A stretch of 64,000 nucleotides of DNA, from NCBI GenBank assembly GCA_000961575.1, contig LADP01000021.1, forward strand, positions 62,001 through 126,000, written 5' to 3'. The notes beneath the pieces are model-generated. The model was not told where the DNA came from and searched no databases. It saw only the letters and a program-made list of their open reading frames with translations. Source of the DNA: Peptococcaceae bacterium BRH_c8a. Lineage in GTDB: Bacteria; Bacillota; Desulfotomaculia; Desulfotomaculales; Desulfallaceae. Positions 1-64,000 of the stretch are shown here, one piece after another; position 1 is the first letter of the stretch; each line of letters begins with the position of its first letter. A program made the position numbers and the translations under genes.

Positions 1-548
1 CCGAAATTGCAGTAGCTATAATTCTTGAGAGCGGGCATGCCGGCTCCGGTTTTGCCGGCCCCATCGCCCGTAACATCATGGACGCCTATTTTGGTGAGGA
101 ACCTAAAAGTCTGTTGCCGCCCGGGGAAGCAGAACAACTTGAAAACAGTGAACAAGATCAAGAGCCGGATTTCAATAACTGGATCAGCCATTGGCAGCAA
201 ATGCCTGATGATATCCCCACTTTGGCCTGGCCGGCCTGGAATAAACAGCCTATCGATTTACAAGGTGAAGATGAGCGTTACCGGTATTATAATGACCGGC
301 TGGAACGCCAGAAAGCCGCGGAGCAGGCTGCTTCCAACCAGCGTACCGTAGTGGTCCAGCATGTGGCACTGCCGCCTGACGAAACGCAGCAACAGACGGA
401 ATCGCAACCAGAGGATGAAACGCCGCCGCCATCGAACGACACGACACCGGATGAAGCCGAGCCGGGTGGCCAGCAGTCAGTGCTGCAACCGGGTAACCAG
501 CCGGACCTGGTGCCGGGGGAATCTAATGATAACGTTGCTACAGATTGA
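1..548 (+). CDS. mrdA: Penicillin-binding protein 2, C-terminal fragment
   Basis: This is the 3' end of a gene that begins before the window. The frame from base 3 reads EIAVAIILESG...GFAGPIARNIMDAYF, the usual end of the transpeptidase domain of class B PBP2, which crosslinks peptidoglycan during cell elongation. After the conserved part comes a tail of about 120 residues rich in Gln, Glu, Pro and Asp, probably disordered and facing outside. It lies just before minCDE and rodA, the standard partners of PBP2 in clostridial shape clusters. The family call rests on about 30 conserved residues plus context, since the catalytic SxxK, SxN and KTG motifs are outside the window. Confidence 0.85.
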   Translation, partial: EIAVAIILESGHAGSGFAGPIARNIMDAYFGEEPKSLLPPGEAEQLENSEQDQEPDFNNWISHWQQMPDDIPTLAWPAWNKQPIDLQGEDERYRYYNDRLERQKAAEQAASNQRTVVVQHVALPPDETQQQTESQPEDETPPPSNDTTPDEAEPGGQQSVLQPGNQPDLVPGESNDNVATD

Positions 549-730
549 AAAATGACAAGAACCAAGGCTTGAAACCGCCCCCCTAAAGAACTGATCAGTA
601 TGCTTTTTTTATCCGTCCTAGCAGGATTTGGTTATAGTCTGTAGAATTATTTAACTTTAAATGCAAGAAGCGGTGAATTAAAGGTTAGGAACCTAAGTTT
701 TGCGTATGTTTGGAGCGGAGGGGAATACAT

Positions 731-1156
731 TTGGCTACTGATTGGGCTGGTGACAATCTGGTACGTTTCCCCGGCGGGGGAGGAGGGGAACCGGAAGACA
801 TGGCAGATGATAATACAATTATGGTTCAGCGCACCCTGCGTTCCGGGCAGTCGCTACAATTTGAAGGTAACGTGGTTATCCTGGGTGACGTTAACCCGGG
901 CGCGGAAGTGGTCGCTACCGGTAATGTGGTGGTGATGGGCTCCTTGCGCGGCGTGGTGCACGCGGGGGCCGAAGGCGACAGCAACGCCGCGGTTTATGCC
1001 TTTCGCCTGCAGCCAACCCAACTGCGTATTGCCAACCGAATTACCCGCGCTCCGGACGGGGAGCAGTCTTTTTCCACCACCCCCGAGGTGGCCAGGATTA
1101 GAGACGGTATGGTTGTCATCGAGTCTTTCCAGACCGGCCCGGATCGCCAGGGATAA
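731..1156 (+). CDS. minC: Septum site-determining protein MinC, C-terminal domain only
   Basis: About 141 residues, read from TTG at 731 because GGAGGGG lies 7-8 bases upstream; a TTG at 710 is also in frame but has no ribosome site. After a Gly-rich tail of about 35 residues comes the MinC beta-helical domain (QRTLRSGQSLQFEGNVVILG, then NVVVMGSLRGVVHAGAEGD), the part that binds MinD. The usual N-terminal domain of about 100 residues that inhibits FtsZ is missing. A stop at 686 closes the frame upstream, and the gap back to PBP2 is too short for it. minD follows 48 bases later. The family is clear; whether this form can block division alone is unknown. Confidence 0.88.
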   Translation: MATDWAGDNLVRFPGGGGGEPEDMADDNTIMVQRTLRSGQSLQFEGNVVILGDVNPGAEVVATGNVVVMGSLRGVVHAGAEGDSNAAVYAFRLQPTQLRIANRITRAPDGEQSFSTTPEVARIRDGMVVIESFQTGPDRQG

Positions 1157-1204
1157 ATGCGATATGCTCACATGTAATAGCGCAAAAGGGAGGAAAATTA
1201 ACAA

Positions 1205-1996
1205 ATGGGAGAAGTAATCGTCATTACTTCGGGCAAGGGTGGTGTGGGTAAAACCACAACCTCTGCCAACCTGGGAGCCGGCCTGGCCTCAGCTGGTAGC
1301 CGGGTATGCCTGATTGACGCGGATATTGGACTGCGTAACCTGGATGTAGTTATGGGCCTGGAAAACCGGATTGTTTATGATCTGGTTGATGTAACCAGCG
1401 GTAACTGCTCATTCAGAAAGGCGTTAATCAAGGACAAGCGCTTTGATAAGCTGTTTTTGATGCCTGCCGCCCAGACCAAGGACAAAACCGCAGTAAACCC
1501 GGCTCAAATGGAAGTTCTCTGTAATGAAATTAAAGATGATTTTGATTATGTGCTGATTGATTGCCCCGCAGGTATTGAACAGGGGTTTCGCAACGCCATT
1601 GCCGGTGCCGACCAGGCGATAGTAGTAACCACTCCCGAAGTATCAGCGGTGCGTGACGCCGACCGGATTATTGGCCTTTTGGAAAAAGAAGACCTGCGTG
1701 AGCCCAAGTTAATTGTAAACCGCATGCGGCACCAGATGGTCAAACACGGTGACATGATGAGTATTGATGATATTATTGAGATCCTGGCGATAGACCTTTT
1801 GGGTGTTGTTCCCGAAGATGAGTTAGTAGTGGTAAGCACTAACCGCGGTGAGATGGTAGTGCTTAATAATAATTCCAAATCCGGCCAGGCTTACCGTAAC
1901 ATAGTACGCCGGATTAGGGGCGAAGACGTGCCCATGATGAGCCTGGAAGACAGCGGGCTGTTTGGCAAATTACGCCGTATTATCGGACTGAAGTGA
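1205..1996 (+). CDS. minD: Septum site-determining ATPase MinD
   Basis: 263 residues, full length. The deviant Walker A motif GKGGVGKTT is at residues 10-18, followed by the ParA/MinD features DADIGLRNLDVVMGLE and DYVLIDCPAGIEQGF. The C-terminus GLFGKLRRIIGLK is the amphipathic membrane-targeting helix. MinD binds the membrane with ATP and recruits MinC; MinE triggers hydrolysis. ATG start at 1205 behind GGGAGGAAAA. It sits between minC and minE in one operon. The neighbour minE suggests an oscillating Min system rather than the DivIVA-anchored type; that is inference. Confidence 0.97.
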   Translation: MGEVIVITSGKGGVGKTTTSANLGAGLASAGSRVCLIDADIGLRNLDVVMGLENRIVYDLVDVTSGNCSFRKALIKDKRFDKLFLMPAAQTKDKTAVNPAQMEVLCNEIKDDFDYVLIDCPAGIEQGFRNAIAGADQAIVVTTPEVSAVRDADRIIGLLEKEDLREPKLIVNRMRHQMVKHGDMMSIDDIIEILAIDLLGVVPEDELVVVSTNRGEMVVLNNNSKSGQAYRNIVRRIRGEDVPMMSLEDSGLFGKLRRIIGLK

Positions 1997-2015
1997 AACC
2001 AAGGGGGGATGCGCG

Positions 2016-2297
2016 GTGCTGGATTTTATCAACCGGATTTTCGGCCGGGAAAGCTCGTCCAGCAGAAACGTGGCCAAGGAACGGTTGCGCCTAGTACTCG
2101 TCCACGACCGGGCTGGTGTTTCGCCGGAACTTTTGGAGTCGTTAAAGGCCGACCTAATCAACGTCATTTCCAATTACATGGAAATAGACGAGGATGGCCT
2201 GGATGTTTCCTTGGATAGCTCGGAAAACCAGGTGGCTCTGGTGGCCAACATTCCGGTCAAGAAAATGAAAAGAAAGTTTGAAACCGAGAGCGCCTGA
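2016..2297 (+). CDS. minE: Cell division topological specificity factor MinE
   Basis: 93 residues from GTG at 2016, with AAGGGGGG 8 bases upstream; an ATG at 2009 is in another frame. The N-terminal helix LDFINRIFGR and the anti-MinCD segment (RLRLVLVHDRAGVSPELLE) match MinE, followed by the topological domain with DLINVISNYMEID. MinE stimulates MinD ATPase and drives pole-to-pole oscillation. The gene ends about 25 bases before a good hairpin terminator, so minCDE probably ends as one transcript here. Confidence 0.95.
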   Translation: MLDFINRIFGRESSSSRNVAKERLRLVLVHDRAGVSPELLESLKADLINVISNYMEIDEDGLDVSLDSSENQVALVANIPVKKMKRKFETESA

Positions 2298-2322
2298 TCG
2301 CCGAGGACGTTCAACCAATTGG

Positions 2323-2351
2323 GCCGGTAGTGTTATTTACCGGCTTTTTTT
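2323..2351 (+). terminator. Rho-independent terminator after minE
   Basis: Perfect stem GCCGGTA / TACCGGC with an 8-base loop, followed directly by a run of seven T. It separates minCDE from rodA. Confidence 0.85.
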
Positions 2352-2380
2352 GTGTTCGATCCTGATATATAATAAACACG

Positions 2381-2438
2381 AGTCAAATGTCGAAAGTCGA
2401 AGTCTTATTAGTGACTTTTGACCTTTGACTTTTCACTT
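2381..2438. repeat. Diverged heptamer-type inverted repeat
   Basis: Short units such as GTCGAAAGTCGAAGTC face GACTTTTGACCTTTGACTTTT, so the segment can fold on itself. It resembles the AGTCAGT-type arrays found elsewhere in the window but with A-rich variant units. It ends about 12 bases before rodA. Confidence 0.5.
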
Positions 2439-2450
2439 TAGGATAAAAAT

Positions 2451-3671
2451 TTGTTAGACACGCGGGCGGTGATTATATTGGGCACCAGGCGCCTGGTGAA
2501 AAGCCTCGACCTGACTTTAATTGGAACCACCTTCATCATTGTGATGTTTGGGCTGGTTATTGTGGGCAGTGCCAGCACTGATTTTAGCTGGCTGAAGCAA
2601 TTGGGGCTGGATTTGGACAAGCTGCAGAACTCAAACGTACTACAGCGCCTGTTATGGATGAAAAAAGAATATCTAAACAAACAGCTTGTCTGGTTCCTGT
2701 TGGGTATTGTGGCGGCTGCCGCAGTAATATATATACCCTATGAAGACTGGCGCAACTACACCAAGCACTTGTACGTGATTAACCTGGGTATGCTTGGCGC
2801 GGTGCTGGCCCTGGGGCATACCGCCATGGGTGCGGAGCGTTGGATTAACATCGGGCCTTTTGTGTTCCAGCCTTCTGAATTTGCCAAAATTATCATTATC
2901 ATCACCATGGCTGATTTCCTGGCTAACCGAGAAGGACGCCTGAGAAATTTAAAGGAGTTGGTACCCTGTTTTGTCTTTTTGGGTGTGCCATTACTTTTGA
3001 TAATGGCGCAGCCCGATTTGGGTACATCGCTGGTGTTTGTAGCGGTTTTGTTCAGTATGCTATTCATGGCCAGTTCGCGGACTCCTTTGGTAGTGGGTAT
3101 TTTTTCCGCCGGACTGGCTGCCGCAGTGGGTTTGGTGTGGTCACACTTGAAGTTCGGCACTTGGATACCGCTGCATGAGTACCAGCTCAAGCGGTTGATT
3201 ATTTTTATCGACCCCTGGTCGGACATCCAGGGAGCGGGTTACCACGTGATTCAGTCTCAGATTGCCATCGGATCCAGCGGTTTTTGGGGCAAAGGACTAT
3301 TATGCGGCACCCAGAGTTTTTTGGAGTTTCTGCCCATCAGGCACACCGATTTTATTTTTTCCGTGCTGGCGGAAGAGTTAGGTTTTCTAGGTGCCTTAGT
3401 GCTTTTAACATTGTACGGAGTGTTTTTATACCGGGCCATTCGTATTGCCGCCGAGGCCAAAGATACTTACGGTTCTCTGCTGGCTACCGGGGTAACCGGC
3501 ATGATTACTTTCCACATCCTGGTTAACATCGGCATGACCGTCTCCATTATGCCCATCACCGGCCTGCCGCTGCCGCTATTTAGCTACGGGGGCAGCAGTA
3601 TGATCACCAATATGATGGCCATCGGCATATTGCTAAACGTCCATCTGCGCAGGCAAAAGATAATTTTTTAG
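2451..3671 (+). CDS. rodA: Rod shape-determining SEDS glycosyltransferase RodA
   Basis: 406 residues, from TTG at 2451 behind AGGATAAA. It is a polytopic membrane protein of about ten segments from the SEDS family (RodA/FtsW/SpoVE). Conserved pieces include GAERWINIGPFVFQPSEFAK, AQPDLGTSLV and, near the end, PLPLFSYGGSSM. RodA polymerises peptidoglycan together with PBP2, whose gene ends at 548. An insertion near residues 45-75, with many charged residues, separates the first two membrane segments. RodA is preferred over FtsW because of the PBP2/min neighbourhood. Confidence 0.93.
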   Translation: MLDTRAVIILGTRRLVKSLDLTLIGTTFIIVMFGLVIVGSASTDFSWLKQLGLDLDKLQNSNVLQRLLWMKKEYLNKQLVWFLLGIVAAAAVIYIPYEDWRNYTKHLYVINLGMLGAVLALGHTAMGAERWINIGPFVFQPSEFAKIIIIITMADFLANREGRLRNLKELVPCFVFLGVPLLLIMAQPDLGTSLVFVAVLFSMLFMASSRTPLVVGIFSAGLAAAVGLVWSHLKFGTWIPLHEYQLKRLIIFIDPWSDIQGAGYHVIQSQIAIGSSGFWGKGLLCGTQSFLEFLPIRHTDFIFSVLAEELGFLGALVLLTLYGVFLYRAIRIAAEAKDTYGSLLATGVTGMITFHILVNIGMTVSIMPITGLPLPLFSYGGSSMITNMMAIGILLNVHLRRQKIIF

Positions 3672-3685
3672 CATTTGGTAAATAG

Positions 3686-3757
3686 GGGGTCAGGCCTAAA
3701 CTAATTAACTAATTGGTTGAAGTACACCAATTAGTTAATTAGTTTAGGCCTGACCCC
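3686..3757. repeat. Perfect inverted repeat with GGGGTCAGGCC ends
   Basis: Two 32-base arms match perfectly around an 8-base loop. The ends are GGGGTCAGGCC and GGCCTGACCCC; the interior is built from AT-rich TAATTAACTAATTGG. The same ends flank a different palindrome at 26809-26881. It lies between rodA and the next gene and may also end rodA transcripts. Confidence 0.9.
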
Positions 3758-3850
3758 ATCTATGTCCCCCGATGTATTTCCGGCGGCTTTTTAACACAGT
3801 ATAAACAAGGGTAAAAGCTTTCGCATCAGTGGAGTCGGAGGTTATCTTTT

Positions 3851-4495
3851 ATGGCCAGGGAAAGCGCCATGCGCCAGGTGACAAATAAGGATATTAATTG
3901 GTATGGGTCAATGGGAGTGCCTACCGGGATTAACAACGTGAATGTCGTGGCCCGGGTGGAAAAAGTGCGACCAAGTTTATTGGAAAACTCGCTGTTGCGG
4001 GTGGACGTGGTGATACGCATGTTTACCATACTGCCTGAAAACAGAACCCAGCAGGGAGCGGTTCAAAAAAGTATCGAGAAGGATATTGATTTGATTTGTT
4101 TCGTACAATTAAGGCATGTAGAAGATTTTAAAAACGTTGTTTCTGTGCAGCATGAAATTGTAGTGGATAAGGTTAGCCTTAGGATGGGACGCGTTTCTAT
4201 TGTGGGCACCCTAAAACTGGAAGTTACTTATCTGGGGTATGTGATCCTGGAAGGACTGGTTAGTGGATTTCCACGCAACGCCCCTGTACCGGGGGCCCTG
4301 GTGACGGTAAAAGATGTGCAGCACCAGGATGTCTTATTTTCCACCACCACCGGGCGGGACGGCGGTTATATATTCAGCGAGCTTTCCCCGGGTACCTACC
4401 GGGTGGCCGTTGAGGCGGAAGGTTACCGGAGTAATGAACAGATGGCCGTGGTGATGCTGCACGACCGGGTCAATTTTACATTACACAGGTTGTAA
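3851..4495 (+). CDS. SPOCS-like (DUF3794-like) protein with carboxypeptidase-regulatory fold
   Basis: 214 residues from ATG at 3851 behind GGAGG. Residues about 20-125 resemble the SPOCS/DUF3794 domain of spore-coat and SipL-type proteins: a stretch of beta strands ending in a segment like SVQHEIVVDKVSLRMGRVSI, then GTLKLEVTYLGYV. Residues about 130-214 form a carboxypeptidase regulatory-like beta sandwich (GLVSGFPRNAPVPGALVTV, TTGRDGGYIFSELSPGTYRV). There is no signal peptide or membrane segment. It lies next to spoIVFAB, which fits a sporulation role. The second domain is confident; the SPOCS match is by pattern only. Confidence 0.7.
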   Translation: MARESAMRQVTNKDINWYGSMGVPTGINNVNVVARVEKVRPSLLENSLLRVDVVIRMFTILPENRTQQGAVQKSIEKDIDLICFVQLRHVEDFKNVVSVQHEIVVDKVSLRMGRVSIVGTLKLEVTYLGYVILEGLVSGFPRNAPVPGALVTVKDVQHQDVLFSTTTGRDGGYIFSELSPGTYRVAVEAEGYRSNEQMAVVMLHDRVNFTLHRL

Positions 4496-4567
4496 AACTG
4501 TAATATTTTAACAACTACTCCCATATATATTGATTACACAGCTATGAATACTTATGGGGGGATTGCC

Positions 4568-5341
4568 GTGTTTAAGTGGGACAAGTTGCCTCGTTTGGGG
4601 GCCGGGAAAAAAAAGTATAATGAAGACTGGACCAATTACTACCAGACCGCTGCCGGGCAGGGAAAAACGCCATCCTACAGGCAACGGGGCGGCCGAAACA
4701 GGTTTTTTAGAATCTCAGCGGTGCTGGTGGTCCTGGCTGTTCTATTCGTGGCTCGCCAGGTACCCTATCCGGTAGGTGACCAGGTAAGGGATAACCTGCG
4801 TTACCTGTTAACTGCGGAATGGAATTTTCAACCGTTGCTGGACAAGTCCGTTCAACTGGCTGCCCAGATGGTTAACTGGGACAACCCTGTGCTGCACGGT
4901 ACGCCGGGTACCGGCTTAGAACCCGTGGCCGGGCCGGGGCTAAGTAATGATGGTTTGAGTGTACCCGTTTCCGGTCAGGTGGTGCAGCAATACGGCTGGG
5001 TGCAATCCCCCGTGGACGGACTGGAAAGATTTCATTCCGGGATTGACATCAGCGCACCGCCAGGCGAAGCGGTAGCCGCCGCCAATGACGGCTGGGTGGA
5101 GAAAGTATCCGAAGACACAGTGCTGGGCCGCTATATTTTGATTAGCCATGGTGAAGGCAGTTACACCCTTTACGGGGGGGTAACGGACATAACCGTTGAG
5201 GAGGGGCAGGATGTCCGGGCCGGGCAAGTAATAGCGCAGGTGGGTGACGGCGAGGTGCCTGGCGGAGGACTGCACTTTGAAGTACGGGAAAATGGTCAGT
5301 TTGTTGACCCCCTGGAACGATTAAGCGTTAAGGGCAATTGA
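4568..5341 (+). CDS. spoIVFA: SpoIVFA-like M23-fold membrane protein, probably not a peptidase
   Basis: 257 residues from GTG at 4568, with GGGGGG close upstream; an in-frame ATG at 4544 lacks a ribosome site. A basic N-terminus and one membrane segment (about 47-62) lead to a LytM/M23 domain (about 135-250). FHSGIDIS keeps the first His and Asp, but the usual YxHL is YGGV and the final HxH is GLH, so the zinc site looks broken. In Bacillus, SpoIVFA holds the protease SpoIVFB inactive in the forespore outer membrane. The gene directly downstream is spoIVFB, 13 bases away, which supports the call. Confidence 0.85.
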   Translation: MFKWDKLPRLGAGKKKYNEDWTNYYQTAAGQGKTPSYRQRGGRNRFFRISAVLVVLAVLFVARQVPYPVGDQVRDNLRYLLTAEWNFQPLLDKSVQLAAQMVNWDNPVLHGTPGTGLEPVAGPGLSNDGLSVPVSGQVVQQYGWVQSPVDGLERFHSGIDISAPPGEAVAAANDGWVEKVSEDTVLGRYILISHGEGSYTLYGGVTDITVEEGQDVRAGQVIAQVGDGEVPGGGLHFEVRENGQFVDPLERLSVKGN

Positions 5342-5354
5342 TGGGGGTGACACG

Positions 5355-6230
5355 ATGCGGCTGGGGCGCTTTTGGGGCATTGAGTATTCCCTGAATCCTT
5401 TTTTCCTTGCTCTGCTAGGTCTGTTTTTTGTTGCTGGTGTGCTAGATCGGGGGCTGATAGCTTTCGGTGTGGTGCTGGTGCACGAAACAGCCCACGCACT
5501 GGTGGCCAAACGCCTTGGGGTGCCGGTTGAAGAGGTGGAACTGCTACCCTTTGGGGGAGTGGCCCAGACAGGTGTCGAACTTTCGGTTCACCCGATGCGG
5601 GAGATATACGTGGCCGCCGCCGGGCCCGCCAGTAACCTGGCGCTTTTTTCCCTGGGAGTGGCTTTAAAAAATTATGGGATCTGGCATGAAGGGCTGGGTC
5701 CGTTTTTTTTACAGTGCAATCTGCTGGTGGCTCTGTTTAACCTGCTGCCCGGGTTGCCATTGGATGGGGGGCATATCTACAGGGCTCTACGTGCCCAGCG
5801 GGACGGCATTGCCAGGGCTACATATAAAGCCGCCGGACTGGGGCAGTTTATCGCCTTGGTGGTTATGTTCGCCGGTGCGGCCGGGATATGGGCAGGTTAT
5901 TGCGGGCTGGATATCCCGGTTACCGCCTTATTTTTGTTTTATGCGGCTACTCGGGAGCGGCAGGAATCACCCCACCTTTTTTTGCGTATGCTCAGGTTTA
6001 AGAATGAAGAGTTGGATCGGGAGGGCGTACTGCCTGTAATTCAGATGGCAACGGTTGAAAATGTGCCGCTGGGGATGCTGGTGCGGCCTTTCGTACCCAG
6101 GCGGTACCACCTGGTGACTGTGTTAGACAGTCAGCACCGTTACCTTGGAACGGTAACCGAAACCGCGGTGATAGATGCTTTGCTGCAGCGGGGCGCAAGT
6201 ACCAAGGTGGGGGATTTACTGAACGGGTAA
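5355..6230 (+). CDS. spoIVFB: Sporulation intramembrane metalloprotease SpoIVFB
   Basis: 291 residues, ATG at 5355 behind GGGGGTGAC. This is an M50 site-2 protease. The zinc motif HETAH is at residues 43-47 inside a membrane helix, and the second motif NLLPGLPLDGG is at 129-139 with Asp137. The C-terminal part from about residue 215 looks like half of a CBS domain (YHLVTVLDSQHRYLGTVTE), as in SpoIVFB proteins. It cleaves pro-sigma-K in the mother cell. The tight pairing with spoIVFA argues for the sporulation enzyme rather than a general RseP. Confidence 0.92.
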   Translation: MRLGRFWGIEYSLNPFFLALLGLFFVAGVLDRGLIAFGVVLVHETAHALVAKRLGVPVEEVELLPFGGVAQTGVELSVHPMREIYVAAAGPASNLALFSLGVALKNYGIWHEGLGPFFLQCNLLVALFNLLPGLPLDGGHIYRALRAQRDGIARATYKAAGLGQFIALVVMFAGAAGIWAGYCGLDIPVTALFLFYAATRERQESPHLFLRMLRFKNEELDREGVLPVIQMATVENVPLGMLVRPFVPRRYHLVTVLDSQHRYLGTVTETAVIDALLQRGASTKVGDLLNG

Positions 6231-6240
6231 GGCATGAAAA

Positions 6241-6343
6241 TAGTAGTCAGTAGTCAGTAGTCAGTAGTCAGTAGTCAGTATTCAGGAGATACGGCAATAT
6301 TATTCTTCTGACATTCTGTATTCTGATTCCTGACTCCTGAATA
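6241..6343. repeat. Heptamer array AGTCAGT with facing arm
   Basis: Left arm: about six tandem copies of the 7-mer AGTCAGT/GTAGTCA, then ATTCAGGAG. Right arm: TTCTGAC...CTGACTCCTGAAT in the opposite sense. About 25 unique bases separate them. It is one of at least seven similar loci in this window and sits between two operons. Confidence 0.85.
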
Positions 6344-6421
6344 CTTAAATAATACCCAGACTTGCTTTTTCCAGCGATTAATGGTATTTATCATGGGAAG
6401 CAAAAATATGGAGGCTAAACC

Positions 6422-8302
6422 ATGGACAAGCGGCTGGAAAAGGCTTTGCGCCGGGTACAGAAACCGGGCCGGTACACAGGCGGGGAATGGAACGCGGTGT
6501 ATAAGGACTGGCCAAATACCGGCGTGAAGATGGTATTTGCGTTTCCCGATGTTTACGAGGTGGGTATGAGCCACCTCGGTTTACAGATTATTTACCACGC
6601 GGTGAACAGCCGTGAAGATGCTTTATTGGAGCGGGTTTTTGCTCCCTGGGCGGATATGGAAAAGCAGATGCGCGAAACGGGACTGCCGTTATTCAGCCTG
6701 GAATCCCGCCGTCCGGTGCGCGATTTTGATATCTTAGGCTTTACATTACAGTATGAGCTGAGTTTTACCAACATACTAAATATGTTGGATTTGGCCGGGA
6801 TCCCGGTGCGGCGGGATGACCGGGCTACCGGCGTGTATCCGCTGGTTGTGGCCGGTGGCCCCTGTGCCTTTAATCCAGAACCGTTAGCTGATTTTATTGA
6901 TGTTTTTATTATCGGTGAGGGGGAGGATGCGGTTAACGACCTGCTGGACGCCTGTCTGGAATCGCAGCGCGGGGGTGAGAACCGCGAGCAGTTCCTGCTC
7001 AGGCTGGCCAAAATTGGCGGGTTTTATGTGCCTTCGCTGTACCGAGTGGAGTATAATGACAGGGTAAATCTGGAAAAGGTAGAGCCTGCCGTTGCTGAAG
7101 CGCCGGCGGTGGTTAATAAACGGGTTGTAACCAACCTAGGTGAAGCGGCATTCCCCACTCGTCCGCTGGTGCCCGTCATCGAAGCAGTGCATAACCGCGC
7201 CATGCTTGAAGTGCAGCGCGGCTGTACCCGCGGCTGCCGGTTCTGCCAGGCCGGCGTAATTTATCGACCAGTGCGCGAAAAAGAACCCCAAACTCTGGTT
7301 CGCCAGGCTGAAGAAATAATCCACAACACCGGTTGGAATGAAATCTCTCTTTCCTCACTCAGTACCTCGGATTACTCCCGGATTAAACCCCTGGTCAGTG
7401 AACTCACCGGGAGTCAAACTGCAGCGGGCGTAAACATCTCACTACCTTCGCTCCGGGTGGACGCGTTCTCGGTGGATCTAGCCAAGGAAGTACAAAAGGT
7501 GCGCCGCTCCAGCCTTACCTTTGCCCCGGAAGCGGGAACCCAAAGGCTGCGGGACGTGATTAACAAAGGCGTCACCGAGGATAATCTGTTGGAAGCGGTG
7601 AGCGCTGCATTTGCTGGCGGCTGGCAGGCCGTAAAACTGTACTTTATGATTGGTCTGCCCACTGAAACTGATGCCGACCTGGAGGGAATCGCCGACCTGG
7701 CCCGCCGGGTTTTAGAAAGGGGACGCCGCTTGTCCCGTTCACCGGGACGGATTAAAGTGACCGTAAGTGTGTCATCATTCGTGCCCAAATCACATACTCC
7801 GTTTCAGTGGGAACCCCAGGATAATATGGATGAACTTAAACGTAAACAGGCATTTTTAAAGCAACGTGTGCGTGGCCGGGGGCTGGTATTTAACTATCAT
7901 GACCCGGAGGGCAGTTTTTTGGAGGCTGTTTTTTCCCGCGGCGATAGGAGGCTGGCTACTGTTTTGGAAGCTGCCTGGCGGGCAGGCAGCCGTTTTGACG
8001 GTTGGTCTGAGTTTTTTAATTTTGAACGCTGGATGACAGCTTTTGAAGCAACCGGCATTGAGCCGGCAGGTTACGCTCACCGCCGGTTTGAATATGACGA
8101 AATCCTACCTTGGGATCATATAGGGGCCGGGATGAACAAAAAATACCTGGTGCGGGAACACCGCCGCGCCCTGGACGGGGAAATCACCCCGGATTGCCGC
8201 GCCGGCAAGTGCCCGGGCTGCGGGCTGTGCCCCACCCTGGAAATTAAACCAAGTCTGGCAGGGGGTGAAACGGTTGCACCGTTACATGATTCGCTACAGT
8301 AA
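6422..8302 (+). CDS. Radical SAM protein, TIGR03960 family
   Basis: 626 residues, ATG at 6422 behind GGAGG. An N-terminal B12-binding-like region (about 35-230, with FAFPDVYEVGMSHLGLQII) is followed by a radical SAM core with the cluster motif C268-x3-C-x2-C275 (GCTRGCRFCQAG). The C-terminus holds a second Cys group (CRAGKCPGCGLC). The family is always found next to the TIGR03936 protein, as here, where the next gene overlaps the 3' end by 38 bases. The reaction is not established; links to RNA modification have been guessed because RNase E/G follows. Confidence 0.88.
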   Translation: MDKRLEKALRRVQKPGRYTGGEWNAVYKDWPNTGVKMVFAFPDVYEVGMSHLGLQIIYHAVNSREDALLERVFAPWADMEKQMRETGLPLFSLESRRPVRDFDILGFTLQYELSFTNILNMLDLAGIPVRRDDRATGVYPLVVAGGPCAFNPEPLADFIDVFIIGEGEDAVNDLLDACLESQRGGENREQFLLRLAKIGGFYVPSLYRVEYNDRVNLEKVEPAVAEAPAVVNKRVVTNLGEAAFPTRPLVPVIEAVHNRAMLEVQRGCTRGCRFCQAGVIYRPVREKEPQTLVRQAEEIIHNTGWNEISLSSLSTSDYSRIKPLVSELTGSQTAAGVNISLPSLRVDAFSVDLAKEVQKVRRSSLTFAPEAGTQRLRDVINKGVTEDNLLEAVSAAFAGGWQAVKLYFMIGLPTETDADLEGIADLARRVLERGRRLSRSPGRIKVTVSVSSFVPKSHTPFQWEPQDNMDELKRKQAFLKQRVRGRGLVFNYHDPEGSFLEAVFSRGDRRLATVLEAAWRAGSRFDGWSEFFNFERWMTAFEATGIEPAGYAHRRFEYDEILPWDHIGAGMNKKYLVREHRRALDGEITPDCRAGKCPGCGLCPTLEIKPSLAGGETVAPLHDSLQ

Positions 8303-8939
8303 AAAGGATCCGGCCCGTTACACTGCTCATCTGGATCTGATAAGGGAACTGGAACGGAGTATGCGCCGGGCCAAGCTGCCGGTGGCCTTTTCAGAGGGTT
8401 TTAACCCCCATCCCCGAATGAGTATTGCGGCACCGCTGCCTGTGGGCACAGAGGGCCTGGCCGAACTGGCCGAGGTTGAAATGACCCGGGAAGTAGAACC
8501 CGTCCAGATGGTCGAAAGTCTTAACGCTGTACTACCGCCTGGATTAAAGGTGTTGGAGGTGGCTGCCATCAGCAGTGCTACTCCCGCGCTAATGGCAGCT
8601 CTGGAAAGAGCAGATTACATTGTGAGGTTGGACGGGGAAGATTTACCGGCCCCGCTGCCCAATGCTGCCATACAAGAATTCATGACTCGGGACTGCGTGG
8701 AAATCCGGCGGCGCGGTAAAGATGGGAAGGAAAAAATTCGGGACATCAGGCCCGGCATAGTGAAAGTAGAGGTGCTGCCGGCTGAAGATGGCCTTTGTCT
8801 GCGAATGGAACTAAAAACCGGCAGTGTGATGAATGTTCGGCCTGCCGAAGCGATAACGGCGCTTTTTGAACACGCCGGCATAAAGGTTGATCCCGCTGAC
8901 CTGCAGATAACCAGAACCGGGCTGTTTTTGGCCGGTTAA
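8265..8939 (+). CDS. TIGR03936 family (DUF2344) radical SAM-associated protein
   Basis: 224 residues from GTG at 8265, with GGCAGGGGG immediately upstream inside the preceding gene, which it overlaps by 38 bases; translation is probably coupled. Conserved family features are RYSKKDPARYTAHLDLIREL near the start and FSEGFNPHPRMSIAAPLPVG at about residues 42-61. It is the constant partner of the TIGR03960 radical SAM protein, sometimes fused to it. The function is unknown. Confidence 0.88.
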   Translation: MKRLHRYMIRYSKKDPARYTAHLDLIRELERSMRRAKLPVAFSEGFNPHPRMSIAAPLPVGTEGLAELAEVEMTREVEPVQMVESLNAVLPPGLKVLEVAAISSATPALMAALERADYIVRLDGEDLPAPLPNAAIQEFMTRDCVEIRRRGKDGKEKIRDIRPGIVKVEVLPAEDGLCLRMELKTGSVMNVRPAEAITALFEHAGIKVDPADLQITRTGLFLAG

Positions 8940-8965
8940 TAAAAAAAATTAATTTAGAAAAAATA

Positions 8966-8994
8966 TTACCAAAGGTTGGATAAAGGTTTATAAT
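8966..8994 (+). promoter_or_regulatory. Candidate sigma-A promoter before rng
   Basis: TTACCA, 17-base spacer, perfect TATAAT at 8989, about 45 bases before the rng start. The -35 box is weak. Confidence 0.45.
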
Positions 8995-9038
8995 CATAAT
9001 TAGAAAATAAAAGCTTATTCACCAAGGCAGATGATGAT

Positions 9039-10730
9039 ATGTTTAAAGAAATATTGATTAATGTAGGCGAAGAAGAAACCAGAGTAGCCGTATTGGAAAA
9101 CCGTATCCCGGTGGAGATGAATATAGAACGTTCACCCAATCAGCGGTTGGTGGGCAATATCTACAAAGGCCGGGTGGAAAACGTGTTGCCCGGTATGCAG
9201 GCCGCCTTTGTGGATATAGGTCTGGAAAAAAACTCGTTTCTTTACATTGAGGATGCCATCCCGGTTCGTAATGCTGAACCCGGGCACGGGCAGGGCGCGG
9301 CCATGGGTACAAATATCTGCGATATACTTAAACAGGGACAAGACCTGATAGTACAGATTGTTAAAGAGCCCATCGGCACCAAGGGGGCTCGGGTGACTAC
9401 CCATATTACCCTGCCGGGGCGGTACCTGGTGCTCATGCCGACTGTAGATTATATCGGTATATCCAGACGCATTGAAGATGAACATGAAAGAGACCGGCTC
9501 AGGGAGATGGCGTCGCGGATTAAAATGCGCGGTATGGGGGTAATTGTACGCACGGTGGCCGAAGGAGTGGCTGAGGAAGAACTGGCCGTTGACGTCAACA
9601 TGCTTACCAATCTGTGGCGCAAAATTATAAACCGCTCCAGCCACGGGCCGGTACCAAACCTGCTGCACCGTGACCTGGAACTAGTACAGCGCATTCTGCG
9701 GGATGCCTTTACCTCTGATGTGGATCGGCTCACCATAGACTCCCGGTTCGAATACGAAAAAATATTGGACTTATTGGATATCGTGGGACCGCAGCTAAAG
9801 GTTAAAGTATTTCTAGAAGAGCGGGACAATATTTTTGAAGATCACCATATCGAAGCCGAACTGGAAAAGGCTCTAAAACGCAAGGTCTGGTTGCGTTGTG
9901 GCGGTTACATCGTCATCGACCAGGCCGAGGCTCTAAATGCCATTGACGTGAACACCGGCAAGTACGTGGGCAGCACCAACCTGGAGGACACCGTACTAAA
10001 AACCAACCTGGAAGCAGCGGTGGAAATTGCGCGCCAGTTACGCCTGCGTAATATTGGTGGCATTATTATTGTAGACTTTATCGATATGACCCTTGAGGAG
10101 CACCGCCGGCAGGTGCTGGACGTACTGGAGGAAGAGATACGCAAGGACAAAACCAAAACTAATATCCTGGGTATCACCCAGTTGGGTCTGGTGGAGATGA
10201 CCAGGAAAAAGGTGCGCCCCAGCCTGGCTGAGGTGTTGCAAAAAGCCTGCCCGTACTGTGAAGGCCGGGGTAAGGTGCTCTCCGAAGAAACGGTGGGTAT
10301 TAACATTAAGCAGCAAATTTACCAAATGTCCAGGCAAACCGGTGCCGAAACCATTTTGGTGGAGGCCAACCCACTGGTGGCCGCCAGGTTAATTGGCAGC
10401 GGTGGCGCCAACCTGCGGGAACTGGAAGGCCGTACCGGTAAAAACCTGTACATTAGAGGCACCGCCGAGCACCATATTGAGGCGGTAGCCGTGCGTCCTC
10501 TTTACGACCAGTCCGATATCAATGCCCATGTATTGCCCGTCAAGCCCGGACAGGTACTGGAGGTCAGGGTGGAAGAACCGCATGTAAACAACATTAATGA
10601 TGGCATCGCTCGGGTGAACGGTTTCATACTGGATATTGAAGGTGCCGGTTCAATGGTGGGTAACACGGTAGCCATCGAGGTAAACAAGGTATTCCGTACT
10701 TACGCCAAGGCCAAGCTACTTAAGACGTAA
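9039..10730 (+). CDS. rng: Ribonuclease E/G family endoribonuclease
   Basis: 563 residues, ATG at 9039. An S1 RNA-binding domain (about 35-125, NIYKGRVENVLPGMQAAFVD) leads into the RNase H-like catalytic domain. The magnesium residues are Asp303 (IDVNTGKYVG) and Asp346 (IIIVDFIDM), and the zinc-link motif is C404PYC407. A C-terminal extension of about 100 residues reads like the small domain of RNase G (NPLVAARLIGSGGANLRELE). Its length suits RNase G rather than the long RNase E. It works in rRNA processing and mRNA turnover. The L21/L27 genes follow, as in many bacteria. Confidence 0.93.
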   Translation: MFKEILINVGEEETRVAVLENRIPVEMNIERSPNQRLVGNIYKGRVENVLPGMQAAFVDIGLEKNSFLYIEDAIPVRNAEPGHGQGAAMGTNICDILKQGQDLIVQIVKEPIGTKGARVTTHITLPGRYLVLMPTVDYIGISRRIEDEHERDRLREMASRIKMRGMGVIVRTVAEGVAEEELAVDVNMLTNLWRKIINRSSHGPVPNLLHRDLELVQRILRDAFTSDVDRLTIDSRFEYEKILDLLDIVGPQLKVKVFLEERDNIFEDHHIEAELEKALKRKVWLRCGGYIVIDQAEALNAIDVNTGKYVGSTNLEDTVLKTNLEAAVEIARQLRLRNIGGIIIVDFIDMTLEEHRRQVLDVLEEEIRKDKTKTNILGITQLGLVEMTRKKVRPSLAEVLQKACPYCEGRGKVLSEETVGINIKQQIYQMSRQTGAETILVEANPLVAARLIGSGGANLRELEGRTGKNLYIRGTAEHHIEAVAVRPLYDQSDINAHVLPVKPGQVLEVRVEEPHVNNINDGIARVNGFILDIEGAGSMVGNTVAIEVNKVFRTYAKAKLLKT

Positions 10731-10782
10731 GATTAGGGGTTACTTTTCTTCGAACCATAAACTGTATAAAATATGGAGAAAA

Positions 10783-10812
10783 CAACTTGCAACTTGCAAC
10801 ACCTGGCACCAA
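10783..10812. repeat. Half copy of the TTGGTGCCAGG palindrome
   Basis: The bases AACTTGCAACACCTGGCACC are identical to the right arm of the 80-bp palindrome at 15029-15108. The left arm is absent. It ends four bases before the -35 box of the rplU promoter. Confidence 0.75.
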
Positions 10813-10815
10813 GTC

Positions 10816-10843
10816 TTGACAAGACGCCAGGTTATGATAAAAT
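10816..10843 (+). promoter_or_regulatory. Sigma-A promoter for the L21 leader
   Basis: Consensus TTGACA, 16-base spacer, TAAAAT, positioned just before the structured L21 leader. Confidence 0.65.
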
Positions 10844-10849
10844 GTTTTA

Positions 10850-10962
10850 TTGTAGGCAAGTACCGCTCGGAGCGGGTTTTTGACAAGTTTCGGAACATCG
10901 AACCTGTGCTAAAGGGTATTACACCCTACCTGGTTCCGGCGAGTCCTATAGAAAAAGGGGGT
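10850..10962 (+). promoter_or_regulatory. L21 ribosomal-protein leader
   Basis: About 110 bases of GC-rich leader directly before rplU, with paired blocks (CCGCTCGGAGCGG, and GGGTATTACACCC with a further pair) and a closing Shine-Dalgarno region GGGGG. Firmicute rplU operons carry the autoregulatory L21 leader in this place. The call rests on position and folding pattern, not on a covariance search. Confidence 0.6.
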
Positions 10963-10968
10963 TAACTA

Positions 10969-11313
10969 TTGTACGCTATTATTGAAACCGGCGGTAAACA
11001 ATACCGCGTGAACGAAGGAGACACACTGTTCATTGAAAAGCTACCCGCTGATGTTGGGGAAGCTTATACAGTGGATCGGGTGCTGGCCGTGGAAAAAGAC
11101 GGTCAGCTGCAGGTAGGTACTCCGCTGATAGAGGGTGCCAAGGTTTCATTCAAGGTTGAGAAACACGGCAAGGATAAGAAGATTATCGTTTATAAGTACA
11201 AGGCCAAAAAGAATTACCGGCGCAAAAAGGGCCACCGCCAGCCATTTACCAAAGTCGTGGTGGAAAAAATAGAGGTTAATGGAATGGGGACATCCCTCAA
11301 TTTAAGCAAATAA
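10969..11313 (+). CDS. rplU: 50S ribosomal protein L21
   Basis: 114 residues; TTG start at 10969 with AAAAAGGGGG upstream. The N-terminus [13 protein letters not shown] and the signature [15 protein letters not shown] are diagnostic for L21, which binds 23S rRNA. It is followed 43 bases later by rpmA, with no gene between, although many Firmicutes have the L27-processing protease gene prp there. Confidence 0.98.
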
Positions 11314-11356
11314 AATTTAGTTTAAGATTTTACACCAATTGTGGAGGTGAGTTTAG

Positions 11357-11626
11357 TTGGCACATAAGAAAGGTGTAGGTAGTTCCCGTAACGGTCGTGA
11401 TTCCAATCCCAAGATGCTGGGAGTAAAACGTGGTGACGGCCAGTTTGTATCTGCCGGCTGTATCCTGGTTAGGCAGCGGGGCACTCGCATCCATCCGGGC
11501 CGTAATGTGGGCCGCGGTGGGGATGATACGTTGTTTGCCAAGATTGACGGCATTGTTACCTTCCAGAGCAGGGGTAAAGATAAAAAAATGGTTAGCATCG
11601 TAGAAGCGGAAGGTACAGCGGTTTAA
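11357..11626 (+). CDS. rpmA: 50S ribosomal protein L27, short N-terminus
   Basis: 89 residues from TTG at 11357 behind GGAGGTGAG. It begins directly [15 protein letters not shown], the mature form. The N-terminal extension (ending FFA) that many Firmicutes cleave with Prp is absent, as is the prp gene. The L27 N-terminus reaches the peptidyl-transferase centre. A terminator follows about 70 bases later. Confidence 0.98.
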
Positions 11627-11694
11627 ATAATTTTTATATCGCGGCCAACAATCATCATTTTAAGCTGGTTAAACCTAAATTTAATTATTAAACG

Positions 11695-11733
11695 AGACGA
11701 ACACCACTTAAGGTATTCGTCTTATTTTTTTGT
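11695..11733 (+). terminator. Rho-independent terminator after rpmA
   Basis: AGACGAAcACC pairs with GGTaTTCGTCT around a short loop and is followed by a run of T (ATTTTTTTG). Confidence 0.8.
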
Positions 11734-11854
11734 TTGCAAGCCAAATCTAAAAGGAAAATGTAAACATCGATAGAACAATATCTATAGCCAGCAAAATTTA
11801 CAAATTACTTTCCAAAACACACCAGTAACGACATTTAAAGTACTGGCTAAAGAT

Positions 11855-11883
11855 TGTCATTCAAGTCGTAGCGAAGAATCTTT
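11855..11883. repeat. TCATTC...GCGAAGAATCT dispersed repeat
   Basis: TGTCATTCAAGTCGTAGCGA followed by AGAATCTTT, a copy of the repeat also seen at 21875, 23582 (reversed) and 53650. It ends about 15 bases before the ribosome site of spo0B. Confidence 0.65.
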
Positions 11884-11909
11884 GTATTTTAAATATAAGG
11901 AGAGAAACA

Positions 11910-12479
11910 ATGGGGGACGTGGCCAGGCTAATGGAGTTATTATCTCTGCAGCGGCATGATTTTCTCAATCACTTTCAGGTAATCTCTGGGCTGTTGCAAA
12001 TGAATCGGGGGGAACAGGCCCGGGAATACATAAACAATGCAGCCAGGGATATCACCCGTTTGAGCAGGGTTGTGCACTTGAAGGTACCTGAAGCAGCGGC
12101 GGCGATAATGCTGGCCCATTACAGTGCAACTGAACGCGGTGTTGACGTGGATTACGTGGTCGAAACAGACTTGGGCGGCTGCACTATCCCGGCTGAAAAA
12201 CTGGGATCAGCTCTGGAAGCGGTACTGCTTTACGGCGCCGAATGGTTGGGCTCACCGGAAAACGGGGATCGGGTCATGCACGTGGGAATACACGCCGCGG
12301 ACAGGGGGTATCTGTTCAAGGTGCGGTTTAAAACACCGACCGGTATTAAAAACCGGTATGGTAGCGATGGGGCGCTGCGGGACATTGACGTAAATTTGTC
12401 TTTGTATGGTGGTTCTGTTAAACAGTCTAGTGTAGCAGGAGAAACTGAGATTATTATTTTTTTAACCGCCGCAGATTAG
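11910..12479 (+). CDS. spo0B: Spo0B-like sporulation phosphotransferase
   Basis: 189 residues, ATG at 11910 behind AAGGAGAG. The N-terminal helical hairpin carries LQRHDFLNHFQVISGLLQ with His16 as the likely phospho-accepting residue, as in Spo0B. The rest resembles a degenerate histidine-kinase ATPase domain without an obvious N/G1/G2 box set, again like Spo0B. In Bacillus it moves phosphate from Spo0F to Spo0A. The place between rpmA and obg is the same as in B. subtilis. Homology is by motif and position; overall sequence conservation in this family is low. Confidence 0.8.
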   Translation: MGDVARLMELLSLQRHDFLNHFQVISGLLQMNRGEQAREYINNAARDITRLSRVVHLKVPEAAAAIMLAHYSATERGVDVDYVVETDLGGCTIPAEKLGSALEAVLLYGAEWLGSPENGDRVMHVGIHAADRGYLFKVRFKTPTGIKNRYGSDGALRDIDVNLSLYGGSVKQSSVAGETEIIIFLTAAD

Positions 12480-12631
12480 AACCTTAAGATTAATACGAAT
12501 AGGCGTGCATTTAGGGATCTGATTTAGGGCGCGCTTTTCTTGTTATAATAGATATAATAGGCGAAGGGATATATAATACTGGTATCTGCTTAAAAATGCA
12601 GCTATAATTTAACAATGTAGGTGAAAAAACA

Positions 12632-13894
12632 ATGTTTTACGACAGTGCAAAGATTTACGTCCGCGGTGGTGACGGCGGCAATGGCTGCGTTGCCTTCAGG
12701 CGGGAGAAATATGTACCCGAAGGAGGCCCCTGGGGCGGTGACGGAGGCAGGGGCGGCGATGTGATTTTCCGGGGCGACGAGGGTCTGCGCACCCTGGTTG
12801 ACTTTCGTTACCGGCGCCACTATAAAGCGGATCGGGGTCAACACGGCCGGGGCAAAAATATGCATGGCCGGTCTGCGGACGACCTGGTAATCAGGGTACC
12901 TCCGGGCACGATTATTCGTGACGAAGAAACAGGACAGTTGTTGGCGGATATCACAACCGACGGCCAGGATGTTGTCGTGGCTGGCGGTGGGCGCGGCGGC
13001 AGGGGCAACTCCCGTTTTGCCAGTGCCCACAACAAGGCTCCCACCATGGCGGAAAAGGGCGAACCAGGCCGGGAACGCTGGGTGTTGCTGGAGCTAAAAC
13101 TGCTGGCTGACGTAGGCTTGGTAGGCTTCCCCAATGCAGGAAAATCCACATTGATAGCCCAGGTATCCGCGGCCAAGCCTAAAATCGCTGATTATCCATT
13201 TACCACTCTGGTGCCCAACCTGGGCGTGGTTAGTATGGGCGAGGGGCAAAGTTTCGTTATCGCTGATATACCAGGGCTAATTGAGGGCGCCCATACCGGT
13301 GCCGGCCTTGGTCATGACTTTCTGCGCCATGTGGAGCGAACCAGGGTGCTGATCCATGTGCTGGACACCGCTGGTACCGAAGGGCGCGACCCATTGGAAG
13401 ACTTTCGGGTAATTAACCAGGAACTTAAGCTTTATAACCAAGCGCTGGCCGGTCGCCCACAGGTAATTGCCGCCAATAAAATAGATCTGCCGGACAGTAA
13501 TGAACACCTGAAGCGGCTGCAAAATGAATTTGGATCCGCATATGAGATCTTTCCAATATCGGCGGTGGCGGGAACCGGAGTTAAGGAACTTATCGGCCGG
13601 ATTCATCAATTACTACAAGAACTACCGGAAAATACCGCCATTGAAGAAGAACCTGAGATAGTGCACCGGGTTGTGCCCCGGTTTAACATTCGCCGTGAAG
13701 ACGGCGAACTGGTGGTGTCGGGACGCGAGATTGAAAAGCATGTGGCCATGACCAACTTGGATAATGAAGAGGCGGTGGATCGTCTGCAGCGGATTATGCA
13801 GGTTATGGGATTGGAACAAGCTCTGCGGCACCAAGGAGCTAAAAACGGGGATATGATCCGTATAGGAGAATTTGCATTTGAATTTGTGGACTGA
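12632..13894 (+). CDS. obgE: Obg/CgtA GTPase
   Basis: 420 residues, ATG at 12632. Glycine-rich Obg fold (1-158: GGDGGNGCVAFRREKYVPEG, then GGDGGRGGDV), GTPase domain with P-loop GFPNAGKST (about 166-174), DIPGL switch and NKIDLP, and a C-terminal Obg_C domain (about 345-420). It is essential in ribosome assembly and stress response; in Bacillus it also affects sporulation. It follows spo0B, with several TATAAT-like sequences in the gap. Confidence 0.97.
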   Translation: MFYDSAKIYVRGGDGGNGCVAFRREKYVPEGGPWGGDGGRGGDVIFRGDEGLRTLVDFRYRRHYKADRGQHGRGKNMHGRSADDLVIRVPPGTIIRDEETGQLLADITTDGQDVVVAGGGRGGRGNSRFASAHNKAPTMAEKGEPGRERWVLLELKLLADVGLVGFPNAGKSTLIAQVSAAKPKIADYPFTTLVPNLGVVSMGEGQSFVIADIPGLIEGAHTGAGLGHDFLRHVERTRVLIHVLDTAGTEGRDPLEDFRVINQELKLYNQALAGRPQVIAANKIDLPDSNEHLKRLQNEFGSAYEIFPISAVAGTGVKELIGRIHQLLQELPENTAIEEEPEIVHRVVPRFNIRREDGELVVSGREIEKHVAMTNLDNEEAVDRLQRIMQVMGLEQALRHQGAKNGDMIRIGEFAFEFVD

Positions 13895-13907
13895 TGGGTG
13901 AAGAGTT

Positions 13908-15023
13908 ATGGAAAAAAGGAAAATGGGCCCAATCAGGCGACTGGTTCTGAAGGTGGGCTCCAGCTCGCTCACCTATAGTACGGGCAAGCTGAACATAGAA
14001 CAGATCGAGAAACTGGTGCGCCAGATGGCAGATCTGCACAACCGCGGCCTGGATGTGTTGCTGGTCACTTCGGGCGCCGTGGGTGCAGGCTTGGGCAAGC
14101 TGGGCCTGGATAAAAAACGGCGCACCATGCCTGAAAAGCAGGCTGCCGCTGCTATTGGCCAGGGCATGCTTTTACACATGTACGAAAAGATTTTTGCCGA
14201 ATACGGCGTTGTGGTGGGGCAGGTGCTGCTGACCCGGGAGGATTTTGCCGACCGGCGCCGTTTCCTTAACGCACGCAATACTTTACAGGCCTTGCTTAAT
14301 TTTAATATTGTCCCGGTAATTAACGAGAATGATACTGTTGCGGTGGACGAAATTAAACTAGGTGATAACGATAACCTGGCCGCTATGGTGGCCGGGCTGG
14401 TAGACGCCGACCTATTAATCTTGCTGTCCGATGTGGACGGTCTGTACGATGGCGACCCTGGCATACCGGGTTCTCGCATGCTGGGTGAGATATACGAAAT
14501 TAACGAAGACATTGAGTCCCTGGCCAAAGGAGCCGGATCCAAGGTAGGCACCGGGGGTATGGTGACCAAAATTCAGGCCGCGCGAATTGCCATGCACTCG
14601 GGACTGGTGACGGTAATTGCCCGGGCTTCGGAAAATGATGTGGTTCGCCGGATAGTGATCGGGGAACCGCTGGGTACTTCGTTCTGGCCTTCGGCCAGGC
14701 TGGTGCAGAAAAAGAAATGGATTGCTTACGGGGCCACGGTATGCGGGCGAATTCACGTTGACGAGGGTGCGGTTCGGGCATTGCAAAAGGGCGGAAAAAG
14801 TCTACTTCCCTCCGGGATAACTGCTGTTTATGGCGGGTTTGACGTGGGCAACACGATTAGCATTGTTGATGCCAACGGTAAAGAGATCGCCCGGGGCATC
14901 GTCAACTACTGCGCTACCGATGTGGATAAAATAAAAGGCTGCAAAACCAGCGATATAACCGCTATACTGGGCCACAAAGATTACGACGAAGTCATCCACC
15001 GCGACAACTTGGCGTTGGAGTAA
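13908..15023 (+). CDS. proB: Glutamate 5-kinase
   Basis: 371 residues, ATG at 13908, 13 bases after obg. Amino-acid kinase domain (1-255: VLKVGSSSLTY, INENDTVAVDEIKLGDNDNL, KVGTGGMVTKIQAA) and a C-terminal PUA domain (about 280-360). It makes glutamyl-5-phosphate, the first step of proline synthesis. proA, which often follows, is not here; the space instead holds an 80-bp perfect palindrome and then nadD. Confidence 0.96.
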   Translation: MEKRKMGPIRRLVLKVGSSSLTYSTGKLNIEQIEKLVRQMADLHNRGLDVLLVTSGAVGAGLGKLGLDKKRRTMPEKQAAAAIGQGMLLHMYEKIFAEYGVVVGQVLLTREDFADRRRFLNARNTLQALLNFNIVPVINENDTVAVDEIKLGDNDNLAAMVAGLVDADLLILLSDVDGLYDGDPGIPGSRMLGEIYEINEDIESLAKGAGSKVGTGGMVTKIQAARIAMHSGLVTVIARASENDVVRRIVIGEPLGTSFWPSARLVQKKKWIAYGATVCGRIHVDEGAVRALQKGGKSLLPSGITAVYGGFDVGNTISIVDANGKEIARGIVNYCATDVDKIKGCKTSDITAILGHKDYDEVIHRDNLALE

Positions 15024-15028
15024 AAACC

Positions 15029-15108
15029 TTGGTGCCAGGTGTTGCAAGTTGGATTTGTTGCAAGTTGGCCAACTTGCAACAAATCCAACTTGCAACACCT
15101 GGCACCAA
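15029..15108. repeat. Loopless 80-bp perfect palindrome
   Basis: Each half is 40 bases and there is no spacer: the centre is AAGTTGGCCAACTT. Each arm holds two direct copies of TTGCAAGTTGG and ends in TTGGTGCCAGG. It fills the gap between proB and nadD. A right-arm fragment is found at 10783-10812. Confidence 0.95.
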
Positions 15109-15123
15109 AAATGGGGTATACTA

Positions 15124-15756
15124 ATGGATAAAAGAGCCAACCAAACGCAACGGAAGAAAATTGGCTTAATGGGCGGAACTTTTGATCCCGTTCACCATGG
15201 TCACCTGGTAACAGCTGAAGAAGCACGTTTCCAGTTCGGCATGGACAAGGTGGTTTTTATTCCGGCCGGCATACCGCCGCATAAAACCAGAAAAAACATA
15301 TCCCATCCTTCCCATCGCTTGGAAATGACCAGGCTGGCGGTTGGCTCAAACCCTCATTTTACTGTATTAGACGTGGAAATCAATCGGCATGGTCCATCAT
15401 ACGCCATTGATACTGTGGACTTAATCCGGGAAGAATATGATGGTTGGGAGATTTATTTTATTACCGGCGCCGACGCGGTTTTAGAAATATTAACTTGGAA
15501 AAAGGTTGAAGAATTATTACAAAAATGCTGTTTTGTTGCAGCCACCCGGCCGGGCTTTAGATTGGAAAGTCTGGGTGAGAAACTGGTTCACCTGCATCCG
15601 GCGTGTTCTTCCAGGATTAAGACTCTGGAGGTGCCCGCCTTGGCTATATCATCCACGGATATCAGACACCGAGTGCAGGAAGGCAGGCCCATCAAGTACC
15701 TGCTACCAGAAGCAGCGGAAGAATACCTTTACCGGCACGGATTATATAAGTTTTAA
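15124..15756 (+). CDS. nadD: Nicotinate-nucleotide adenylyltransferase
   Basis: 210 residues from ATG at 15124 (ATGGGG upstream). An in-frame ATG at 15049 lies inside the palindrome and would add 25 residues that are just translated repeat, so it is rejected. GGTFDPVHHGHL is at residues 17-28 and ISSTDIRHRV near the end; both are nucleotidyl-transferase motifs. It converts nicotinate mononucleotide to deamido-NAD. The proB-nadD-yqeK-rsfS order is common in clostridia. Confidence 0.96.
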   Translation: MDKRANQTQRKKIGLMGGTFDPVHHGHLVTAEEARFQFGMDKVVFIPAGIPPHKTRKNISHPSHRLEMTRLAVGSNPHFTVLDVEINRHGPSYAIDTVDLIREEYDGWEIYFITGADAVLEILTWKKVEELLQKCCFVAATRPGFRLESLGEKLVHLHPACSSRIKTLEVPALAISSTDIRHRVQEGRPIKYLLPEAAEEYLYRHGLYKF

Positions 15757-15860
15757 CGGGCTGGTAATTATTCTAATCGGTGTTACTTGCATAGGCGTTT
15801 TTCTTTTGCAAATAATACTGACAAATTAATGAACAGTAACATTGGAAAAGAGGTGATCTA

Positions 15861-16109
15861 GTGGCACGTACACTTTACGTGGGCAATCTACCATGGGGAA
15901 CCAATGCTGAAGATTTGGCCGAGGCGTTTTCCAGGTTCGGCGAAGTCCTGGACAGCCGCATTATTACCGACAGGCAGACGGGGCGCTCCCGCGGTTTTGG
16001 TTTTGTTGAGGTTAAAGACGAAGATGCTGACGGAATGATTGAAGGAATGAACGGGACTGAGCTTGCCGGTAGGGTTATTACCGTCAATGAAGCTCAGGCC
16101 AGGGATTAA
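15861..16109 (+). CDS. RRM-domain RNA-binding protein
   Basis: 82 residues from GTG at 15861 behind AAGAGGTGAT. It is a single RNA recognition motif: RNP2 is LYVGNL (residues 4-9) and RNP1 is RSRGFGFVEV (about 43-52). It resembles cyanobacterial Rbp and bacterial RRM proteins. Its targets are unknown. It lies between nadD and yqeK and is followed by a terminator, so it may be transcribed separately. Confidence 0.93.
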   Translation: MARTLYVGNLPWGTNAEDLAEAFSRFGEVLDSRIITDRQTGRSRGFGFVEVKDEDADGMIEGMNGTELAGRVITVNEAQARD

Positions 16110-16122
16110 ATATTTTGCGTGT

Positions 16123-16154
16123 AAACCTCCTCTTATACGGGAGGTTTTCTTCTT
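16123..16154 (+). terminator. Terminator after the RRM gene
   Basis: AAACCTCC / GGAGGTTT stem with a 10-base loop, then TTCTTCTT. It overlaps the region just before yqeK. Confidence 0.7.
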
Positions 16155-16179
16155 GCATTCTAAACAGGGGAGAAAGAAC

Positions 16180-16758
16180 TTGAAGCTGGATTTTTACAAG
16201 GATCGTTTAAAGGGCATGCTTAATCATAAAAGATATGAGCATTCTCTGGGCGTTATGAATACCGCCATGCAATTAGCCACGGTACACGGGGCGGATGCGG
16301 AGCAGGCGGCTTTGGCTGGTCTGCTGCATGATTGTGCCAGGTGTATACCCGAAGACCGCCTGGTGGAAATGGCCAGGGAATTTGACCTGTCCTTGCATGA
16401 AGTAGATCTGGCCCTGCCGGTGCTGCTGCATGCACCGGTGGGAGGCCGGTTGGCCCGGCGGGATTTTGGGGTTCAAGATGAAGCGGTACTCCGGGCTATA
16501 GCAGTACATACACTGGGTGACAAATACATGACATTATTAGATAAAGTACTATTTATAGCCGACAAGGTCGAACCCGGACGGCATTTCCAAGCTGTTGATA
16601 AATTACGCGCTCTGGCGAAGCAGGATCTTGACCGGGCACTGCTGAGTTGCTATGACATGTCTATCAACTATGCACTGCGGCTGGGCGACCAAGTGCATCC
16701 ACAGATGATAACGGCTCGTAACAAGTTGATCCTTGACAAGCTGAGCCGGAAAATTTAA
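16180..16758 (+). CDS. yqeK: YqeK-type HD-domain hydrolase (Ap4A hydrolase family)
   Basis: 192 residues from TTG at 16180, with AGGGGAGAAAG 5 bases upstream; the frame is open further back but runs through the terminator and the RRM gene. HD-domain residues are visible as KRYEHSLGVMNTA, LAGLLHDCAR and ADKVEPGR. YqeK proteins split diadenosine tetraphosphate symmetrically. Its place before rsfS is the usual one. Confidence 0.92.
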   Translation: MKLDFYKDRLKGMLNHKRYEHSLGVMNTAMQLATVHGADAEQAALAGLLHDCARCIPEDRLVEMAREFDLSLHEVDLALPVLLHAPVGGRLARRDFGVQDEAVLRAIAVHTLGDKYMTLLDKVLFIADKVEPGRHFQAVDKLRALAKQDLDRALLSCYDMSINYALRLGDQVHPQMITARNKLILDKLSRKI

Positions 16759-16805
16759 TTGTCTGGAAGGAACTTTGCCCTGCTAGGCGAATAACAATAA
16801 AAAAA

Positions 16806-16888
16806 GGAGTCAGGAATTAGGAGTCAGAATGAAAGGCTGGTTTTAACATATTGTTTTATTCTGAATGCTGACTCCTGAATTCTGAATA
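16806..16888. repeat. Facing heptamer arms
   Basis: GGAGTCAGGAATTAGGAGTC opposes GCTGACTCCTGAATTCTGAA across about 35 unique bases. It is the same family as 6241-6343, placed between yqeK and rsfS. Confidence 0.75.
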
Positions 16889-16914
16889 CCTAAAAAAACA
16901 GGGGGTATCGCTTT

Positions 16915-17271
16915 TTGACCATTAATCCGCAGGTTATGGTACAGGTGACCGTTGAGGCCGCGGAAGCTAAAAAGGCAGCCGCTATTACCGTGCTGAACAT
17001 TGGCGGAGTTTCCATTGTGGCAGACTACTTTGTTATTTGCAGTAGTCGGTCAGCCGTGCATGCCCGAGCTATTGCCGACGCAATAGAAGAAAGTATGGTG
17101 CAGCAGGGCCTCGGCAGGGCACGAAAGGAAGGGTTTAGGGCGGGGCGCTGGATACTGCTTGATTTTGGGGCGGTGGTAACGCACATCTTCCAGGAGGAAG
17201 AACGCCGTTTTTATAACCTGGAACACCTGTGGGGTGATGCAGAGGTTGTTAAATACCCGCAAAGCATGTAA
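16915..17271 (+). CDS. rsfS: Ribosomal silencing factor RsfS
   Basis: 118 residues from TTG at 16915 with GGGGG upstream. Conserved RsfS segments include the region around YFVICSSRSAVHARAIADAI and GRWILLDFGAVVTHIFQEEE plus RFYNLEHLW. It binds L14 and keeps the ribosomal subunits apart when nutrients are low. It is the last gene before the T-box. Confidence 0.96.
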   Translation: MTINPQVMVQVTVEAAEAKKAAAITVLNIGGVSIVADYFVICSSRSAVHARAIADAIEESMVQQGLGRARKEGFRAGRWILLDFGAVVTHIFQEEERRFYNLEHLWGDAEVVKYPQSM

Positions 17272-17288
17272 AATACGCACTTAGTGCG

Positions 17289-17317
17289 TTGACTTTGGTT
17301 TTACCATATTATATAAT
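17289..17317 (+). promoter_or_regulatory. Sigma-A promoter of the T-box transcript
   Basis: TTGACT, 17-base spacer, perfect TATAAT, immediately before the T-box leader. Confidence 0.8.
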
Positions 17318-17324
17318 TTAGTGC

Positions 17325-17615
17325 AGTTAAACGAGCAAAGACTATGATGGGGAGCAGTAACCCGCAATGTGTGGCAGAGAGCCGCCGGGTGGTGCGAGGC
17401 GGTGACCGGTACGGGTGAACTCGCCCCGAAGTTGCCCGGGTTTACGCGCCGGGACGGTATGAACCGTTATCTCATTAAGTGGTTAAGGTCCCGGGGCTGT
17501 GGCGCTAAAGGGAGCGTATCCTACCAGCTCTACCAGACAGACTTTTTCAATTAGGGTGGTATCGCGGGAAAACCTCCCGTCCCTAGCAGGGGCGGGGGGC
17601 TTTTGTGTTTTTGTA
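17325..17615 (+). promoter_or_regulatory. T-box riboswitch, probably leucine-specific
   Basis: The T-box core AGGGTGGTATCGCGGG is at 17553-17568, followed by a terminator stem (CCTCCCGTCCC / GGGGCGGGGGG, then a T-rich run). Stem I features, including GCAGTAACCC and a purine-rich loop, start near 17340. A possible specifier CTC (Leu) lies at 17420-17422 in GTGAACTCGCC. The variable T-box base is T, which would pair with a discriminator A, as in tRNA-Leu. The element regulates by uncharged-tRNA readthrough. The first gene after it is an acyl-CoA synthetase and the second is leuS. Confidence 0.88.
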
Positions 17616-17660
17616 TTATAGGTTTTAGAAGCTGAGACAGGGGATAGGGGTTGACAATTA

Positions 17661-19316
17661 ATGAATAATCATGCGCAAATGACTATCGGTGATTTACTGG
17701 ACCGCTCGGCGGGCCGGTACCCGCATAACGAGGCGCTTGTATTCCCCGAGGCAGACGCCAGGTACACGTACAGGGAAATGCAGCAGGCCTGTAACCGCAC
17801 GGCTAAAGGGATGATGGCCATGGGGATTAAGCGGGGTGAGCATATTGCCATCCTGGCCCCCAATATACCAGAATGGGTACAGACCCAGTTTGCCGGCGCT
17901 AAAGTGGGTGCGGTGCTGGTAATGGTGAACACCAGTTACCAGCTTGCCGAGTTAGAGTACCTGCTGCGCCATTCGGATGTTACAACCCTAATATTTGTCG
18001 GCAAGTTTCGTAATAATGATTACCTGGATATGATTTACCAGTTGTGCCCCGAATTGCAAGACCACATGCCGGGGCGGCTAAATTGCAAGAAGCTGCCCAT
18101 GCTAAAAAACCTGGTGCTGATCGGCAACGGACAGGCTCCCGGCCTATTTACCTGGAATGAATTGCTGGCCATGGGTGAAGGTATATCAGACCAAGAGCTG
18201 GCAGCCCGGCAGGCGTCCCTGCAACCCCGAGACCTGGCTAATTTACAATATACCACCGGTATCACCGGTTTTCCAAAGGGTGTTATGCTGCCCCACGCCA
18301 GCCTGGTGCAAAATGCATCAGACATGGGCGGGTGCATGGGTCTGGGCCCCGATGACCGGCTTTGCATACCTGTGCCGCTGTTCCACACCTTCGGCTGCGT
18401 TCTAAGTACCCTTACCTGTGTAGCGGCATCTGCCACCATGGTTATTAATGAGTACTTCAATCCCATTAAAGTACTGGAAGCAGTGGAAAAGGAACGGTGC
18501 ACGGCACTACACGGGGTGCCCACAATGTTTATTACCGAGCTTGAGGTGCTGGAAAAACATCATTTTAATACAGCTTCGCTGCGCACCGGTATTATGTCGG
18601 GGGCACCATGTCCGCCCGAACTGATTAATAACGTGGTTCAAAACATGGGTATAAACGACATTGTAATCACCTACGGTCAGGCCGAGGCATCGCCGGGTAT
18701 TACCATGAGCCGGGCGGATGAACCGCTGGAAATACGCATGCACACAGTAGGTCGCCCGCTTAAAGGGGTGGAAGTCAAAATAGCTGATCCGTCAACCGGC
18801 AAAGACATGGCGCCAGGCAGTCAAGGTGAAATCTGCGCCCGGGGATACAATATTATGTCGGGTTATTACAAGATGCCCGAGGCTACTGCCGCTGCTATTG
18901 ATAAGGAAGGCTGGCTGCATACCGGTGATCTTGGTTTGATGGACAATAAAGGTTATCTACGCGTTACCGGCCGCATCCGGGATGTAATTATCCGGGGTGG
19001 GGAAAATATTTATCCCCGGGAAATAGAGGAATTTTTATTGACCCACCCCAGTATCAGAGATGTGCAGGTGGTTGGTGTGCCCAGCGATAAATATGGTGAA
19101 GAAGTAACGGCTTTCATCCAGCTAAACGGCGGCGCAGAAGTAACGGCAGAGGAAATTAAAAAATACTGTTCCGGCCGCATCGCTCGTTACAAAATCCCGG
19201 CGCACATTCAATTTGTGGACGGTTACCCCACCGCCGCAAGCGGGAAGGTGCAAAAGTCCAAACTGCGAGAACTGGGTAGCCGGAAATTAAATTACCGCGG
19301 CAATAATGCTAATTAA
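17661..19316 (+). CDS. AMP-forming acyl-CoA synthetase family protein
   Basis: 551 residues, ATG at 17661. ANL superfamily: the P-loop reads YTTGITGFPKGVMLPH, with Ile where Thr is usual; later come YGQAEASPG, WLHTGDLGLMDNKGYLRVTG and a C-terminal Lys in ASGKVQKSKLRE. Such enzymes activate fatty or other carboxylic acids as acyl-AMP and then CoA esters. It follows the T-box by about 50 bases and precedes leuS by 45, with no terminator seen between, so it should respond to leucyl-tRNA charging. The substrate cannot be told; a branched-chain acid from leucine would make sense but is a guess. Confidence 0.85.
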   Translation: MNNHAQMTIGDLLDRSAGRYPHNEALVFPEADARYTYREMQQACNRTAKGMMAMGIKRGEHIAILAPNIPEWVQTQFAGAKVGAVLVMVNTSYQLAELEYLLRHSDVTTLIFVGKFRNNDYLDMIYQLCPELQDHMPGRLNCKKLPMLKNLVLIGNGQAPGLFTWNELLAMGEGISDQELAARQASLQPRDLANLQYTTGITGFPKGVMLPHASLVQNASDMGGCMGLGPDDRLCIPVPLFHTFGCVLSTLTCVAASATMVINEYFNPIKVLEAVEKERCTALHGVPTMFITELEVLEKHHFNTASLRTGIMSGAPCPPELINNVVQNMGINDIVITYGQAEASPGITMSRADEPLEIRMHTVGRPLKGVEVKIADPSTGKDMAPGSQGEICARGYNIMSGYYKMPEATAAAIDKEGWLHTGDLGLMDNKGYLRVTGRIRDVIIRGGENIYPREIEEFLLTHPSIRDVQVVGVPSDKYGEEVTAFIQLNGGAEVTAEEIKKYCSGRIARYKIPAHIQFVDGYPTAASGKVQKSKLRELGSRKLNYRGNNAN

Positions 19317-19361
19317 ATGTACACACTATAAATGAACGGTTATAGCGCATAGGAGGATGAC

Positions 19362-21845
19362 ATGATAGAACGCTATGATTTTAAAACCATTGAACCCAAA
19401 TGGCAGACCAGATGGGCGGATCAGAATCTGTATGCCGTCCCGGACACCGGCGACAAACCCAAGTACTATTGTTTGGAGATGTTCCCCTACCCGTCGGGAA
19501 AACTGCACATGGGCCATGTGCGCAATTACTCCATCGGGGATGTGGTGGCCCGGTATAAGACCATGCAGGGCTTTAACGTGCTGCACCCCATGGGCTGGGA
19601 CGCCTTTGGACTGCCGGCCGAAAATGCCGCCATCAAACATGGCGCCATGCACCCCGCCCAGTGGACTTACGAGAATATAGCCACCATGCGGGAACAGCTT
19701 AAACAATTAGGCATTAGCTATGATTGGGATCGTGAGGTGGCCACTTGCCATCCCGGCTATTATAAATGGACCCAGTGGCTGTTTCTGCAACTTTATCACC
19801 GGGGCCTGGCTTACAAAAAAAAAGCAGCGGTTAACTGGTGTACGTCCTGTGCCACGGTACTGGCCAATGAGCAAGTTAAGGACGGCGGCTGTGAGCGCTG
19901 TAAGGCCGTGGTAGAAAAACGGGAATTGTCACAATGGTTTTTTAAAATCACCGATTACGCCGACCGGCTGTTGGATGACCTGGATAAACTGCCAGGTTGG
20001 CCGGATAAAGTCAAAATTATGCAAGATAACTGGATTGGCCGCAGCGAAGGTGCCGAAATTACATTCACCATTGACGGGCTGGATGAAACAATGACTGTCT
20101 TCACCACCCGCCCGGATACCGTATTCGGCGTTACCTATATGGTGCTGGCCCCTGAGCATCCCCTGGTGGAAAAACTAATTGCGGGCAAACCCCAGGCCGA
20201 GGAAGTCAGAGCCTTGGCCGCCAGCGTGCGCCACCAGAGCGACCTGGCCCGTACTGCGACCGAAACGGAAAAAATCGGCTTGTTCACCGGTGCCTATTGC
20301 ATCAACCCGGTAAACGGGGAAAAAGTGCCGGTTTTGGTAGCCAACTACGTGCTTATGGAATACGGCACCGGCGCGGTGATGGGCGTTCCCGCCCACGACC
20401 AACGTGACTTTGAGTTTGCCCGCAAATACAACCTGCCCATTCGGGTGGTTATCCAGCCCGAGGGCGTGGCCCTTAACCCTGACGAAATGACCGAAGCATA
20501 TTATGGTGGGGGGGTAATGGTTAATTCCGGGCCTTTCGACGGCACGCCCAACGAAGAAGGCATAACCGCAGTGACCCGGTACCTGGAGGAAAAGGGATTG
20601 GGCCGCGGCCTGGTTAATTATCGGCTGCGGGACTGGCTGATTTCACGGCAGCGTTACTGGGGGGCGCCGATTCCCATAGTCTATTGCGAAAAGTGCGGCA
20701 CTGTGCCGGTGCCGGATCAAGATCTGCCGGTAATGCTGCCCATGGACGTGGCCTTCACACCCACGGGCCGCTCACCGCTGGAGGAACACGCCGCATTCGC
20801 CAATGCCGCCTGCCCGGCTTGTGGCGGTAAGGCCCGGCGGGAAACCGACACCATGGACACCTTTATGTGTTCTTCCTGGTACTACTACCGCTACACCAGC
20901 CCCCGGGACGAAGACAACGCCTGGGATCCGGCCAGCGTGCGCTACTGGCTGCCGGTGGACCAGTATATCGGCGGGGTGGAGCACGCCATCCTGCACCTTT
21001 TATACAGCCGGTTTTTCACCAAGGTGCTTTTCGATGCGGGGTTGGTGGGTAACGAGGAACCTTTCACCAATCTGTTAACCCAGGGGATGGTGTTAAAGGA
21101 CGGAACTAAAATGAGCAAGTCCAAGGGTAATGTGGTCAGTCCCGAAGACATTGTAGCCTCTTACGGTGCCGACACAGCCCGTTTGTTTATCCTGTTCGCC
21201 TCACCCCCGGAACGTGACCTGGAATGGAGCGACCAGGGGGTAGAAGGATGCTACCGGTTTTTAAACCGCGTGTGGCGCTTGGTGGAGCCCCTGAAGGACT
21301 CCCTGGCCAATTTACCGCTGCCCGGCCCCGGTAAGCTGTCCGGGGTGAACGGAGAGATGCGTCGAGTGACCCATGTGACCATCAAACGGGTCACCGAAGA
21401 CGTGGGCAACCGGTTTAACTTCAACACCGCAGTCAGCGCTATCATGGAACTGGTTAACGCGATGTACCAGTTCCGGGAAGTGCCTGAGGTCGACCGGGAT
21501 CGGGGCGTGATGAAAGAAGCCGTGGAAACGCTGGTGCTGCTGCTGGCGCCTTTCGCCCCTCACATAGCCGAGGAACTGTGGGAGCTTACCGGTCATGCCG
21601 GAAGCGTGCACAGCAAGCCCTGGCCAAATTACGAACCCGAGGCCATCCAAGAAGATGAAGTCACCATCGTGGTGCAAATAAACGGTAAGGTACGGGAACG
21701 CATGCTGGTGCCCGCCAACATCAAACCCGATGAAATGAAGGAACTGGTAATGCAACAGGAACGGGTACAGGAACTGATTGCCGGCAAGCAGGTAGTCAAG
21801 GTAATCCCGGTGCCCGGTAAACTGATCAATATCGTAGTCAAGTAA
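19362..21845 (+). CDS. leuS: Leucyl-tRNA synthetase
   Basis: 827 residues, ATG at 19362 behind AGGAGG. Class Ia features: HMGH at residues 49-52 ([15 protein letters not shown]), KMSKS at 583-587 ([14 protein letters not shown]), the CP1 editing insert ([35 protein letters not shown]), and zinc-type Cys pairs (CTSCA/CERC, CEKC/CPAC). It charges tRNA-Leu in the cytoplasm. It lies under the T-box at 17325 but behind an unrelated synthetase gene. The terminator at 21964 ends the unit. Confidence 0.98.
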
Positions 21846-21874
21846 GGCATAATTCTGGTACTAAAAAATTAGCC

Positions 21875-21905
21875 TGACATTCTGAACGTAGCGCAGAATC
21901 TGGCA
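21875..21905. repeat. TCATTCTGA...AGAATCT dispersed repeat
   Basis: GACATTCTGAACGTAGCGCA followed by GAATCTGGCA; the same family as the copies at 11855, 23582 and 53650. Confidence 0.75.
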
Positions 21906-21963
21906 TTTAAGACAGATTTATGTCACAAGTGAAGGAAGAGACTTGTTAAATTAAAGACAGCAT

Positions 21964-22020
21964 AAAAAAGGAAGACAGACCCCGATGAAAAACAAAAATC
22001 GGCATCTGTCTCCTTTTTCT
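21964..22020 (+). terminator. Terminator after leuS
   Basis: Long stem: AAAGGAaGACAGAccCCGAT pairs with ATCGGcaTCTGTCtCCTTT around an 11-base loop; the 3' side ends in TTTTTCTT. Confidence 0.8.
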
Positions 22021-22177
22021 TACCCATGTAAAGTTACCAATCAGGTGCGATTATAAGTCTACGCCATATCAAAACTATCCCCTATGGCGTTAATCCATCC
22101 ATTAAAAATATACGGATATCCATAACCGCGCAAGTTGTCTGGAAATTGGCATTTTGTCTTGGAGGAGCAAAATAGAA

Positions 22178-22543
22178 ATGATTAGGAAAATATCTGCAAT
22201 TTATTCATTCGTAATAGGAATATCTATAGTGGGAATGTGGTGTATGATTTTACTGACTGAAGGCACACCAGAGGGACCACTTGAAATTACTTTTCATTTA
22301 ATTTCTGAATTTTTAATGGCTGGTCTACTAATAGCGAGCGGGTACATATTATTAGGGCTTAAGACTAAAGGAGCAAAAGTTTTCATGGTTGCACATGGTA
22401 TGTTGATTTATTCTGTTTTAAATGCTGCAGGCTATTATGGACAAAGAGGCAATATTGGTATGACAAGTATGTTTATCTTTATTTTTATTGTCTCATCAGT
22501 TCTTATAGTTTTAGGTTTTATTAAAAGAGGAAACTTTATATAG
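22178..22543 (+). CDS. Small four-helix membrane protein, unknown
   Basis: 121 residues from ATG at 22178, 11 bases after GGAGGA. Four predicted membrane segments: about 8-28, 43-66, 73-92 and 99-117. No catalytic motif is recognised. The gene is clearly richer in A and T than its neighbours (Ile/Met/Phe-rich, AT-ending codons), which suggests it came from elsewhere. It stands alone between leuS and a pseudouridine synthase. Confidence 0.7.
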   Translation: MIRKISAIYSFVIGISIVGMWCMILLTEGTPEGPLEITFHLISEFLMAGLLIASGYILLGLKTKGAKVFMVAHGMLIYSVLNAAGYYGQRGNIGMTSMFIFIFIVSSVLIVLGFIKRGNFI

Positions 22544-22673
22544 AGTTGATTTAAAAGGTAATTGCCCTGGCCAATATAGATTCATTGTACTGCCGATACC
22601 AAAGAAAAGGCGCATGTTGCTAGGATTTAGTGGCAGTTACGATATGATAACTGAATGGAGTTTGCTAAACTAT

Positions 22674-23606
22674 ATGCACATCGAATACAGGGTAACAAAG
22701 GATAATGATAACCAAAAGGTCTCGCAGATACTTAAAAGCCGGCTTAAATTTTCCCGTGGTGAAATAAGAAGGATTAAACGGTGTGCCGGACTTATGGTGA
22801 ACGATCAAACTGTGCGTTTGAATGCGCTGGTCAAAGAAGGCGATTTAATACGGGTAAATTTTCAGGATGATGTTGCTCAACCGGTAATACCTCAGGACAT
22901 ACCTTTGAATATTCTCTTTGAGGATGAACACATCCTGGCAGTGAACAAACCTTTCAATATGCTAGTACACCCGCTTTCATATCATGTTCTGAACACCTTG
23001 GCTAACGGCGTTATTTATCATTGGCAGCAACAAGGTCATAATAGTAAATTCAGAGCGGTCAGCCGGTTGGATAAAGATACTTCTGGAGCTATCTTAATCG
23101 CCAAAAGCAGTTACAGCTGTCATCAACTTTCCGAGCAAATGAAAAATGGCCTATGCCAGAGAGAATACCTGGCAGTGGTGCATAACAGAGTAACTATGGA
23201 ATCTGGCATCATTGACTTGCCTATCGGTCGGCCTGATGATGATTCCCTTATCTTTGGCGTAACAGACCAGGGTAAAGAAGCGGTCACTCATTTTACCGTA
23301 ATACAGCGTTTCGCCAGCGGCAGTTTGGTCAAGTTGCGGTTAGGAACAGGCCGTACCCACCAAATAAGAGTTCATATGAAACATCTAGGCCATTCCCTAA
23401 TGGGAGATGATTTATACGGGGGTAGTTTAGATCTGATCCTTCGTCAGGCTTTACATAGTTGGCGACTGGAGTTTAACCATCCTGTCACCAAGGAAAAAAT
23501 GCAACTGGAGGCCCCTCTGCCAACCGATATGACATCTCTTATTCATAAGTTAAAAAACGATGGCAGGGAACTTAACTGCTTAGATTCTCAGCTGCGCTTA
23601 GAATGA
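22674..23606 (+). CDS. RluD-family pseudouridine synthase
   Basis: 310 residues if read from ATG at 22674 (MHIEYRVT, the usual start of the S4 domain); ATGs at 22614 and 22644 are in frame and none has a strong ribosome site. The S4 RNA-binding domain (1-65) is followed by the synthase core with RLDKDTSG (catalytic Asp133) and GTGRTHQIRVHMKHLGH. It isomerises uridines in rRNA or tRNA. The last residues DSQLRLE and the stop are encoded by a dispersed intergenic repeat (23582-23608), so the 3' end was probably rewritten. Confidence 0.87.
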   Translation: MHIEYRVTKDNDNQKVSQILKSRLKFSRGEIRRIKRCAGLMVNDQTVRLNALVKEGDLIRVNFQDDVAQPVIPQDIPLNILFEDEHILAVNKPFNMLVHPLSYHVLNTLANGVIYHWQQQGHNSKFRAVSRLDKDTSGAILIAKSSYSCHQLSEQMKNGLCQREYLAVVHNRVTMESGIIDLPIGRPDDDSLIFGVTDQGKEAVTHFTVIQRFASGSLVKLRLGTGRTHQIRVHMKHLGHSLMGDDLYGGSLDLILRQALHSWRLEFNHPVTKEKMQLEAPLPTDMTSLIHKLKNDGRELNCLDSQLRLE

Positions 23607-23608
23607 CA
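23582..23608. repeat. Reversed TCATTCTGA-type repeat at a gene end
   Basis: On the minus strand it reads TGTCATTCTAAGCGCAGCTG then AGAATCT. It covers the stop codon of the pseudouridine synthase gene. Confidence 0.7.
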
Positions 23609-23797
23609 ATCTCGCTATAATTGACTTTTTAGTGCCTCTCTCACAATGCACTTTCCAGCGCAAGAATGATTTACAGCTTGACGATAATAGTTAACATGTT
23701 TATTATTTAACATATAAATAAATATTTAATTGTTATATTGATATTGTGCCTGACAGATTTGGGCACCAACGTAATTGGAAAGGGGTAATATTCTCAT

Positions 23798-24598
23798 ATG
23801 CAGTTGAACAACCCGTTGGACGTATACAAGCATCTGCCTAAAACAAACTGCCGGGAGTGCCAGGAACCAACCTGCCTGGCCTTTGCCGCCGCGGTGATTC
23901 AGGGTAAAAAAAAGCTTGCCAAGTGTCCGCATCTAAATGAAAGCGTGCTTGAAAAAGCCAGTGTTATAACTAATGAACCGATTTCCCTGGCCAACCAACA
24001 AGAGCAAATCTTAAAGCAACTAAAAAAAGAAATTACCGCTGTAGACTTTGCTTCCTCAACCGAAAGACTGGGTGCGGTTTTAACCGGTGAGAAGTTGGCG
24101 ATAAAAATTTTAGGCAGGGATTTTGTCGTTGATACCGGGGGAAATATAACCTCAGCTTGCCACGTAATTCACTGGGTGACGATACCGCTTTTAAGTTACA
24201 TAATTTCAAGCGCGGGTAAGGATGTTGCCGGAACCTGGATGCCATTTAGAGAACTTAAAAAAGGCACGATCTGGCTACCTTTATATGATCAGAGATGTGA
24301 AAAACCCTTAAAGCAGATCGCTGACAAACATACCGATCTTTTTGCAGACCTGTTACATATTTTTGGCGGTAAACAGGTGGGTGACAATTCAAAGGAAGAA
24401 ATTAGTTTCGTTCTGTATCCGCTGCCCAAGGTTCCCATTCTGATTAAATACAAACCTAAAGACGAACTGGATTCCAAGTTAAATATTTTCTTTGACCGGA
24501 CGGTGGAAGAAAATCTTAACATTGAATCTTTGTATTTTATATGTGCCGGCATGGTGGTTATGTTCGAAAAGATTGCCGTCAGACACGGTATTCATTAG
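23798..24598 (+). CDS. DUF3786 protein with N-terminal [4Fe-4S] motif
   Basis: 266 residues, ATG at 23798, with GGAAAGGGG upstream. Cys18, Cys21, Cys26 and Cys43 form the four-Cys cluster pattern (TNCRECQEPTCLAFA...KCP) known from corrinoid/CO-dehydrogenase-linked proteins. Residues about 85-255 match the DUF3786 type (VVDTGGNITSACHVIHWVTI, FRELKKGTIW). The family is common in anaerobes with methyl-corrinoid metabolism; its function is not known. It is a single gene, convergent with the next. Confidence 0.82.
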   Translation: MQLNNPLDVYKHLPKTNCRECQEPTCLAFAAAVIQGKKKLAKCPHLNESVLEKASVITNEPISLANQQEQILKQLKKEITAVDFASSTERLGAVLTGEKLAIKILGRDFVVDTGGNITSACHVIHWVTIPLLSYIISSAGKDVAGTWMPFRELKKGTIWLPLYDQRCEKPLKQIADKHTDLFADLLHIFGGKQVGDNSKEEISFVLYPLPKVPILIKYKPKDELDSKLNIFFDRTVEENLNIESLYFICAGMVVMFEKIAVRHGIH

Positions 24599-24619
24599 CA
24601 CCCAGGGCCCCAAGGATTG

Positions 24620-25354
24620 CTACTGCCGGGTGGTCACTTCTTGCACTGTTTTAGCCCAGACCTCCGGCTTAACCTGACGGTACTTGTAACCGCCGACCCG
24701 ATAATCGTGGCCTGGAACTGCTTTTTTTTGCAGCAGTTCGGGGCCACAATTTTTTAACAGGCGGTAAAAGTCCAGAATTTGGCCGGGGCCGATATTGGTG
24801 TCTACTTGGGTGGCAAAAACCCAAATTACCCGGGGCAGTTTGATCAGCATGTCCGGTGTGGTTACAGCATCGGCCAACTGCCGTATTTCTATCTGCAGGT
24901 TGACCGGGCCGTCCACATAACGGCCGTCAAAAATGTCGGCCAAATTGGTTTTTACGCCGGCCATTTGGATGATGCCGATCAGTTTACTGGCATCAACCAG
25001 CGATTTTTGATCTACGCTTATATAGGTCTCTATTGACGTACCAAACAACTGCTCCAACCGGCGGATCAGTTTAGCTCTGCCGTGTTTCACATAGTACTCG
25101 GCTACCGTCAAACTATTGTTGTCTTCCCCCAGATATGCGTACATGGGCACCGATACAATACCCAGCGGTCCGGCGTGATTTGGGAAAAAAGTCAGGTTAA
25201 CTGCTTTTAACCTTGGCCCGTCGGTCCAGAATATAATGGTGCTTTGGGGAGTGTTGTAGGATTCACTTTCCTTGGATTGCGCAAAAACACTGGCATGGCA
25301 TGGCAATATAATTGAAGCTATTAAAATTAGGATTAACAATTTAGCCCGCAACAA
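24620..25354 (-). CDS. Secreted LytR/CpsA/Psr-like (LCP) protein
   Basis: 244 residues from TTG at 25354 behind AAAGAGG. A signal peptide spans residues 1 to about 25 (AKLLILILIASIILPCHASVFA cut short here as LLILILIASIILP). The body resembles an LCP fold: IIFWTDGPRLKAVNLTF, PLGIVSVPMYAYL, then YISVDQKSLVDASKLIG. The Arg residues that bind polyprenyl phosphate in true LCP ligases are not clearly in place, so it may be a divergent or inactive form. It ends 21 bases from the convergent DUF3786 gene. Confidence 0.6.
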   Translation of the reverse strand: MLRAKLLILILIASIILPCHASVFAQSKESESYNTPQSTIIFWTDGPRLKAVNLTFFPNHAGPLGIVSVPMYAYLGEDNNSLTVAEYYVKHGRAKLIRRLEQLFGTSIETYISVDQKSLVDASKLIGIIQMAGVKTNLADIFDGRYVDGPVNLQIEIRQLADAVTTPDMLIKLPRVIWVFATQVDTNIGPGQILDFYRLLKNCGPELLQKKAVPGHDYRVGGYKYRQVKPEVWAKTVQEVTTRQ

Positions 25355-25512
25355 TTGAACCTCTTTCCAACGACAGACAAGTTAGGCGCACCTGCAGTCC
25401 ACCGCCTGAGTTTGTTACCAAATTTACTCAGGCATTAGGTATTTTACCCGCTAGGCCAATGTTTATAAAACAAACTTTTGGTTTTAAACAGAAGTCATGA
25501 GGAAGGCGTCAT

Positions 25513-25728
25513 TTAGAAATAAAATTCGGTAGGCGGGTTGCTGCTGTAGTTCTTTATGCAGCGGCCTTTGGATGAACGGAACAGATCCCGGAAAAACCGG
25601 TCGAAGTCTTCCTTGGGCAGGCAGATGTACCCGTCGGTGTTAGCCAGGCTGCCGTTGACGGACATATTAAAAAAGATGTGGTGGCGAGTTATTTTGATGA
25701 TCGTGAGTAAGTATTCGTTTTCGTGCAT
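25513..25728 (-). CDS. Small hypothetical protein
   Basis: 71 residues from ATG at 25728, with GGAGG 13 bases upstream; the frame is open to GTG at 25821, but that start has no ribosome site and the extra residues look non-coding. The sequence (HENEYLLTIIKITRHHIFF, then CLPKEDFDRFFRDLF) has no motif I recognise. It is soluble and slightly basic. Divergent from hisG. Confidence 0.45.
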   Translation of the reverse strand: MHENEYLLTIIKITRHHIFFNMSVNGSLANTDGYICLPKEDFDRFFRDLFRSSKGRCIKNYSSNPPTEFYF

Positions 25729-25834
25729 TACTGTCCCGATGCCTCCTATACAAGCAGTCTTGTTTTCTTCAAGTTTACAGCTACTGTCATTTACTAATAT
25801 TTTATAGTAAAATATCCTCACGATCCAATATCTA

Positions 25835-25863
25835 TTGACAGTGGGGTGTTGGATGTATATACT
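25835..25863 (+). promoter_or_regulatory. Sigma-A promoter of hisG
   Basis: Consensus TTGACA, 17-base spacer, TATACT, about 60 bases before the hisG start. Confidence 0.8.
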
Positions 25864-25924
25864 GTTTATTATGCTTTAATACACTAAACAGATAACGAGA
25901 TAAAGCAAGGAGGCGCACCAGGTA

Positions 25925-26800
25925 ATGGAACAGAAACTAAAGCTGGGGCTGCCCAAGGGCAGTTTGCAGGAATCCACATTTCAGCTTTTTAAGCGGGCGG
26001 GATTCAATATTTCGGTCCGCAGTCGTTCATATTTTCCCAGTATTGATGACCCGGAAATTGAAGTGGTGTTGATGCGGGCCCAGGAAATTCCCAGGTACGT
26101 TGACGGCGGAGTACTTGACGCCGGGCTAAGCGGGCTGGACTGGATACTGGAAAACGAAGCAGATGTGATAGAGGTGGCCGACCTATCCTATTCCAAACAA
26201 ACCACCAATCCCATTCGGGTGGTGCTGGCCGTGGCCGAAAACAGCGGTATCGAAACGGTTCAGGATCTGCAGGGCAAACGTATTGCCACTGAACTGGTGC
26301 GGTTGACCAGTAATTACCTGGCCAAATACAATGTTACCGCCAAGGTGGAATTCAGTTACGGGGCCACTGAGGTTAAAGTGCCTCAGTTGGTGGACGCTAT
26401 TGTGGATATTACCGAGACCGGTAGTTCACTGAAGGCAAATAAACTGCGGGTTATTGATACTATACTGGTTTCCACCACCAGGCTGCACGCCAATAAGACT
26501 GCTTGGGAGAACCCGTTCATTAAGGAAAAATTGCAGAACCTGTCGGTGTTGTTGCTGGGCGCACTGCGGGCTGATTCCAAAGTCGGCCTTAAAATGAATG
26601 TGCCCGGTGACAAATTGGACGATGTGCTGGCTATTCTGCCGGCTATGAAGCACCCCACAGTTTCCCAGTTAATAAACAGCGATTGGATGGCCATAGAGGT
26701 TGTGCTGGACGAGAAGAAGGCGCGTGATTTAATCCCCGCACTGCGTCGGGTGGGCGCCCAGGATATTATCGAGTATCCTTTAAACAAAGTAATACCATAA
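25925..26800 (+). CDS. hisG: ATP phosphoribosyltransferase, long form
   Basis: 291 residues, ATG at 25925 behind AAGGAGGCG. The catalytic part ([34 protein letters not shown]-type [11 protein letters not shown]) is followed by the C-terminal regulatory domain of about 75 residues, so this is the long HisG that works without HisZ. It condenses ATP and PRPP in histidine synthesis and is usually inhibited by histidine. No other his gene is nearby; hisG here is alone with its own promoter and is closed by a palindrome. Confidence 0.94.
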
Positions 26801-26808
26801 AGAGAATC

Positions 26809-26881
26809 GGGGTCAGGCCCTGCATAACTGCATAATTGCTTAATACTTAAGCAATTATGCAGTTATGCAGGGCCTGACCCC
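26809..26881. repeat. Perfect inverted repeat with GGGGTCAGGCC ends
   Basis: Two 35-base arms match perfectly around the 3-base loop TAC. The ends GGGGTCAGGCC / GGCCTGACCCC equal those at 3686-3757, but the interior (TGCATAACTGCATAATTGC) is unrelated to that copy. It starts 8 bases after the hisG stop. Confidence 0.93.
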
Positions 26882-26952
26882 GGTCTGGGAATATAAATAA
26901 TATTGGTTCGGTATGATAATGACAGTCGAAAATGCCGGTGATTAAGATTTTT

Positions 26953-26980
26953 TTGGTAACGCCTGACATCATAGTATAAT
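26953..26980 (+). promoter_or_regulatory. Candidate promoter of the rhomboid gene
   Basis: TTGGTA, 16-base spacer, perfect TATAAT; a second TATAAT lies at 26985. About 50 bases before the gene. Confidence 0.5.
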
Positions 26981-27025
26981 ATGCTATAATTAGTTTTATC
27001 ATCGCGCATGGGAGGGGGCAGCAGG

Positions 27026-27712
27026 TTGATACCGCTCAGGGATAGCGCTAAGTCCAGCACATTCCCCTTTGTGAACATTGCCATTATTGTGTTGAATCTG
27101 GTGATTTACGTTAACGAAGTACTAATGGAGCCCTTTGAACTAAATCAGTTTTTTTATACTTACGGTCTGATCCCGGCCGAAGTTTCAAACACCTTTTATA
27201 CCGGTGCTGCTGTCACGCCGCTGCTGGTAAGTTTTATTACTGCCACCTTTGTACATGGCGGTTGGTTTCATGTGCTGGGTAACATGCTTTTCTTATGGGT
27301 GTTTGGTGATAACGTGGAGGATCGGTTGGGTCACGCCAAGTATCTGTTGTTTTATTTGCTGGCTGGTATGGCAGGCGGAGCGGCTCATATTATGACTAAC
27401 CCTGCTTCCACCGTGCCCGTTATAGGGGCTAGCGGTGCCGTGGCCGGGGTGTTGGGCGCGTATATTATCGCTTTCCCCCGTTCCCGGATCCTGGCCTTGG
27501 TGCCATTGTTTGTTATATTCTTCCTGGCTGAAATACCGGCTATCGTTTTTATTGCTATTTGGTTTGTACTACAGTTGTTTAATGGGGTGGCCTCCCTGGG
27601 CGGAACTGCCACTACGGTCGCTTATTGGGCTCATATCGGCGGTTTTGTGATTGGCGCGCTGCTGATTAAAATATTGGCTCAACGCCGGGAAAGAAATTAC
27701 TTCCGCCCGTAG
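27026..27712 (+). CDS. Rhomboid-family intramembrane serine protease
   Basis: 228 residues from TTG at 27026, with GGAGGGGG upstream; an ATG at 27008 is in frame but lies before that site. Six membrane segments. The catalytic Ser136 is in GASGAVAG and His203 in AHIGGF; the loop-1 motif FVHGGWFHVLGNM and the oxyanion Asn are present. It cuts membrane proteins within the bilayer. The substrate is unknown. It stands alone with its own promoter. Confidence 0.92.
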   Translation: MIPLRDSAKSSTFPFVNIAIIVLNLVIYVNEVLMEPFELNQFFYTYGLIPAEVSNTFYTGAAVTPLLVSFITATFVHGGWFHVLGNMLFLWVFGDNVEDRLGHAKYLLFYLLAGMAGGAAHIMTNPASTVPVIGASGAVAGVLGAYIIAFPRSRILALVPLFVIFFLAEIPAIVFIAIWFVLQLFNGVASLGGTATTVAYWAHIGGFVIGALLIKILAQRRERNYFRP

Positions 27713-27733
27713 AAAAGTAGCGGTAATAACGTC

Positions 27734-27762
27734 TTGACAGCCATTAATGACAGTGTTAATGT
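27734..27762 (+). promoter_or_regulatory. Candidate promoter of the PspC gene
   Basis: Consensus TTGACA, 17-base spacer, TAATGT. Confidence 0.5.
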
Positions 27763-27809
27763 TTTTACATAATTGACTTGTTAATATTAGTTTTAAAGGA
27801 GTCTGGCAG

Positions 27810-28010
27810 ATGGCCAAACAAGTAAAAAAATTGTGCAGGTCAAGCCGCAACCGGATGATTGCCGGGATATGTGGGGGAGTTGCCGAATATTTTGATGTGG
27901 ATCCCACTGTGGTAAGGATTGGGTATGTGATTATATCGGTTTTTTCGGTGGCTTTTCCGGGTATCTTGGTGTATCTGATCGCCTGGTTGCTGATGCCTCA
28001 GGATTTTTAG
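27810..28010 (+). CDS. PspC-domain membrane protein
   Basis: 66 residues, ATG at 27810 behind AAAGGAG. The PspC signature (RMIAGICGGVAEYFDVDPTV) is followed by one membrane segment (VFSVAFPGILVYLIAWLLM). Small PspC proteins take part in envelope-stress responses. A strong terminator follows. Confidence 0.93.
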   Translation: MAKQVKKLCRSSRNRMIAGICGGVAEYFDVDPTVVRIGYVIISVFSVAFPGILVYLIAWLLMPQDF

Positions 28011-28039
28011 TATCGAATAATGAAATATTCTAGATCATT

Positions 28040-28066
28040 GACGCCGAACAGTCGGCGTTTTTTTTT
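28040..28066 (+). terminator. Terminator after the PspC gene
   Basis: ACGCCGA / TCGGCGT stem with a short loop and a run of nine T. Confidence 0.9.
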
Positions 28067-28226
28067 GCCCTTGGTCAGCTTAAAGCTTAGTAAATCGTTA
28101 TATGACTAAATAGATTATAAACGTTTAATTTTTATTAAAAGGGTAATTAAAGTCGTAAGTGAGCAAAGATAATAATTATAATGCAAATTACAAATAATTT
28201 TAATATATAAACTTTTAGTGCTGCGG

Positions 28227-28255
28227 TTTACACCACTTTGTATAACTTGTATAAT
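28227..28255 (+). promoter_or_regulatory. Sigma-A promoter before the acyl-CoA synthetase
   Basis: TTTACA, 17-base spacer, perfect TATAAT. Downstream, TACCATTTAAT occurs twice in a row (about 28268-28290) and could be an operator. The wider gap 28067-28314 is very AT-rich with no other feature seen. Confidence 0.65.
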
Positions 28256-28314
28256 CGTTGTTATTATATACCATTTAATTATACCATTTAATCGAAATTG
28301 ACGAGGTGGATAAA

Positions 28315-30423
28315 TTGGCTGAACTCACAAAGATGGTTCGTCCTGGGTCAGTGGCTGTAGTAGGCGCTTCCGCTGCCGCAGGAAAAATAGGCAACACCAT
28401 CTTAAACAATATGATCAGCAGCGGTTTTGACGGTAAGATCTATCCGATCAACCCCAAGGAAAAGGAGATTAAGGGTATTAAAGCATATCCGTCGGTCATT
28501 GATATCAAGGAACCGGTGGACATGGCTGTTATTGCCGTGCCGGCATCGCGGGTTCCGGATGTGGCCGAAGAATGTGGCAAAGCCGGGGTCAAAAACCTGG
28601 TGGTTGTCTCCGCCGGCTTTAAAGAGGTCGGCCCCGCCGGGCTAGAGTTGGAAAAACGCTTGACTAATGTTTGCCGCCAGTATGGGATGCGCATGCTTGG
28701 CCCCAACGTAGTGGGGTTAATTGATACCCACACACCGATTAACGCATCATTTTCCGGTACCTTTCCCCAGCAGGGTGAAATAGCTTTTTTCTCCCAGAGC
28801 GGCGCTATGCTGGTGGCTATTCTTGACTGGAGTGCCGCCGGCGGGCTTGGTTTTAGTCGGGTGATCAGCTTGGGTAATAAGGCAGACCTTTCTGAAATTG
28901 ATTTTATTGAAGATGCCGCCGATGACCCGAACACCAAGGTTATTTTATGCTACATCGAGGACATAGTGGACGGGCGCCGTTTTCTAGAAGTGGTTGCCCG
29001 GGCAGCCCGTAAAAAACCGGTTATAATCCTTAAGTCTGGCACCAGCCAGGCCGGAGCACAGGCAGCTTCCTCACATACCGGAGCCCTGGCGGGCAGCGAC
29101 CTGGCCTACGAAGTAGCATTCCGCCAGTGCGGTGTTATCCGGGCTCACAGTATGACCGAGCTTTTTGACCTGGCCGTGGCATTTGCCAGGGCACCGGTGC
29201 CCCGGGGCAGCCGGGTGGCTATAGTGACTAACGCCGGCGGGCCCGGGATTATCGCTACTGATAATGTAGAAAACACAGGTTTGCAAATGGCCCGTTTTAC
29301 CAAGGAAACCATAGAAGAATTAAGGGTGAAACTCCCCTCGGAAGCGGGATTATATAACCCGGTGGACGTGCTGGGGGATGCCAAGGCAGACCGCTACAGG
29401 CTGGCGTTGCAAAAAGTTTGTGCCGATCCCAACGTGGACAGTGTGGTGGTGCTGGTATGTCCTGCCGGCGTCACCGAACCGGTTCAGACCGCCGAGGCGA
29501 TTTTGGAAATGCGGGAGGCTTTCCCCGAAAAACCTATTTTCGCTGCTTACATGGGCGGTGAAAACCTGGCCAAGGGAGCCGGATTGCTGGTTCGGGCGGG
29601 AGTACCCTGTTACACTTTTCCCGAACCGGCCATTGCTTCCATTAGGGGGCTGGTTCGTTATAACGAACTTCTTAACACCCCGGAAGAGGGGGGTTCCACC
29701 AACCTCAAGGGTCTCGACCGCAACGGGGTTAAGGCCATTTTTTACGATGTCATCAGAGACCAACGTTTGGTGCTGCTGGGCAGCGAGGCGGCAGAGGTAG
29801 CCAACTGCTACGGAATACCGGCAACGCCCATCACGTTGGCTACAACACCCCAGGAAGCGGTCTCTGAAGCGGATAAGATGGGCTACCCGGTGGTCATGAA
29901 AGTGGCCTCGCCGAAGATTTTGCACAAAACAGACGTAGGCGGGGTGAAGATCGGACTTAAAGACGCCGCCCAAGTCCGGGAAGCTTTTACGGATATAATG
30001 GACAACGTGCATGGTTATATGCCCCAGGCAGTGATTTACGGGATTGAGGTGCAGAAAATGATGCCCAAGGGAGACGAGCTAATCGTGGGCATGACCAGGG
30101 ATGTTCAGTTTGGTCCGCTAATTGCCTTCGGGCTTGGTGGTATCTATGTAAACCTGCTTAAAGACGTTAGTTTCCGGCTGGCTCGCGGCTTGTCGGCTCG
30201 GGAAATTGAGATAATGCTTCGGGAAACCAAGGCCTACACCCTGCTGCGGGGATACCGGGGTGAAAAGCCCAGGGATATTGAAGCCGTTGTCGACGTCATC
30301 AGGCGCGTGGCGGCCTTGGTTACAGATTTCCCAGAAATAACCGAAATGGATATTAACCCGGTTTTTGCTTACGAAGAAGGTATGGGGCTTTCCGCCCTGG
30401 ATATAAAAATCACCATATCGTGA
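28315..30423 (+). CDS. ADP-forming acyl-CoA synthetase, alpha-beta fusion
   Basis: 702 residues from TTG at 28315, with GAGGTGG 5 bases upstream; a GTG at 28306 overlaps that site. Order: CoA-binding Rossmann domain (1-130), succinyl-CoA-ligase-like domains with the phospho-His in SSHTGALAGSD, then an ATP-grasp domain (about 480-700: GYPVVMKVASPKILHKTDVG, MDINPVFAY). The enzyme makes ATP from acyl-CoA, ADP and phosphate, or runs in reverse. It is coupled to the next gene (14 bases). No acetyltransferase domain is attached, so it is not the Pat type. Confidence 0.92.
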   Translation: MAELTKMVRPGSVAVVGASAAAGKIGNTILNNMISSGFDGKIYPINPKEKEIKGIKAYPSVIDIKEPVDMAVIAVPASRVPDVAEECGKAGVKNLVVVSAGFKEVGPAGLELEKRLTNVCRQYGMRMLGPNVVGLIDTHTPINASFSGTFPQQGEIAFFSQSGAMLVAILDWSAAGGLGFSRVISLGNKADLSEIDFIEDAADDPNTKVILCYIEDIVDGRRFLEVVARAARKKPVIILKSGTSQAGAQAASSHTGALAGSDLAYEVAFRQCGVIRAHSMTELFDLAVAFARAPVPRGSRVAIVTNAGGPGIIATDNVENTGLQMARFTKETIEELRVKLPSEAGLYNPVDVLGDAKADRYRLALQKVCADPNVDSVVVLVCPAGVTEPVQTAEAILEMREAFPEKPIFAAYMGGENLAKGAGLLVRAGVPCYTFPEPAIASIRGLVRYNELLNTPEEGGSTNLKGLDRNGVKAIFYDVIRDQRLVLLGSEAAEVANCYGIPATPITLATTPQEAVSEADKMGYPVVMKVASPKILHKTDVGGVKIGLKDAAQVREAFTDIMDNVHGYMPQAVIYGIEVQKMMPKGDELIVGMTRDVQFGPLIAFGLGGIYVNLLKDVSFRLARGLSAREIEIMLRETKAYTLLRGYRGEKPRDIEAVVDVIRRVAALVTDFPEITEMDINPVFAYEEGMGLSALDIKITIS

Positions 30424-30436
30424 GGTGTTTGTTAAA

Positions 30437-31498
30437 ATGAAAAACCTGTTTATAGCTGGTAACCCCGGCAGTGGAAAAACCGCGGTGGCTTTGGGGCTGG
30501 CTCTCAAGTTCAAGGAACTGGGCTACCGGGTAGGTTATTTTAAGCCGGTGGACAGCGGCAGGAAATCAGCTTCCGGCAAAATCCCGGGCGGGGATGCCGT
30601 ATTGATGAGAGAAGTTTTGGGCATGGAGGTTCCGGCGGGTTTAATAAGCCCGATAATGGCCGGCCCGGCCTACCTGAATAAGTTTGGTGGTAAGGCCGGC
30701 ACTATCGACGAGATAATGGATGCCTACCAAGAAGTTTCCGGCGGGTACGACATTATGTTAATGGAAGGGGCGGTTTATCCTTTTGCCCTGGCCTCAGTGG
30801 GTTTAGATTCGGCAATACTGGCGAAAAAGCTGGATTCTTTGCTGGTTAACGTGCTTAAAGTTGAAGATGATTACAGTCTGGATCAGGCCATATTCTATAA
30901 CAGTTACATGGCCTGCATGCAAACTCCCGTGGCGGGAACGGTTTTCAGCAATGTCACTCGCACACTGCTGGCCAAAGCCGAGGATATATTCCGGATCACC
31001 CTGGAAGAAAAGGGCTATAAGACACTGGGTATTATCCCTAGTCGGCCGGAAATTGCTGCTCCCACTGTGGGTGAATACCAGGAGCGCTTGGGCGGTGAAG
31101 TGCTGGTGGGACACGAACATATGGATCGGTTGGTGGAAGATGTTATAGTCGGGGCTATGACCATGGACAGCGCGCTGACTTACCTACGCCGGTCGGCCAA
31201 TAAGGCTGTGGTATTAGGCGGTGACCGGGCAGACTTGGCCCTGGCAGCTCTGGAAACTCATACATCGGTGCTTATTCTTACCGGGGGACTATATCCGGAT
31301 GTCAAGGTTCTTTCCAGAGCCGGGGAGAAGGGGGTGCCCGTGCTGCTGACGCACCAGGATACTTACACTGTGATTGAAATGCTGGGCCAGGTGTCCAGAC
31401 ATATCAAGCCAACCGATAAGGTGGGCATATCCATTGCTATGGATAATATCAACCGCTACTGTGACTGGCAGTACCTGCTAAAGGCACTGGACAGCTAA
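30437..31498 (+). CDS. Pta-N-like P-loop ATPase with DRTGG domain
   Basis: 353 residues from ATG at 30437 behind GAGGTG. A P-loop (GNPGSGKT, residues 8-15) starts a dethiobiotin-synthetase-like domain (AAA_26, to about 205); a DRTGG domain follows (about 210-320). This is the layout of the N-terminal half of long phosphotransacetylases, but the catalytic PTA domain is missing. It probably senses a nucleotide or controls the acyl-CoA synthetase upstream, since such pairs recur in anaerobes. That role is inference. Confidence 0.85.
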   Translation: MKNLFIAGNPGSGKTAVALGLALKFKELGYRVGYFKPVDSGRKSASGKIPGGDAVLMREVLGMEVPAGLISPIMAGPAYLNKFGGKAGTIDEIMDAYQEVSGGYDIMLMEGAVYPFALASVGLDSAILAKKLDSLLVNVLKVEDDYSLDQAIFYNSYMACMQTPVAGTVFSNVTRTLLAKAEDIFRITLEEKGYKTLGIIPSRPEIAAPTVGEYQERLGGEVLVGHEHMDRLVEDVIVGAMTMDSALTYLRRSANKAVVLGGDRADLALAALETHTSVLILTGGLYPDVKVLSRAGEKGVPVLLTHQDTYTVIEMLGQVSRHIKPTDKVGISIAMDNINRYCDWQYLLKALDS

Positions 31499-31516
31499 CC
31501 AAAAACTTGTTTACAT

Positions 31517-31551
31517 GAAATGCCGGAGGCCAAACCTCCGGTTTCATTTTA
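31517..31551 (+). terminator. Terminator after the DRTGG gene
   Basis: CCGGAGG / CCTCCGG stem, 5-base loop, flanked by GAAA/TTTC and ending in a T-rich tail. Confidence 0.8.
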
Positions 31552-31669
31552 AAGGCTATAAAAAAAGTTAAAAAATTAAGATAACTTAATCTTCGACATA
31601 ATCTCTGAAGGTAAATTGTCTCCTTATGTCAAAAACTTATACACTTTTCTAATTTTTGGGGGTGGTGTA

Positions 31670-33850
31670 GTGCGAAAAAAAATAAAAGTAAAACGACGGT
31701 TTACTTACCATAAAACACCATCCAACCTCTTCGGCAGTCTGTTTGACAGCTTGCCGAACAGCATTCTGGTTGTTGATTTTAATGGCCGGATTATTTACGC
31801 CAACAGAACCAACGAATTGTTGACCGGCTACTTAACCGAGGAAATTATAGGGCATTACCCCACTATTTTTAGCGCTGAATTTAATGCTGAAAATACGGAC
31901 GAGGAAATACGCTCCAAGCTTGCCCGGGGTGAAAGCTGGCATGGTGAACTAAAACAACGCCGCAAAGACGGCACTACCTTTATTGCGGAATTTGAGGTTT
32001 TTCCCGTAACCAATAACGGTACCCCGGTAGCCTGGGCCATCATGCAGCGGGATGCAACCAGGCGGATAACAGCCGAACAGGCGCTTAAAGAACAGGCGCA
32101 TTTGCACAGGATATTTATGGATGCCATACCCAACCAGGTATTTTTCATGAATAATGATGGTTTTTATGAAGAGTGCAACCAGGCGCTCCAGACAAATATA
32201 GGGCTGCCGAAAGAAAGAATCGTGGGCAAATCTGTTTATGATTTGCACCCCAGGGAACTGGCGGAGCTTTATGAGCAAAAAGATAATCAGCTCTTTAAAG
32301 AACCAGGGATACAACAATACGAGGTGCCCTGTCTCTATGCGGACGGTTTGCTACACCACGTAATTTGCAACAAGGCTATTATCACGGATACCCATGGACA
32401 AATAGCCGGTCTGGTGGGAGTGATTGTGGATATTACTGATCGCAAACTCGCCGAGGAGGCATTACAGGCCGAAAGACATAAACTTTTTGCCCTGCTGGAA
32501 ATGCTTCCGCTTTTAATTGCCCTAATTGATAGTAGTTGCGTTATCCGTTTTGGTAACCGTTTTTTTAAAGAAAACTTTGGGGTTTGGGAAGGCCGGCATT
32601 GCTACAATGTTTTTGAGGGACGCAGTGAGCCATGCACAAAATGTTATGCATTAAAAACGCTGCATACCGGGGAACACAGTAAACGGGAATGGATTATTAA
32701 TGGTATGGTGTATGAAATACATAATTACCCTTTTGGCGATACGGACGGAACCCCCTTGGTTCTAGTGCTGGGCATTGATATAACAAAGCGCAGCAGGATG
32801 GAAAATGACTTGCGGGAAAGCGAGGAACGCTACCGGCAACTGGTAGAACTTTCGCCGGACGGCATTGTTATTCACTGCGGTAGTGAAATTGAATATGCCA
32901 ATAATGCGGGGGCAAAAATTATAGGTGCAACCGTGCCCGGCGATTTATACGGGAAGCAGGTCATGGATTTTGTGCACTCGAATAGTAAAAAAATGGTGGA
33001 GCAGCGGATGCGCAAAATTGCGGCCGGTAATACAACTATACCGTTTGCGGAACACAAGCTTATCCGGCTGGACGGAAGCGACATTGATGTTGAAATAGCC
33101 GGTGTTCCTTTGACTTTAAAAGGAAAACCAGCGGTGCAGATTGTAATCCGGGACATAACCGAACGCAAGGAAATAGAAAAAAACCTTTCCCGGTTGGAGG
33201 CAATGAACTTGGTGGGGGAAATGGCCGCCAGTATCGGGCACGAAATACGAAACCCGATGACCTCGGTGCGCGGTTTTCTGCAAATATTGCAAGACAAGGA
33301 AGAGTGTACCCGGTATCAAGAGTATTTTAGTTTAATGATTGATGAACTGGATAGGGCTAATTCCATTATTTCCGAATACCTGTCACTGGCCAGAAACAGG
33401 CCCGTGGCAAAAAAAGAACAAAATCTTAATGCAGTGTTAAAAAGATTGGTGCCGTTAATCGAGGCCGACGCTTCTAAAAAAAATATGCGCATTAAGTTAC
33501 TGTACAATGTTGTACCCGAACTTGAACTGGATGATAAGGAAATTCGACAACTGATTTTAAACTTGGTACGCAACGGTATGGAGGCCATGTCCACCGGGGG
33601 AGAATTAACTATTTACACCAGTCTGGATAGTGACGAGGTGATTTTGGCCGTTCGGGATCAGGGGCAGGGTATTAAGAAGGATGCGCTAGGTAAATTGGGT
33701 ACCCCGTTTTATACCACCAAAAGCAATGGAACCGGCCTGGGCTTGGCGGTCTGTCACAGTATAGCCGAAAGGCACAATGCGGCGATTAACGTCCAAACCA
33801 GTTCCGCCGGTACTACCTTTGAGGTGCGTTTCAAAGTTACGATAAGTTAA
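31670..33850 (+). CDS. Soluble multi-PAS sensor histidine kinase
   Basis: 726 residues from GTG at 31670, with GGGGGTGG upstream. No membrane segment. About four PAS modules in series (near 20-130, 135-260, 270-380 and 390-505; the first and last are the clearest), then HisKA with the phospho-His524 in SIGHEIRNPMTS, and the ATPase domain with NLVRNGMEAM, DQGQGI and GTGLGLAVC. No response regulator is adjacent, so it is an orphan kinase. The architecture matches sporulation kinases of the KinA/KinE type. A role feeding Spo0F/Spo0B is possible, not shown. A cluster Cys group (CYNVFEGRSEPCTKC) in the third PAS may bind a metal or sense redox. Confidence 0.9.
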   Translation: MRKKIKVKRRFTYHKTPSNLFGSLFDSLPNSILVVDFNGRIIYANRTNELLTGYLTEEIIGHYPTIFSAEFNAENTDEEIRSKLARGESWHGELKQRRKDGTTFIAEFEVFPVTNNGTPVAWAIMQRDATRRITAEQALKEQAHLHRIFMDAIPNQVFFMNNDGFYEECNQALQTNIGLPKERIVGKSVYDLHPRELAELYEQKDNQLFKEPGIQQYEVPCLYADGLLHHVICNKAIITDTHGQIAGLVGVIVDITDRKLAEEALQAERHKLFALLEMLPLLIALIDSSCVIRFGNRFFKENFGVWEGRHCYNVFEGRSEPCTKCYALKTLHTGEHSKREWIINGMVYEIHNYPFGDTDGTPLVLVLGIDITKRSRMENDLRESEERYRQLVELSPDGIVIHCGSEIEYANNAGAKIIGATVPGDLYGKQVMDFVHSNSKKMVEQRMRKIAAGNTTIPFAEHKLIRLDGSDIDVEIAGVPLTLKGKPAVQIVIRDITERKEIEKNLSRLEAMNLVGEMAASIGHEIRNPMTSVRGFLQILQDKEECTRYQEYFSLMIDELDRANSIISEYLSLARNRPVAKKEQNLNAVLKRLVPLIEADASKKNMRIKLLYNVVPELELDDKEIRQLILNLVRNGMEAMSTGGELTIYTSLDSDEVILAVRDQGQGIKKDALGKLGTPFYTTKSNGTGLGLAVCHSIAERHNAAINVQTSSAGTTFEVRFKVTIS

Positions 33851-33943
33851 AATGACTAGTTTATTTTGCTTTTGGAAGAATAACTTAAAGGAATAAAACG
33901 GTACGATAATAGTGGTCATGTTAGTAATTACAGAGGTGAGTAG

Positions 33944-34372
33944 ATGCGTTTTTTAATAATCCACGTTAACAGTTTTAAATCTATCATTACCGAAAAGGGG
34001 CGGTCTAAGTTCGCTGAACCTCCGAAACCTGCCGAAACCGCAGTTGAAGAGGCACTGGTGGTGCTGACCAGCGTAGAAAAAGCGGATGAAAATGATCCTG
34101 AAACTGTGGCCTACAAGGCAGCGGAGGAAATTGCCGCCAACGCGGAAAATCTGAAAGTGCGCACAGTGGTGATCCATCCCTTTGCTCATTTGTTTGCTGA
34201 TTTGGGTAAACCATCGGTAGCCATCAGAGTAATGCAGAATGTACAAGAAAGGCTGGCCCAAAAGGGTTACGAGGTTATCCGGACACCATTCGGCTGGTTC
34301 AACACCTTGGAGATTAACGCCAAAGGACATCCTTATTCCAGGGTGGCCAGGATTATCACAGCCGACAGCTAG
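33944..34372 (+). CDS. Free-standing archaeal-type ThrRS editing domain
   Basis: 142 residues, ATG at 33944 behind AGAGGTGAG. It aligns by eye from end to end with the N-terminal editing domain of archaeal threonyl-tRNA synthetase (tRNA-Thr_ED, a D-aminoacyl deacylase fold): RFLIIHVNSFKSII, EEALVVLTSVEKADEND, RTVVIHPFAHLFADLG, GYEVIRTPFGWFNTLEI and KGHPYSRVARII. In archaea this domain removes serine from mischarged tRNA-Thr. Here it is a separate protein with no catalytic synthetase next to it. Likely a trans-editing factor. Confidence 0.88.
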   Translation: MRFLIIHVNSFKSIITEKGRSKFAEPPKPAETAVEEALVVLTSVEKADENDPETVAYKAAEEIAANAENLKVRTVVIHPFAHLFADLGKPSVAIRVMQNVQERLAQKGYEVIRTPFGWFNTLEINAKGHPYSRVARIITADS

Positions 34373-34407
34373 TATTTAATTTTTAAAACTATATAGCGTA
34401 AATCAAT

Positions 34408-34450
34408 GCAGGGCTATTTTTGCTAAAAGGATAGCCCTGCTTTATTTTTT
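34408..34450 (+). terminator. Terminator after the editing-domain gene
   Basis: GCAGGGCTAT / ATAGCCCTGC perfect stem with a 13-base loop, then TTTATTTTTT. The remaining 200 bases before the molybdoenzyme gene are AT-rich and show no recognised riboswitch. Confidence 0.88.
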
Positions 34451-34656
34451 AAAAATTGGCTTACCCAGTCGTTAACCCGACATTATATTGTATCAGGAGC
34501 GACATATTGCCCGGCGGGGCTTTGTTATGATTATGTATAAAGCCAGTTTATGATCAATATAAAAAATAATGATTTTCGCTTTTTGAAAGCGTAGCTAGGG
34601 TAACGGTTTTTTAAATCGATCCGGGCAAAAAAATATGACATGGAAAGGGTTGACTT

Positions 34657-36741
34657 ATGAGCGTATACAGCATCTGTCTGATGTGTACTGTGCGCTGCCC
34701 CATCAAGGTCGAGATTGAGAACAACGATGTCCGCTTGATTGAGGGTAACCCGCACGCCCCAGGTATTGAAGGCAGCATTTGCCCCAAGGGAGCGGCGGGT
34801 GTGGCGTTGCTTAACGATGACCAGAGGCTTAAAAAACCCCTAATTAGGACGGGCCCCAGGGGAAGCGGCCAGTGGCGCGAGGCCGAATGGGACGAAGCGT
34901 TGGATTACGTGGCCGTCAGCCTTAAAGAGGTTACCGAAAAATACGGTAATCGCGCCGTGGCCATGACCGAAAGGGCCAATCTTAATTCCCACATTAGCAA
35001 GACCTTTATGAAAGCCATTGGTTCGCCCAATTACTTCACCCATGACAGTTGCTGCAAGGGTTCTTTGAATACCGCTTTTCGGTCATTGACAGGCTATGCT
35101 GACGGCAGCGTAAGCGTGGACATACCCAAAACCAAACATATCATTCTGTACGGGCGCAATTACTTCGAATCCATCGAACTAAAAGCAGTTAAGCAGCTTA
35201 CGGGCGCCCTGGACAGCGGCACCAGGCTGACCTATATAGACCCCAGGATTACTGTTACTGCCGCCAAGTCCGACGATTACCTAATGATTAGACCGGGTAC
35301 CGACCTGGCGCTAAACTACGCATTGATGCACGTAATTATCAAGGAAGGGCTCTACGACGCAGGATATGTTGACCGTTGGGTGGTGGGCTTCGATGAATTG
35401 CAGAAATTTGTTGTGCCGTACACTCCGGAGTGGGCTGAGCAGGAAACCGGCATCCCGGCCCGCCAAATTATCTCGCTGGCGCGCGATGCCGCCGCTGTCA
35501 AACCTGCAGTAATCTTCCACTACGGATACCGGTCATCCCATTACACCAACGAGGTGTATTTTAGAAGATCAATGATCATATTGAACGCCCTCATGGGCAG
35601 CATTGAGGCCCCCGGAGGCATTGTCTTTAAGAAAGGGGCGGCGGAAGTCGGTAAAAAACCTCTTAACAAGCTAACCGGCCAAGAATTGCCCCGGGTTACC
35701 GAAGAAAGATGTGACGGAGTGGGCACACCCAGGTTCCCTACCCCGGATCCCGCTCACGGTGTGGTGCAGTTGCTGCCCCGGGTAATTATGGAACAGGATC
35801 CCTACCCGGTAAAGGCGTTGCTGGTCTGGCGGCATGACCCGGTGCTGTCAATTCCCGACTATCAATACAACAAACGTGCCTTTAGTGAGCTGGACTTTCT
35901 GGTGACTATCGACATAAACTTCAGCGAAACCGCCTGGCTGGCCGACGTTATACTACCCGAATCTATTTACCTGGAGCGGGGTGATTCCATTCAGGAGATT
36001 AATGGTCTGAAGCCGTCATTGTTTATAAGGAATGCGGCCGTGACGCCCAGGCACGATACCAAGCCGGGCTGGGAAATTATGAAAGGCATTGCCGACAGGA
36101 TGGGCGTTGGAGATTACTTCCCCTATAATTCTCTGGAGGAACTGTGGGCTTACCAGCTTGAGGGTACCGGTATTAGTTTACAGGATTTCGAAGCCAAGGG
36201 TTTTGTCACCCTGGCCGGCGAACCCATATACTGGAACAGACAAAATGGAATTAAGTTTAAAACCCCCTCCGGGAAGATAGAGTTTGTATCCAGCCTGCTA
36301 GAAAACAATGGTATACCTTCCTTCCCGGCCTATGAGCCGGTAAGACCACCCGCGGAAGGTAGTTTCAGGCTGATGATCGGGCGTAATGTGGCGCACACGC
36401 ATGTATCCACGCAAAACAACCCGCTTTTAAATGAACTGCTGTCGGAAAACGCGCTGTGGATTAACGGTGCCCAAGCTGAAAAGCTGGGTATCAAAAACGG
36501 TGGCTTGGTCGAGGTGGAGTCAACCAGAGGTAAAGAGACGCTACGCGCCTTAGTGACAGATTTAATTCACCCCGAGGCGGTTTTCATGCTGCACGGTTTC
36601 GGACGCCGGGTACCCGCGCTGACCAGGTGCTACAATAAGGGAGGCAGCGACACCGCGCTGCAGGAAAATATAACCGATATGGTGGGCGGTAGTCCGGCCC
36701 TTCAACACGTTCATGTAACTGTTAAGCCGGTTGTGGAATAA
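34657..36741 (+). CDS. Cytoplasmic molybdopterin oxidoreductase (PsrA/PhsA-like)
   Basis: 694 residues, ATG at 34657 behind GAAAGGG. DMSO-reductase family. A [4Fe-4S] motif is at Cys7, Cys10, Cys14 and Cys42 (ICLMCTVRCP...SICPKG). The likely metal-ligand Cys is in HDSCCKGS (Cys132/133). The core has YIDPRITVTAAKSDDYL and DVILPESIYLERGDS, and the C-terminal molydopterin-binding beta barrel starts near 580. There is no twin-arginine signal, so it acts inside the cell, unlike exported polysulfide or thiosulfate reductases. The next genes give it a ferredoxin and a NAD(P)H reductase. The substrate is unknown. Confidence 0.88.
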   Translation: MSVYSICLMCTVRCPIKVEIENNDVRLIEGNPHAPGIEGSICPKGAAGVALLNDDQRLKKPLIRTGPRGSGQWREAEWDEALDYVAVSLKEVTEKYGNRAVAMTERANLNSHISKTFMKAIGSPNYFTHDSCCKGSLNTAFRSLTGYADGSVSVDIPKTKHIILYGRNYFESIELKAVKQLTGALDSGTRLTYIDPRITVTAAKSDDYLMIRPGTDLALNYALMHVIIKEGLYDAGYVDRWVVGFDELQKFVVPYTPEWAEQETGIPARQIISLARDAAAVKPAVIFHYGYRSSHYTNEVYFRRSMIILNALMGSIEAPGGIVFKKGAAEVGKKPLNKLTGQELPRVTEERCDGVGTPRFPTPDPAHGVVQLLPRVIMEQDPYPVKALLVWRHDPVLSIPDYQYNKRAFSELDFLVTIDINFSETAWLADVILPESIYLERGDSIQEINGLKPSLFIRNAAVTPRHDTKPGWEIMKGIADRMGVGDYFPYNSLEELWAYQLEGTGISLQDFEAKGFVTLAGEPIYWNRQNGIKFKTPSGKIEFVSSLLENNGIPSFPAYEPVRPPAEGSFRLMIGRNVAHTHVSTQNNPLLNELLSENALWINGAQAEKLGIKNGGLVEVESTRGKETLRALVTDLIHPEAVFMLHGFGRRVPALTRCYNKGGSDTALQENITDMVGGSPALQHVHVTVKPVVE

Positions 36742-36785
36742 AGACACTTTTAGCACGCGTCATTTTAGGCGGGGAGGTTTATATA

Positions 36786-37295
36786 TTGAGCAAGTATTAT
36801 CTGTACCAGGACGAAAGAAAATGCATTGCCTGCCGCAGTTGTCAGGTACAGTGCAAGGTAAATAAGGGACTGGGCGTGGGACCCAAATTAAGCCAGATTG
36901 TTGAAGTCGGCCAGGTAAACATAGCCGGCATCCCCAAAGCTAATTATGTATATATGTCCTGCTTCCACTGTGCCGACCCGTGGTGCATGGCAGCCTGCCC
37001 CAACAAGGCCATCCGCAAACGGCCCCAGGACGGCATAATTTATATTGACCAGGATCGCTGTGCTGGTTGTAAAAGCTGCATTATGGCCTGTCCTTGGAGC
37101 GCTCCCCAGTGGGACGCCAGGAAAAATAAAACCATTAAATGTGACTTCTGTATGGATCGCATAGATGAAGGCAAGAAACCTGCCTGTGTATCAGCCTGTC
37201 CCACGGGCAGCCTGGAATTTGTATTGACTGACCAGGTACCCGACACCAAAAGGGTCAGGTTCGCGCGGGAAATTCTAGCGGGTAAAGTACGATAA
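36786..37295 (+). CDS. Four-cluster ferredoxin subunit (PsrB/DmsB family)
   Basis: 169 residues from TTG at 36786 behind GGGGAGG. Four [4Fe-4S] motifs are visible: CIACRSCQVQCK, CFHCADPWCMAACP, CAGCKSCIMACP and CDFCMDRIDEGKKPACVSACP shortened as CDFC...CVSACP. This is the electron-transfer subunit of molybdopterin oxidoreductases. It lies 44 bases after the catalytic subunit gene. No membrane-anchor (PsrC-like) gene follows, which fits a soluble complex. Confidence 0.93.
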   Translation: MSKYYLYQDERKCIACRSCQVQCKVNKGLGVGPKLSQIVEVGQVNIAGIPKANYVYMSCFHCADPWCMAACPNKAIRKRPQDGIIYIDQDRCAGCKSCIMACPWSAPQWDARKNKTIKCDFCMDRIDEGKKPACVSACPTGSLEFVLTDQVPDTKRVRFAREILAGKVR

Positions 37296-37314
37296 CCCGG
37301 GAAGTGGGGCAAAA

Positions 37315-38577
37315 ATGGCTGAACAAAAAAAATGCCAGGTTAGTCATTCTGCGAACATTATAAGCGAATTTTTAAAGGCTGGGGATCACTGTGACTTCTG
37401 CGGGCGCCATTTAAAAGAGATACTACACTTGCTGAACAGCGTGCGGGCGGGAGACGCCCAAACTGACGCTCTTGACGTCCTGCGTAAAATGGCTTTAAAA
37501 GTTATCAACTTGTGCCGGTGCGGCAGGGGGGAAATGGTGGCCCAAGAATTTAGCTTTGCTATGCAGGCCCACAGGGACGATTTCCTGGTGCACCTGGAAA
37601 ACAAAGTGTGTCCCGCCGGCCAGTGTCCGAAGCTGGTTCCTGCACCCTGCCAGGCTGCGTGCCCGGCGGGGATCGATATTCCCAATTATATAGCGCTGGT
37701 GGGACTGGGCCGTTATCAGGAAGCCCTGGCGCTGATTAGGGAGGATGTGGCGTTGCCCGGGGCACTGGGCCGTGTTTGCGAGCACCCCTGTGAAAAGGTA
37801 TGTCGCCGGGGGCAGGTGGACAGGCCGATTTCCATATGCGCGTTAAAAAGGCTGACCTACGACCGGGCAGAAGAGTGCTCGGGCGGGGCGCTGGTGCCCC
37901 CAGAGAGGAAATACGAAGAACGTGTGGCGGTGGTGGGTGCTGGTCCAGCCGGCCTGTCGGCTGCTTATTTCTTGGCCCGCAGGGGTTATGGGGTCACCGT
38001 ACTTGAAGCCATGCCCGAAGCAGGGGGCATGCTAGCCTACGGTATACCCTCATACAGGCTGCCCCGGGAGGTTCTGCGGGCCGAAGTGGATTATATTAAG
38101 GCCATGGGGGTTGAAATCAAGCTCAACACCCCCGTTGCCGGTGAACAGGGCCCGGGCGTGCTCATAAAAGATGGTTACGCCGCAGTGTTCCTGGGCACCG
38201 GGGCGTGGCAGGGAGCAATACCCCTGCCCAAAGCGCAGCATTATGATAACGTGCTGGACGGCGTTACTTTTTTGAGGCAGGTTAATCAGGAACTGTTAAA
38301 TGGCAGCGCCGGGCATGCCCCCGACCTGAGTGGTAAACAGGTTGTGGTGGTAGGCGGCGGTAACGTGGCCATAGACGCGGCACGGGTAGCCCTTCGTTTG
38401 GGCGCTGCCGGGGTAAAGATTGTTTACCGGCGGACCAGGGAAGAGATGCCGGCCCTCTCCGAAGAGATTGTTGACGCCGAAAAAGAAGGGGTTGAATTTG
38501 ATTTTTTGGTCAACCCCACCAGCATTGGCAGCAGCGAAGGAATAGCCACGCAACTCAATTTCTGCGAAACACCTTGA
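37315..38577 (+). CDS. NAD(P)H:FAD iron-sulfur oxidoreductase, first part (frame break)
   Basis: 420 residues, ATG at 37315. Residues about 22-105 match the C-terminal [4Fe-4S] domain of NuoF/HydB (HCDFCGRHLKEILHLL, LCRCGRGEMVAQEF, KVCPAGQCP). Next comes the GltD-type N-terminal iron-sulfur domain (APCQAACPAGIDIPNYI...CEHPCEKVCRRG) and an FAD domain (VAVVGAGPAGLSAAYFLARR), then half of the pyridine-nucleotide domain (VVVVGGGNVAIDAARVALRLG). The frame stops at 38575-38577 in the middle of that domain; the rest continues in the next frame. Either a frameshift or a true two-piece enzyme. Confidence 0.85.
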   Translation: MAEQKKCQVSHSANIISEFLKAGDHCDFCGRHLKEILHLLNSVRAGDAQTDALDVLRKMALKVINLCRCGRGEMVAQEFSFAMQAHRDDFLVHLENKVCPAGQCPKLVPAPCQAACPAGIDIPNYIALVGLGRYQEALALIREDVALPGALGRVCEHPCEKVCRRGQVDRPISICALKRLTYDRAEECSGGALVPPERKYEERVAVVGAGPAGLSAAYFLARRGYGVTVLEAMPEAGGMLAYGIPSYRLPREVLRAEVDYIKAMGVEIKLNTPVAGEQGPGVLIKDGYAAVFLGTGAWQGAIPLPKAQHYDNVLDGVTFLRQVNQELLNGSAGHAPDLSGKQVVVVGGGNVAIDAARVALRLGAAGVKIVYRRTREEMPALSEEIVDAEKEGVEFDFLVNPTSIGSSEGIATQLNFCETP

Positions 38578-39494
38578 GTGACCCCGATGCGAGCGGAAGG
38601 CGCAAGCCTGTACCTCTGAAACACTCAGAGTTTAAACTTGATGCTCAACTGTTTATTTTTGCCACCGGACAGCAGCCCGATTTAGCGTACCTGGGCCTTG
38701 AAACCCATAGTTCTAATGTTAACGCCGCGGGTGGTCGGATTGTTGTGGACAGTTTAACTATGGAAACATCGGTGCCCGGCGTTTATGCCGGCGGCGACGC
38801 GGTGACCGGGCCGGCCACTGTGATTAAGGCCGTGGCTGCCGGGAAGCGGGCCGCTGCCGCCATTGACGACCTGCTGCGGGGCAGGGCGCCTTCGCCGGGT
38901 CTGGCTTATCCGGTTAAGCGGTCGCCCGGGGCACTATTGCAGGCCCACGCCAGTGACCGGGCCAGAGACAGCCTGATAGACGGACATGCTCTTTATATCA
39001 AGGAGCGAAAAAACACCTTTGACGAAGCGCTACGGGCCATCAGTGATGAAGAGGCCTTGGCAGAGGCTGCCAGGTGCCTGCGTTGTGATATGTGCATCGC
39101 CTGCGGCAAGTGCATGGATACCTGCCGCGATAGCGTAGGGTCCGATGCTATCCGTCTTGGTTACCTGGAGCAAAGCGGGGAGAAGGAGAAGGAAACAGAT
39201 TTCATGCGCCCGCAAGAAAGGTGTATGGGCTGCGGTGCCTGCGCCGCCAACTGCCCCACCGGTGCTATAACCGTGGAAGATAAGCATGGCTTTCGGGAGA
39301 CCAGCATGTGCGGCGGACTGATGAGCCGGCTGGAATTGGCTACTTGCCAGGAATGCGGACAGCAGTTTGCCACCACCAGGCACCTGGGTGTCGTTAACGA
39401 CAGCGTCCGGGGCAAGTTCGGTGCTGACGGGCATAACAAAGAGGTGTGTTCGGAATGTGCAGCCAGGGTATGGTCGCTGAATATTTTTGGGTAG
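38574..39494 (+). CDS. NAD(P)H:FAD iron-sulfur oxidoreductase, second part
   Basis: 306 residues from TTG at 38574, overlapping the stop of the first part by four bases (TTGA). No ribosome site precedes it. It starts SDPDASGRRKPVPL, exactly where an intact GltD-like enzyme would go on, and carries the end of the flavin fold (LFIFATGQQPD, VPGVYAGGDAVTGPATVIKA). Then come two [4Fe-4S] motifs (CLRCDMCIACGKCMDTC, CMGCGACAANCPTGA) and a C-terminal Cys-pair segment (CQECGQQF...CSECAARV) that could bind zinc. Reading both parts as one gives about 725 residues. Confidence 0.83.
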   Translation: MSDPDASGRRKPVPLKHSEFKLDAQLFIFATGQQPDLAYLGLETHSSNVNAAGGRIVVDSLTMETSVPGVYAGGDAVTGPATVIKAVAAGKRAAAAIDDLLRGRAPSPGLAYPVKRSPGALLQAHASDRARDSLIDGHALYIKERKNTFDEALRAISDEEALAEAARCLRCDMCIACGKCMDTCRDSVGSDAIRLGYLEQSGEKEKETDFMRPQERCMGCGACAANCPTGAITVEDKHGFRETSMCGGLMSRLELATCQECGQQFATTRHLGVVNDSVRGKFGADGHNKEVCSECAARVWSLNIFG

Positions 39495-39646
39495 CTTATC
39501 AGGTTCAATGTAGTTTAAATAATTTACGCTTTCTGTATTTTGCGTATAGATACCATAGTTATTGAAAAATATAAATATTAAGACAAAGGTGATCTTTTTG
39601 CCCTTGATTCTTTACCGCTTACAGTTCAGTAACAGGAGATGATTCT

Positions 39647-40732
39647 GTGCACGTTGCCATTATGGGGGCGGGTTTGGCCGGTCTTTCATGCTCTGTGCTA
39701 TTAGAGCAATATGGCATTGTACCTGATATTTATGAAGCGCAGTATAAAATTGGTGCCCGGTTTACCAATGGTGAAGCAATTATGAATATTTTAGATTTCC
39801 CGGTAGAAGATTGTTTTAGTTATTTGGAACAAAAATATAATGTCAGGCTTAAACCTTTACACCCGTTAAATAGTCTTGTTATTCACGGCCCTATAAGTTC
39901 CGCGCTTATTGAAGGAGAACTGGGATATATAACGACTAGAGGTAACCACCCCTACGCCCTCGAGGTGCAACTGGGTGATATCTCCAAAGCACCGGTATTT
40001 ACAAATACTTATTACACAATAGACGACTTAAAGGAAAAATATGATGTTGTAGTAGTGGCAACAGGCAACAGTAATGAGTCTAAAAGACAGCAGATTTGGG
40101 AGACTGATATTGTTGCCAATATCATAGGTGCCAGCATCAGGGGCTCATTTGATCCCAATCAAGCACAAGTATGGCTAAACGACGACTATGCTCCGCAGGG
40201 GTATTGCTTCTTACTGCCTTATGAAAGTAATATAGCCAGCCTGTGTATTGCCGTACCCGGTACCGAGGGTGTTAATCTTGAAATATTGTGGCAGCGGTTC
40301 TTAGAAAGCCTGCATTTTGAAATTAATATTAAGGATACATTTACCCTGCATTCGTTTGAAATAGGCAGAAACAAATCTTTAGTGACCGAAAACCTTATTT
40401 TTGTAGGTAATGCAGGGGGTTTTGTAATGCCTTTCTTGGGTTTTGGTCAGTTTACCTCTATGCTTAGCGGCTTTGAGGCCGCTATAGCGATAGCTAACAG
40501 CAACTTGCAAAGTTATATTGTGGCCATGCAGCCGTTAGTAGATAGTTACTATCCCTCTTTAAAAATGAGAAGAGTATTAGCCGGCATGGATAATGATAAA
40601 TATGAATTGCTAATCAAAATTTTACAAAACAAAGTTGCCAAAACCACTTTCTCCAAATTTCCCATCCCTATTCTAAAAACAGTGGCTACTGTTTTGGATC
40701 CTCTTATCGCCAGAAACAATGAAATTCAATAA
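39647..40732 (+). CDS. FAD-dependent oxidoreductase, geranylgeranyl-reductase-like
   Basis: 361 residues from GTG at 39647 behind AGGAG. An N-terminal FAD-binding motif VAIMGAGLAGLSCSVLLEQ and a later GNAGGFVMPFLGFGQF segment match the geranylgeranyl reductase/digeranylglycerophospholipid reductase superfamily. Some middle motifs are weak. Its codons are more AT-rich than those of the molybdoenzyme genes upstream. No isoprenoid genes are near. It is likely a flavoprotein; the substrate is not predictable. Confidence 0.72.
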   Translation: MHVAIMGAGLAGLSCSVLLEQYGIVPDIYEAQYKIGARFTNGEAIMNILDFPVEDCFSYLEQKYNVRLKPLHPLNSLVIHGPISSALIEGELGYITTRGNHPYALEVQLGDISKAPVFTNTYYTIDDLKEKYDVVVVATGNSNESKRQQIWETDIVANIIGASIRGSFDPNQAQVWLNDDYAPQGYCFLLPYESNIASLCIAVPGTEGVNLEILWQRFLESLHFEINIKDTFTLHSFEIGRNKSLVTENLIFVGNAGGFVMPFLGFGQFTSMLSGFEAAIAIANSNLQSYIVAMQPLVDSYYPSLKMRRVLAGMDNDKYELLIKILQNKVAKTTFSKFPIPILKTVATVLDPLIARNNEIQ

Positions 40733-40757
40733 TTATTCTAGGGCAGGGCGTTCATAT

Positions 40758-41015
40758 TCACGGGTTGCCCGGATAATCGTAGCGGCGACTGATGTAATCC
40801 GTTACCGCTCCGATAACGCGTTCTCTTACTTCACTCCGGGCGGCGGGGGGGATGGTGTCGGTGACCGGGATATCGTTGTCCGCGGCCAGCCGGTGATATT
40901 GTACAATACCATCTCCCATGGGCTGGCCAGTATTGTCGGTCACCCGGTAATGGACGATATAACTCGGGTCGATAGAGTGGTCTCCATCCACCCGTACCTC
41001 AATTTGGTATGTCAT
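40758..41015 (-). CDS. Small hypothetical protein
   Basis: 85 residues from ATG at 41015, with GGGAGG 9-10 bases upstream. Acidic and probably all-beta at the start (TYQIEVRVDGDHSIDPSYIV, HYRVTDNTG), then helical (AARSEVRERVIGAVTDYISR). No family recognised. The opposite strand is also partly open, but this strand has the good ribosome site. Confidence 0.6.
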   Translation of the reverse strand: MTYQIEVRVDGDHSIDPSYIVHYRVTDNTGQPMGDGIVQYHRLAADNDIPVTDTIPPAARSEVRERVIGAVTDYISRRYDYPGNP

Positions 41016-41162
41016 TATTTTAGAACCTCCCGGTTTTTACATTTATTGTATCCCGAGCGGTTTTTTTTAATGCTCTCTGAATATCAGCCTGCCTCCTATT
41101 TGAAGGAAACATGGCTGAGGTGTTGAAATATATATAGCATCATGGGGGAAGGGGGATTGACA

Positions 41163-41912
41163 TTGCCTCTGTTAAAGGCTGACGGAATGGGTTTTGACTG
41201 TAAGGCCGTGCTGTTTGATAAGGATGGCACTTTAATTGATTTCAAATATATGTGGCTGGAGTGGTCCAGGTACATGCTGGATGAAGTTTCAGCGGCCGCC
41301 GGGTTAAAGACCGGCGAACGTGACACGCTGGAACGGGCTATGGGTATTGACCTGGCTGCGTGGCATGTGGATCCCGAGGGCCCGCTGGCCGGGGGTAGCA
41401 TGACTGGGCTGCGGGAGTCCATGCTCCAGATGCTGCAAACCACCGGCCTGGATGAGGTCGAGTCACGCAATCTGTTACAGAACATAATCCGACAAGCTGA
41501 GGAAGCTATGAACTGGGAAACCCTGGCGACCCCTGTTCCCGGCTTGTACGAAATGATGGATAAACTGCACGGCAGGGGATTCAAACTGGCCGTGGTAACT
41601 GCAGATTATGCCAGCCGGGCCAAAATTTCTTTGGCTGCACTTAAGCTAATTGATTGTTTTGATGTGGTGCTGGGTGCCGATTGCGTGGAGAACAGTAAAC
41701 CTGCCCCGGATATGGCCTTGTTAGCCTGTCGGCAACTGGGCGTGGAGCCGGGCCTGGCGGTGGTGGTGGGGGATACACCCCGGGACATTTTGATGGCCAA
41801 AGATGCCGGCACCTGCAGCATAGGCGTCCTTTCCGGGGTTTGTACCCGGGAGCAACTGGCCGCTGCAGAGGCCGACGCGGTAATCGATTCGGTGGCCGAC
41901 CTGAGGGTTTAA
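41163..41912 (+). CDS. HAD-superfamily phosphatase
   Basis: 249 residues from TTG at 41163, 7 bases after GGGGG; ATG at 41142 and TTG at 41157 are alternatives. HAD motif I is LFDKDGTLIDF with the nucleophile Asp, motif II is VVTADY, motif III is the Lys in NSKPAPD, and motif IV is VVVGDTPRDILMA. It resembles phosphoglycolate phosphatase or a pyrophosphatase type. The stop overlaps the convergent gene by four bases. Confidence 0.88.
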   Translation: MPLLKADGMGFDCKAVLFDKDGTLIDFKYMWLEWSRYMLDEVSAAAGLKTGERDTLERAMGIDLAAWHVDPEGPLAGGSMTGLRESMLQMLQTTGLDEVESRNLLQNIIRQAEEAMNWETLATPVPGLYEMMDKLHGRGFKLAVVTADYASRAKISLAALKLIDCFDVVLGADCVENSKPAPDMALLACRQLGVEPGLAVVVGDTPRDILMAKDAGTCSIGVLSGVCTREQLAAAEADAVIDSVADLRV

Positions 41913-43246
41913 CCGTCTTCCATGGCCAGTTCGCCCTGAAGTTGGTCGATGAACTGGCGGGCGGCCCTGGGTGAGCGCCCATTATGCCATGATGACCAGT
42001 GTAGCGCCCGCCGCCTGAGTTCCTCCGGCGCAATAGCCAGCCTGCGCTGCAGGGCTAATCCGGCTACAATTTTAAGAAACAGCTCCTGGTTCGGTGTGGG
42101 GAAAATGATAGTAATCCCAAACCGGTCAGCCAAAGAAAGCTTTTCCTGCACCGAATCCATGGCGCGCACCTCAGTACCGGGCGCGCCTTTAGCACGGTCG
42201 GCAAAGGTTTCCCGTACCAGGTGCCGTCGGTTGGAGGTGGCGTAAACCAGCACATTTTGGGGCCGTGCCTCCAACCCTCCCTCCAACAGGGCTTTGAAGT
42301 CCTTGTACTGAGTTTCGTTTTCCTCAAATGAAAGATCATCCACAAAAATAATATACCGGTGGTTACGATTCCGAAGTTGGGCCGTGATTTGCGGAAAATT
42401 AGCCAGTGAGTGTTTGGAGATTTCAACCAGGCGCAAGCCATTATCACTATATTCATGCAGCAGCGCTTTAACTGTGGATGATTTGCCTGTACCGCGGTCA
42501 CCGTATAGAAGTATATTGTTGGCGGGATGGCCGTGCAGGAACTGCAAGGTGTTGCTAATAATTTCCTCTCTTACATCCCCGTACCCCACCAATTCGGACA
42601 GGGTCACCGGGTCGGGGCGGTTTATACCCGCAAGCATTCCGTCTTGCCATTTAAAAGCTTCGTATTGGCCCCAAATGCCACAACCATTTTTAGAATAATA
42701 TTTAGCCAGAGGCAGGGGAAACTCGTCCCAACTTGCAGCCGCAGCTAGTTGTTCTTTAAACTCCAAACGCCGGGCCTCAATACCACCGGGCTTATCATGT
42801 GCCGGGGCGGGGGCTGCCCATATGGGCAGCTCGTCCAACAGACCGGGAAGCAGGGGGTTGGACAGTTGGTGACTGGTGGCTCTCATTATTGTAACGGCAC
42901 TTGCGTCAAAGGCCAGGCGAAGTATTGCCAGGTCTCTTTTTACTCCGTCCCAAAGGGCTGTAAACGGTCGATGTGGTGTAAACGCCGCCTGACTAAAGGG
43001 GTTGTTGTCATTAAGGAGCAGGTTCAGCAAATGGTTTTGCCAGGGATCCGCTCCGGTCATGGGGTTTTCGGTATTTGCCAACAGGTTGTAAATCATACCA
43101 TAGGTATGGGCCGGGTGAACCGTCCCAGGGATCCCGGCCAAGGCTGCTAGGTGTTCCATGTAACCCCGCACCACGGGATCATCCAGTATGTTCCGGTAAA
43201 CGGTGAGACTGCGCAATGCGTCATTAATGTAATAGATGTCGTTCAA
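41909..43246 (-). CDS. DUF815 family AAA ATPase
   Basis: 445 residues from TTG at 43246 behind GCGAGGTG; the frame is open to 43294 without a ribosome site. The N-terminal half is helical and unrecognised. The C-terminal half is a DUF815 AAA domain with Walker A GDRGTGKSS, Walker B YIIFVDDLSFEE, sensor YATSNRRHLV and an Arg-rich end. The family is widespread and poorly known. It overlaps the HAD gene tail to tail and leads a run of minus-strand genes. Confidence 0.85.
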   Translation of the reverse strand: MNDIYYINDALRSLTVYRNILDDPVVRGYMEHLAALAGIPGTVHPAHTYGMIYNLLANTENPMTGADPWQNHLLNLLLNDNNPFSQAAFTPHRPFTALWDGVKRDLAILRLAFDASAVTIMRATSHQLSNPLLPGLLDELPIWAAPAPAHDKPGGIEARRLEFKEQLAAAASWDEFPLPLAKYYSKNGCGIWGQYEAFKWQDGMLAGINRPDPVTLSELVGYGDVREEIISNTLQFLHGHPANNILLYGDRGTGKSSTVKALLHEYSDNGLRLVEISKHSLANFPQITAQLRNRNHRYIIFVDDLSFEENETQYKDFKALLEGGLEARPQNVLVYATSNRRHLVRETFADRAKGAPGTEVRAMDSVQEKLSLADRFGITIIFPTPNQELFLKIVAGLALQRRLAIAPEELRRRALHWSSWHNGRSPRAARQFIDQLQGELAMEDG

Positions 43247-43313
43247 ATCTACACCTCGCAAGCATAAGTTAAAAGTATTAATTTTACTCCGCACCGCGGA
43301 TTAAATAGCTAGT

Positions 43314-43706
43314 TCAGAGAGTACCCCTTTTGTTTCTCCAGTAGCTGACATAATCTTCGTAAAGCTTTCCCCCGGGCTGCCATTCCACAGTGGTCTGTGC
43401 TTCGGTTTTATACGTATCGGTCCATAGACTCAGCCTTTTTTGGATCAGTTGGCGGGTTTTTTCGTCTCTGGGTGCCTGGGTGTAAACGCATAATACTGAG
43501 TTTTCAATATAGGGGCAGGGATCCCAATGGGGGTTTTTGTTGGCGAACTTAGCCATCAAGATCATGCCGTCAGCGGCCAGTTCATCCAGTTGGGGTGAAA
43601 TTCCTCTGAAGAAATCCGCGCCTGCTTCGTAAATCCACTTGCCGGTAAAATTATTCTTAAAGTCCGGCGCGAATACATAGGTCCATATTGTCCCTACCTG
43701 AATCAT
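43314..43706 (-). CDS. Hypothetical protein
   Basis: 130 residues from ATG at 43706 behind GGAGAG. Aromatic-rich and soluble (GTIWTYVFAPDFKNNF, FANKNPHWDPCPY, YEDYVSYWRNKRG). No family recognised. It lies 67 bases before the DUF815 start in the same direction and could share its transcript. Confidence 0.65.
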   Translation of the reverse strand: MIQVGTIWTYVFAPDFKNNFTGKWIYEAGADFFRGISPQLDELAADGMILMAKFANKNPHWDPCPYIENSVLCVYTQAPRDEKTRQLIQKRLSLWTDTYKTEAQTTVEWQPGGKLYEDYVSYWRNKRGTL

Positions 43707-44093
43707 TTCTGTCTCTCCTTTAATGCACCGGGAAGGTTATTTTTGGTAGTCCCGGTATAATGAATTGATGATTTTCCCCTGGTTATTATGTTGTATTATA
43801 CATTATTATACTTAACCGGAGGTGCCCGGTGAATAGTAACTTTAAATTTTTTGTCGTTTTTTGATGAAGATGGCAGTTAGGTGGGTAACTTGTTGCGCAG
43901 TAAATGAAGCTTTTCCCGGGGGGTAATCAGGAAACTAAAAGCGGGGAGTGCAGGTGCGGGTAAGTGGTAAACTGGTTTGAGGATGAATATGTACTGGTGG
44001 TGAAGTGTACAAACTTGCCGTGTGTGATATGGCGGCAGCGATGCATTTTTGAACAGGCAGATTATGCACGCCGCCGCTGTGGATTTATTTTGT
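43707..44093. other. Intergenic region with a very short ORF behind a strong ribosome site
   Basis: No clear gene. On the plus strand GGAGGTG at 43819 precedes GTG at 43829, which opens an 11-codon frame that stops at 43864. A 54-codon frame (43964-44128) with four Cys also exists but has no good ribosome site and runs into the opposite gene. This may be the remnant of a lost gene. Confidence 0.35.
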
Positions 44094-44408
44094 TCAATAC
44101 CAGAAGAATAAAACTACCAGTGTGGTAATTATTCCCGCTAGGGACAGGATGGCCATATAACTGCTGAACCGAAACATTTTTTTCAGGGCGGCAATTTCGG
44201 TATCCATGCGGTTGGAGTATTCATTTAGCCATTGGTCCATTTTCTGAGCATCGGTGTCGATATGTTCACGCAAGGCGATTATTTCATTCTCCAGCAGGCT
44301 AAATTTACGTTCGGCCGGTAGTATCAGCCCATCTTTAAAAGACCGGGCCAGAGAACCGGTCAGCTCGGGATTAGCATCTTCTCTAGGCATCTCGTAAAGC
44401 TTGGCCAC
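44094..44408 (-). CDS. Coiled-coil protein with C-terminal membrane anchor (dynamin cluster)
   Basis: 104 residues from GTG at 44408 behind GGGAGGTG, 3 bases after the previous stop, so it is translated with the gene before it. Residues about 30-78 form a coiled coil (ENEIIALREHIDTDAQKMD). Residues about 82-103 form one membrane segment at the end (AILSLAGIITTLVVLFFWY). A tail-anchored layout suggests it fixes the dynamin machinery to the membrane. No family recognised. Confidence 0.75.
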   Translation of the reverse strand: MAKLYEMPREDANPELTGSLARSFKDGLILPAERKFSLLENEIIALREHIDTDAQKMDQWLNEYSNRMDTEIAALKKMFRFSSYMAILSLAGIITTLVVLFFWY

Positions 44409-44411
44409 CGG

Positions 44412-44690
44412 TCACGCACCTCCCGACGCCTGGTTGATGGCATCCCTGATGGATGTCAGAACCAGCAGGGGGATTTCATCAACTTTTTGCTCCAACCGGA
44501 TAACCCGTTCCTTTAAATCCTCTATTCCGGCCCGGTCCACTTTTTTTATTTCTTCCAGCGTTGTTAACAGCCTGCTGTTTTCATTCAATACCGGCCGGAC
44601 GAATTTATCCTGCAAACCCTGTAAAATGTCGCCCAATATATCCTGTAATTCATCGTTGTGTTCTCTTGGTTGTGCGTTTGCAGACGGCAT
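44412..44690 (-). CDS. Small coiled-coil protein (dynamin cluster)
   Basis: 92 residues from ATG at 44690 behind GGGAGGT; an in-frame ATG at 44705 is upstream of that site. Almost wholly helical, with heptad patterns (LQDILGDILQGLQDKFVRP, DLKERVIRLEQKVDEIP). No membrane segment. It precedes the anchored coiled-coil gene by 3 bases. Similar small helical proteins accompany dynamin genes in other bacteria (GrpE-like in shape), but no homology is claimed. Confidence 0.72.
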   Translation of the reverse strand: MPSANAQPREHNDELQDILGDILQGLQDKFVRPVLNENSRLLTTLEEIKKVDRAGIEDLKERVIRLEQKVDEIPLLVLTSIRDAINQASGGA

Positions 44691-44713
44691 ATTCTTACCT
44701 CCCATGTTTTATA

Positions 44714-44777
44714 ATCAGGTAGTCAGGATTCAGAATAATAAAAGACATAAACCGTTAATATATTCTGACTCCTTAAT
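44714..44777. repeat. Facing heptamer arms (short copy)
   Basis: TCAGGTAGTCAGGATTCAGA opposes ATTCTGACTCCTTAATTA. It splits the dynamin operon between the 60-residue and the 92-residue genes. Confidence 0.6.
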
Positions 44778-44959
44778 TAAATCTTCTTCAGTGCCCGGTT
44801 AAAAGACTCCAGGAATCTGCGCATATCCCTGCTTTGTTTAGCGTCTATCGCCACGGAAAGCTCATCCAGCAGATTACGTTTGATTTCAGTACCGGTACTG
44901 TTGCTCACTTCCTTGATAATTCTTCGCAGTTTATCATCCAGCGCCCTGGCATTTTCCAT
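44777..44959 (-). CDS. Small helical protein overlapping the dynamin gene
   Basis: 60 residues from ATG at 44959 behind GGGAGGG. Its first 26 bases overlap the 3' end of the dynamin gene in another frame, so translation is likely coupled. Charged and helical (ARALDDKLRRIIKEVSNSTG, DMRRFLESFNRALKKI). No family recognised. Confidence 0.7.
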   Translation of the reverse strand: MENARALDDKLRRIIKEVSNSTGTEIKRNLLDELSVAIDAKQSRDMRRFLESFNRALKKI

Positions 44960-47735
44960 TGGCGTTCCCTCCCGTCGGGGTTGTGATTTCGCTTTCCAGA
45001 TTCTCCAGTTCGCGTGTATATTGGGTTACGGCTGCAATCAGTGACTTGGATGGGTTGGTAGCCCCCTTTTTAATTGCTGCCTGGGCTTCTTTTTCATGTT
45101 TTTGGGCCAGCTGTTGCAATGTCTCCCGGATATTTAAGGTTTCTTCGTCTAGCAGGGTAAGTAGATTACTGCGGGCTTCGCCGGGATTGAGGGTTTTGTC
45201 TTCTAACATGCGGTCAAGGATATCCTTTAAGACTTCAGCATTTAATTTGCTGATCGTGATGTCCGCCCCCGGGTACCACTTGGATTGGAAACTTTTAAGA
45301 GTTGTGTTAATCTCTGTGGCCAGATCCCGGTACGAAGGGTAGGGCACTGCTTTACGGGCTAGACCCAAAAACCCTTTTCGCACTAGCTTTTTGCCGTCCC
45401 GGAAGCCGAGGAAATCTGCCGGGCTGTCCAGAGACTCAATTTTATTTTGCCAGTCTGCCAGGACCTTGGCCGTTGTTTGCTGTATTTGTTCTTGATCCTG
45501 TCGGAATTGCTCGTTTTGTTCGGTGTAGGATGGAATAGAAGACGTTTTTTCTTCCAGCAGACCTGCTAATGCTGTTCCAGCTCGCCGGATAATACCAGCA
45601 TAATTGTCAGCGCAACGGGATAACCAGATGCGCTCTTTTAAATCGCCGGTCAGGTGGCTTAAAGCATGCCCGTCCTTACCTGTCAGCGCGTCCAGTGCGG
45701 AAACCAGATAAATCTTGACCGGGTTACGCGTACCCCGGGAGGGTCGAACCAGGTTGGCATGCAGGTAATTGCGTACCCGTTCTTTTTCCCGCTCATTTAG
45801 AGTATCGGCGAAGTTTACAATTACAAAAAGCTTACCAGTGCTGTTTCCGACCCGGCTAAGGGCCCCGGATATAATGTTATAGGTACTAAGATCCGGCCTG
45901 GTAAGAATGTGTTTACTGTTCAGGAAAAACAAAAAACAATCTGAATCGGGTAGGTAACGGGTGGTAATTTCCCGGTGCCGGTGATAAACAGAGTCCAGAC
46001 CGGGTGTATCCAGAAAGTCGGCGGTGCGCAGTATATCAGCGGGGTGGCTGATTACTATTTCCTCCACCCGCAGAGCATGGTATGAGCCTGCAGTTTGTTC
46101 CAAAGTCTTAATGTCAGTTTCATTGGTCAGGTCAAGCTCAATACTTTCCTGGTGTGGGAAATGCACGACATAGTAGTCAGCCCGCTCACTGCCGTTGAAA
46201 CTGGACAAGGGAATGCGCTTAAACAGTGATTTCCAAGGCCTTCTGCCTTTTTTAGAACGGTGCCTGACCCGGGCAAAAGTTTCCTTAAGGGTTTCTATTT
46301 CCAAGCATAATTCATCCGGCGAAATCCTTGCATTCCGCCCTTTTTTCACCTTCTCTAGCGCGCTGATTCCGGAGCGCAGTTTAGGGCTGGTGAGCCAGCG
46401 TTCAAGCACTTCCAATTCATGACGGCAGATGATGGCGTGTTTCTTTTCTACATAATGAGTGGGAATAGTGACCTGGTTGGCAAACCTGACCATAGCTTTT
46501 TTCCTGTCACCGTATCGGAGACGGGTGACGGTGAATGTAGTGGGCCGGTTTTCCGCCGGCAGCAGGGCTTCACCCAGCAGGGCATTAAAAAAAGTGGTTT
46601 TGCCAGTGGAAAAACCGCCGGCGGCGGTAACCAGATACTGCTCCCGATCCAATTCCCTGGTCAGTGCCCGCATTAACGCCATGGTTTCGTGAGCGGATTG
46701 CAGTACCGGGTCATCCGCCGCCCTGGTAAGCACGGACTTGATTCTGCCCTTCACCAAAGCGGGATCGGGTGCCGTTCCCCGGGTCAGGCTGACCGCGGAC
46801 ATATGCGGTAATCCTTTTGCCGGTCTGATTAATTCATCCACGTAAGCGCCAATTTGTTTTGACACCAGAGGCAAGGTTTTAATAATATTGCGGCCTTGAA
46901 TTACCTTGCTGGCGGCCTGGCTGGCGTCCCAGAAGTGGAGCAAAAACGAAGTGTCGTTGTTTTCTTGTAACGAAGCAGAGGTTAACCCCGGAATTTGACG
47001 ATCCAGTTCCTTAAGCTGGCGAGTGACACTTTTAATCACCACGTCAGCTGCCCGGTCCTGAATGAATAGACGGAACCGACGCACTGCTTCCGGGTTCATG
47101 GTATCGGTAACATGTACCTGAATTTCACGGGCGCAAATTTCCCGCAATACCCGACGGGATTCGGTAAGTGAAGTGCCGTCGTAGTGACCCAGGTTGCGGT
47201 TAATCCAGAAAGAGAGCTTTTCTACCCCAGCCGATTCCAGCAATTGGCCGATAAACTTTCGATCCGCCTCACCAGGCCCCCGTTGATGTAGCATATAGAC
47301 GATGTGGTCTGCTTTGGCAAGCTGATCCGGCAGTCCATCCGTGCCGGTAGCGGCGTCGAATCCAGGGGTGTCCACAAGGCGCATCCTGCGCAGCAGTTCG
47401 TGGTTTAAACTTACCTCTACTTCAAGCACCCGCCGGGCAAGGGCATCTTTTACTTTGGGTAGTGACTCAAACTCCGTACTGCTTAGCACTTTAATCCGAC
47501 CGTCGGCCAAACGGGCAGTAATTGAAAACAGTTCATCGCGGCTGAAAATGACGGGGACGCTGGTGGCGGGGAGTACATCCACAGGCGATACCTGCTGCCC
47601 CAAGAGACTGTTGACCATGGTGGATTTGCCGGTGTTATAAGGCCCGGCCAGAGCTACCACCGGCAATTCTCCGGTGGACAGGTACATACTGGTTAAACGG
47701 TCGACGCGGCTAAAATAGTCTTTGAATTTGCTCAT
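44934..47735 (-). CDS. Tandem-GTPase bacterial dynamin-like protein
   Basis: 933 residues from ATG at 47735 behind GGAGG; ATG at 47771 is in frame without a site. Two dynamin-type GTPase units are fused. Unit one: P-loop AGPYNTGKST (about 30-39), DTPGFD, and a WINRN-type base motif. Unit two: P-loop AGGFSTGKTT (about 370-379), DTPGLDSV (about 573-580) and FVIVNFADT. Long helical stalk regions follow each. The layout is that of B. subtilis DynA, a membrane-fusing dynamin that protects membranes, though this one is shorter. No clear membrane segment; the anchor may be the protein at 44094-44408. Heads a four-gene unit. Confidence 0.9.
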   Translation of the reverse strand: MSKFKDYFSRVDRLTSMYLSTGELPVVALAGPYNTGKSTMVNSLLGQQVSPVDVLPATSVPVIFSRDELFSITARLADGRIKVLSSTEFESLPKVKDALARRVLEVEVSLNHELLRRMRLVDTPGFDAATGTDGLPDQLAKADHIVYMLHQRGPGEADRKFIGQLLESAGVEKLSFWINRNLGHYDGTSLTESRRVLREICAREIQVHVTDTMNPEAVRRFRLFIQDRAADVVIKSVTRQLKELDRQIPGLTSASLQENNDTSFLLHFWDASQAASKVIQGRNIIKTLPLVSKQIGAYVDELIRPAKGLPHMSAVSLTRGTAPDPALVKGRIKSVLTRAADDPVLQSAHETMALMRALTRELDREQYLVTAAGGFSTGKTTFFNALLGEALLPAENRPTTFTVTRLRYGDRKKAMVRFANQVTIPTHYVEKKHAIICRHELEVLERWLTSPKLRSGISALEKVKKGRNARISPDELCLEIETLKETFARVRHRSKKGRRPWKSLFKRIPLSSFNGSERADYYVVHFPHQESIELDLTNETDIKTLEQTAGSYHALRVEEIVISHPADILRTADFLDTPGLDSVYHRHREITTRYLPDSDCFLFFLNSKHILTRPDLSTYNIISGALSRVGNSTGKLFVIVNFADTLNEREKERVRNYLHANLVRPSRGTRNPVKIYLVSALDALTGKDGHALSHLTGDLKERIWLSRCADNYAGIIRRAGTALAGLLEEKTSSIPSYTEQNEQFRQDQEQIQQTTAKVLADWQNKIESLDSPADFLGFRDGKKLVRKGFLGLARKAVPYPSYRDLATEINTTLKSFQSKWYPGADITISKLNAEVLKDILDRMLEDKTLNPGEARSNLLTLLDEETLNIRETLQQLAQKHEKEAQAAIKKGATNPSKSLIAAVTQYTRELENLESEITTPTGGNANGKCQGAG

Positions 47736-47796
47736 GGTGAAATCCTCCAGGGACTTTTCCGGACAGTACAAAACAACTATCCGTGTGTCCTGTAGG

Positions 47797-47829
47797 ATTA
47801 TATTAGAGGCCTGTCTCTATTATGACAGG
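47797..47829 (-). promoter_or_regulatory. Candidate promoter and operator of the dynamin operon
   Basis: On the minus strand a perfect TATAAT lies at 47797-47802. Just upstream is the inverted repeat CCTGTC-N8-GACAGG (47810-47829), overlapping the -35 position, which itself is a poor match. The arrangement suits a repressor or activator site. Confidence 0.4.
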
Positions 47830-47865
47830 TATTGCACATTAGAAGTTAGAAGTTGGAAATCGGAG

Positions 47866-48603
47866 TTATTTGGTAACTTGCATTGACTTTATTTCTTTTT
47901 GCACATGTTGTTCGGCCATCCGGAAAAAATCCGCCAGGTCATCTTCAACGCGGCCGGCGGCAACTTCAATCAACTGAGCTACCTTGGGGGTATTAATATT
48001 AATCTGGTGCCGGGCGTACATTTGGATGCGGTACTTCCCGGCCAGTGATTGGGCGGTGGCCCGGTAAACTTCTATATAGCCGGGGAAAGAGGCAATACGG
48101 CTTTTCAGTCGTTTGCTGTCGCCGGTGACAGCAGACAACACGGTGCTCAGATGGTCTATAAGAGTATGGTTATTGAACGCCCGGCGCAGGATTTGGCCAT
48201 AGTGATCGCGGCAGCTAATCTTCATCTCAATGCCCATTTCCACAATGTTATGCGCCTTCCATAAACCCATACGTTCGGGGAGGTTGCAGGCTTCAATGGT
48301 CTGCGCCACCAGTTCCCGGCCCTTTTCGAAGCAGTACCCCAGCTCACAACCGGGATATTTTTCATCACCGAAATAATCCAGCCCTTGGGGAGAGATGCCA
48401 TGGGTGACGGCACCGAGGGCAAAGTCGGTGAGTTCTTCGTTGTCGTGGAACATGCTAAGCAACTCAAGTCCCAGGCTGTGCGCCCTTGTATGGTCAACGC
48501 CGGCGCCAACCATCATATCGGGAAAAATACTGCCCAGGGTGATAGCATCCGAACGGCGACCCAGTACAGTTTCAGCAAAATAGACGTGGGTTTGCGGAAA
48601 CAC
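47866..48603 (-). CDS. Zinc-dependent phospholipase C-like protein
   Basis: 245 residues from GTG at 48603 behind GAGGGGGAG. The N-terminal part resembles the zinc phospholipase C fold: PQTHVYFAE, GSIFPDMMVGAGVDHTRAHS and GAVTHGISPQGLDYFGDE give a spread of His/Asp zinc ligands. No signal peptide, so it is probably cytoplasmic. The gene lies 130 bases before the dynamin gene in the same direction. A lipid role beside a membrane-remodelling GTPase is attractive but unproven. Confidence 0.65.
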   Translation of the reverse strand: MFPQTHVYFAETVLGRRSDAITLGSIFPDMMVGAGVDHTRAHSLGLELLSMFHDNEELTDFALGAVTHGISPQGLDYFGDEKYPGCELGYCFEKGRELVAQTIEACNLPERMGLWKAHNIVEMGIEMKISCRDHYGQILRRAFNNHTLIDHLSTVLSAVTGDSKRLKSRIASFPGYIEVYRATAQSLAGKYRIQMYARHQININTPKVAQLIEVAAGRVEDDLADFFRMAEQHVQKEIKSMQVTK

Positions 48604-48627
48604 TGATACTCCCCCTCAAAGTTTAAG

Positions 48628-48714
48628 TATTCAGAATTCAGTAGCCAGAATTTAAAATAATTCGAGACGGTAAACCGTTTTTTCATTCCGACTTCTGACT
48701 ACTGACTACTGAGT
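48628..48714. repeat. Facing heptamer arms
   Basis: ATTCAGAATTCAGTAGCCAG opposes CTTCTGACTACTGACTACTG across about 45 bases. Located between the divergent phospholipase-like gene and murJ. Confidence 0.78.
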
Positions 48715-48770
48715 AGTTACAAAATGTGGTATTATAATATGCGGGTATACTAATTTACCGGGAGCACTGC

Positions 48771-50300
48771 ATGTCAAAACAGACTTTGTATAAAGCTTCT
48801 TCAATACTATTAGTTCTTTTTGTGGCCAGCCGGGTGCTGGGTTTTGTGCGCGAGCAAATTATCGCCGCGCTGCTGGGCACCTCGGTACAGTCCGACGCGT
48901 TCGTGGTGGCGGCTACCATACCGTTTACCTTTTCTTTTATCATCGGCGTTTCCGCAGGAAATGCACTGCTGCCGGTGTATACGGGGCGTTTAAAAAGTGA
49001 GGACAGGGCCTGGCTGGCCTCCACGGTTTTTTATGTTACAACTGCTTTTGTGGCCGTGCTGACCGGTCTGGGCATGATGTTCACCCCGGCAGTAATTGAT
49101 ATACTGGCGCCGGGTTTCACCGGCGAAACCCGGCAGTTGGCGGTGCTGTGTACCAGAATAATGCTTCCGTCCATGCTTTTTTTAACCATGGGCTTTGTTG
49201 CCAAGGCGGTGCTCAACGCGCACCGGGAATTTGCGGTTCCGGCCTGGGCACCGGTTTGGCAAAATGTAGTATTTATTCTTTTAATCATCCCGCTGGGCAG
49301 CTTACTGGGCCCGGGTCTGGCCTGGTGTACCCTGGCCGGGGCGGTGGTGTTTTACCTTTGCAATTTACCCGCCATGGGCCGGATTGGGGTGCCGCTGCGT
49401 CCGCTTTTAAATTGGCGGGATCCCGATGTGCGGCTAGTACTGGCGATGACAGTGCCCGTAGTCATGACTACGCTGGTAGCCCGTGGGTTTGTGTTTTTGG
49501 ACCGCTGGTTCGGCTCGCACCTGGCAGAGGGCAGTATTGCAGCCTTGAACTTTGCCAATCGGGTGCGTGAGCTGCCTTACGGGCTGTTTGTGGCCGTCGT
49601 ATCCACTGTGCTTTTTCCCGCTCTGGCCTCCGCCGTAAGCCGTAATGACATGGCTGCGCTGCGTGAGCGGACGGCCATGGGGTTGCGCCTGGTTGGACTG
49701 GTTACGTATCCCTGTGCGGCGTTGTTGCTGATACTGGCCACACCGGTGGTGCGGTTATTGTTTGAACGAGGTGCTTTTGGATCAGATGCTACTGCTGCCA
49801 CCGCTAGCGCGCTGTTTTTTTACGCTGTTTCCGTGGCGGCCATGTCGGCCAACTCGGTACTCACCTACACATTTTTAAGCCTCCGAAACGTCTTATTGCC
49901 GCTGTGGGTTGGCCTGGCCGGCCTGGCCATTAATATTGTTCTGGACTACCAGTTGGTTGAGCGGATGGGGCATAACGGACTGGCCTTGGGTAATACTGTG
50001 GGGTTTACCCTTACCACCCTGCTATTTTTGTTGTTATTACACCGACGAGTGCCTGGTTTTCTCTGGCGTAAACAGGCGATGGAACAGCTTAAAATAATGG
50101 CCGGCACCCTGGCTTTTGCTGCTGTGTTGTGGTTGACGGCAAATTATACCGGGCTTTTTAAGCCAGACCTTTCCCTGGCGGGCCAATTGTTCGGGATAGT
50201 CACGTCGGTAGGGTTGGCAGGTGCTGTTTATTTATCAATCCTATTATTGTTGAACGTGGAAGATGTTGCTTCAATTAGAAAAAAAATTACAAAAGAATAA
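48771..50300 (+). CDS. murJ: Lipid II flippase MurJ
   Basis: 509 residues, ATG at 48771 behind GGGAG. A polytopic MOP-superfamily protein with about 14 membrane segments; family pieces include SRVLGFVREQIIAALLG near the start and NFANRVRELPYGLFVAVVST in the middle, plus RLLFERGAF. It moves lipid II across the membrane for peptidoglycan synthesis. It stands alone here. The distance from a wall-synthesis operon leaves some chance of a paralogue with another lipid-linked substrate. Confidence 0.9.
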   Translation: MSKQTLYKASSILLVLFVASRVLGFVREQIIAALLGTSVQSDAFVVAATIPFTFSFIIGVSAGNALLPVYTGRLKSEDRAWLASTVFYVTTAFVAVLTGLGMMFTPAVIDILAPGFTGETRQLAVLCTRIMLPSMLFLTMGFVAKAVLNAHREFAVPAWAPVWQNVVFILLIIPLGSLLGPGLAWCTLAGAVVFYLCNLPAMGRIGVPLRPLLNWRDPDVRLVLAMTVPVVMTTLVARGFVFLDRWFGSHLAEGSIAALNFANRVRELPYGLFVAVVSTVLFPALASAVSRNDMAALRERTAMGLRLVGLVTYPCAALLLILATPVVRLLFERGAFGSDATAATASALFFYAVSVAAMSANSVLTYTFLSLRNVLLPLWVGLAGLAINIVLDYQLVERMGHNGLALGNTVGFTLTTLLFLLLLHRRVPGFLWRKQAMEQLKIMAGTLAFAAVLWLTANYTGLFKPDLSLAGQLFGIVTSVGLAGAVYLSILLLLNVEDVASIRKKITKE

Positions 50301-50360
50301 TAAAAAAGTATTGTCTAAACCATAATATTATAATATATTATTTTTCAAAGGATATCGGGG

Positions 50361-50666
50361 GTGTTACCAATATTAAGTGAACTGAATAAATACGAAGACC
50401 CCGCTAAACTGCTTAAAGCTCTGGCCCATCCCACCCGCCTGTGCATAGTGGCCGGGTTGATAAACGGCCCTTGCAACGTAAATAAAATGAAGGATTGTCT
50501 GAATTTGCCCCAATCTACAGTATCTCAACAACTGGCCATACTGCGTTCTCAGGGTATTGTAGACGGGTTACGCAACGGAACCGAAGTGTACTACCGAGTT
50601 ACCAATGAAAAAGCCAAGCAACTGGTCAAGGTGCTGCTGGGCGAGAATCCCGCGTTATTCGAATAG
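50361..50666 (+). CDS. ArsR-family winged-helix regulator
   Basis: 101 residues from GTG at 50361. The ArsR fold is clear: LLKALAHPTRLCIVAGL, then the recognition helix LPQSTVSQQLAILRSQGIV and the wing NGTEVYYRV. Cys at RLCIV, GPCNV and KDCLN could bind a metal or sense redox. It follows murJ by 60 bases. Its target is not evident. Confidence 0.9.
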   Translation: MLPILSELNKYEDPAKLLKALAHPTRLCIVAGLINGPCNVNKMKDCLNLPQSTVSQQLAILRSQGIVDGLRNGTEVYYRVTNEKAKQLVKVLLGENPALFE

Positions 50667-50681
50667 GGCGCCGGTATTTAT

Positions 50682-50830
50682 TAGTAGTCGGAATTCAGTA
50701 CTCAGTAATCAGTACTCAGAATTCAGGCTACTACGAGAGTATGCTTTCCAGTAATACTTCTGCCATAGTAAGTTTTCAAATGCTCTTCTGTTTTTATTCT
50801 GACTCCTGACTTCTGTCTCCTGACTCCTGA
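50682..50830. repeat. Facing heptamer arms running into a gene end
   Basis: Left arm AGTAGTCGGAATTCAGTACTC and onwards (20 bases shown: AGTAGTCGGAATTCAGTACT); right arm ATTCTGACTCCTGACTTCTG and more. The right arm overlaps the 3' end of the TIGR01212 gene, which ends at 50794. Confidence 0.85.
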
Positions 50831-51786
50831 GAAGAACTAAACTGCATGAGCGCTTTCCCGCCAAGGTAGTCAAATTTCCTGCCCTGCCAGGTACCTTCTT
50901 GTTCCATCAGCCTTTCCAACTCGGTTTTAACCTTCCACCAACTGGTGTCCCAGTTACAAAAAAGCACTTTTTCCTGCGGCCCCTTTCCCACTAGACGCTG
51001 AATTACAATACCCGGATCCAGGTACTCAAGGAAAGTGATGATTCTACGCACGTAATCCTGTAGGGAGATAATCTGAAATTCACCCCGCTGGTACATGTCG
51101 CCCAGCACAGTGCCCTGCACCACATAAAGGGAATGTAGTTTAACGTAACGGACATTCAGAGCCGAGAGTATTTTGGCATTTTCAATTACATCGTCCCGGT
51201 CGTCCCAGGGTAGATTTAGGATCAGGTGAACGCAAATTTCAAAACCCCGACGGTGAACCCGCTGTACAGAATCTAAAAACTCGGCCAGGGTATGCCCCCG
51301 GTTTATTTTTTTTAAAGTATGGTAATTTACAGTTTGCAATCCCAGCTCAACATTAATGTCCAGACTACGCTTTCTTGCTATTTCGGCCAGTATATCCAGA
51401 TACTGCTCGCTGATGCAGTCAGGCCTGGTGGACACAGAGATACCCACTATATCCTCTTCCTCTGCTGCAGCGCCAATATTGGCGGCAAACCGTTCCGGAG
51501 GCAGGTAAGTGTTGGTGAAGGCCTGAAAGTAAGCAATAAACTTGTCGGCGCCAAACCGGCGGCGGAAGCGCTCCCTGTTGCGGGCCAGTTGTTCACGCAC
51601 GGTAAAAGAGTTGGGCAGGGCGTCAAACCCGGCTCCTTCCTCGTCGCAGAATATACAACCGCCTCGCCCCAGGGTGCCGTCCCGGTTAGGACAGGTGCCG
51701 GGTAGGTTAACCGGTAACTTATAAACTTTATGGCCGAACTTTTTAACCAGATGTTCGGAATAAGTATTGTATCTGCATTTATCCAT
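50794..51786 (-). CDS. Radical SAM protein, TIGR01212 (YhcC/YtqA) family
   Basis: 330 residues from ATG at 51786. Family features: RYNTYSEHLVKKFGHKVYKL at the start, a cluster motif with wide spacing (CPNRDGTLGRGGCIFC), then ISVSTRPDCIS and ELGLQTVNYHTLKKINRGH. The function is unknown. The last 11 residues (QESGDRSQESE) are translated from a heptamer repeat, so the natural end was replaced or extended when the repeat arrived. Upstream lies another, larger copy of the repeat. Confidence 0.9.
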   Translation of the reverse strand: MDKCRYNTYSEHLVKKFGHKVYKLPVNLPGTCPNRDGTLGRGGCIFCDEEGAGFDALPNSFTVREQLARNRERFRRRFGADKFIAYFQAFTNTYLPPERFAANIGAAAEEEDIVGISVSTRPDCISEQYLDILAEIARKRSLDINVELGLQTVNYHTLKKINRGHTLAEFLDSVQRVHRRGFEICVHLILNLPWDDRDDVIENAKILSALNVRYVKLHSLYVVQGTVLGDMYQRGEFQIISLQDYVRRIITFLEYLDPGIVIQRLVGKGPQEKVLFCNWDTSWWKVKTELERLMEQEGTWQGRKFDYLGGKALMQFSSSQESGDRSQESE

Positions 51787-51858
51787 ATTTTCACCGCATG
51801 AATTTTATGTAAATATTATCACAAATAGTGAAAAAACCACAAGGGCGAAGTCAAAATC

Positions 51859-51990
51859 TGTAGTCAGTAGTCAGGAGTCAGTAGACAGGAGTCAGTAGAC
51901 AGGAGTCAGTAGACAGGAGTCAGGAGTCAGCATAAGAGAACGTTTATCTTCTCTAGCATTTTTTCTTCTGACTACTGACTCCTGAATTCT
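51859..51990. repeat. Largest heptamer array with facing arm
   Basis: Left arm: GTAGTCAGTAGTCAGGAGTC, then three copies of AGTAGACAGGAGTC; right arm: CTTCTGACTACTGACTCCTG. About 40 unique bases lie between. It sits between the divergent TIGR01212 and VanW genes. Confidence 0.88.
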
Positions 51991-52091
51991 TATCTTTTAT
52001 ATTTGTTTACCGGCCTAGGCTTATGAAACTTTTTGTCGAACACTTACGTCAAAGTATATAAATAAGCTGAATGCCAGGGAGATGGGTCGAA

Positions 52092-53624
52092 ATGTCTAGC
52101 AAAAGATTGAAAAATAGCAAAACAAATGTCCGGTTTAAGGTATTATGGTCAATAGTCGTATCTCTGGTTCTGGTCGTCAGTACCCTGGCTTATTATCATT
52201 TGGTGCCTGTTGTAACAGCTGAGGCCAGGGAAGTTATGTCCGGGATTAGCGTACAGGGGGTAGACCTGTCTAACCTGGAACGGCGTGAAGGTGTTAAACG
52301 ATTGGCTGAGTTGGAATCCGGGGTGCGCGATACCACGGTTAATTTATTATTGAATGGTACCGGATACGGGGTTACCCTGGGAGAACTGGGTGTTGCGGTG
52401 GATCGGGATAAAACCATGGATCGTGCCCTGGCCATGGGGAACGAGTTGGGGGCTTTTAAACGCTGGTACGCTGAAGTGAGGCCTGTTGACCGCCCGATGG
52501 CTCCGGTGCTCAGCCTCAATGAACCGGTTATGCGGGAATATCTACAGAATAAATTCGGACCTCTGGAAAAGGGGGCCCAGGATGCATACCTAAAAATAAG
52601 TAATGAGGACCAGGTAGAAGTAGTTCCAGCAGTAGAAGGATATTCCATTGATATAGATTTATTAACTGAAAGTCTGGTCAATCAGTTTGTTCTATCCGAT
52701 AATAATAGTGTTAATGTACCGGTGAAGATTATCCAACCTGTGGTAACCACCGAACAGGTACGTGAATGGGGTGTTACCGGGCTGGTAGCCGAGTTCTCCA
52801 CCCGTTTTAACCCCACCCAGGCAAACCGTAACCACAATATCGCTACTGCCGCCGGTAAAATGGACGGATGGATGGTCCAACCCGGCGAGGTGTTCTCATT
52901 CAACAAGACGGTGGGTTCACGGGGAGTTGAACAGGGGTATCGGATGGCCAATGTAATTGTAGGCAATAAGTTGGAGGAAGATCTGGGCGGTGGAGTGTGC
53001 CAGGTATCCACCACGCTTTATAACGCTGTGCTGCTGGCAAATTTAGCGGTTGAACAACGCAGTAACCACAGTATCCCGATCAGTTATGTGCCTGTAGGTA
53101 GGGATGCAGCAGTGGCTTATGATTATCTCGATTTAAAGTTTAAAAACAATTTGGATAGCCATGTGCTGATTAAATCTTTTGTCCGTAACAGTGACTTGAC
53201 GGTAAAAATATATGGTGCTCCCAACCCCGACCAAAAAGTGCAGATAAAGAGCTGGATTACCAAGACTATGGAACCGGAAACGGTTTACGAGATAGATCCC
53301 GCTGTGGAACCAGGCAACCAAAAGGTTGTACAGAAGGGAGCTAGTGGATATAATGCTGCAGCTGAACGGTTGGTGCTGGTTAACGGCCTGGAAGTTAAAC
53401 GGGAGCTTTTGTTCGGAAGCAAGTATCAGCCGGTAGAGCATATCGTTGCAGTGCACAGCGAGGCAGAAATCCCCCGGGCCGAATTAGACGAGGATAGCAC
53501 CGGTGGCAATAGTGAAGGCACAGACGTTGAACCTACTGATGATGAGGATGAGGACATGCCCGCTGACGATAACCTTGATAAGAACCCCACCAGCGTGGTG
53601 CCAAGGAACAACGAACGGTTTTAA
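52092..53624 (+). CDS. VanW-family cell-wall protein with G5 domain
   Basis: 510 residues from ATG at 52092 behind AGGGAGATGGG; ATG at 52071 is upstream of the site. One N-terminal membrane anchor (about 17-38), a peptidoglycan-binding-4-type region (about 75-195), the VanW domain (about 220-355: FSFNKTVGSRGVEQGYRMAN, GGGVCQVSTTLYNAVL), a G5 domain (about 380-455) and an acidic, probably unfolded tail. Located outside the membrane; a role in wall metabolism or spore germination is typical but not proven. Confidence 0.9.
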   Translation: MSSKRLKNSKTNVRFKVLWSIVVSLVLVVSTLAYYHLVPVVTAEAREVMSGISVQGVDLSNLERREGVKRLAELESGVRDTTVNLLLNGTGYGVTLGELGVAVDRDKTMDRALAMGNELGAFKRWYAEVRPVDRPMAPVLSLNEPVMREYLQNKFGPLEKGAQDAYLKISNEDQVEVVPAVEGYSIDIDLLTESLVNQFVLSDNNSVNVPVKIIQPVVTTEQVREWGVTGLVAEFSTRFNPTQANRNHNIATAAGKMDGWMVQPGEVFSFNKTVGSRGVEQGYRMANVIVGNKLEEDLGGGVCQVSTTLYNAVLLANLAVEQRSNHSIPISYVPVGRDAAVAYDYLDLKFKNNLDSHVLIKSFVRNSDLTVKIYGAPNPDQKVQIKSWITKTMEPETVYEIDPAVEPGNQKVVQKGASGYNAAAERLVLVNGLEVKRELLFGSKYQPVEHIVAVHSEAEIPRAELDEDSTGGNSEGTDVEPTDDEDEDMPADDNLDKNPTSVVPRNNERF

Positions 53625-53649
53625 ACTGAAAAAGTCCATTTAATATGGC

Positions 53650-53701
53650 GTCATTCTGAGCAAAACGAAGAATCTGCGTAATACGTTTCATTCAGAATGA
53701 C
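53650..53701. repeat. TCATTCTGA repeat with inverted arms
   Basis: GTCATTCTGA at 53650 and TCAGAATGAC at 53692 are perfect inverted arms; the interior holds AAACGAAGAATCTGCG. It lies between two convergent genes and could act as a terminator for both. Confidence 0.8.
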
Positions 53702-53760
53702 CCTAACATAAACTTGTTCAGTGGCTTCCTATCTTTTTTATCATACAACGGGCCCTGAAT

Positions 53761-54858
53761 TTAGCGCATAGGGGGCACGTAAGCAGCGGTAACGCTTTGG
53801 TACATAATATCGTCACGCTGGATGCCGGTCCAGGTAATGCCGTTAACGGTGCCCTTTTCACGCTTGGCCATGTAAAGCAATAGGTCCAGCACCCGGCATG
53901 AATAACCCCACTCGTTGTCGTACCAAGCCAGCACTTTAATCAGGTTGCCGTCCATTACCATAGTGGACAGGCCATCAACTATAGACGAATGCGGGTCGCC
54001 GTAATAGTCCTTGGATACCAGCGGCGCTTCACTGTAGGCCATGATACCTTTTAATTCGCCGTCGGCGGCACTACGCAGAGCCTCGTTGATTTTTTCTGCT
54101 GAGGTTGTTTTTTCTACTACACAGACTAGATCAACCACCGACACGTTTGGTGTGGGTACCCGCAGGGCCAATCCGTTGAGCTTACCCTCCAGTTCCGGGA
54201 GCACCAGACCTACAGCCTTGGCGGCACCAGTGGTGGTGGGAATTATGGACACCCCGGCGGCTCTGGCCCGGCGCAGATCCTTATGAGGCAGATCCAGAAT
54301 CTGCTGGTCGTTAGTATAGGAGTGCGCTGTGGTCATCATACCGTGCTTGATAGTAAACTGCCGATGTAGCACTTTGACCACCGGAGCCAGGCAGTTGGTG
54401 GTGCAAGAAGCATTAGATACAATATTGTGCCTGCCGGGGTCATAAGTTTCATGATTGACGCCCATAACTATAGTAGCATCTACGTTTTTGCCCGGGGCAC
54501 TAATGACTACCTTACGGGCCCCGCCCTGCAGGTGCGCGGAGGCCTCGTCGCCCTTGGTGAAGCGCCCGGTGGATTCAATCACCATACTCGCACCCAAATC
54601 ACCCCATGGCAGGGCTGAAGGTTCACGCTCGGAAAACACCCGCACTTTTTTTCCGTTTACAGTAAAACCGCCCTCATCAGCCCTGATATCAGCGTTAAGA
54701 GCGCCGTGAACCGAGTCGTATTTTAAAAGATGGGCCAGCGTTCTGGCGTCGGTCAAGTCATTGACTGCCACCACTTCAACTTCCGGATTGTCATGCGCAG
54801 CCCGGAAAACGTTGCGCCCGATGCGACCAAAACCATTGATGCCAATTTTAACAGTCAT
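53761..54858 (-). CDS. gap: Glyceraldehyde-3-phosphate dehydrogenase, C-terminally extended
   Basis: 365 residues from ATG at 54858 behind AAGGGG. NAD-binding KIGINGFGRIGRNVFRAA at the start; the active site SNASCTTNCLAPVVK holds the catalytic Cys, and SYTNDQQILDLPHKDLRRAR follows. The usual enzyme ends near 335 residues (MAKRE); here about 30 residues are added (GTVNGITWTGIQRDDIMYQS...). It works in glycolysis or gluconeogenesis. It is not next to pgk/tpi, so this may be a second, specialised copy. Confidence 0.94.
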   Translation of the reverse strand: MTVKIGINGFGRIGRNVFRAAHDNPEVEVVAVNDLTDARTLAHLLKYDSVHGALNADIRADEGGFTVNGKKVRVFSEREPSALPWGDLGASMVIESTGRFTKGDEASAHLQGGARKVVISAPGKNVDATIVMGVNHETYDPGRHNIVSNASCTTNCLAPVVKVLHRQFTIKHGMMTTAHSYTNDQQILDLPHKDLRRARAAGVSIIPTTTGAAKAVGLVLPELEGKLNGLALRVPTPNVSVVDLVCVVEKTTSAEKINEALRSAADGELKGIMAYSEAPLVSKDYYGDPHSSIVDGLSTMVMDGNLIKVLAWYDNEWGYSCRVLDLLLYMAKREKGTVNGITWTGIQRDDIMYQSVTAAYVPPMR

Positions 54859-55224
54859 TTTAATGGCAACCCCTTTCCATGTCAAACAGTGTTATGGAGT
54901 TCCCTCTAAGAAACCCGCAAAGCGAACGAGCCAGTTCACTTCGCACTTAGACTTTTCAGGACAACACTAATATGATCTATGTCTAGTTTTGGCCGTTCCC
55001 GTTCAAGGTATGACTGTCAAAATATAATCCTTTAAACGTTCAATGCCACGATATCCTGATCCTGGTGCAATTGTAGTGAACTATCTGTAATGATTCTTCA
55101 CCTTGTCTGGAATCACATAGTATTACCCAAAAAGTTGGATTAGTTTGCGAAAACTTCCGTTTTTATATCCGATGCTGCGTTATAATGTAGTAGCTAAAAT
55201 AATTTACATCATGGAGATGATTCA
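54859..55224. other. Divergent intergenic region between gap and a thioesterase
   Basis: No open frame of note. TATAAT at about 55185 may serve the thioesterase gene, but no good -35 box accompanies it. No CggR-like operator or riboswitch was recognised. Confidence 0.4.
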
Positions 55225-55641
55225 ATGGTAGAAAAGATAAACGGTATCACTGATAAAGTATTGGAAAAAATGCGCCATGATCCTTTTCCTGAAATTCTGG
55301 GAGTGGAATTGATTGAACTGGCCCCCGGTTATGCCAGGGTATCCCTTACGCTGGATGAAAAAATGACCAATATCCACCATATTACCCACGGAGGTGTAGT
55401 GTTTACCGTGGCCGATGTCGCCCTAGGTTTGGCCAGCAACTCCCACGGCCCAAGTGCCGTCGCCGTAAACGTAAACATAAATTATATTCGGCCCAGCAAG
55501 CCCGGCGATATACTAACTGCCACCGCCAGGGAAGAACATTTGGGCCGGCGCACGGCAAGTTACCGAATAAAGGTGGAAGACCAGCAGGGGAAACTGGTTG
55601 CCACTGTCCAGGGACTGGTATACCGAAACGCAGAAAGCTAA
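55225..55641 (+). CDS. PaaI-type hotdog thioesterase
   Basis: 138 residues, ATG at 55225 behind TGGAGATG. Hotdog fold with the PaaI signature: NIHHITHGGVVFTVADVALG, with the catalytic Asp, then NVNINYIRPSKPGDILTATA. Such enzymes hydrolyse aryl- or acyl-CoA esters. It stands alone; the substrate is not predictable. Confidence 0.9.
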   Translation: MVEKINGITDKVLEKMRHDPFPEILGVELIELAPGYARVSLTLDEKMTNIHHITHGGVVFTVADVALGLASNSHGPSAVAVNVNINYIRPSKPGDILTATAREEHLGRRTASYRIKVEDQQGKLVATVQGLVYRNAES

Positions 55642-55673
55642 TGAATATTTGTTATTGGGGTAATCTGTACAGG

Positions 55674-55701
55674 TTGACTTGACGCAAGATTGGATTATAA
55701 T
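55674..55701 (+). promoter_or_regulatory. Promoter of the 111-residue gene
   Basis: TTGACT, 16-base spacer, perfect TATAAT, about 45 bases before the start. Confidence 0.65.
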
Positions 55702-55744
55702 AATAAAGTAATTTCCAATATAAAGTTAAAGGAGATTAACTCAA

Positions 55745-56080
55745 ATGGAAAATGGTGAATTAAACAGGGATCCTAAGTACATGCTGGCAGCTTTGATTGA
55801 AATTTATCGTGGTATGAACGTCTATTTACCTGAATTTGATCAGCAAATGGAAAGACAAATTTTACGGGATATCTTTTCGGCGGCCATTAGTTTTGCCCGG
55901 TTTGACGAAACGCGCCATTTGCTTAGTGAAGAGATTAACCATAATTTAAACCAGGGTTCTTCCGTTAAACAACAGGTCGAATTAACCAGGACTCAATCAC
56001 CTGATCTATTGAACGCTAAAATGGTGGCGGCAGCCCACCTGATCAAGGTTATGGAAGAAAATCAAACAAAATTTTCCTAA
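55745..56080 (+). CDS. Hypothetical helical protein
   Basis: 111 residues, ATG at 55745 behind AAAGGAG. All-helical by appearance (KYMLAALIEIYRGMNVYLPE, RQILRDIFSAAISFARFDET). No motif recognised. It has its own promoter and precedes the small Cys-rich gene by about 175 bases. Confidence 0.7.
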   Translation: MENGELNRDPKYMLAALIEIYRGMNVYLPEFDQQMERQILRDIFSAAISFARFDETRHLLSEEINHNLNQGSSVKQQVELTRTQSPDLLNAKMVAAAHLIKVMEENQTKFS

Positions 56081-56254
56081 ACCGACAAGTTATTTAGGCT
56101 AATTTTAACTTTATGTCAGAGAAAAAGTGTGTTATAATTAAGGTAATGAACCATATCATTACTTATTTAAACAGTAATATAACATAATATTTATTACAAT
56201 TAACCACCAGCACTGTTAACCGAGTGATTGGAATGGAACAAGGAGGTGCAACAG

Positions 56255-56377
56255 ATGGCCGCCGCGAGTAGAAGTCAGGTTTGCGACCAGTGTAGCAAAT
56301 GCATTTATCATTGGACTAACGGATGCCCTGGATTATCCCGGTTCAATAATGAAAAATGCAAAAATATGAGTACTTAG
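56255..56377 (+). CDS. 40-residue cysteine-rich protein
   Basis: ATG at 56255 with a near-perfect AGGAGGTG 6 bases upstream, 40 codons, TAG at 56375, and a clean terminator right after. It reads ASRSQVCDQCSKCIYHWTNG and then CPGLSRFNNEKCKNMST: Cys at 10, 13, 16, 24 and 35. The C-x2-C-x2-C spacing recalls iron-sulfur or zinc sites. A TATAAT lies at 56133. No family recognised. The ribosome site plus terminator make a real gene likely. Confidence 0.75.
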   Translation: MAAASRSQVCDQCSKCIYHWTNGCPGLSRFNNEKCKNMST

Positions 56378-56382
56378 CACAG

Positions 56383-56411
56383 CCCCTACCGATATAAGTA
56401 GGGGTTTAATT
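56383..56411 (+). terminator. Terminator after the small Cys-rich gene
   Basis: CCCCTAC / GTAGGGG stem with an 8-base loop and a T-rich tail. The 180 bases that follow are AT-rich with no feature seen. Confidence 0.8.
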
Positions 56412-56593
56412 ATTGGATGGATAGCTTGGGTGTTTTTTTTCTTTGATTAGTTGGATGAAATTGTGCCGTTAAAGGCCGTATTTACCTGGTTAATTATCAA
56501 ATATTACAGTTGACTGGTTTTTGGTTAAAATTTAACCGCCTTTGCTTTATGCTAGAATAGAGTATTCCATTTTATAAAAGGCGGTATAATGCG

Positions 56594-58519
56594 ATGATTG
56601 ATGTGGCCCAATTACTCCTTTCCGTTCCGCCGTTCATGTCACTTCCGGGGACGGAAATTGAAAACCTGGCCACTAGGGTAAGCATAAACACTTATCCATC
56701 CGGTACATATATTTTCCGGCAGGGGGACGAAAGCACCAACACCCTGTATTTTATTGTCAATGGATCTGCCGATGTGCTGGTTTCTAATGACGACGGTATT
56801 GATACTATTGTCAGTCACCGGGATAAATATGATTATTTCGGAGAAACGGTGCTTTTAACCGGGGAACACTATCCCGGTACGGTTAGGACCAGGGAAGAAT
56901 TAACCTGCCTGCTGATTCCGTCTTTAGAAGTAGAACGCTTGGTGGGGCAATTTCCAGAATTTTCAGGATATTTTACCACGACATTACTGGACCGGATGCG
57001 TTCGCTTTACGAAGAAATCGTCAACGAGCAATCCTTTGATGCATACAGTCATGTGGATACACCGCTATTTAGAAAAAGAATCAGCGAAATTATGTCCACA
57101 CCTGTGGTTACCTGTCTGTCCACGGATAACGTGATTAAAGCTGCCGGCATTATGTCGGAAAAAAAGATTAGTGCTGTGGTAGTGACTGATGAGCAGTCAC
57201 GTCCTCTAGGGATGCTTTCTAGTAATGATCTGACCCGGAAAATAATCGCTCAGGGTATATCCAATTATGGAAATGTCAATGTCGGCGCTGTGATGAGCGG
57301 TAACCTGGTCAGTATACAGGCAGAATCCTTTTACCACCAGGCGCTGCTTTCGGTGGCCAAGAATCAAATTAAACACCTGGCTGTTACCAGAGGTGACCGC
57401 TTGGTTGGCATTGTGACTACGGCGGATTTGATTAAAACCAGGAGCACAGGCTCTTTGCTGGTTACTCACGATATTGAGTCCCAGCGTTCGCTGGAAGGCC
57501 TGGCCATGGTAGGGCGGGAAGTGGATAATATTCTAAACGCACTGGTAGCCGAAAAGGCCCCGGTGCCTGAAATACTCAACATTATGTCAGAATTTCACGA
57601 CCGCCTGACCCGGCGGGTAATTCATCTTTGTGAGGATGAAATGGTTTCGCGGGGGCGTGGAATTCCGCCCGTGGAATATTGCTGGATTAACATGGGCAGT
57701 GCCGGGCGCAGGGAGCAGACTCTGCGTACCGACCAGGATAATGCAGTTATTTATGCCGACCCCCAACCTGGTGAAGAGGAACAGGTCAAGCAGTATTTTC
57801 ATGAACTGACTGCCCTGATTAATGACGGACTGGAAAAATGCGGGTTTGTTAAGTGTCCCGGCAACGTAATGGCTTCAAACCCCATGTGGTGCCGTTCACT
57901 TACAGAATGGTTTGCCGCGGTGCGCAAGTGGGGAGAGGGAGCGGGACGTAATACCGATTACGTCAGGACACTTACTATCCTACTGGATTTTAGACCGGTT
58001 TACGGAGATTTTGATCTTTCAACCGCCCTGTGGGACGAAGTTTTTGCCATTTGCCGGGAATACGTGGCGATAACACATTTTCTGACCCAGGACGATATGA
58101 AAGCCCGGGTGCCCATATCCATGTGGGGTGGTTTACAGGCCAGTAAATCCGGGCCCTATAAAGACCAGATTAACCTTAAGAATGCCGCTAGCGTACATAT
58201 AGTTAACTGTATGCGCATTTTCGCCCTCAGCAGAGGACTGATCAACACATCGACTTTCGGGCGTCTTAAATCCCTGGCGCGCAACGGGGCCCTCAATAAT
58301 GATGATATTGATTTTATCCGGGCCGCTTTTGAGACGCTGCTGATGTTTAGGATTAGGGAAAATATCAAGAAGGTTAAAAGAGGAAAAAAGGCTAACGATT
58401 ACGTTAACGTTTTTAAGTTAACCAAGAGGGAAAGACAAATTCTAAGGGATGCTTTTTCAGCCGTATCCCGATTGCAGAAGCTCACTTCTGCCGAATTTAA
58501 CATCATGTGGCTGAGGTAG
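56594..58519 (+). CDS. cNMP-binding, CBS and DUF294 nucleotidyltransferase-like protein
   Basis: 641 residues, ATG at 56594. Order: cyclic-nucleotide-binding fold (5-135, GTYIFRQGDE, YDYFGETVLLTGE), two CBS domains (about 162-285, ISEIMSTPVVTCLSTDNVIK), a GlnD-like nucleotidyltransferase (about 345-490, GSAGRREQTLRTDQDNA with the GS and DxD residues) and DUF294_C. This architecture is usually coupled to a DnaQ-type exonuclease, as here, where the next gene overlaps or nearly touches it. The signal it senses and its target protein are unknown. Confidence 0.92.
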   Translation: MIDVAQLLLSVPPFMSLPGTEIENLATRVSINTYPSGTYIFRQGDESTNTLYFIVNGSADVLVSNDDGIDTIVSHRDKYDYFGETVLLTGEHYPGTVRTREELTCLLIPSLEVERLVGQFPEFSGYFTTTLLDRMRSLYEEIVNEQSFDAYSHVDTPLFRKRISEIMSTPVVTCLSTDNVIKAAGIMSEKKISAVVVTDEQSRPLGMLSSNDLTRKIIAQGISNYGNVNVGAVMSGNLVSIQAESFYHQALLSVAKNQIKHLAVTRGDRLVGIVTTADLIKTRSTGSLLVTHDIESQRSLEGLAMVGREVDNILNALVAEKAPVPEILNIMSEFHDRLTRRVIHLCEDEMVSRGRGIPPVEYCWINMGSAGRREQTLRTDQDNAVIYADPQPGEEEQVKQYFHELTALINDGLEKCGFVKCPGNVMASNPMWCRSLTEWFAAVRKWGEGAGRNTDYVRTLTILLDFRPVYGDFDLSTALWDEVFAICREYVAITHFLTQDDMKARVPISMWGGLQASKSGPYKDQINLKNAASVHIVNCMRIFALSRGLINTSTFGRLKSLARNGALNNDDIDFIRAAFETLLMFRIRENIKKVKRGKKANDYVNVFKLTKRERQILRDAFSAVSRLQKLTSAEFNIMWLR

Positions 58520-58527
58520 GTGTAAGG

Positions 58528-59247
58528 ATGGAAGCGCTGCTTAAAATTTTCCCCCGGGACTGGTTTAATCGGGGTGCTCTATCGGACACCCCGGAGGGCC
58601 GCCGGTTAGAAAAATATCGTGGACTGGTTAAAAAGAATCATTTTCGCCAGAAAGATGAATACCGCATTTCGGATCTGCGGTTTGTGGTGCTGGACACCGA
58701 AACCACGGGATTTAAACCCAACGACGGCGATGAATTACTGTCGGTAGGTGCGGTGGTGATAAAAGGAAGTTCAATCAAGGAAGAACAGTTTAACCGGTTG
58801 GTGAACCCTCATCGGACAATACCACCCCTAATAACCGACCTAACCGGCATCAGTGATGAAATGGTGGTCGATGCGGATGATTTTTGCGAAGTGATAGAGG
58901 ATTTTCTTCAATTCCTGGGCGATAGTGTTATCGTTGGCCATTGCGTCGATTTTGATTTGAATTTTCTGAATATTAAGTTAAAACCTTACAATATTGCAAT
59001 TAATAATTATTTTATGGACGTGGTGATTTTTTCAAAAATTTTTAATACCGACTTACGGTGTCATACTCTGGATGATATGCTTAAATACCTGTGCATGGAA
59101 CCCAAGGGCAGGCATACTGCTATTGGTGATGCTATCCTTACTGCGGACATATTTATGGGTTTTTTGCAGAGGCTGGAGAAACTCAATATAAACACACTAT
59201 GGGATTTGCGGTCTTTTATCAGGCACTCAATGCTTTATATTTCGTAA
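58528..59247 (+). CDS. DnaQ/PolC-epsilon-like 3'-5' exonuclease
   Basis: 239 residues from ATG at 58528 behind GAGGTAGG; GTG at 58507, which overlaps the previous gene by 13 bases, is the alternative. DEDDh exonuclease motifs: VVLDTETTGF, then VGHCVDFDLNFLN and, near the end, GRHTAIGDAILTADIF with the catalytic His and Asp. An N-terminal stretch of about 50 residues precedes the domain. It is a small proofreading-type enzyme, not the polymerase. Probably co-translated with the DUF294 gene. Confidence 0.9.
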   Translation: MEALLKIFPRDWFNRGALSDTPEGRRLEKYRGLVKKNHFRQKDEYRISDLRFVVLDTETTGFKPNDGDELLSVGAVVIKGSSIKEEQFNRLVNPHRTIPPLITDLTGISDEMVVDADDFCEVIEDFLQFLGDSVIVGHCVDFDLNFLNIKLKPYNIAINNYFMDVVIFSKIFNTDLRCHTLDDMLKYLCMEPKGRHTAIGDAILTADIFMGFLQRLEKLNINTLWDLRSFIRHSMLYIS

Positions 59248-59255
59248 CCTTAAAG

Positions 59256-59382
59256 TTCAGGAGTCAGGAGCCAGAAGTCAGAAGTCAGAAAATGGAGACG
59301 TTATACCGTTCTTCTATGCTGACCCCTGACTTCTTTTATTTTACGATTTTTTCATTCTGAGTACTGACTCCTGACTTCTGAG
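59256..59382. repeat. Facing heptamer arms, double right arm
   Basis: GTTCAGGAGTCAGGAGCCAG and AGAAGTCAGAAGTC on the left; GCTGACCCCTGACTTCT and GAGTACTGACTCCTGACTTC on the right. Lies between two convergent genes. Confidence 0.85.
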
Positions 59383-59396
59383 TAATTACATCGTCT

Positions 59397-61391
59397 TTAA
59401 AGATCCAGCCATGTGGATCGGCCGCGCAAGGCCAGGTAAGTAATTACGTACATGGCATGGGACCACTTCAGGGGCACTACCCAGGCCGGCCCGCCATTAT
59501 CTTTGTGTACCTGCTCGGGAAGCAACAGGTTGTGGTTGGTATGGTTTAAACACCAGGACAATAATTCCTCAGTGCGCTTGGAGTTGCCCTCCCGGAAATA
59601 ATGTAGTGCCAGCCAAAGAGTGCTGATAATCCAGGGGTTTCCACCGGCATAGTTGTCGCCTTCGTAACGGTGCAATCCGCCCACCCGGTGGTTCCACAGG
59701 GTAGATTCAATGACGTTGACAGTGGCCATAAGTTTTTCATCTCCGGGAGGAGCTACGTTGAAAGGAAAGCCCAAGGCCATTAGGGAACTGTCGATGTTGC
59801 TGTCGGCAGCGCTCCAAAAAGTGGTGTACAGCCCCAGGGGGTCTTTTTCTTCCCAGGCCTTGAAACCGTTATCGCGCAGGTAATTAAACTCGCACTCATC
59901 AATACGCTTGCCAATTCCCCTGTAATAACGTTTTAATTCATGACTCCATTGCAAGCTAATGATTGCCTGGCGCATATGATTAGCAGCTTTGGCCCACTGT
60001 CCGGCCAATTTGGGTGCTCCCATATCACGGGCAATTGCAGAGGCGGCCTGCAGACCGGCGTAAACCGCAGCGGCGGAATAAGTTCCCTGGGACAGGCGTT
60101 CCTCCCAGGGGTCTATACTGGGCAGGGGTAGGTTGTTGTCAGCCAGGTTGGCCATCAGGTAAGCTGCGGCTGTTTGGACAACCGGCCACACCCGGGCGGC
60201 AAAATTTGCATCGCCGCACAGCCGGTGGTGGTGTAGAAACCCCCAAAGGATGCTGCCGGTCTGGTCAATTTGTTTGCCCCATGTGGGGGCCCAGGAACCA
60301 TCCATAAAATAGCGCTGTTCCCAATCTCCCTGGGGAGTTTGGACGGACGCTGTAAACAAGTAAAACTTTTCCGCTTCTCCCCGGAAACCAGCCTCGTCCA
60401 GCGCTACAGCCGAGTACAGCGCGTCCCGCAACCAGCAATAACCATATCCCCCACTGGCCTGGTAATAGGGGTCAAATTCGGGCGCGGCAATAAAAGCGCC
60501 ACTGTCGTCCTGCAGCAGTCTTATGGTAACCAGTGAACGTTGGTAGATTTCTTCCAGGCGTACGTCTTTTTCCGGTTTAGGATTAGGTTGATATCGGCTT
60601 TCCAACCAGCCTTGCCAATGTTTTTGCGCTTTTTCCAGGAGTTGCCCCGGCGGGTTGCTCTGCAAGGATCGTACAGTTTCCAGTACATTTTCCCCGCTAT
60701 TACCTGCGGCGATATAAGTTGTCACATGTAAAAATGCACCGGGGTTTAAAGGATCGGTTTTCCAGCCTAGACCACCGGCGCTGCGCCCCAAATTAATCTG
60801 ATTGCCCCAAAATATTCCCCGGGGTGCACATTCCATGGGGTCAGAAGGGGTGTTAATGCGCCCGCAGTGGTAACCGTAGGGTTCCATGGCTTCCAGTGCG
60901 CCTACTGTCAGGTAGACATCCCGGCGGTACTGGACGGCGGAAAAAGTGTCAAAATCGATGAACATAGAATCATATAGATCCGACTCAGCAAGCCGGAAGG
61001 CAAAATAATGGATGAAAGCGGGATGAAGAACGTCTCCACCGGTATTTTTAATGCGGTAACGGTTGATCATTACGTCTACGTCCGGCAACACAAAGGCCCA
61101 GTGTTCTACACCGAACTGGTGATTATCGTCCTGGTAAATGGTGTGGATTATACTGCTGGAGGGAAGATAATGCTGTTCGGTTTGCCAGTTATCGTTATGC
61201 AGCCATTGGGTTTGCACATTGCCGTTGTTGCTGTGCGGCACTATGCCGGCATAAAACTTGCCCATGTGCTGGCCGTAGTCGATATGAGGCCAAAATAATT
61301 TGGTTAGCAGTCCCCGGGGGGACATGCAGGCCAGCATACGGCCATTACCTGTTACGGCCGCGGTTTGCAGCACCGGATGCAGTTCGCTCAC
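59397..61391 (-). CDS. Glycoside hydrolase family 15 glucoamylase-like enzyme
   Basis: 664 residues from ATG at 61391. An N-terminal beta-sandwich domain (about 1-260) leads to the (alpha/alpha)6 barrel of GH15: YGYCWLRDALYSAVALDEAG, SIDPWEERLSQGTYSAA with the general acid Glu, and LLPEQVHKDNGGPAWVVPL with the general base Glu. There is no signal peptide, so it acts inside the cell, perhaps on glycogen-like glucan or trehalose. No glycogen genes are adjacent. It ends next to a heptamer repeat. Confidence 0.9.
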   Translation of the reverse strand: MSELHPVLQTAAVTGNGRMLACMSPRGLLTKLFWPHIDYGQHMGKFYAGIVPHSNNGNVQTQWLHNDNWQTEQHYLPSSSIIHTIYQDDNHQFGVEHWAFVLPDVDVMINRYRIKNTGGDVLHPAFIHYFAFRLAESDLYDSMFIDFDTFSAVQYRRDVYLTVGALEAMEPYGYHCGRINTPSDPMECAPRGIFWGNQINLGRSAGGLGWKTDPLNPGAFLHVTTYIAAGNSGENVLETVRSLQSNPPGQLLEKAQKHWQGWLESRYQPNPKPEKDVRLEEIYQRSLVTIRLLQDDSGAFIAAPEFDPYYQASGGYGYCWLRDALYSAVALDEAGFRGEAEKFYLFTASVQTPQGDWEQRYFMDGSWAPTWGKQIDQTGSILWGFLHHHRLCGDANFAARVWPVVQTAAAYLMANLADNNLPLPSIDPWEERLSQGTYSAAAVYAGLQAASAIARDMGAPKLAGQWAKAANHMRQAIISLQWSHELKRYYRGIGKRIDECEFNYLRDNGFKAWEEKDPLGLYTTFWSAADSNIDSSLMALGFPFNVAPPGDEKLMATVNVIESTLWNHRVGGLHRYEGDNYAGGNPWIISTLWLALHYFREGNSKRTEELLSWCLNHTNHNLLLPEQVHKDNGGPAWVVPLKWSHAMYVITYLALRGRSTWLDL

Positions 61392-61647
61392 AGTAAAACC
61401 TCCGATAAGTACGGGTTCTGATCCAAATTATACATTAACTTAACCACTATCACCAAGGTGTAATTCAAGATGAAACTTTATTTCAGACAGTTTGTGGCAT
61501 CAGGACAGCCCCATATCATCGGGGTTTTTTAACACCACAAAAATTATTTGCAGGATTAGAAATACAAACATACTCGGCTGTCACCGGTATAAATGTGGCC
61601 AGCCAGGGGGTATACTACTGGCAAATTATACAGCTGGAGGAATAATT

Positions 61648-61905
61648 ATGCCCAGAGACATTTGTATTGTAGGGATCCTGGTAGAAGAGAGGGCCTGCCA
61701 TGCGCCGGAAGTACAGCAAGTTATCACCAGGTATGGCTCGCAGGTGATAAGCCGCTCAGGTATCCCGGACCCATCCAAAAGCAGGGGGATTATCACCCTG
61801 ACCATGGAAGCTAATGACCATGAGGCCGGGGCGCTGGTGGATGATTTGGAACGGGTGGATGGGGTAACCGCCAAAGCCATGTGTTTGGTGGAAGCACTGG
61901 AGTAA
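61648..61905 (+). CDS. TM1266-family iron-only hydrogenase system regulator (ACT-like)
   Basis: 85 residues from ATG at 61648 behind GGAGG; the frame runs back to 61492 without a ribosome site. An ACT/NikR-like fold of the TM1266 type: CIVGILVEERACHAPEVQQV, RYGSQVISRSGIPDPSKSRG, ITLTMEANDHEAGALVDDLE. The family is named for genes beside FeFe-hydrogenase maturation factors; none is in this window. It stands alone. Confidence 0.85.
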   Translation: MPRDICIVGILVEERACHAPEVQQVITRYGSQVISRSGIPDPSKSRGIITLTMEANDHEAGALVDDLERVDGVTAKAMCLVEALE

Positions 61906-62090
61906 AGTCCCTGCATGCAGATTAATAATACATAGTTATTGATATTAAGGTTTATTTGGCCTGGATATTTTTAGATATTCATAAACATCCAGCTGCTTAT
62001 TTCCGTATCCTTATAGAGGTAACCTTGAGCAACATAACTAGCTGATTAAATAATAATCAATGCTTCTGATACTTCGTTCTATGCCGCAGG

Positions 62091-62113
62091 CCTAATAAAT
62101 ATTATTATTTAGG
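62091..62113. promoter_or_regulatory. Candidate Fur/Zur operator
   Basis: CCTAATAAATATTATTATTT plus AGG is a 23-base palindrome with 9 of 11 pairs matching. Length and AT content fit Fur-family boxes. It lies just upstream of the -35 box of the regulator/transporter unit, an unusual place for a repressor. Confidence 0.4.
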
Positions 62114-62135
62114 GATAACTATTTCGTTGGAGGCA

Positions 62136-62164
62136 TTGACTTTTACCCGTAAAGAAGGTATTTT
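62136..62164 (+). promoter_or_regulatory. Sigma-A promoter of the Fur-family/ABC unit
   Basis: TTGACT, 17-base spacer, TATTTT, about 50 bases before the start at 62216. Confidence 0.6.
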
Positions 62165-62215
62165 ATTACTAAACAGGAATAATTCTTTTTTGTGTTTTGG
62201 ACAGGAGGAGAACTC

Positions 62216-62647
62216 TTGAACGTCCAGGAAATCATAACCAAGTTAAGAGAAAACGGTTATAAGATTACCCCGCAGAGACAGGAGATCATCGGTGTACTAA
62301 TGCTCGAGAAGAAGCACTTGACCGTGGAAGAAATCCATACCCGGATTGCACACCGTTACCCCAACCTGAGTCCGGATACGGTGTACCGTAACGTTGGTGT
62401 ATTGGCACAGCTGAACGTGCTGGCCCGGGCTGATTTCGGGGACGGTAAGGCCAGGTACAAATTAATGGAACATGACGGCCACAAGCACCATTTGGTGTGT
62501 TTGGGCTGTGGTAATTCAGAGGAAGTAGATTTTTGCCCTTTGGATTACATGGACGGCCGTACTTTCAGGGATAAAAAATTTGATGTTAGAAGACACAGCT
62601 TTGAAATCTACGGCTATTGCTGGGCCTGCCGGAAAAAGGAGGCTTAA
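62216..62647 (+). CDS. zur: Fur-family metalloregulator, probably Zur
   Basis: 143 residues from TTG at 62216 behind AGGAGGAG. N-terminal winged helix (KLRENGYKITPQRQEIIGVL, LSPDTVYRNVGVL), then a metal-binding domain: HDGHKHHLVCLGCG gives the first Cys pair and GYCWACRKK the second, the structural zinc site. It precedes genes for a zinc/manganese-type ABC transporter, so Zur is the best guess over Fur or PerR. Such proteins repress uptake genes when metal is plentiful. Confidence 0.85.
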   Translation: MNVQEIITKLRENGYKITPQRQEIIGVLMLEKKHLTVEEIHTRIAHRYPNLSPDTVYRNVGVLAQLNVLARADFGDGKARYKLMEHDGHKHHLVCLGCGNSEEVDFCPLDYMDGRTFRDKKFDVRRHSFEIYGYCWACRKKEA

Positions 62648-62722
62648 TAAAGTTGTTAAAGAGGTACGTTGAAATAACGGTTAATAATTTTTTAATTAAA
62701 TATGGACTCGGAGGTCGCTGTA

Positions 62723-63478
62723 ATGGTCATTGAACTAAACAATGTCCGGTTTACCTATGGCTGCCATCCGGTGTTGGATGGCGTTTCTCTGCAAGTTACA
62801 GCGGGCGAAATTGTTGGTATCACCGGTCCCAACGGCGCCGGTAAAACCACCCTGCTGCATTTAATAGTGGGACTGGTTCGGCCGCAGTCCGGAGAATTAA
62901 AGCTATTCGGTGTGCCTGCGGGAGTATTCAAAGAGCGCCATCAAATCGGCTTTGTCGGCCAACGGGCTTCTCACTTCAACCGCAGCTATCCGGCCACTGT
63001 ATATGAAGTGGTGCTTTCAGGACGAACGGCGCTGCGCGGGTTTTTCCGGTTTTTTAATCGTGAGGATCGGATTTGTGTCGAAGAAGCCCTGGGCCGGGTA
63101 GGCATGTTGGTCTACAGAAATGTTCCAGTGGGTGAATTGTCCGGCGGTCAGCAGCAGCGGGTGATGATTGCCCGCGCCCTAGCGCTGCGGCCACGCTTGC
63201 TGGTAATGGACGAACCAACCAACGGTGTGGATAATGCCGGGATTAAGGATTTAAGCCGGTTAATTGGCGGCCTGCGAGACGAGGGTATTACCATACTGGT
63301 GGTTTCCCATGAGCCGGGCTGGCTTACGGGATTGACCAGTAAGTGGGTGTGCCTGGATCGCAAAATTTGTTCATGCAATAGTCGTGTGTTTCCCCGGGAG
63401 GCCGGGTGGACCGAATGTTTGCCTGCCCGGAGCGAAAAAATTGGGTTGGGCTGTGCCGACAGCCCCGTCGGAGGTTAA
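62723..63478 (+). CDS. znuC: Metal ABC transporter ATP-binding protein (ZnuC-like)
   Basis: 251 residues from ATG at 62723 behind GGAGGTCG; ATG at 62702 is the alternative. Walker A GPNGAGKTT, the signature LSGGQQQR and Walker B LLVMDEPTNGVD are all present, with the switch His in VVSHE. A Cys-rich C-terminus (CLDRKICSCNSRVF) could bind metal. It powers import of zinc or manganese with the permease encoded 5 bases downstream and a binding protein not seen in the window. Confidence 0.9.
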   Translation: MVIELNNVRFTYGCHPVLDGVSLQVTAGEIVGITGPNGAGKTTLLHLIVGLVRPQSGELKLFGVPAGVFKERHQIGFVGQRASHFNRSYPATVYEVVLSGRTALRGFFRFFNREDRICVEEALGRVGMLVYRNVPVGELSGGQQQRVMIARALALRPRLLVMDEPTNGVDNAGIKDLSRLIGGLRDEGITILVVSHEPGWLTGLTSKWVCLDRKICSCNSRVFPREAGWTECLPARSEKIGLGCADSPVGG

Positions 63479-63483
63479 TCCGA

Positions 63484-64000
63484 ATGGAAATATTACAGTA
63501 CGATTTCATGCTTCGGGCCCTGGCGGTGGGGTTAATGATTGGCGTGGTTTGCCCGCTGGTGGGACTTTTTATCACCCTGCGCCGGATGTCTATGATTTCC
63601 GATGCCCTTTCGCATGTCTGTCTGTCTGGAGTGGCAGCTGGTCTTTTAGTCGGCGTACAGCCTATCCTGTCGGCGTCAGTCTTTGCCCTGGGCGGCGCGC
63701 TTTTAATCGAAGTGTTGCGTGAAAAATATCAGCACTATGCCGAATTGTCTATCGCCATCATCCTTTCTGCCGGTGTGGCGGTGGCGGCTATCATTATCGG
63801 CCTGGGTAACGGGTTGGGTGGTGGATTTATGAGTTATCTGTTTGGCAGTATTGTGCTCCTGACTACCCGAGACGTCACTTTAATAGCAACTATCGGTACT
63901 CCGGTGCTGCTGTTTACGCTGCTGTTTACCAAAGAAATGTTTAATATTACATTCGACGAAGAAGCCGCCCAGGCTTCTGGTCTGCCGGTAAAACTAATCA
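63484..64000 (+). CDS. znuB: Metal ABC transporter permease (ZnuB-like), cut by window end
   Basis: 172 codons are inside the window; the gene runs off the end. ATG at 63484, with GGAGG just inside the previous gene. ABC-3 family permease: GVVCPLVGLFITLRRMSMIS, DALSHVCLSGVAAGLLVG, and several membrane segments. FGSIVLLTTRDV is also typical. It forms the membrane channel for zinc or manganese uptake with ZnuC. Confidence 0.9.
   Translation, partial: MEILQYDFMLRALAVGLMIGVVCPLVGLFITLRRMSMISDALSHVCLSGVAAGLLVGVQPILSASVFALGGALLIEVLREKYQHYAELSIAIILSAGVAVAAIIIGLGNGLGGGFMSYLFGSIVLLTTRDVTLIATIGTPVLLFTLLFTKEMFNITFDEEAAQASGLPVKLI

Follow-up and report, generated by a model that had tools for sequence, protein, structure and literature searches.

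A compact tandem dynamin co-inherited with three small helical proteins suggests an adaptor-recruited membrane module in Desulfotomaculia

How bacterial dynamins find their membranes and how they are regulated is poorly known. DynA of Bacillus subtilis acts in membrane surveillance and gives its host phage tolerance (PMC8844932), and paired dynamin heads are known in bacteria (PMC6104087); dedicated small-protein partners of the kind reported here do not appear in the searched literature. A stretch of 64,000 nucleotides from Peptococcaceae bacterium BRH_c8a (the window) encodes a tandem dynamin beside three small helical proteins, here termed S60, S97 and S104, and raises the question of what such proteins do for a dynamin that lacks a membrane segment. 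The dynamin belongs to a known superfamily. To judge from the sources consulted, the novelty lies in the set of small proteins, in how strictly they are co-inherited and in the compactness of the tandem dynamin. The constant pairing, within a group of anaerobes, of an anchor-less tandem dynamin with three small proteins, one of them membrane-anchored, suggests that bacteria have their own version of the dynamins that adaptors recruit to divide mitochondria.

Organization of the locus

The positions and directions of the genes (Table 1) are as an initial annotation of the window gave them, and its finer reading agrees with the gene coordinates as well: the 3′ end of the dynamin gene shares 26 nt with the 60-codon S60 gene, S97 and S104 are 3 nt apart, and every start is preceded by a Shine–Dalgarno-like site, read from the window sequence. 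For S97, the best ribosome site, GGAGGT, lies 6 nt before the ATG at 44690 and defines the 92-residue protein; the 97-residue frame begins within that site. Promoter and terminator scans gave nothing above chance.

Table 1. Genes of the module in the window (G000:C48), the associated gene, and the remnants left by deletion in related genomes
Feature	Position	Strand	Description
245-aa protein	47866..48603	minus	Associated gene, not core; first of five same-direction genes
Tandem dynamin	44934..47735	minus	933 aa, ATG start; two GTPase domains, P-loop lysines K37 and K379; no transmembrane segment
S60	44777..44959	minus	60-aa helical protein; N-terminus M(E/Q)NARxL near-invariant
S97	44412..44690	minus	92-aa soluble helical/coiled-coil protein, motif ILx9P; 97 aa if read from 44705
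S104	44094..44408	minus	104-aa coiled-coil protein, GTG start; N-terminal motif SLAx9P, C-terminal membrane anchor
S104 3′-end deletion scars	L107:8528-9224; L108:7512-7834		Between conserved flanks

Searching 84,980 species genomes with the S60 profile yielded 35 named loci, located in Desulfotomaculum, Desulfoscipio, Desulfallas, Sporotomaculum, Desulfotruncus, Pelotomaculum, Desulfofundulus, Desulfovirgula, Desulfocucumis and related metagenome-assembled genomes. All 35 carry dynamin, S60, S97 and S104 in that order on one strand, with junctions that are mostly short or overlapping. Order and strand are thus the same in 36 of 36 loci, including the window, which excludes chance: the cluster is a real, conserved unit. 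A locus search seeded with the dynamin alone returned nothing, because the patterns chosen for it are not conserved. In the closest relative, S60 and S97 are separated by 488 nt (L037:12210-12697) instead of 71, as if by insertion. One carrier, a metagenome-assembled genome titled 'Actinobacteria bacterium' (L088), has a public name that looks wrong.

Co-inheritance and joint loss

The class of the window in GTDB (Desulfotomaculum, Pelotomaculum, Desulfofundulus and relatives) was surveyed in 101 genomes at least 80% complete. S60, S97 and strong matches to the dynamin (E below 1e-60) were each found in 53 of these, the same 53 genomes with essentially one copy each, although the counts are not independent because the genomes are related. 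Genomes whose only dynamins are weakly similar proteins of ~600 residues have neither S60 nor S97. The expectation that the small genes accompany the tandem dynamin is borne out by these counts and by the 35 complete loci; small genes missing beside tandem-dynamin homologues in relatives were looked for across the class and were not encountered.

Beyond the order, S97 had no convincing match in 399 genomes of the phylum; the sole hit, 36 residues within a 324-residue frame (E 6e-4), was taken as chance. The search for tandem dynamins outside the order covered 200 genomes at a strict E-value and may have missed more distant ones. S60 has no copies in phage or viral collections, and a phage origin of the module was rejected.

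Joint deletion and joint absences inside several families provide the strongest evidence that the four genes form a unit. In the genus of loci L055, L057, L107, L108, L110 and L111, the usual flanks of the module are an upstream gene, c0, on one side and the gene for the 245-residue protein on the other. Two genomes of this genus, G037 and G077, keep both flanks and have no dynamin, S60 or S97; what is left between the flanks is the last ~48 codons of the S104 gene in G037 (tblastn E 5e-27) and a C-terminal piece of it, at least 11 codons long, in G077 (tblastn E 3e-4). A scar of S104 between kept flanks indicates loss rather than absence of gain, with the four genes removed together, and the left edge common to both scars suggests a single ancestral deletion followed by erosion. 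The module is also jointly absent from members of families f5, f8, f9 and f15.

Architecture of the tandem dynamin

Dynamin-type GTPase domains were found twice in the 933-residue protein by Pfam (Dynamin_N, 1e-31). Across 26 homologues, both sets of G motifs are invariant or nearly so, with G1, G3 and G4 present in both domains. An AlphaFold2 model built with these homologues reached a pLDDT of 79.5 and a pTM of only 0.50, which leaves the arrangement of the domains unsure. Its best Foldseek match is BDLP (2j69, E 2.6e-14), followed by Cj-DLP1/2 (5owv), and among solved bacterial dynamins it also matches SynDLP and IniA. The GTPase motifs, taken with the dynamin fold of the model, identify the protein as a bacterial dynamin-like protein.

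The protein had been described as two complete dynamin units, which holds for the GTPase domains and fails for the stalk. In the window dynamin, 342 residues separate the P-loop lysines (335–366 among intact homologues), as against 569 residues between K56 and K625 of B. subtilis DynA (PMC8844932). After the second NFAD motif, 275–312 residues remain in a long class (families f1, f13 and f18) and about 114–157 in a short class (f5, f8, f9 and f15). It follows that the first unit is ~200 residues short of that of DynA, and that in the short class most of the second stalk is missing as well.

DynA resembles the window dynamin in combining two dynamin GTPase units in one chain and in having a Bacillota host. 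The DynA profile NF052648 matches the window dynamin with 97 bits (7e-28), in contrast to its curated cut-off of 1600 bits; the model spans 1187 positions, compared with proteins of 933 or about 750 residues here. With its shorter P-loop spacing, the window dynamin does not comprise two full units of the DynA type and, unlike DynA, its type is always accompanied by S60, S97 and S104.

A hydrophobic segment, of which the initial annotation had seen no obvious sign in the window protein, is absent from every dynamin homologue (maximum 19-residue mean hydropathy, 1.56), in a scan that is blind to amphipathic surfaces. Contact with the membrane must be made through the C-terminal tip, in the long class only, through surfaces that are silent in hydropathy, or through a tail-anchored partner. 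Long-class dynamins may bind membrane through their own C-terminal tip.

Two of the homologues are split into two reading frames, one inside the second GTPase domain (G022, L066:7128-9430) and the other just after it (G010, L050:7171-9953; the same locus as L077, Desulfotruncus arcticus). The S60, S97 and S104 genes beside both are intact; the breaks could be genuine decay, a natural division of the gene or an error of sequencing. Many genomes of the class also encode a second, weakly similar dynamin of ~600 residues (for example, G004:C52, G007:C11 and G047:C13).

The three small helical proteins

S104 is the only member of the module with a membrane anchor. It and its counterparts, mostly 67–110 residues long, consist of an N-terminal motif, a helical stretch and a C-terminal hydrophobic segment. 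The motif, (S/A)L(A/G/S)x9P, lies near the N-terminus of all 36 proteins, compared with 1.2% of shuffled sequences. The C-terminal segment is likewise present in 36 of 36 loci, at mean hydropathies of 1.7–3.0 (in the window, a mean Kyte–Doolittle value of 2.57 over 17 residues from residue 86), in line with its original description as a coiled-coil protein with a C-terminal anchor.

In S97, the prolines are invariant, a KxxxPxxxEN stretch is conserved, and the motif I(L/M/V)x9P, found in 34 of 36 proteins, places its proline at the same distance as in the S104 motif. A profile comparison of the two families gave P 1.9e-4 and a probability of 47%, and each HMM weakly matches the proteins of the other. 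From this weak profile match and the shared motif, S97 and S104 are probably paralogues, of which only S104 has a membrane anchor. S60 has invariant M, N, A, R and L residues at its N-terminus and a variable C-terminus.

Profile searches with each small protein, which the initial annotation had proposed, turned up nothing convincingly related in Pfam, NCBIfam, PADLOC or the PDB. Pfam and NCBIfam matches of all members were weak, scattered over unrelated helical families and taken as chance, as was a match of SpoVIF to S60 (9 of 30 members, best E 0.0029). PDB profile matches of S60, S97, S104 and the 245-residue protein were to coiled coils or designed proteins, or were chance matches. Nor did these Pfam, NCBIfam and PADLOC scans or the open-access literature reveal a described system with the set of dynamin, S60, S97 and S104, as the first reading of the locus had supposed.

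A model for membrane recruitment

From these observations we infer physical binding, recruitment, regulation and a cellular role for the module. The preferred reading, to which we give a probability of roughly one half, is that of a four-gene membrane-remodelling module in which a cytosolic tandem dynamin is recruited by tail-anchored S104, with S97 and S60 as helical co-factors. S104 would be anchored in the cytoplasmic membrane, its helix on the cytosolic side, and bring in the dynamin, with its two heads and reduced stalk. S97, which has the same N-terminal helix motif as S104, might form mixed coiled coils with it or compete with it, and so set the number of dynamins assembled. S60, which has a near-invariant N-terminus and a gene that overlaps or abuts the dynamin 3′ end, may bind directly to the dynamin, either to complete its stalk or to control it. 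Membranes would then be tethered, and fused or reshaped, as the heads pair in a GTP-driven step. The role is probably membrane repair or stress tolerance, like that of DynA; this appears the likeliest because DynA has a part in membrane surveillance and in tolerance of phages (PMC8844932) and because paired dynamins are known (PMC6104087).

The nearest analogy is with eukaryotic FIS1/MFF and DRP1, where a soluble dynamin works with tail-anchored adaptors (PMC9377713). The hydropathy of the dynamins and the C-terminal segments encoded by 36 of 36 third small genes predict the same combination of a soluble dynamin with a tail-anchored partner. No sequence relation was found: the resemblance is by analogy, and recruitment in the bacterial module is what we infer. 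If the comparison is correct, bacteria and mitochondria would have reached the same recruitment logic.

Among bacterial systems, Cj-DLP1 and Cj-DLP2 of Campylobacter also have two dynamin heads working together, but these are encoded by separate genes with full stalks, in an operon with an HcpA-like beta-lactamase and without small helical partners (PMC6104087). In iniBAC, LeoABC and Streptomyces DynAB, bacterial dynamins are likewise encoded with partner genes; in those systems the dynamin is joined by a second dynamin, IniB, LeoB/LeoC or SepX, which S60, S97 and S104 do not match. The LeoA profile in PADLOC matches the GTPase domain of the window dynamin (4.7e-15); LeoB and LeoC had no match among the partner proteins, so the gene set is not that of LeoABC.

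The three partners may have a further part. It is possible, at odds a little short of even, that membrane anchoring and part of the function of the stalk have been delegated to these dedicated proteins, making the module a bacterial counterpart of adaptor-recruited dynamins; it would then represent a dynamin machine built from three undescribed protein families. A rival reading, in which the small proteins are structural and do not recruit, but line the reduced dynamin in a permanent four-protein complex and replace both stalk and membrane paddle, would account for the P-loop spacing of 342 rather than 569 residues, for the short tails after the second NFAD motif and for the strict co-occurrence of all parts. 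We consider it unlikely: long-class dynamins, which keep 275–312 residues after that motif, yet have the same three partners, so the partners are not simple substitutes for lost sequence.

The cellular role could also be in cell division or sporulation, with the module shaping septal or forespore membranes. The lineage of the window is known for endospores, which counts in favour of this role. Streptomyces DynA and DynB work at sporulation septa, DynB with the membrane-anchored partner SepX (PMC8748795). A general requirement is contradicted by the absence of the module from about half of the class genomes, and no divisome gene was recognised beside it, making such a role improbable. A little less probable still is anti-phage defence, in which the dynamin would protect or sacrifice membranes on infection. 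The tolerance conferred by DynA in B. subtilis (PMC8844932) and the patchy distribution of the module within the class, with loss inside one genus, would fit. However, in family f1 the neighbourhood is stable and the module single-copy, and neither mobile elements nor defence genes were seen as neighbours; PADLOC gave only the general LeoA-type GTPase match for the dynamin and none for its partners, and viral and phage collections hold no S60. That the four genes are functionally separate and were merely kept together in one lineage is very hard to sustain, even for related genomes, given that the dynamin has different further neighbours from one family to the next, whereas these four always stay together, are identically present or absent in each genome, are jointly absent within families f5, f8, f9 and f15, and were jointly deleted in one genus.

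With its three strictly co-inherited candidate partner families, its naturally occurring joint deletion and its pared-down dynamin, the module makes recruitment and regulation directly testable by reconstitution.

The 245-residue protein and other neighbours

The gene ahead of the dynamin was labelled phospholipase C-like in the initial annotation. It is real and runs in the same direction, whereas its identity is weakly supported. The zinc-dependent phospholipase C family PF00882 was matched by 5 of 18 homologues, at best with E 0.036 and below the gathering score, and not by the window protein. Compared with the PDB, a confident model of the protein (pLDDT 89.8) reached no match with an E-value under 0.001, and the 50 matches listed include no phospholipase. 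The conserved His, Asp and Glu residues of the alignment (H42, H68, D76, D80, E81, H118, E122, E126 and H199) would fit a metal site.

Of the 53 module genomes, 52 have the gene, as do 13 that lack the module (65 of 101 in the class). In most of f1 and f18 its place is upstream of the dynamin; in f9 and in G082 it comes immediately downstream of S104. It was not found beside the module in f5, f8 and f13, and many module genomes carry it at an unlinked site. The protein, of a family that no library names, is a looser associate of the module and not part of its core.

Downstream of the module, an AAA ATPase with DUF815 and S130, a 130-residue protein without a Pfam match (43314-43706), occupy 41909-43706 of the window; the two are encoded side by side in 8 loci of f1. 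They were left out of the module because they are conserved neighbours in f1 and not in most other families.

In families f5, f8, f9 and f15, a protein of ~354–426 residues with a hydrophobic C-terminus is encoded upstream of the dynamin on the same strand (for example, L066:4903-5967 and L057:11024-12100; also L055, L062–L065 and L109–L111). It has no Pfam match and is reminiscent of DUF155/RMND1-type proteins. Its gene outlasts the deletion of the module.
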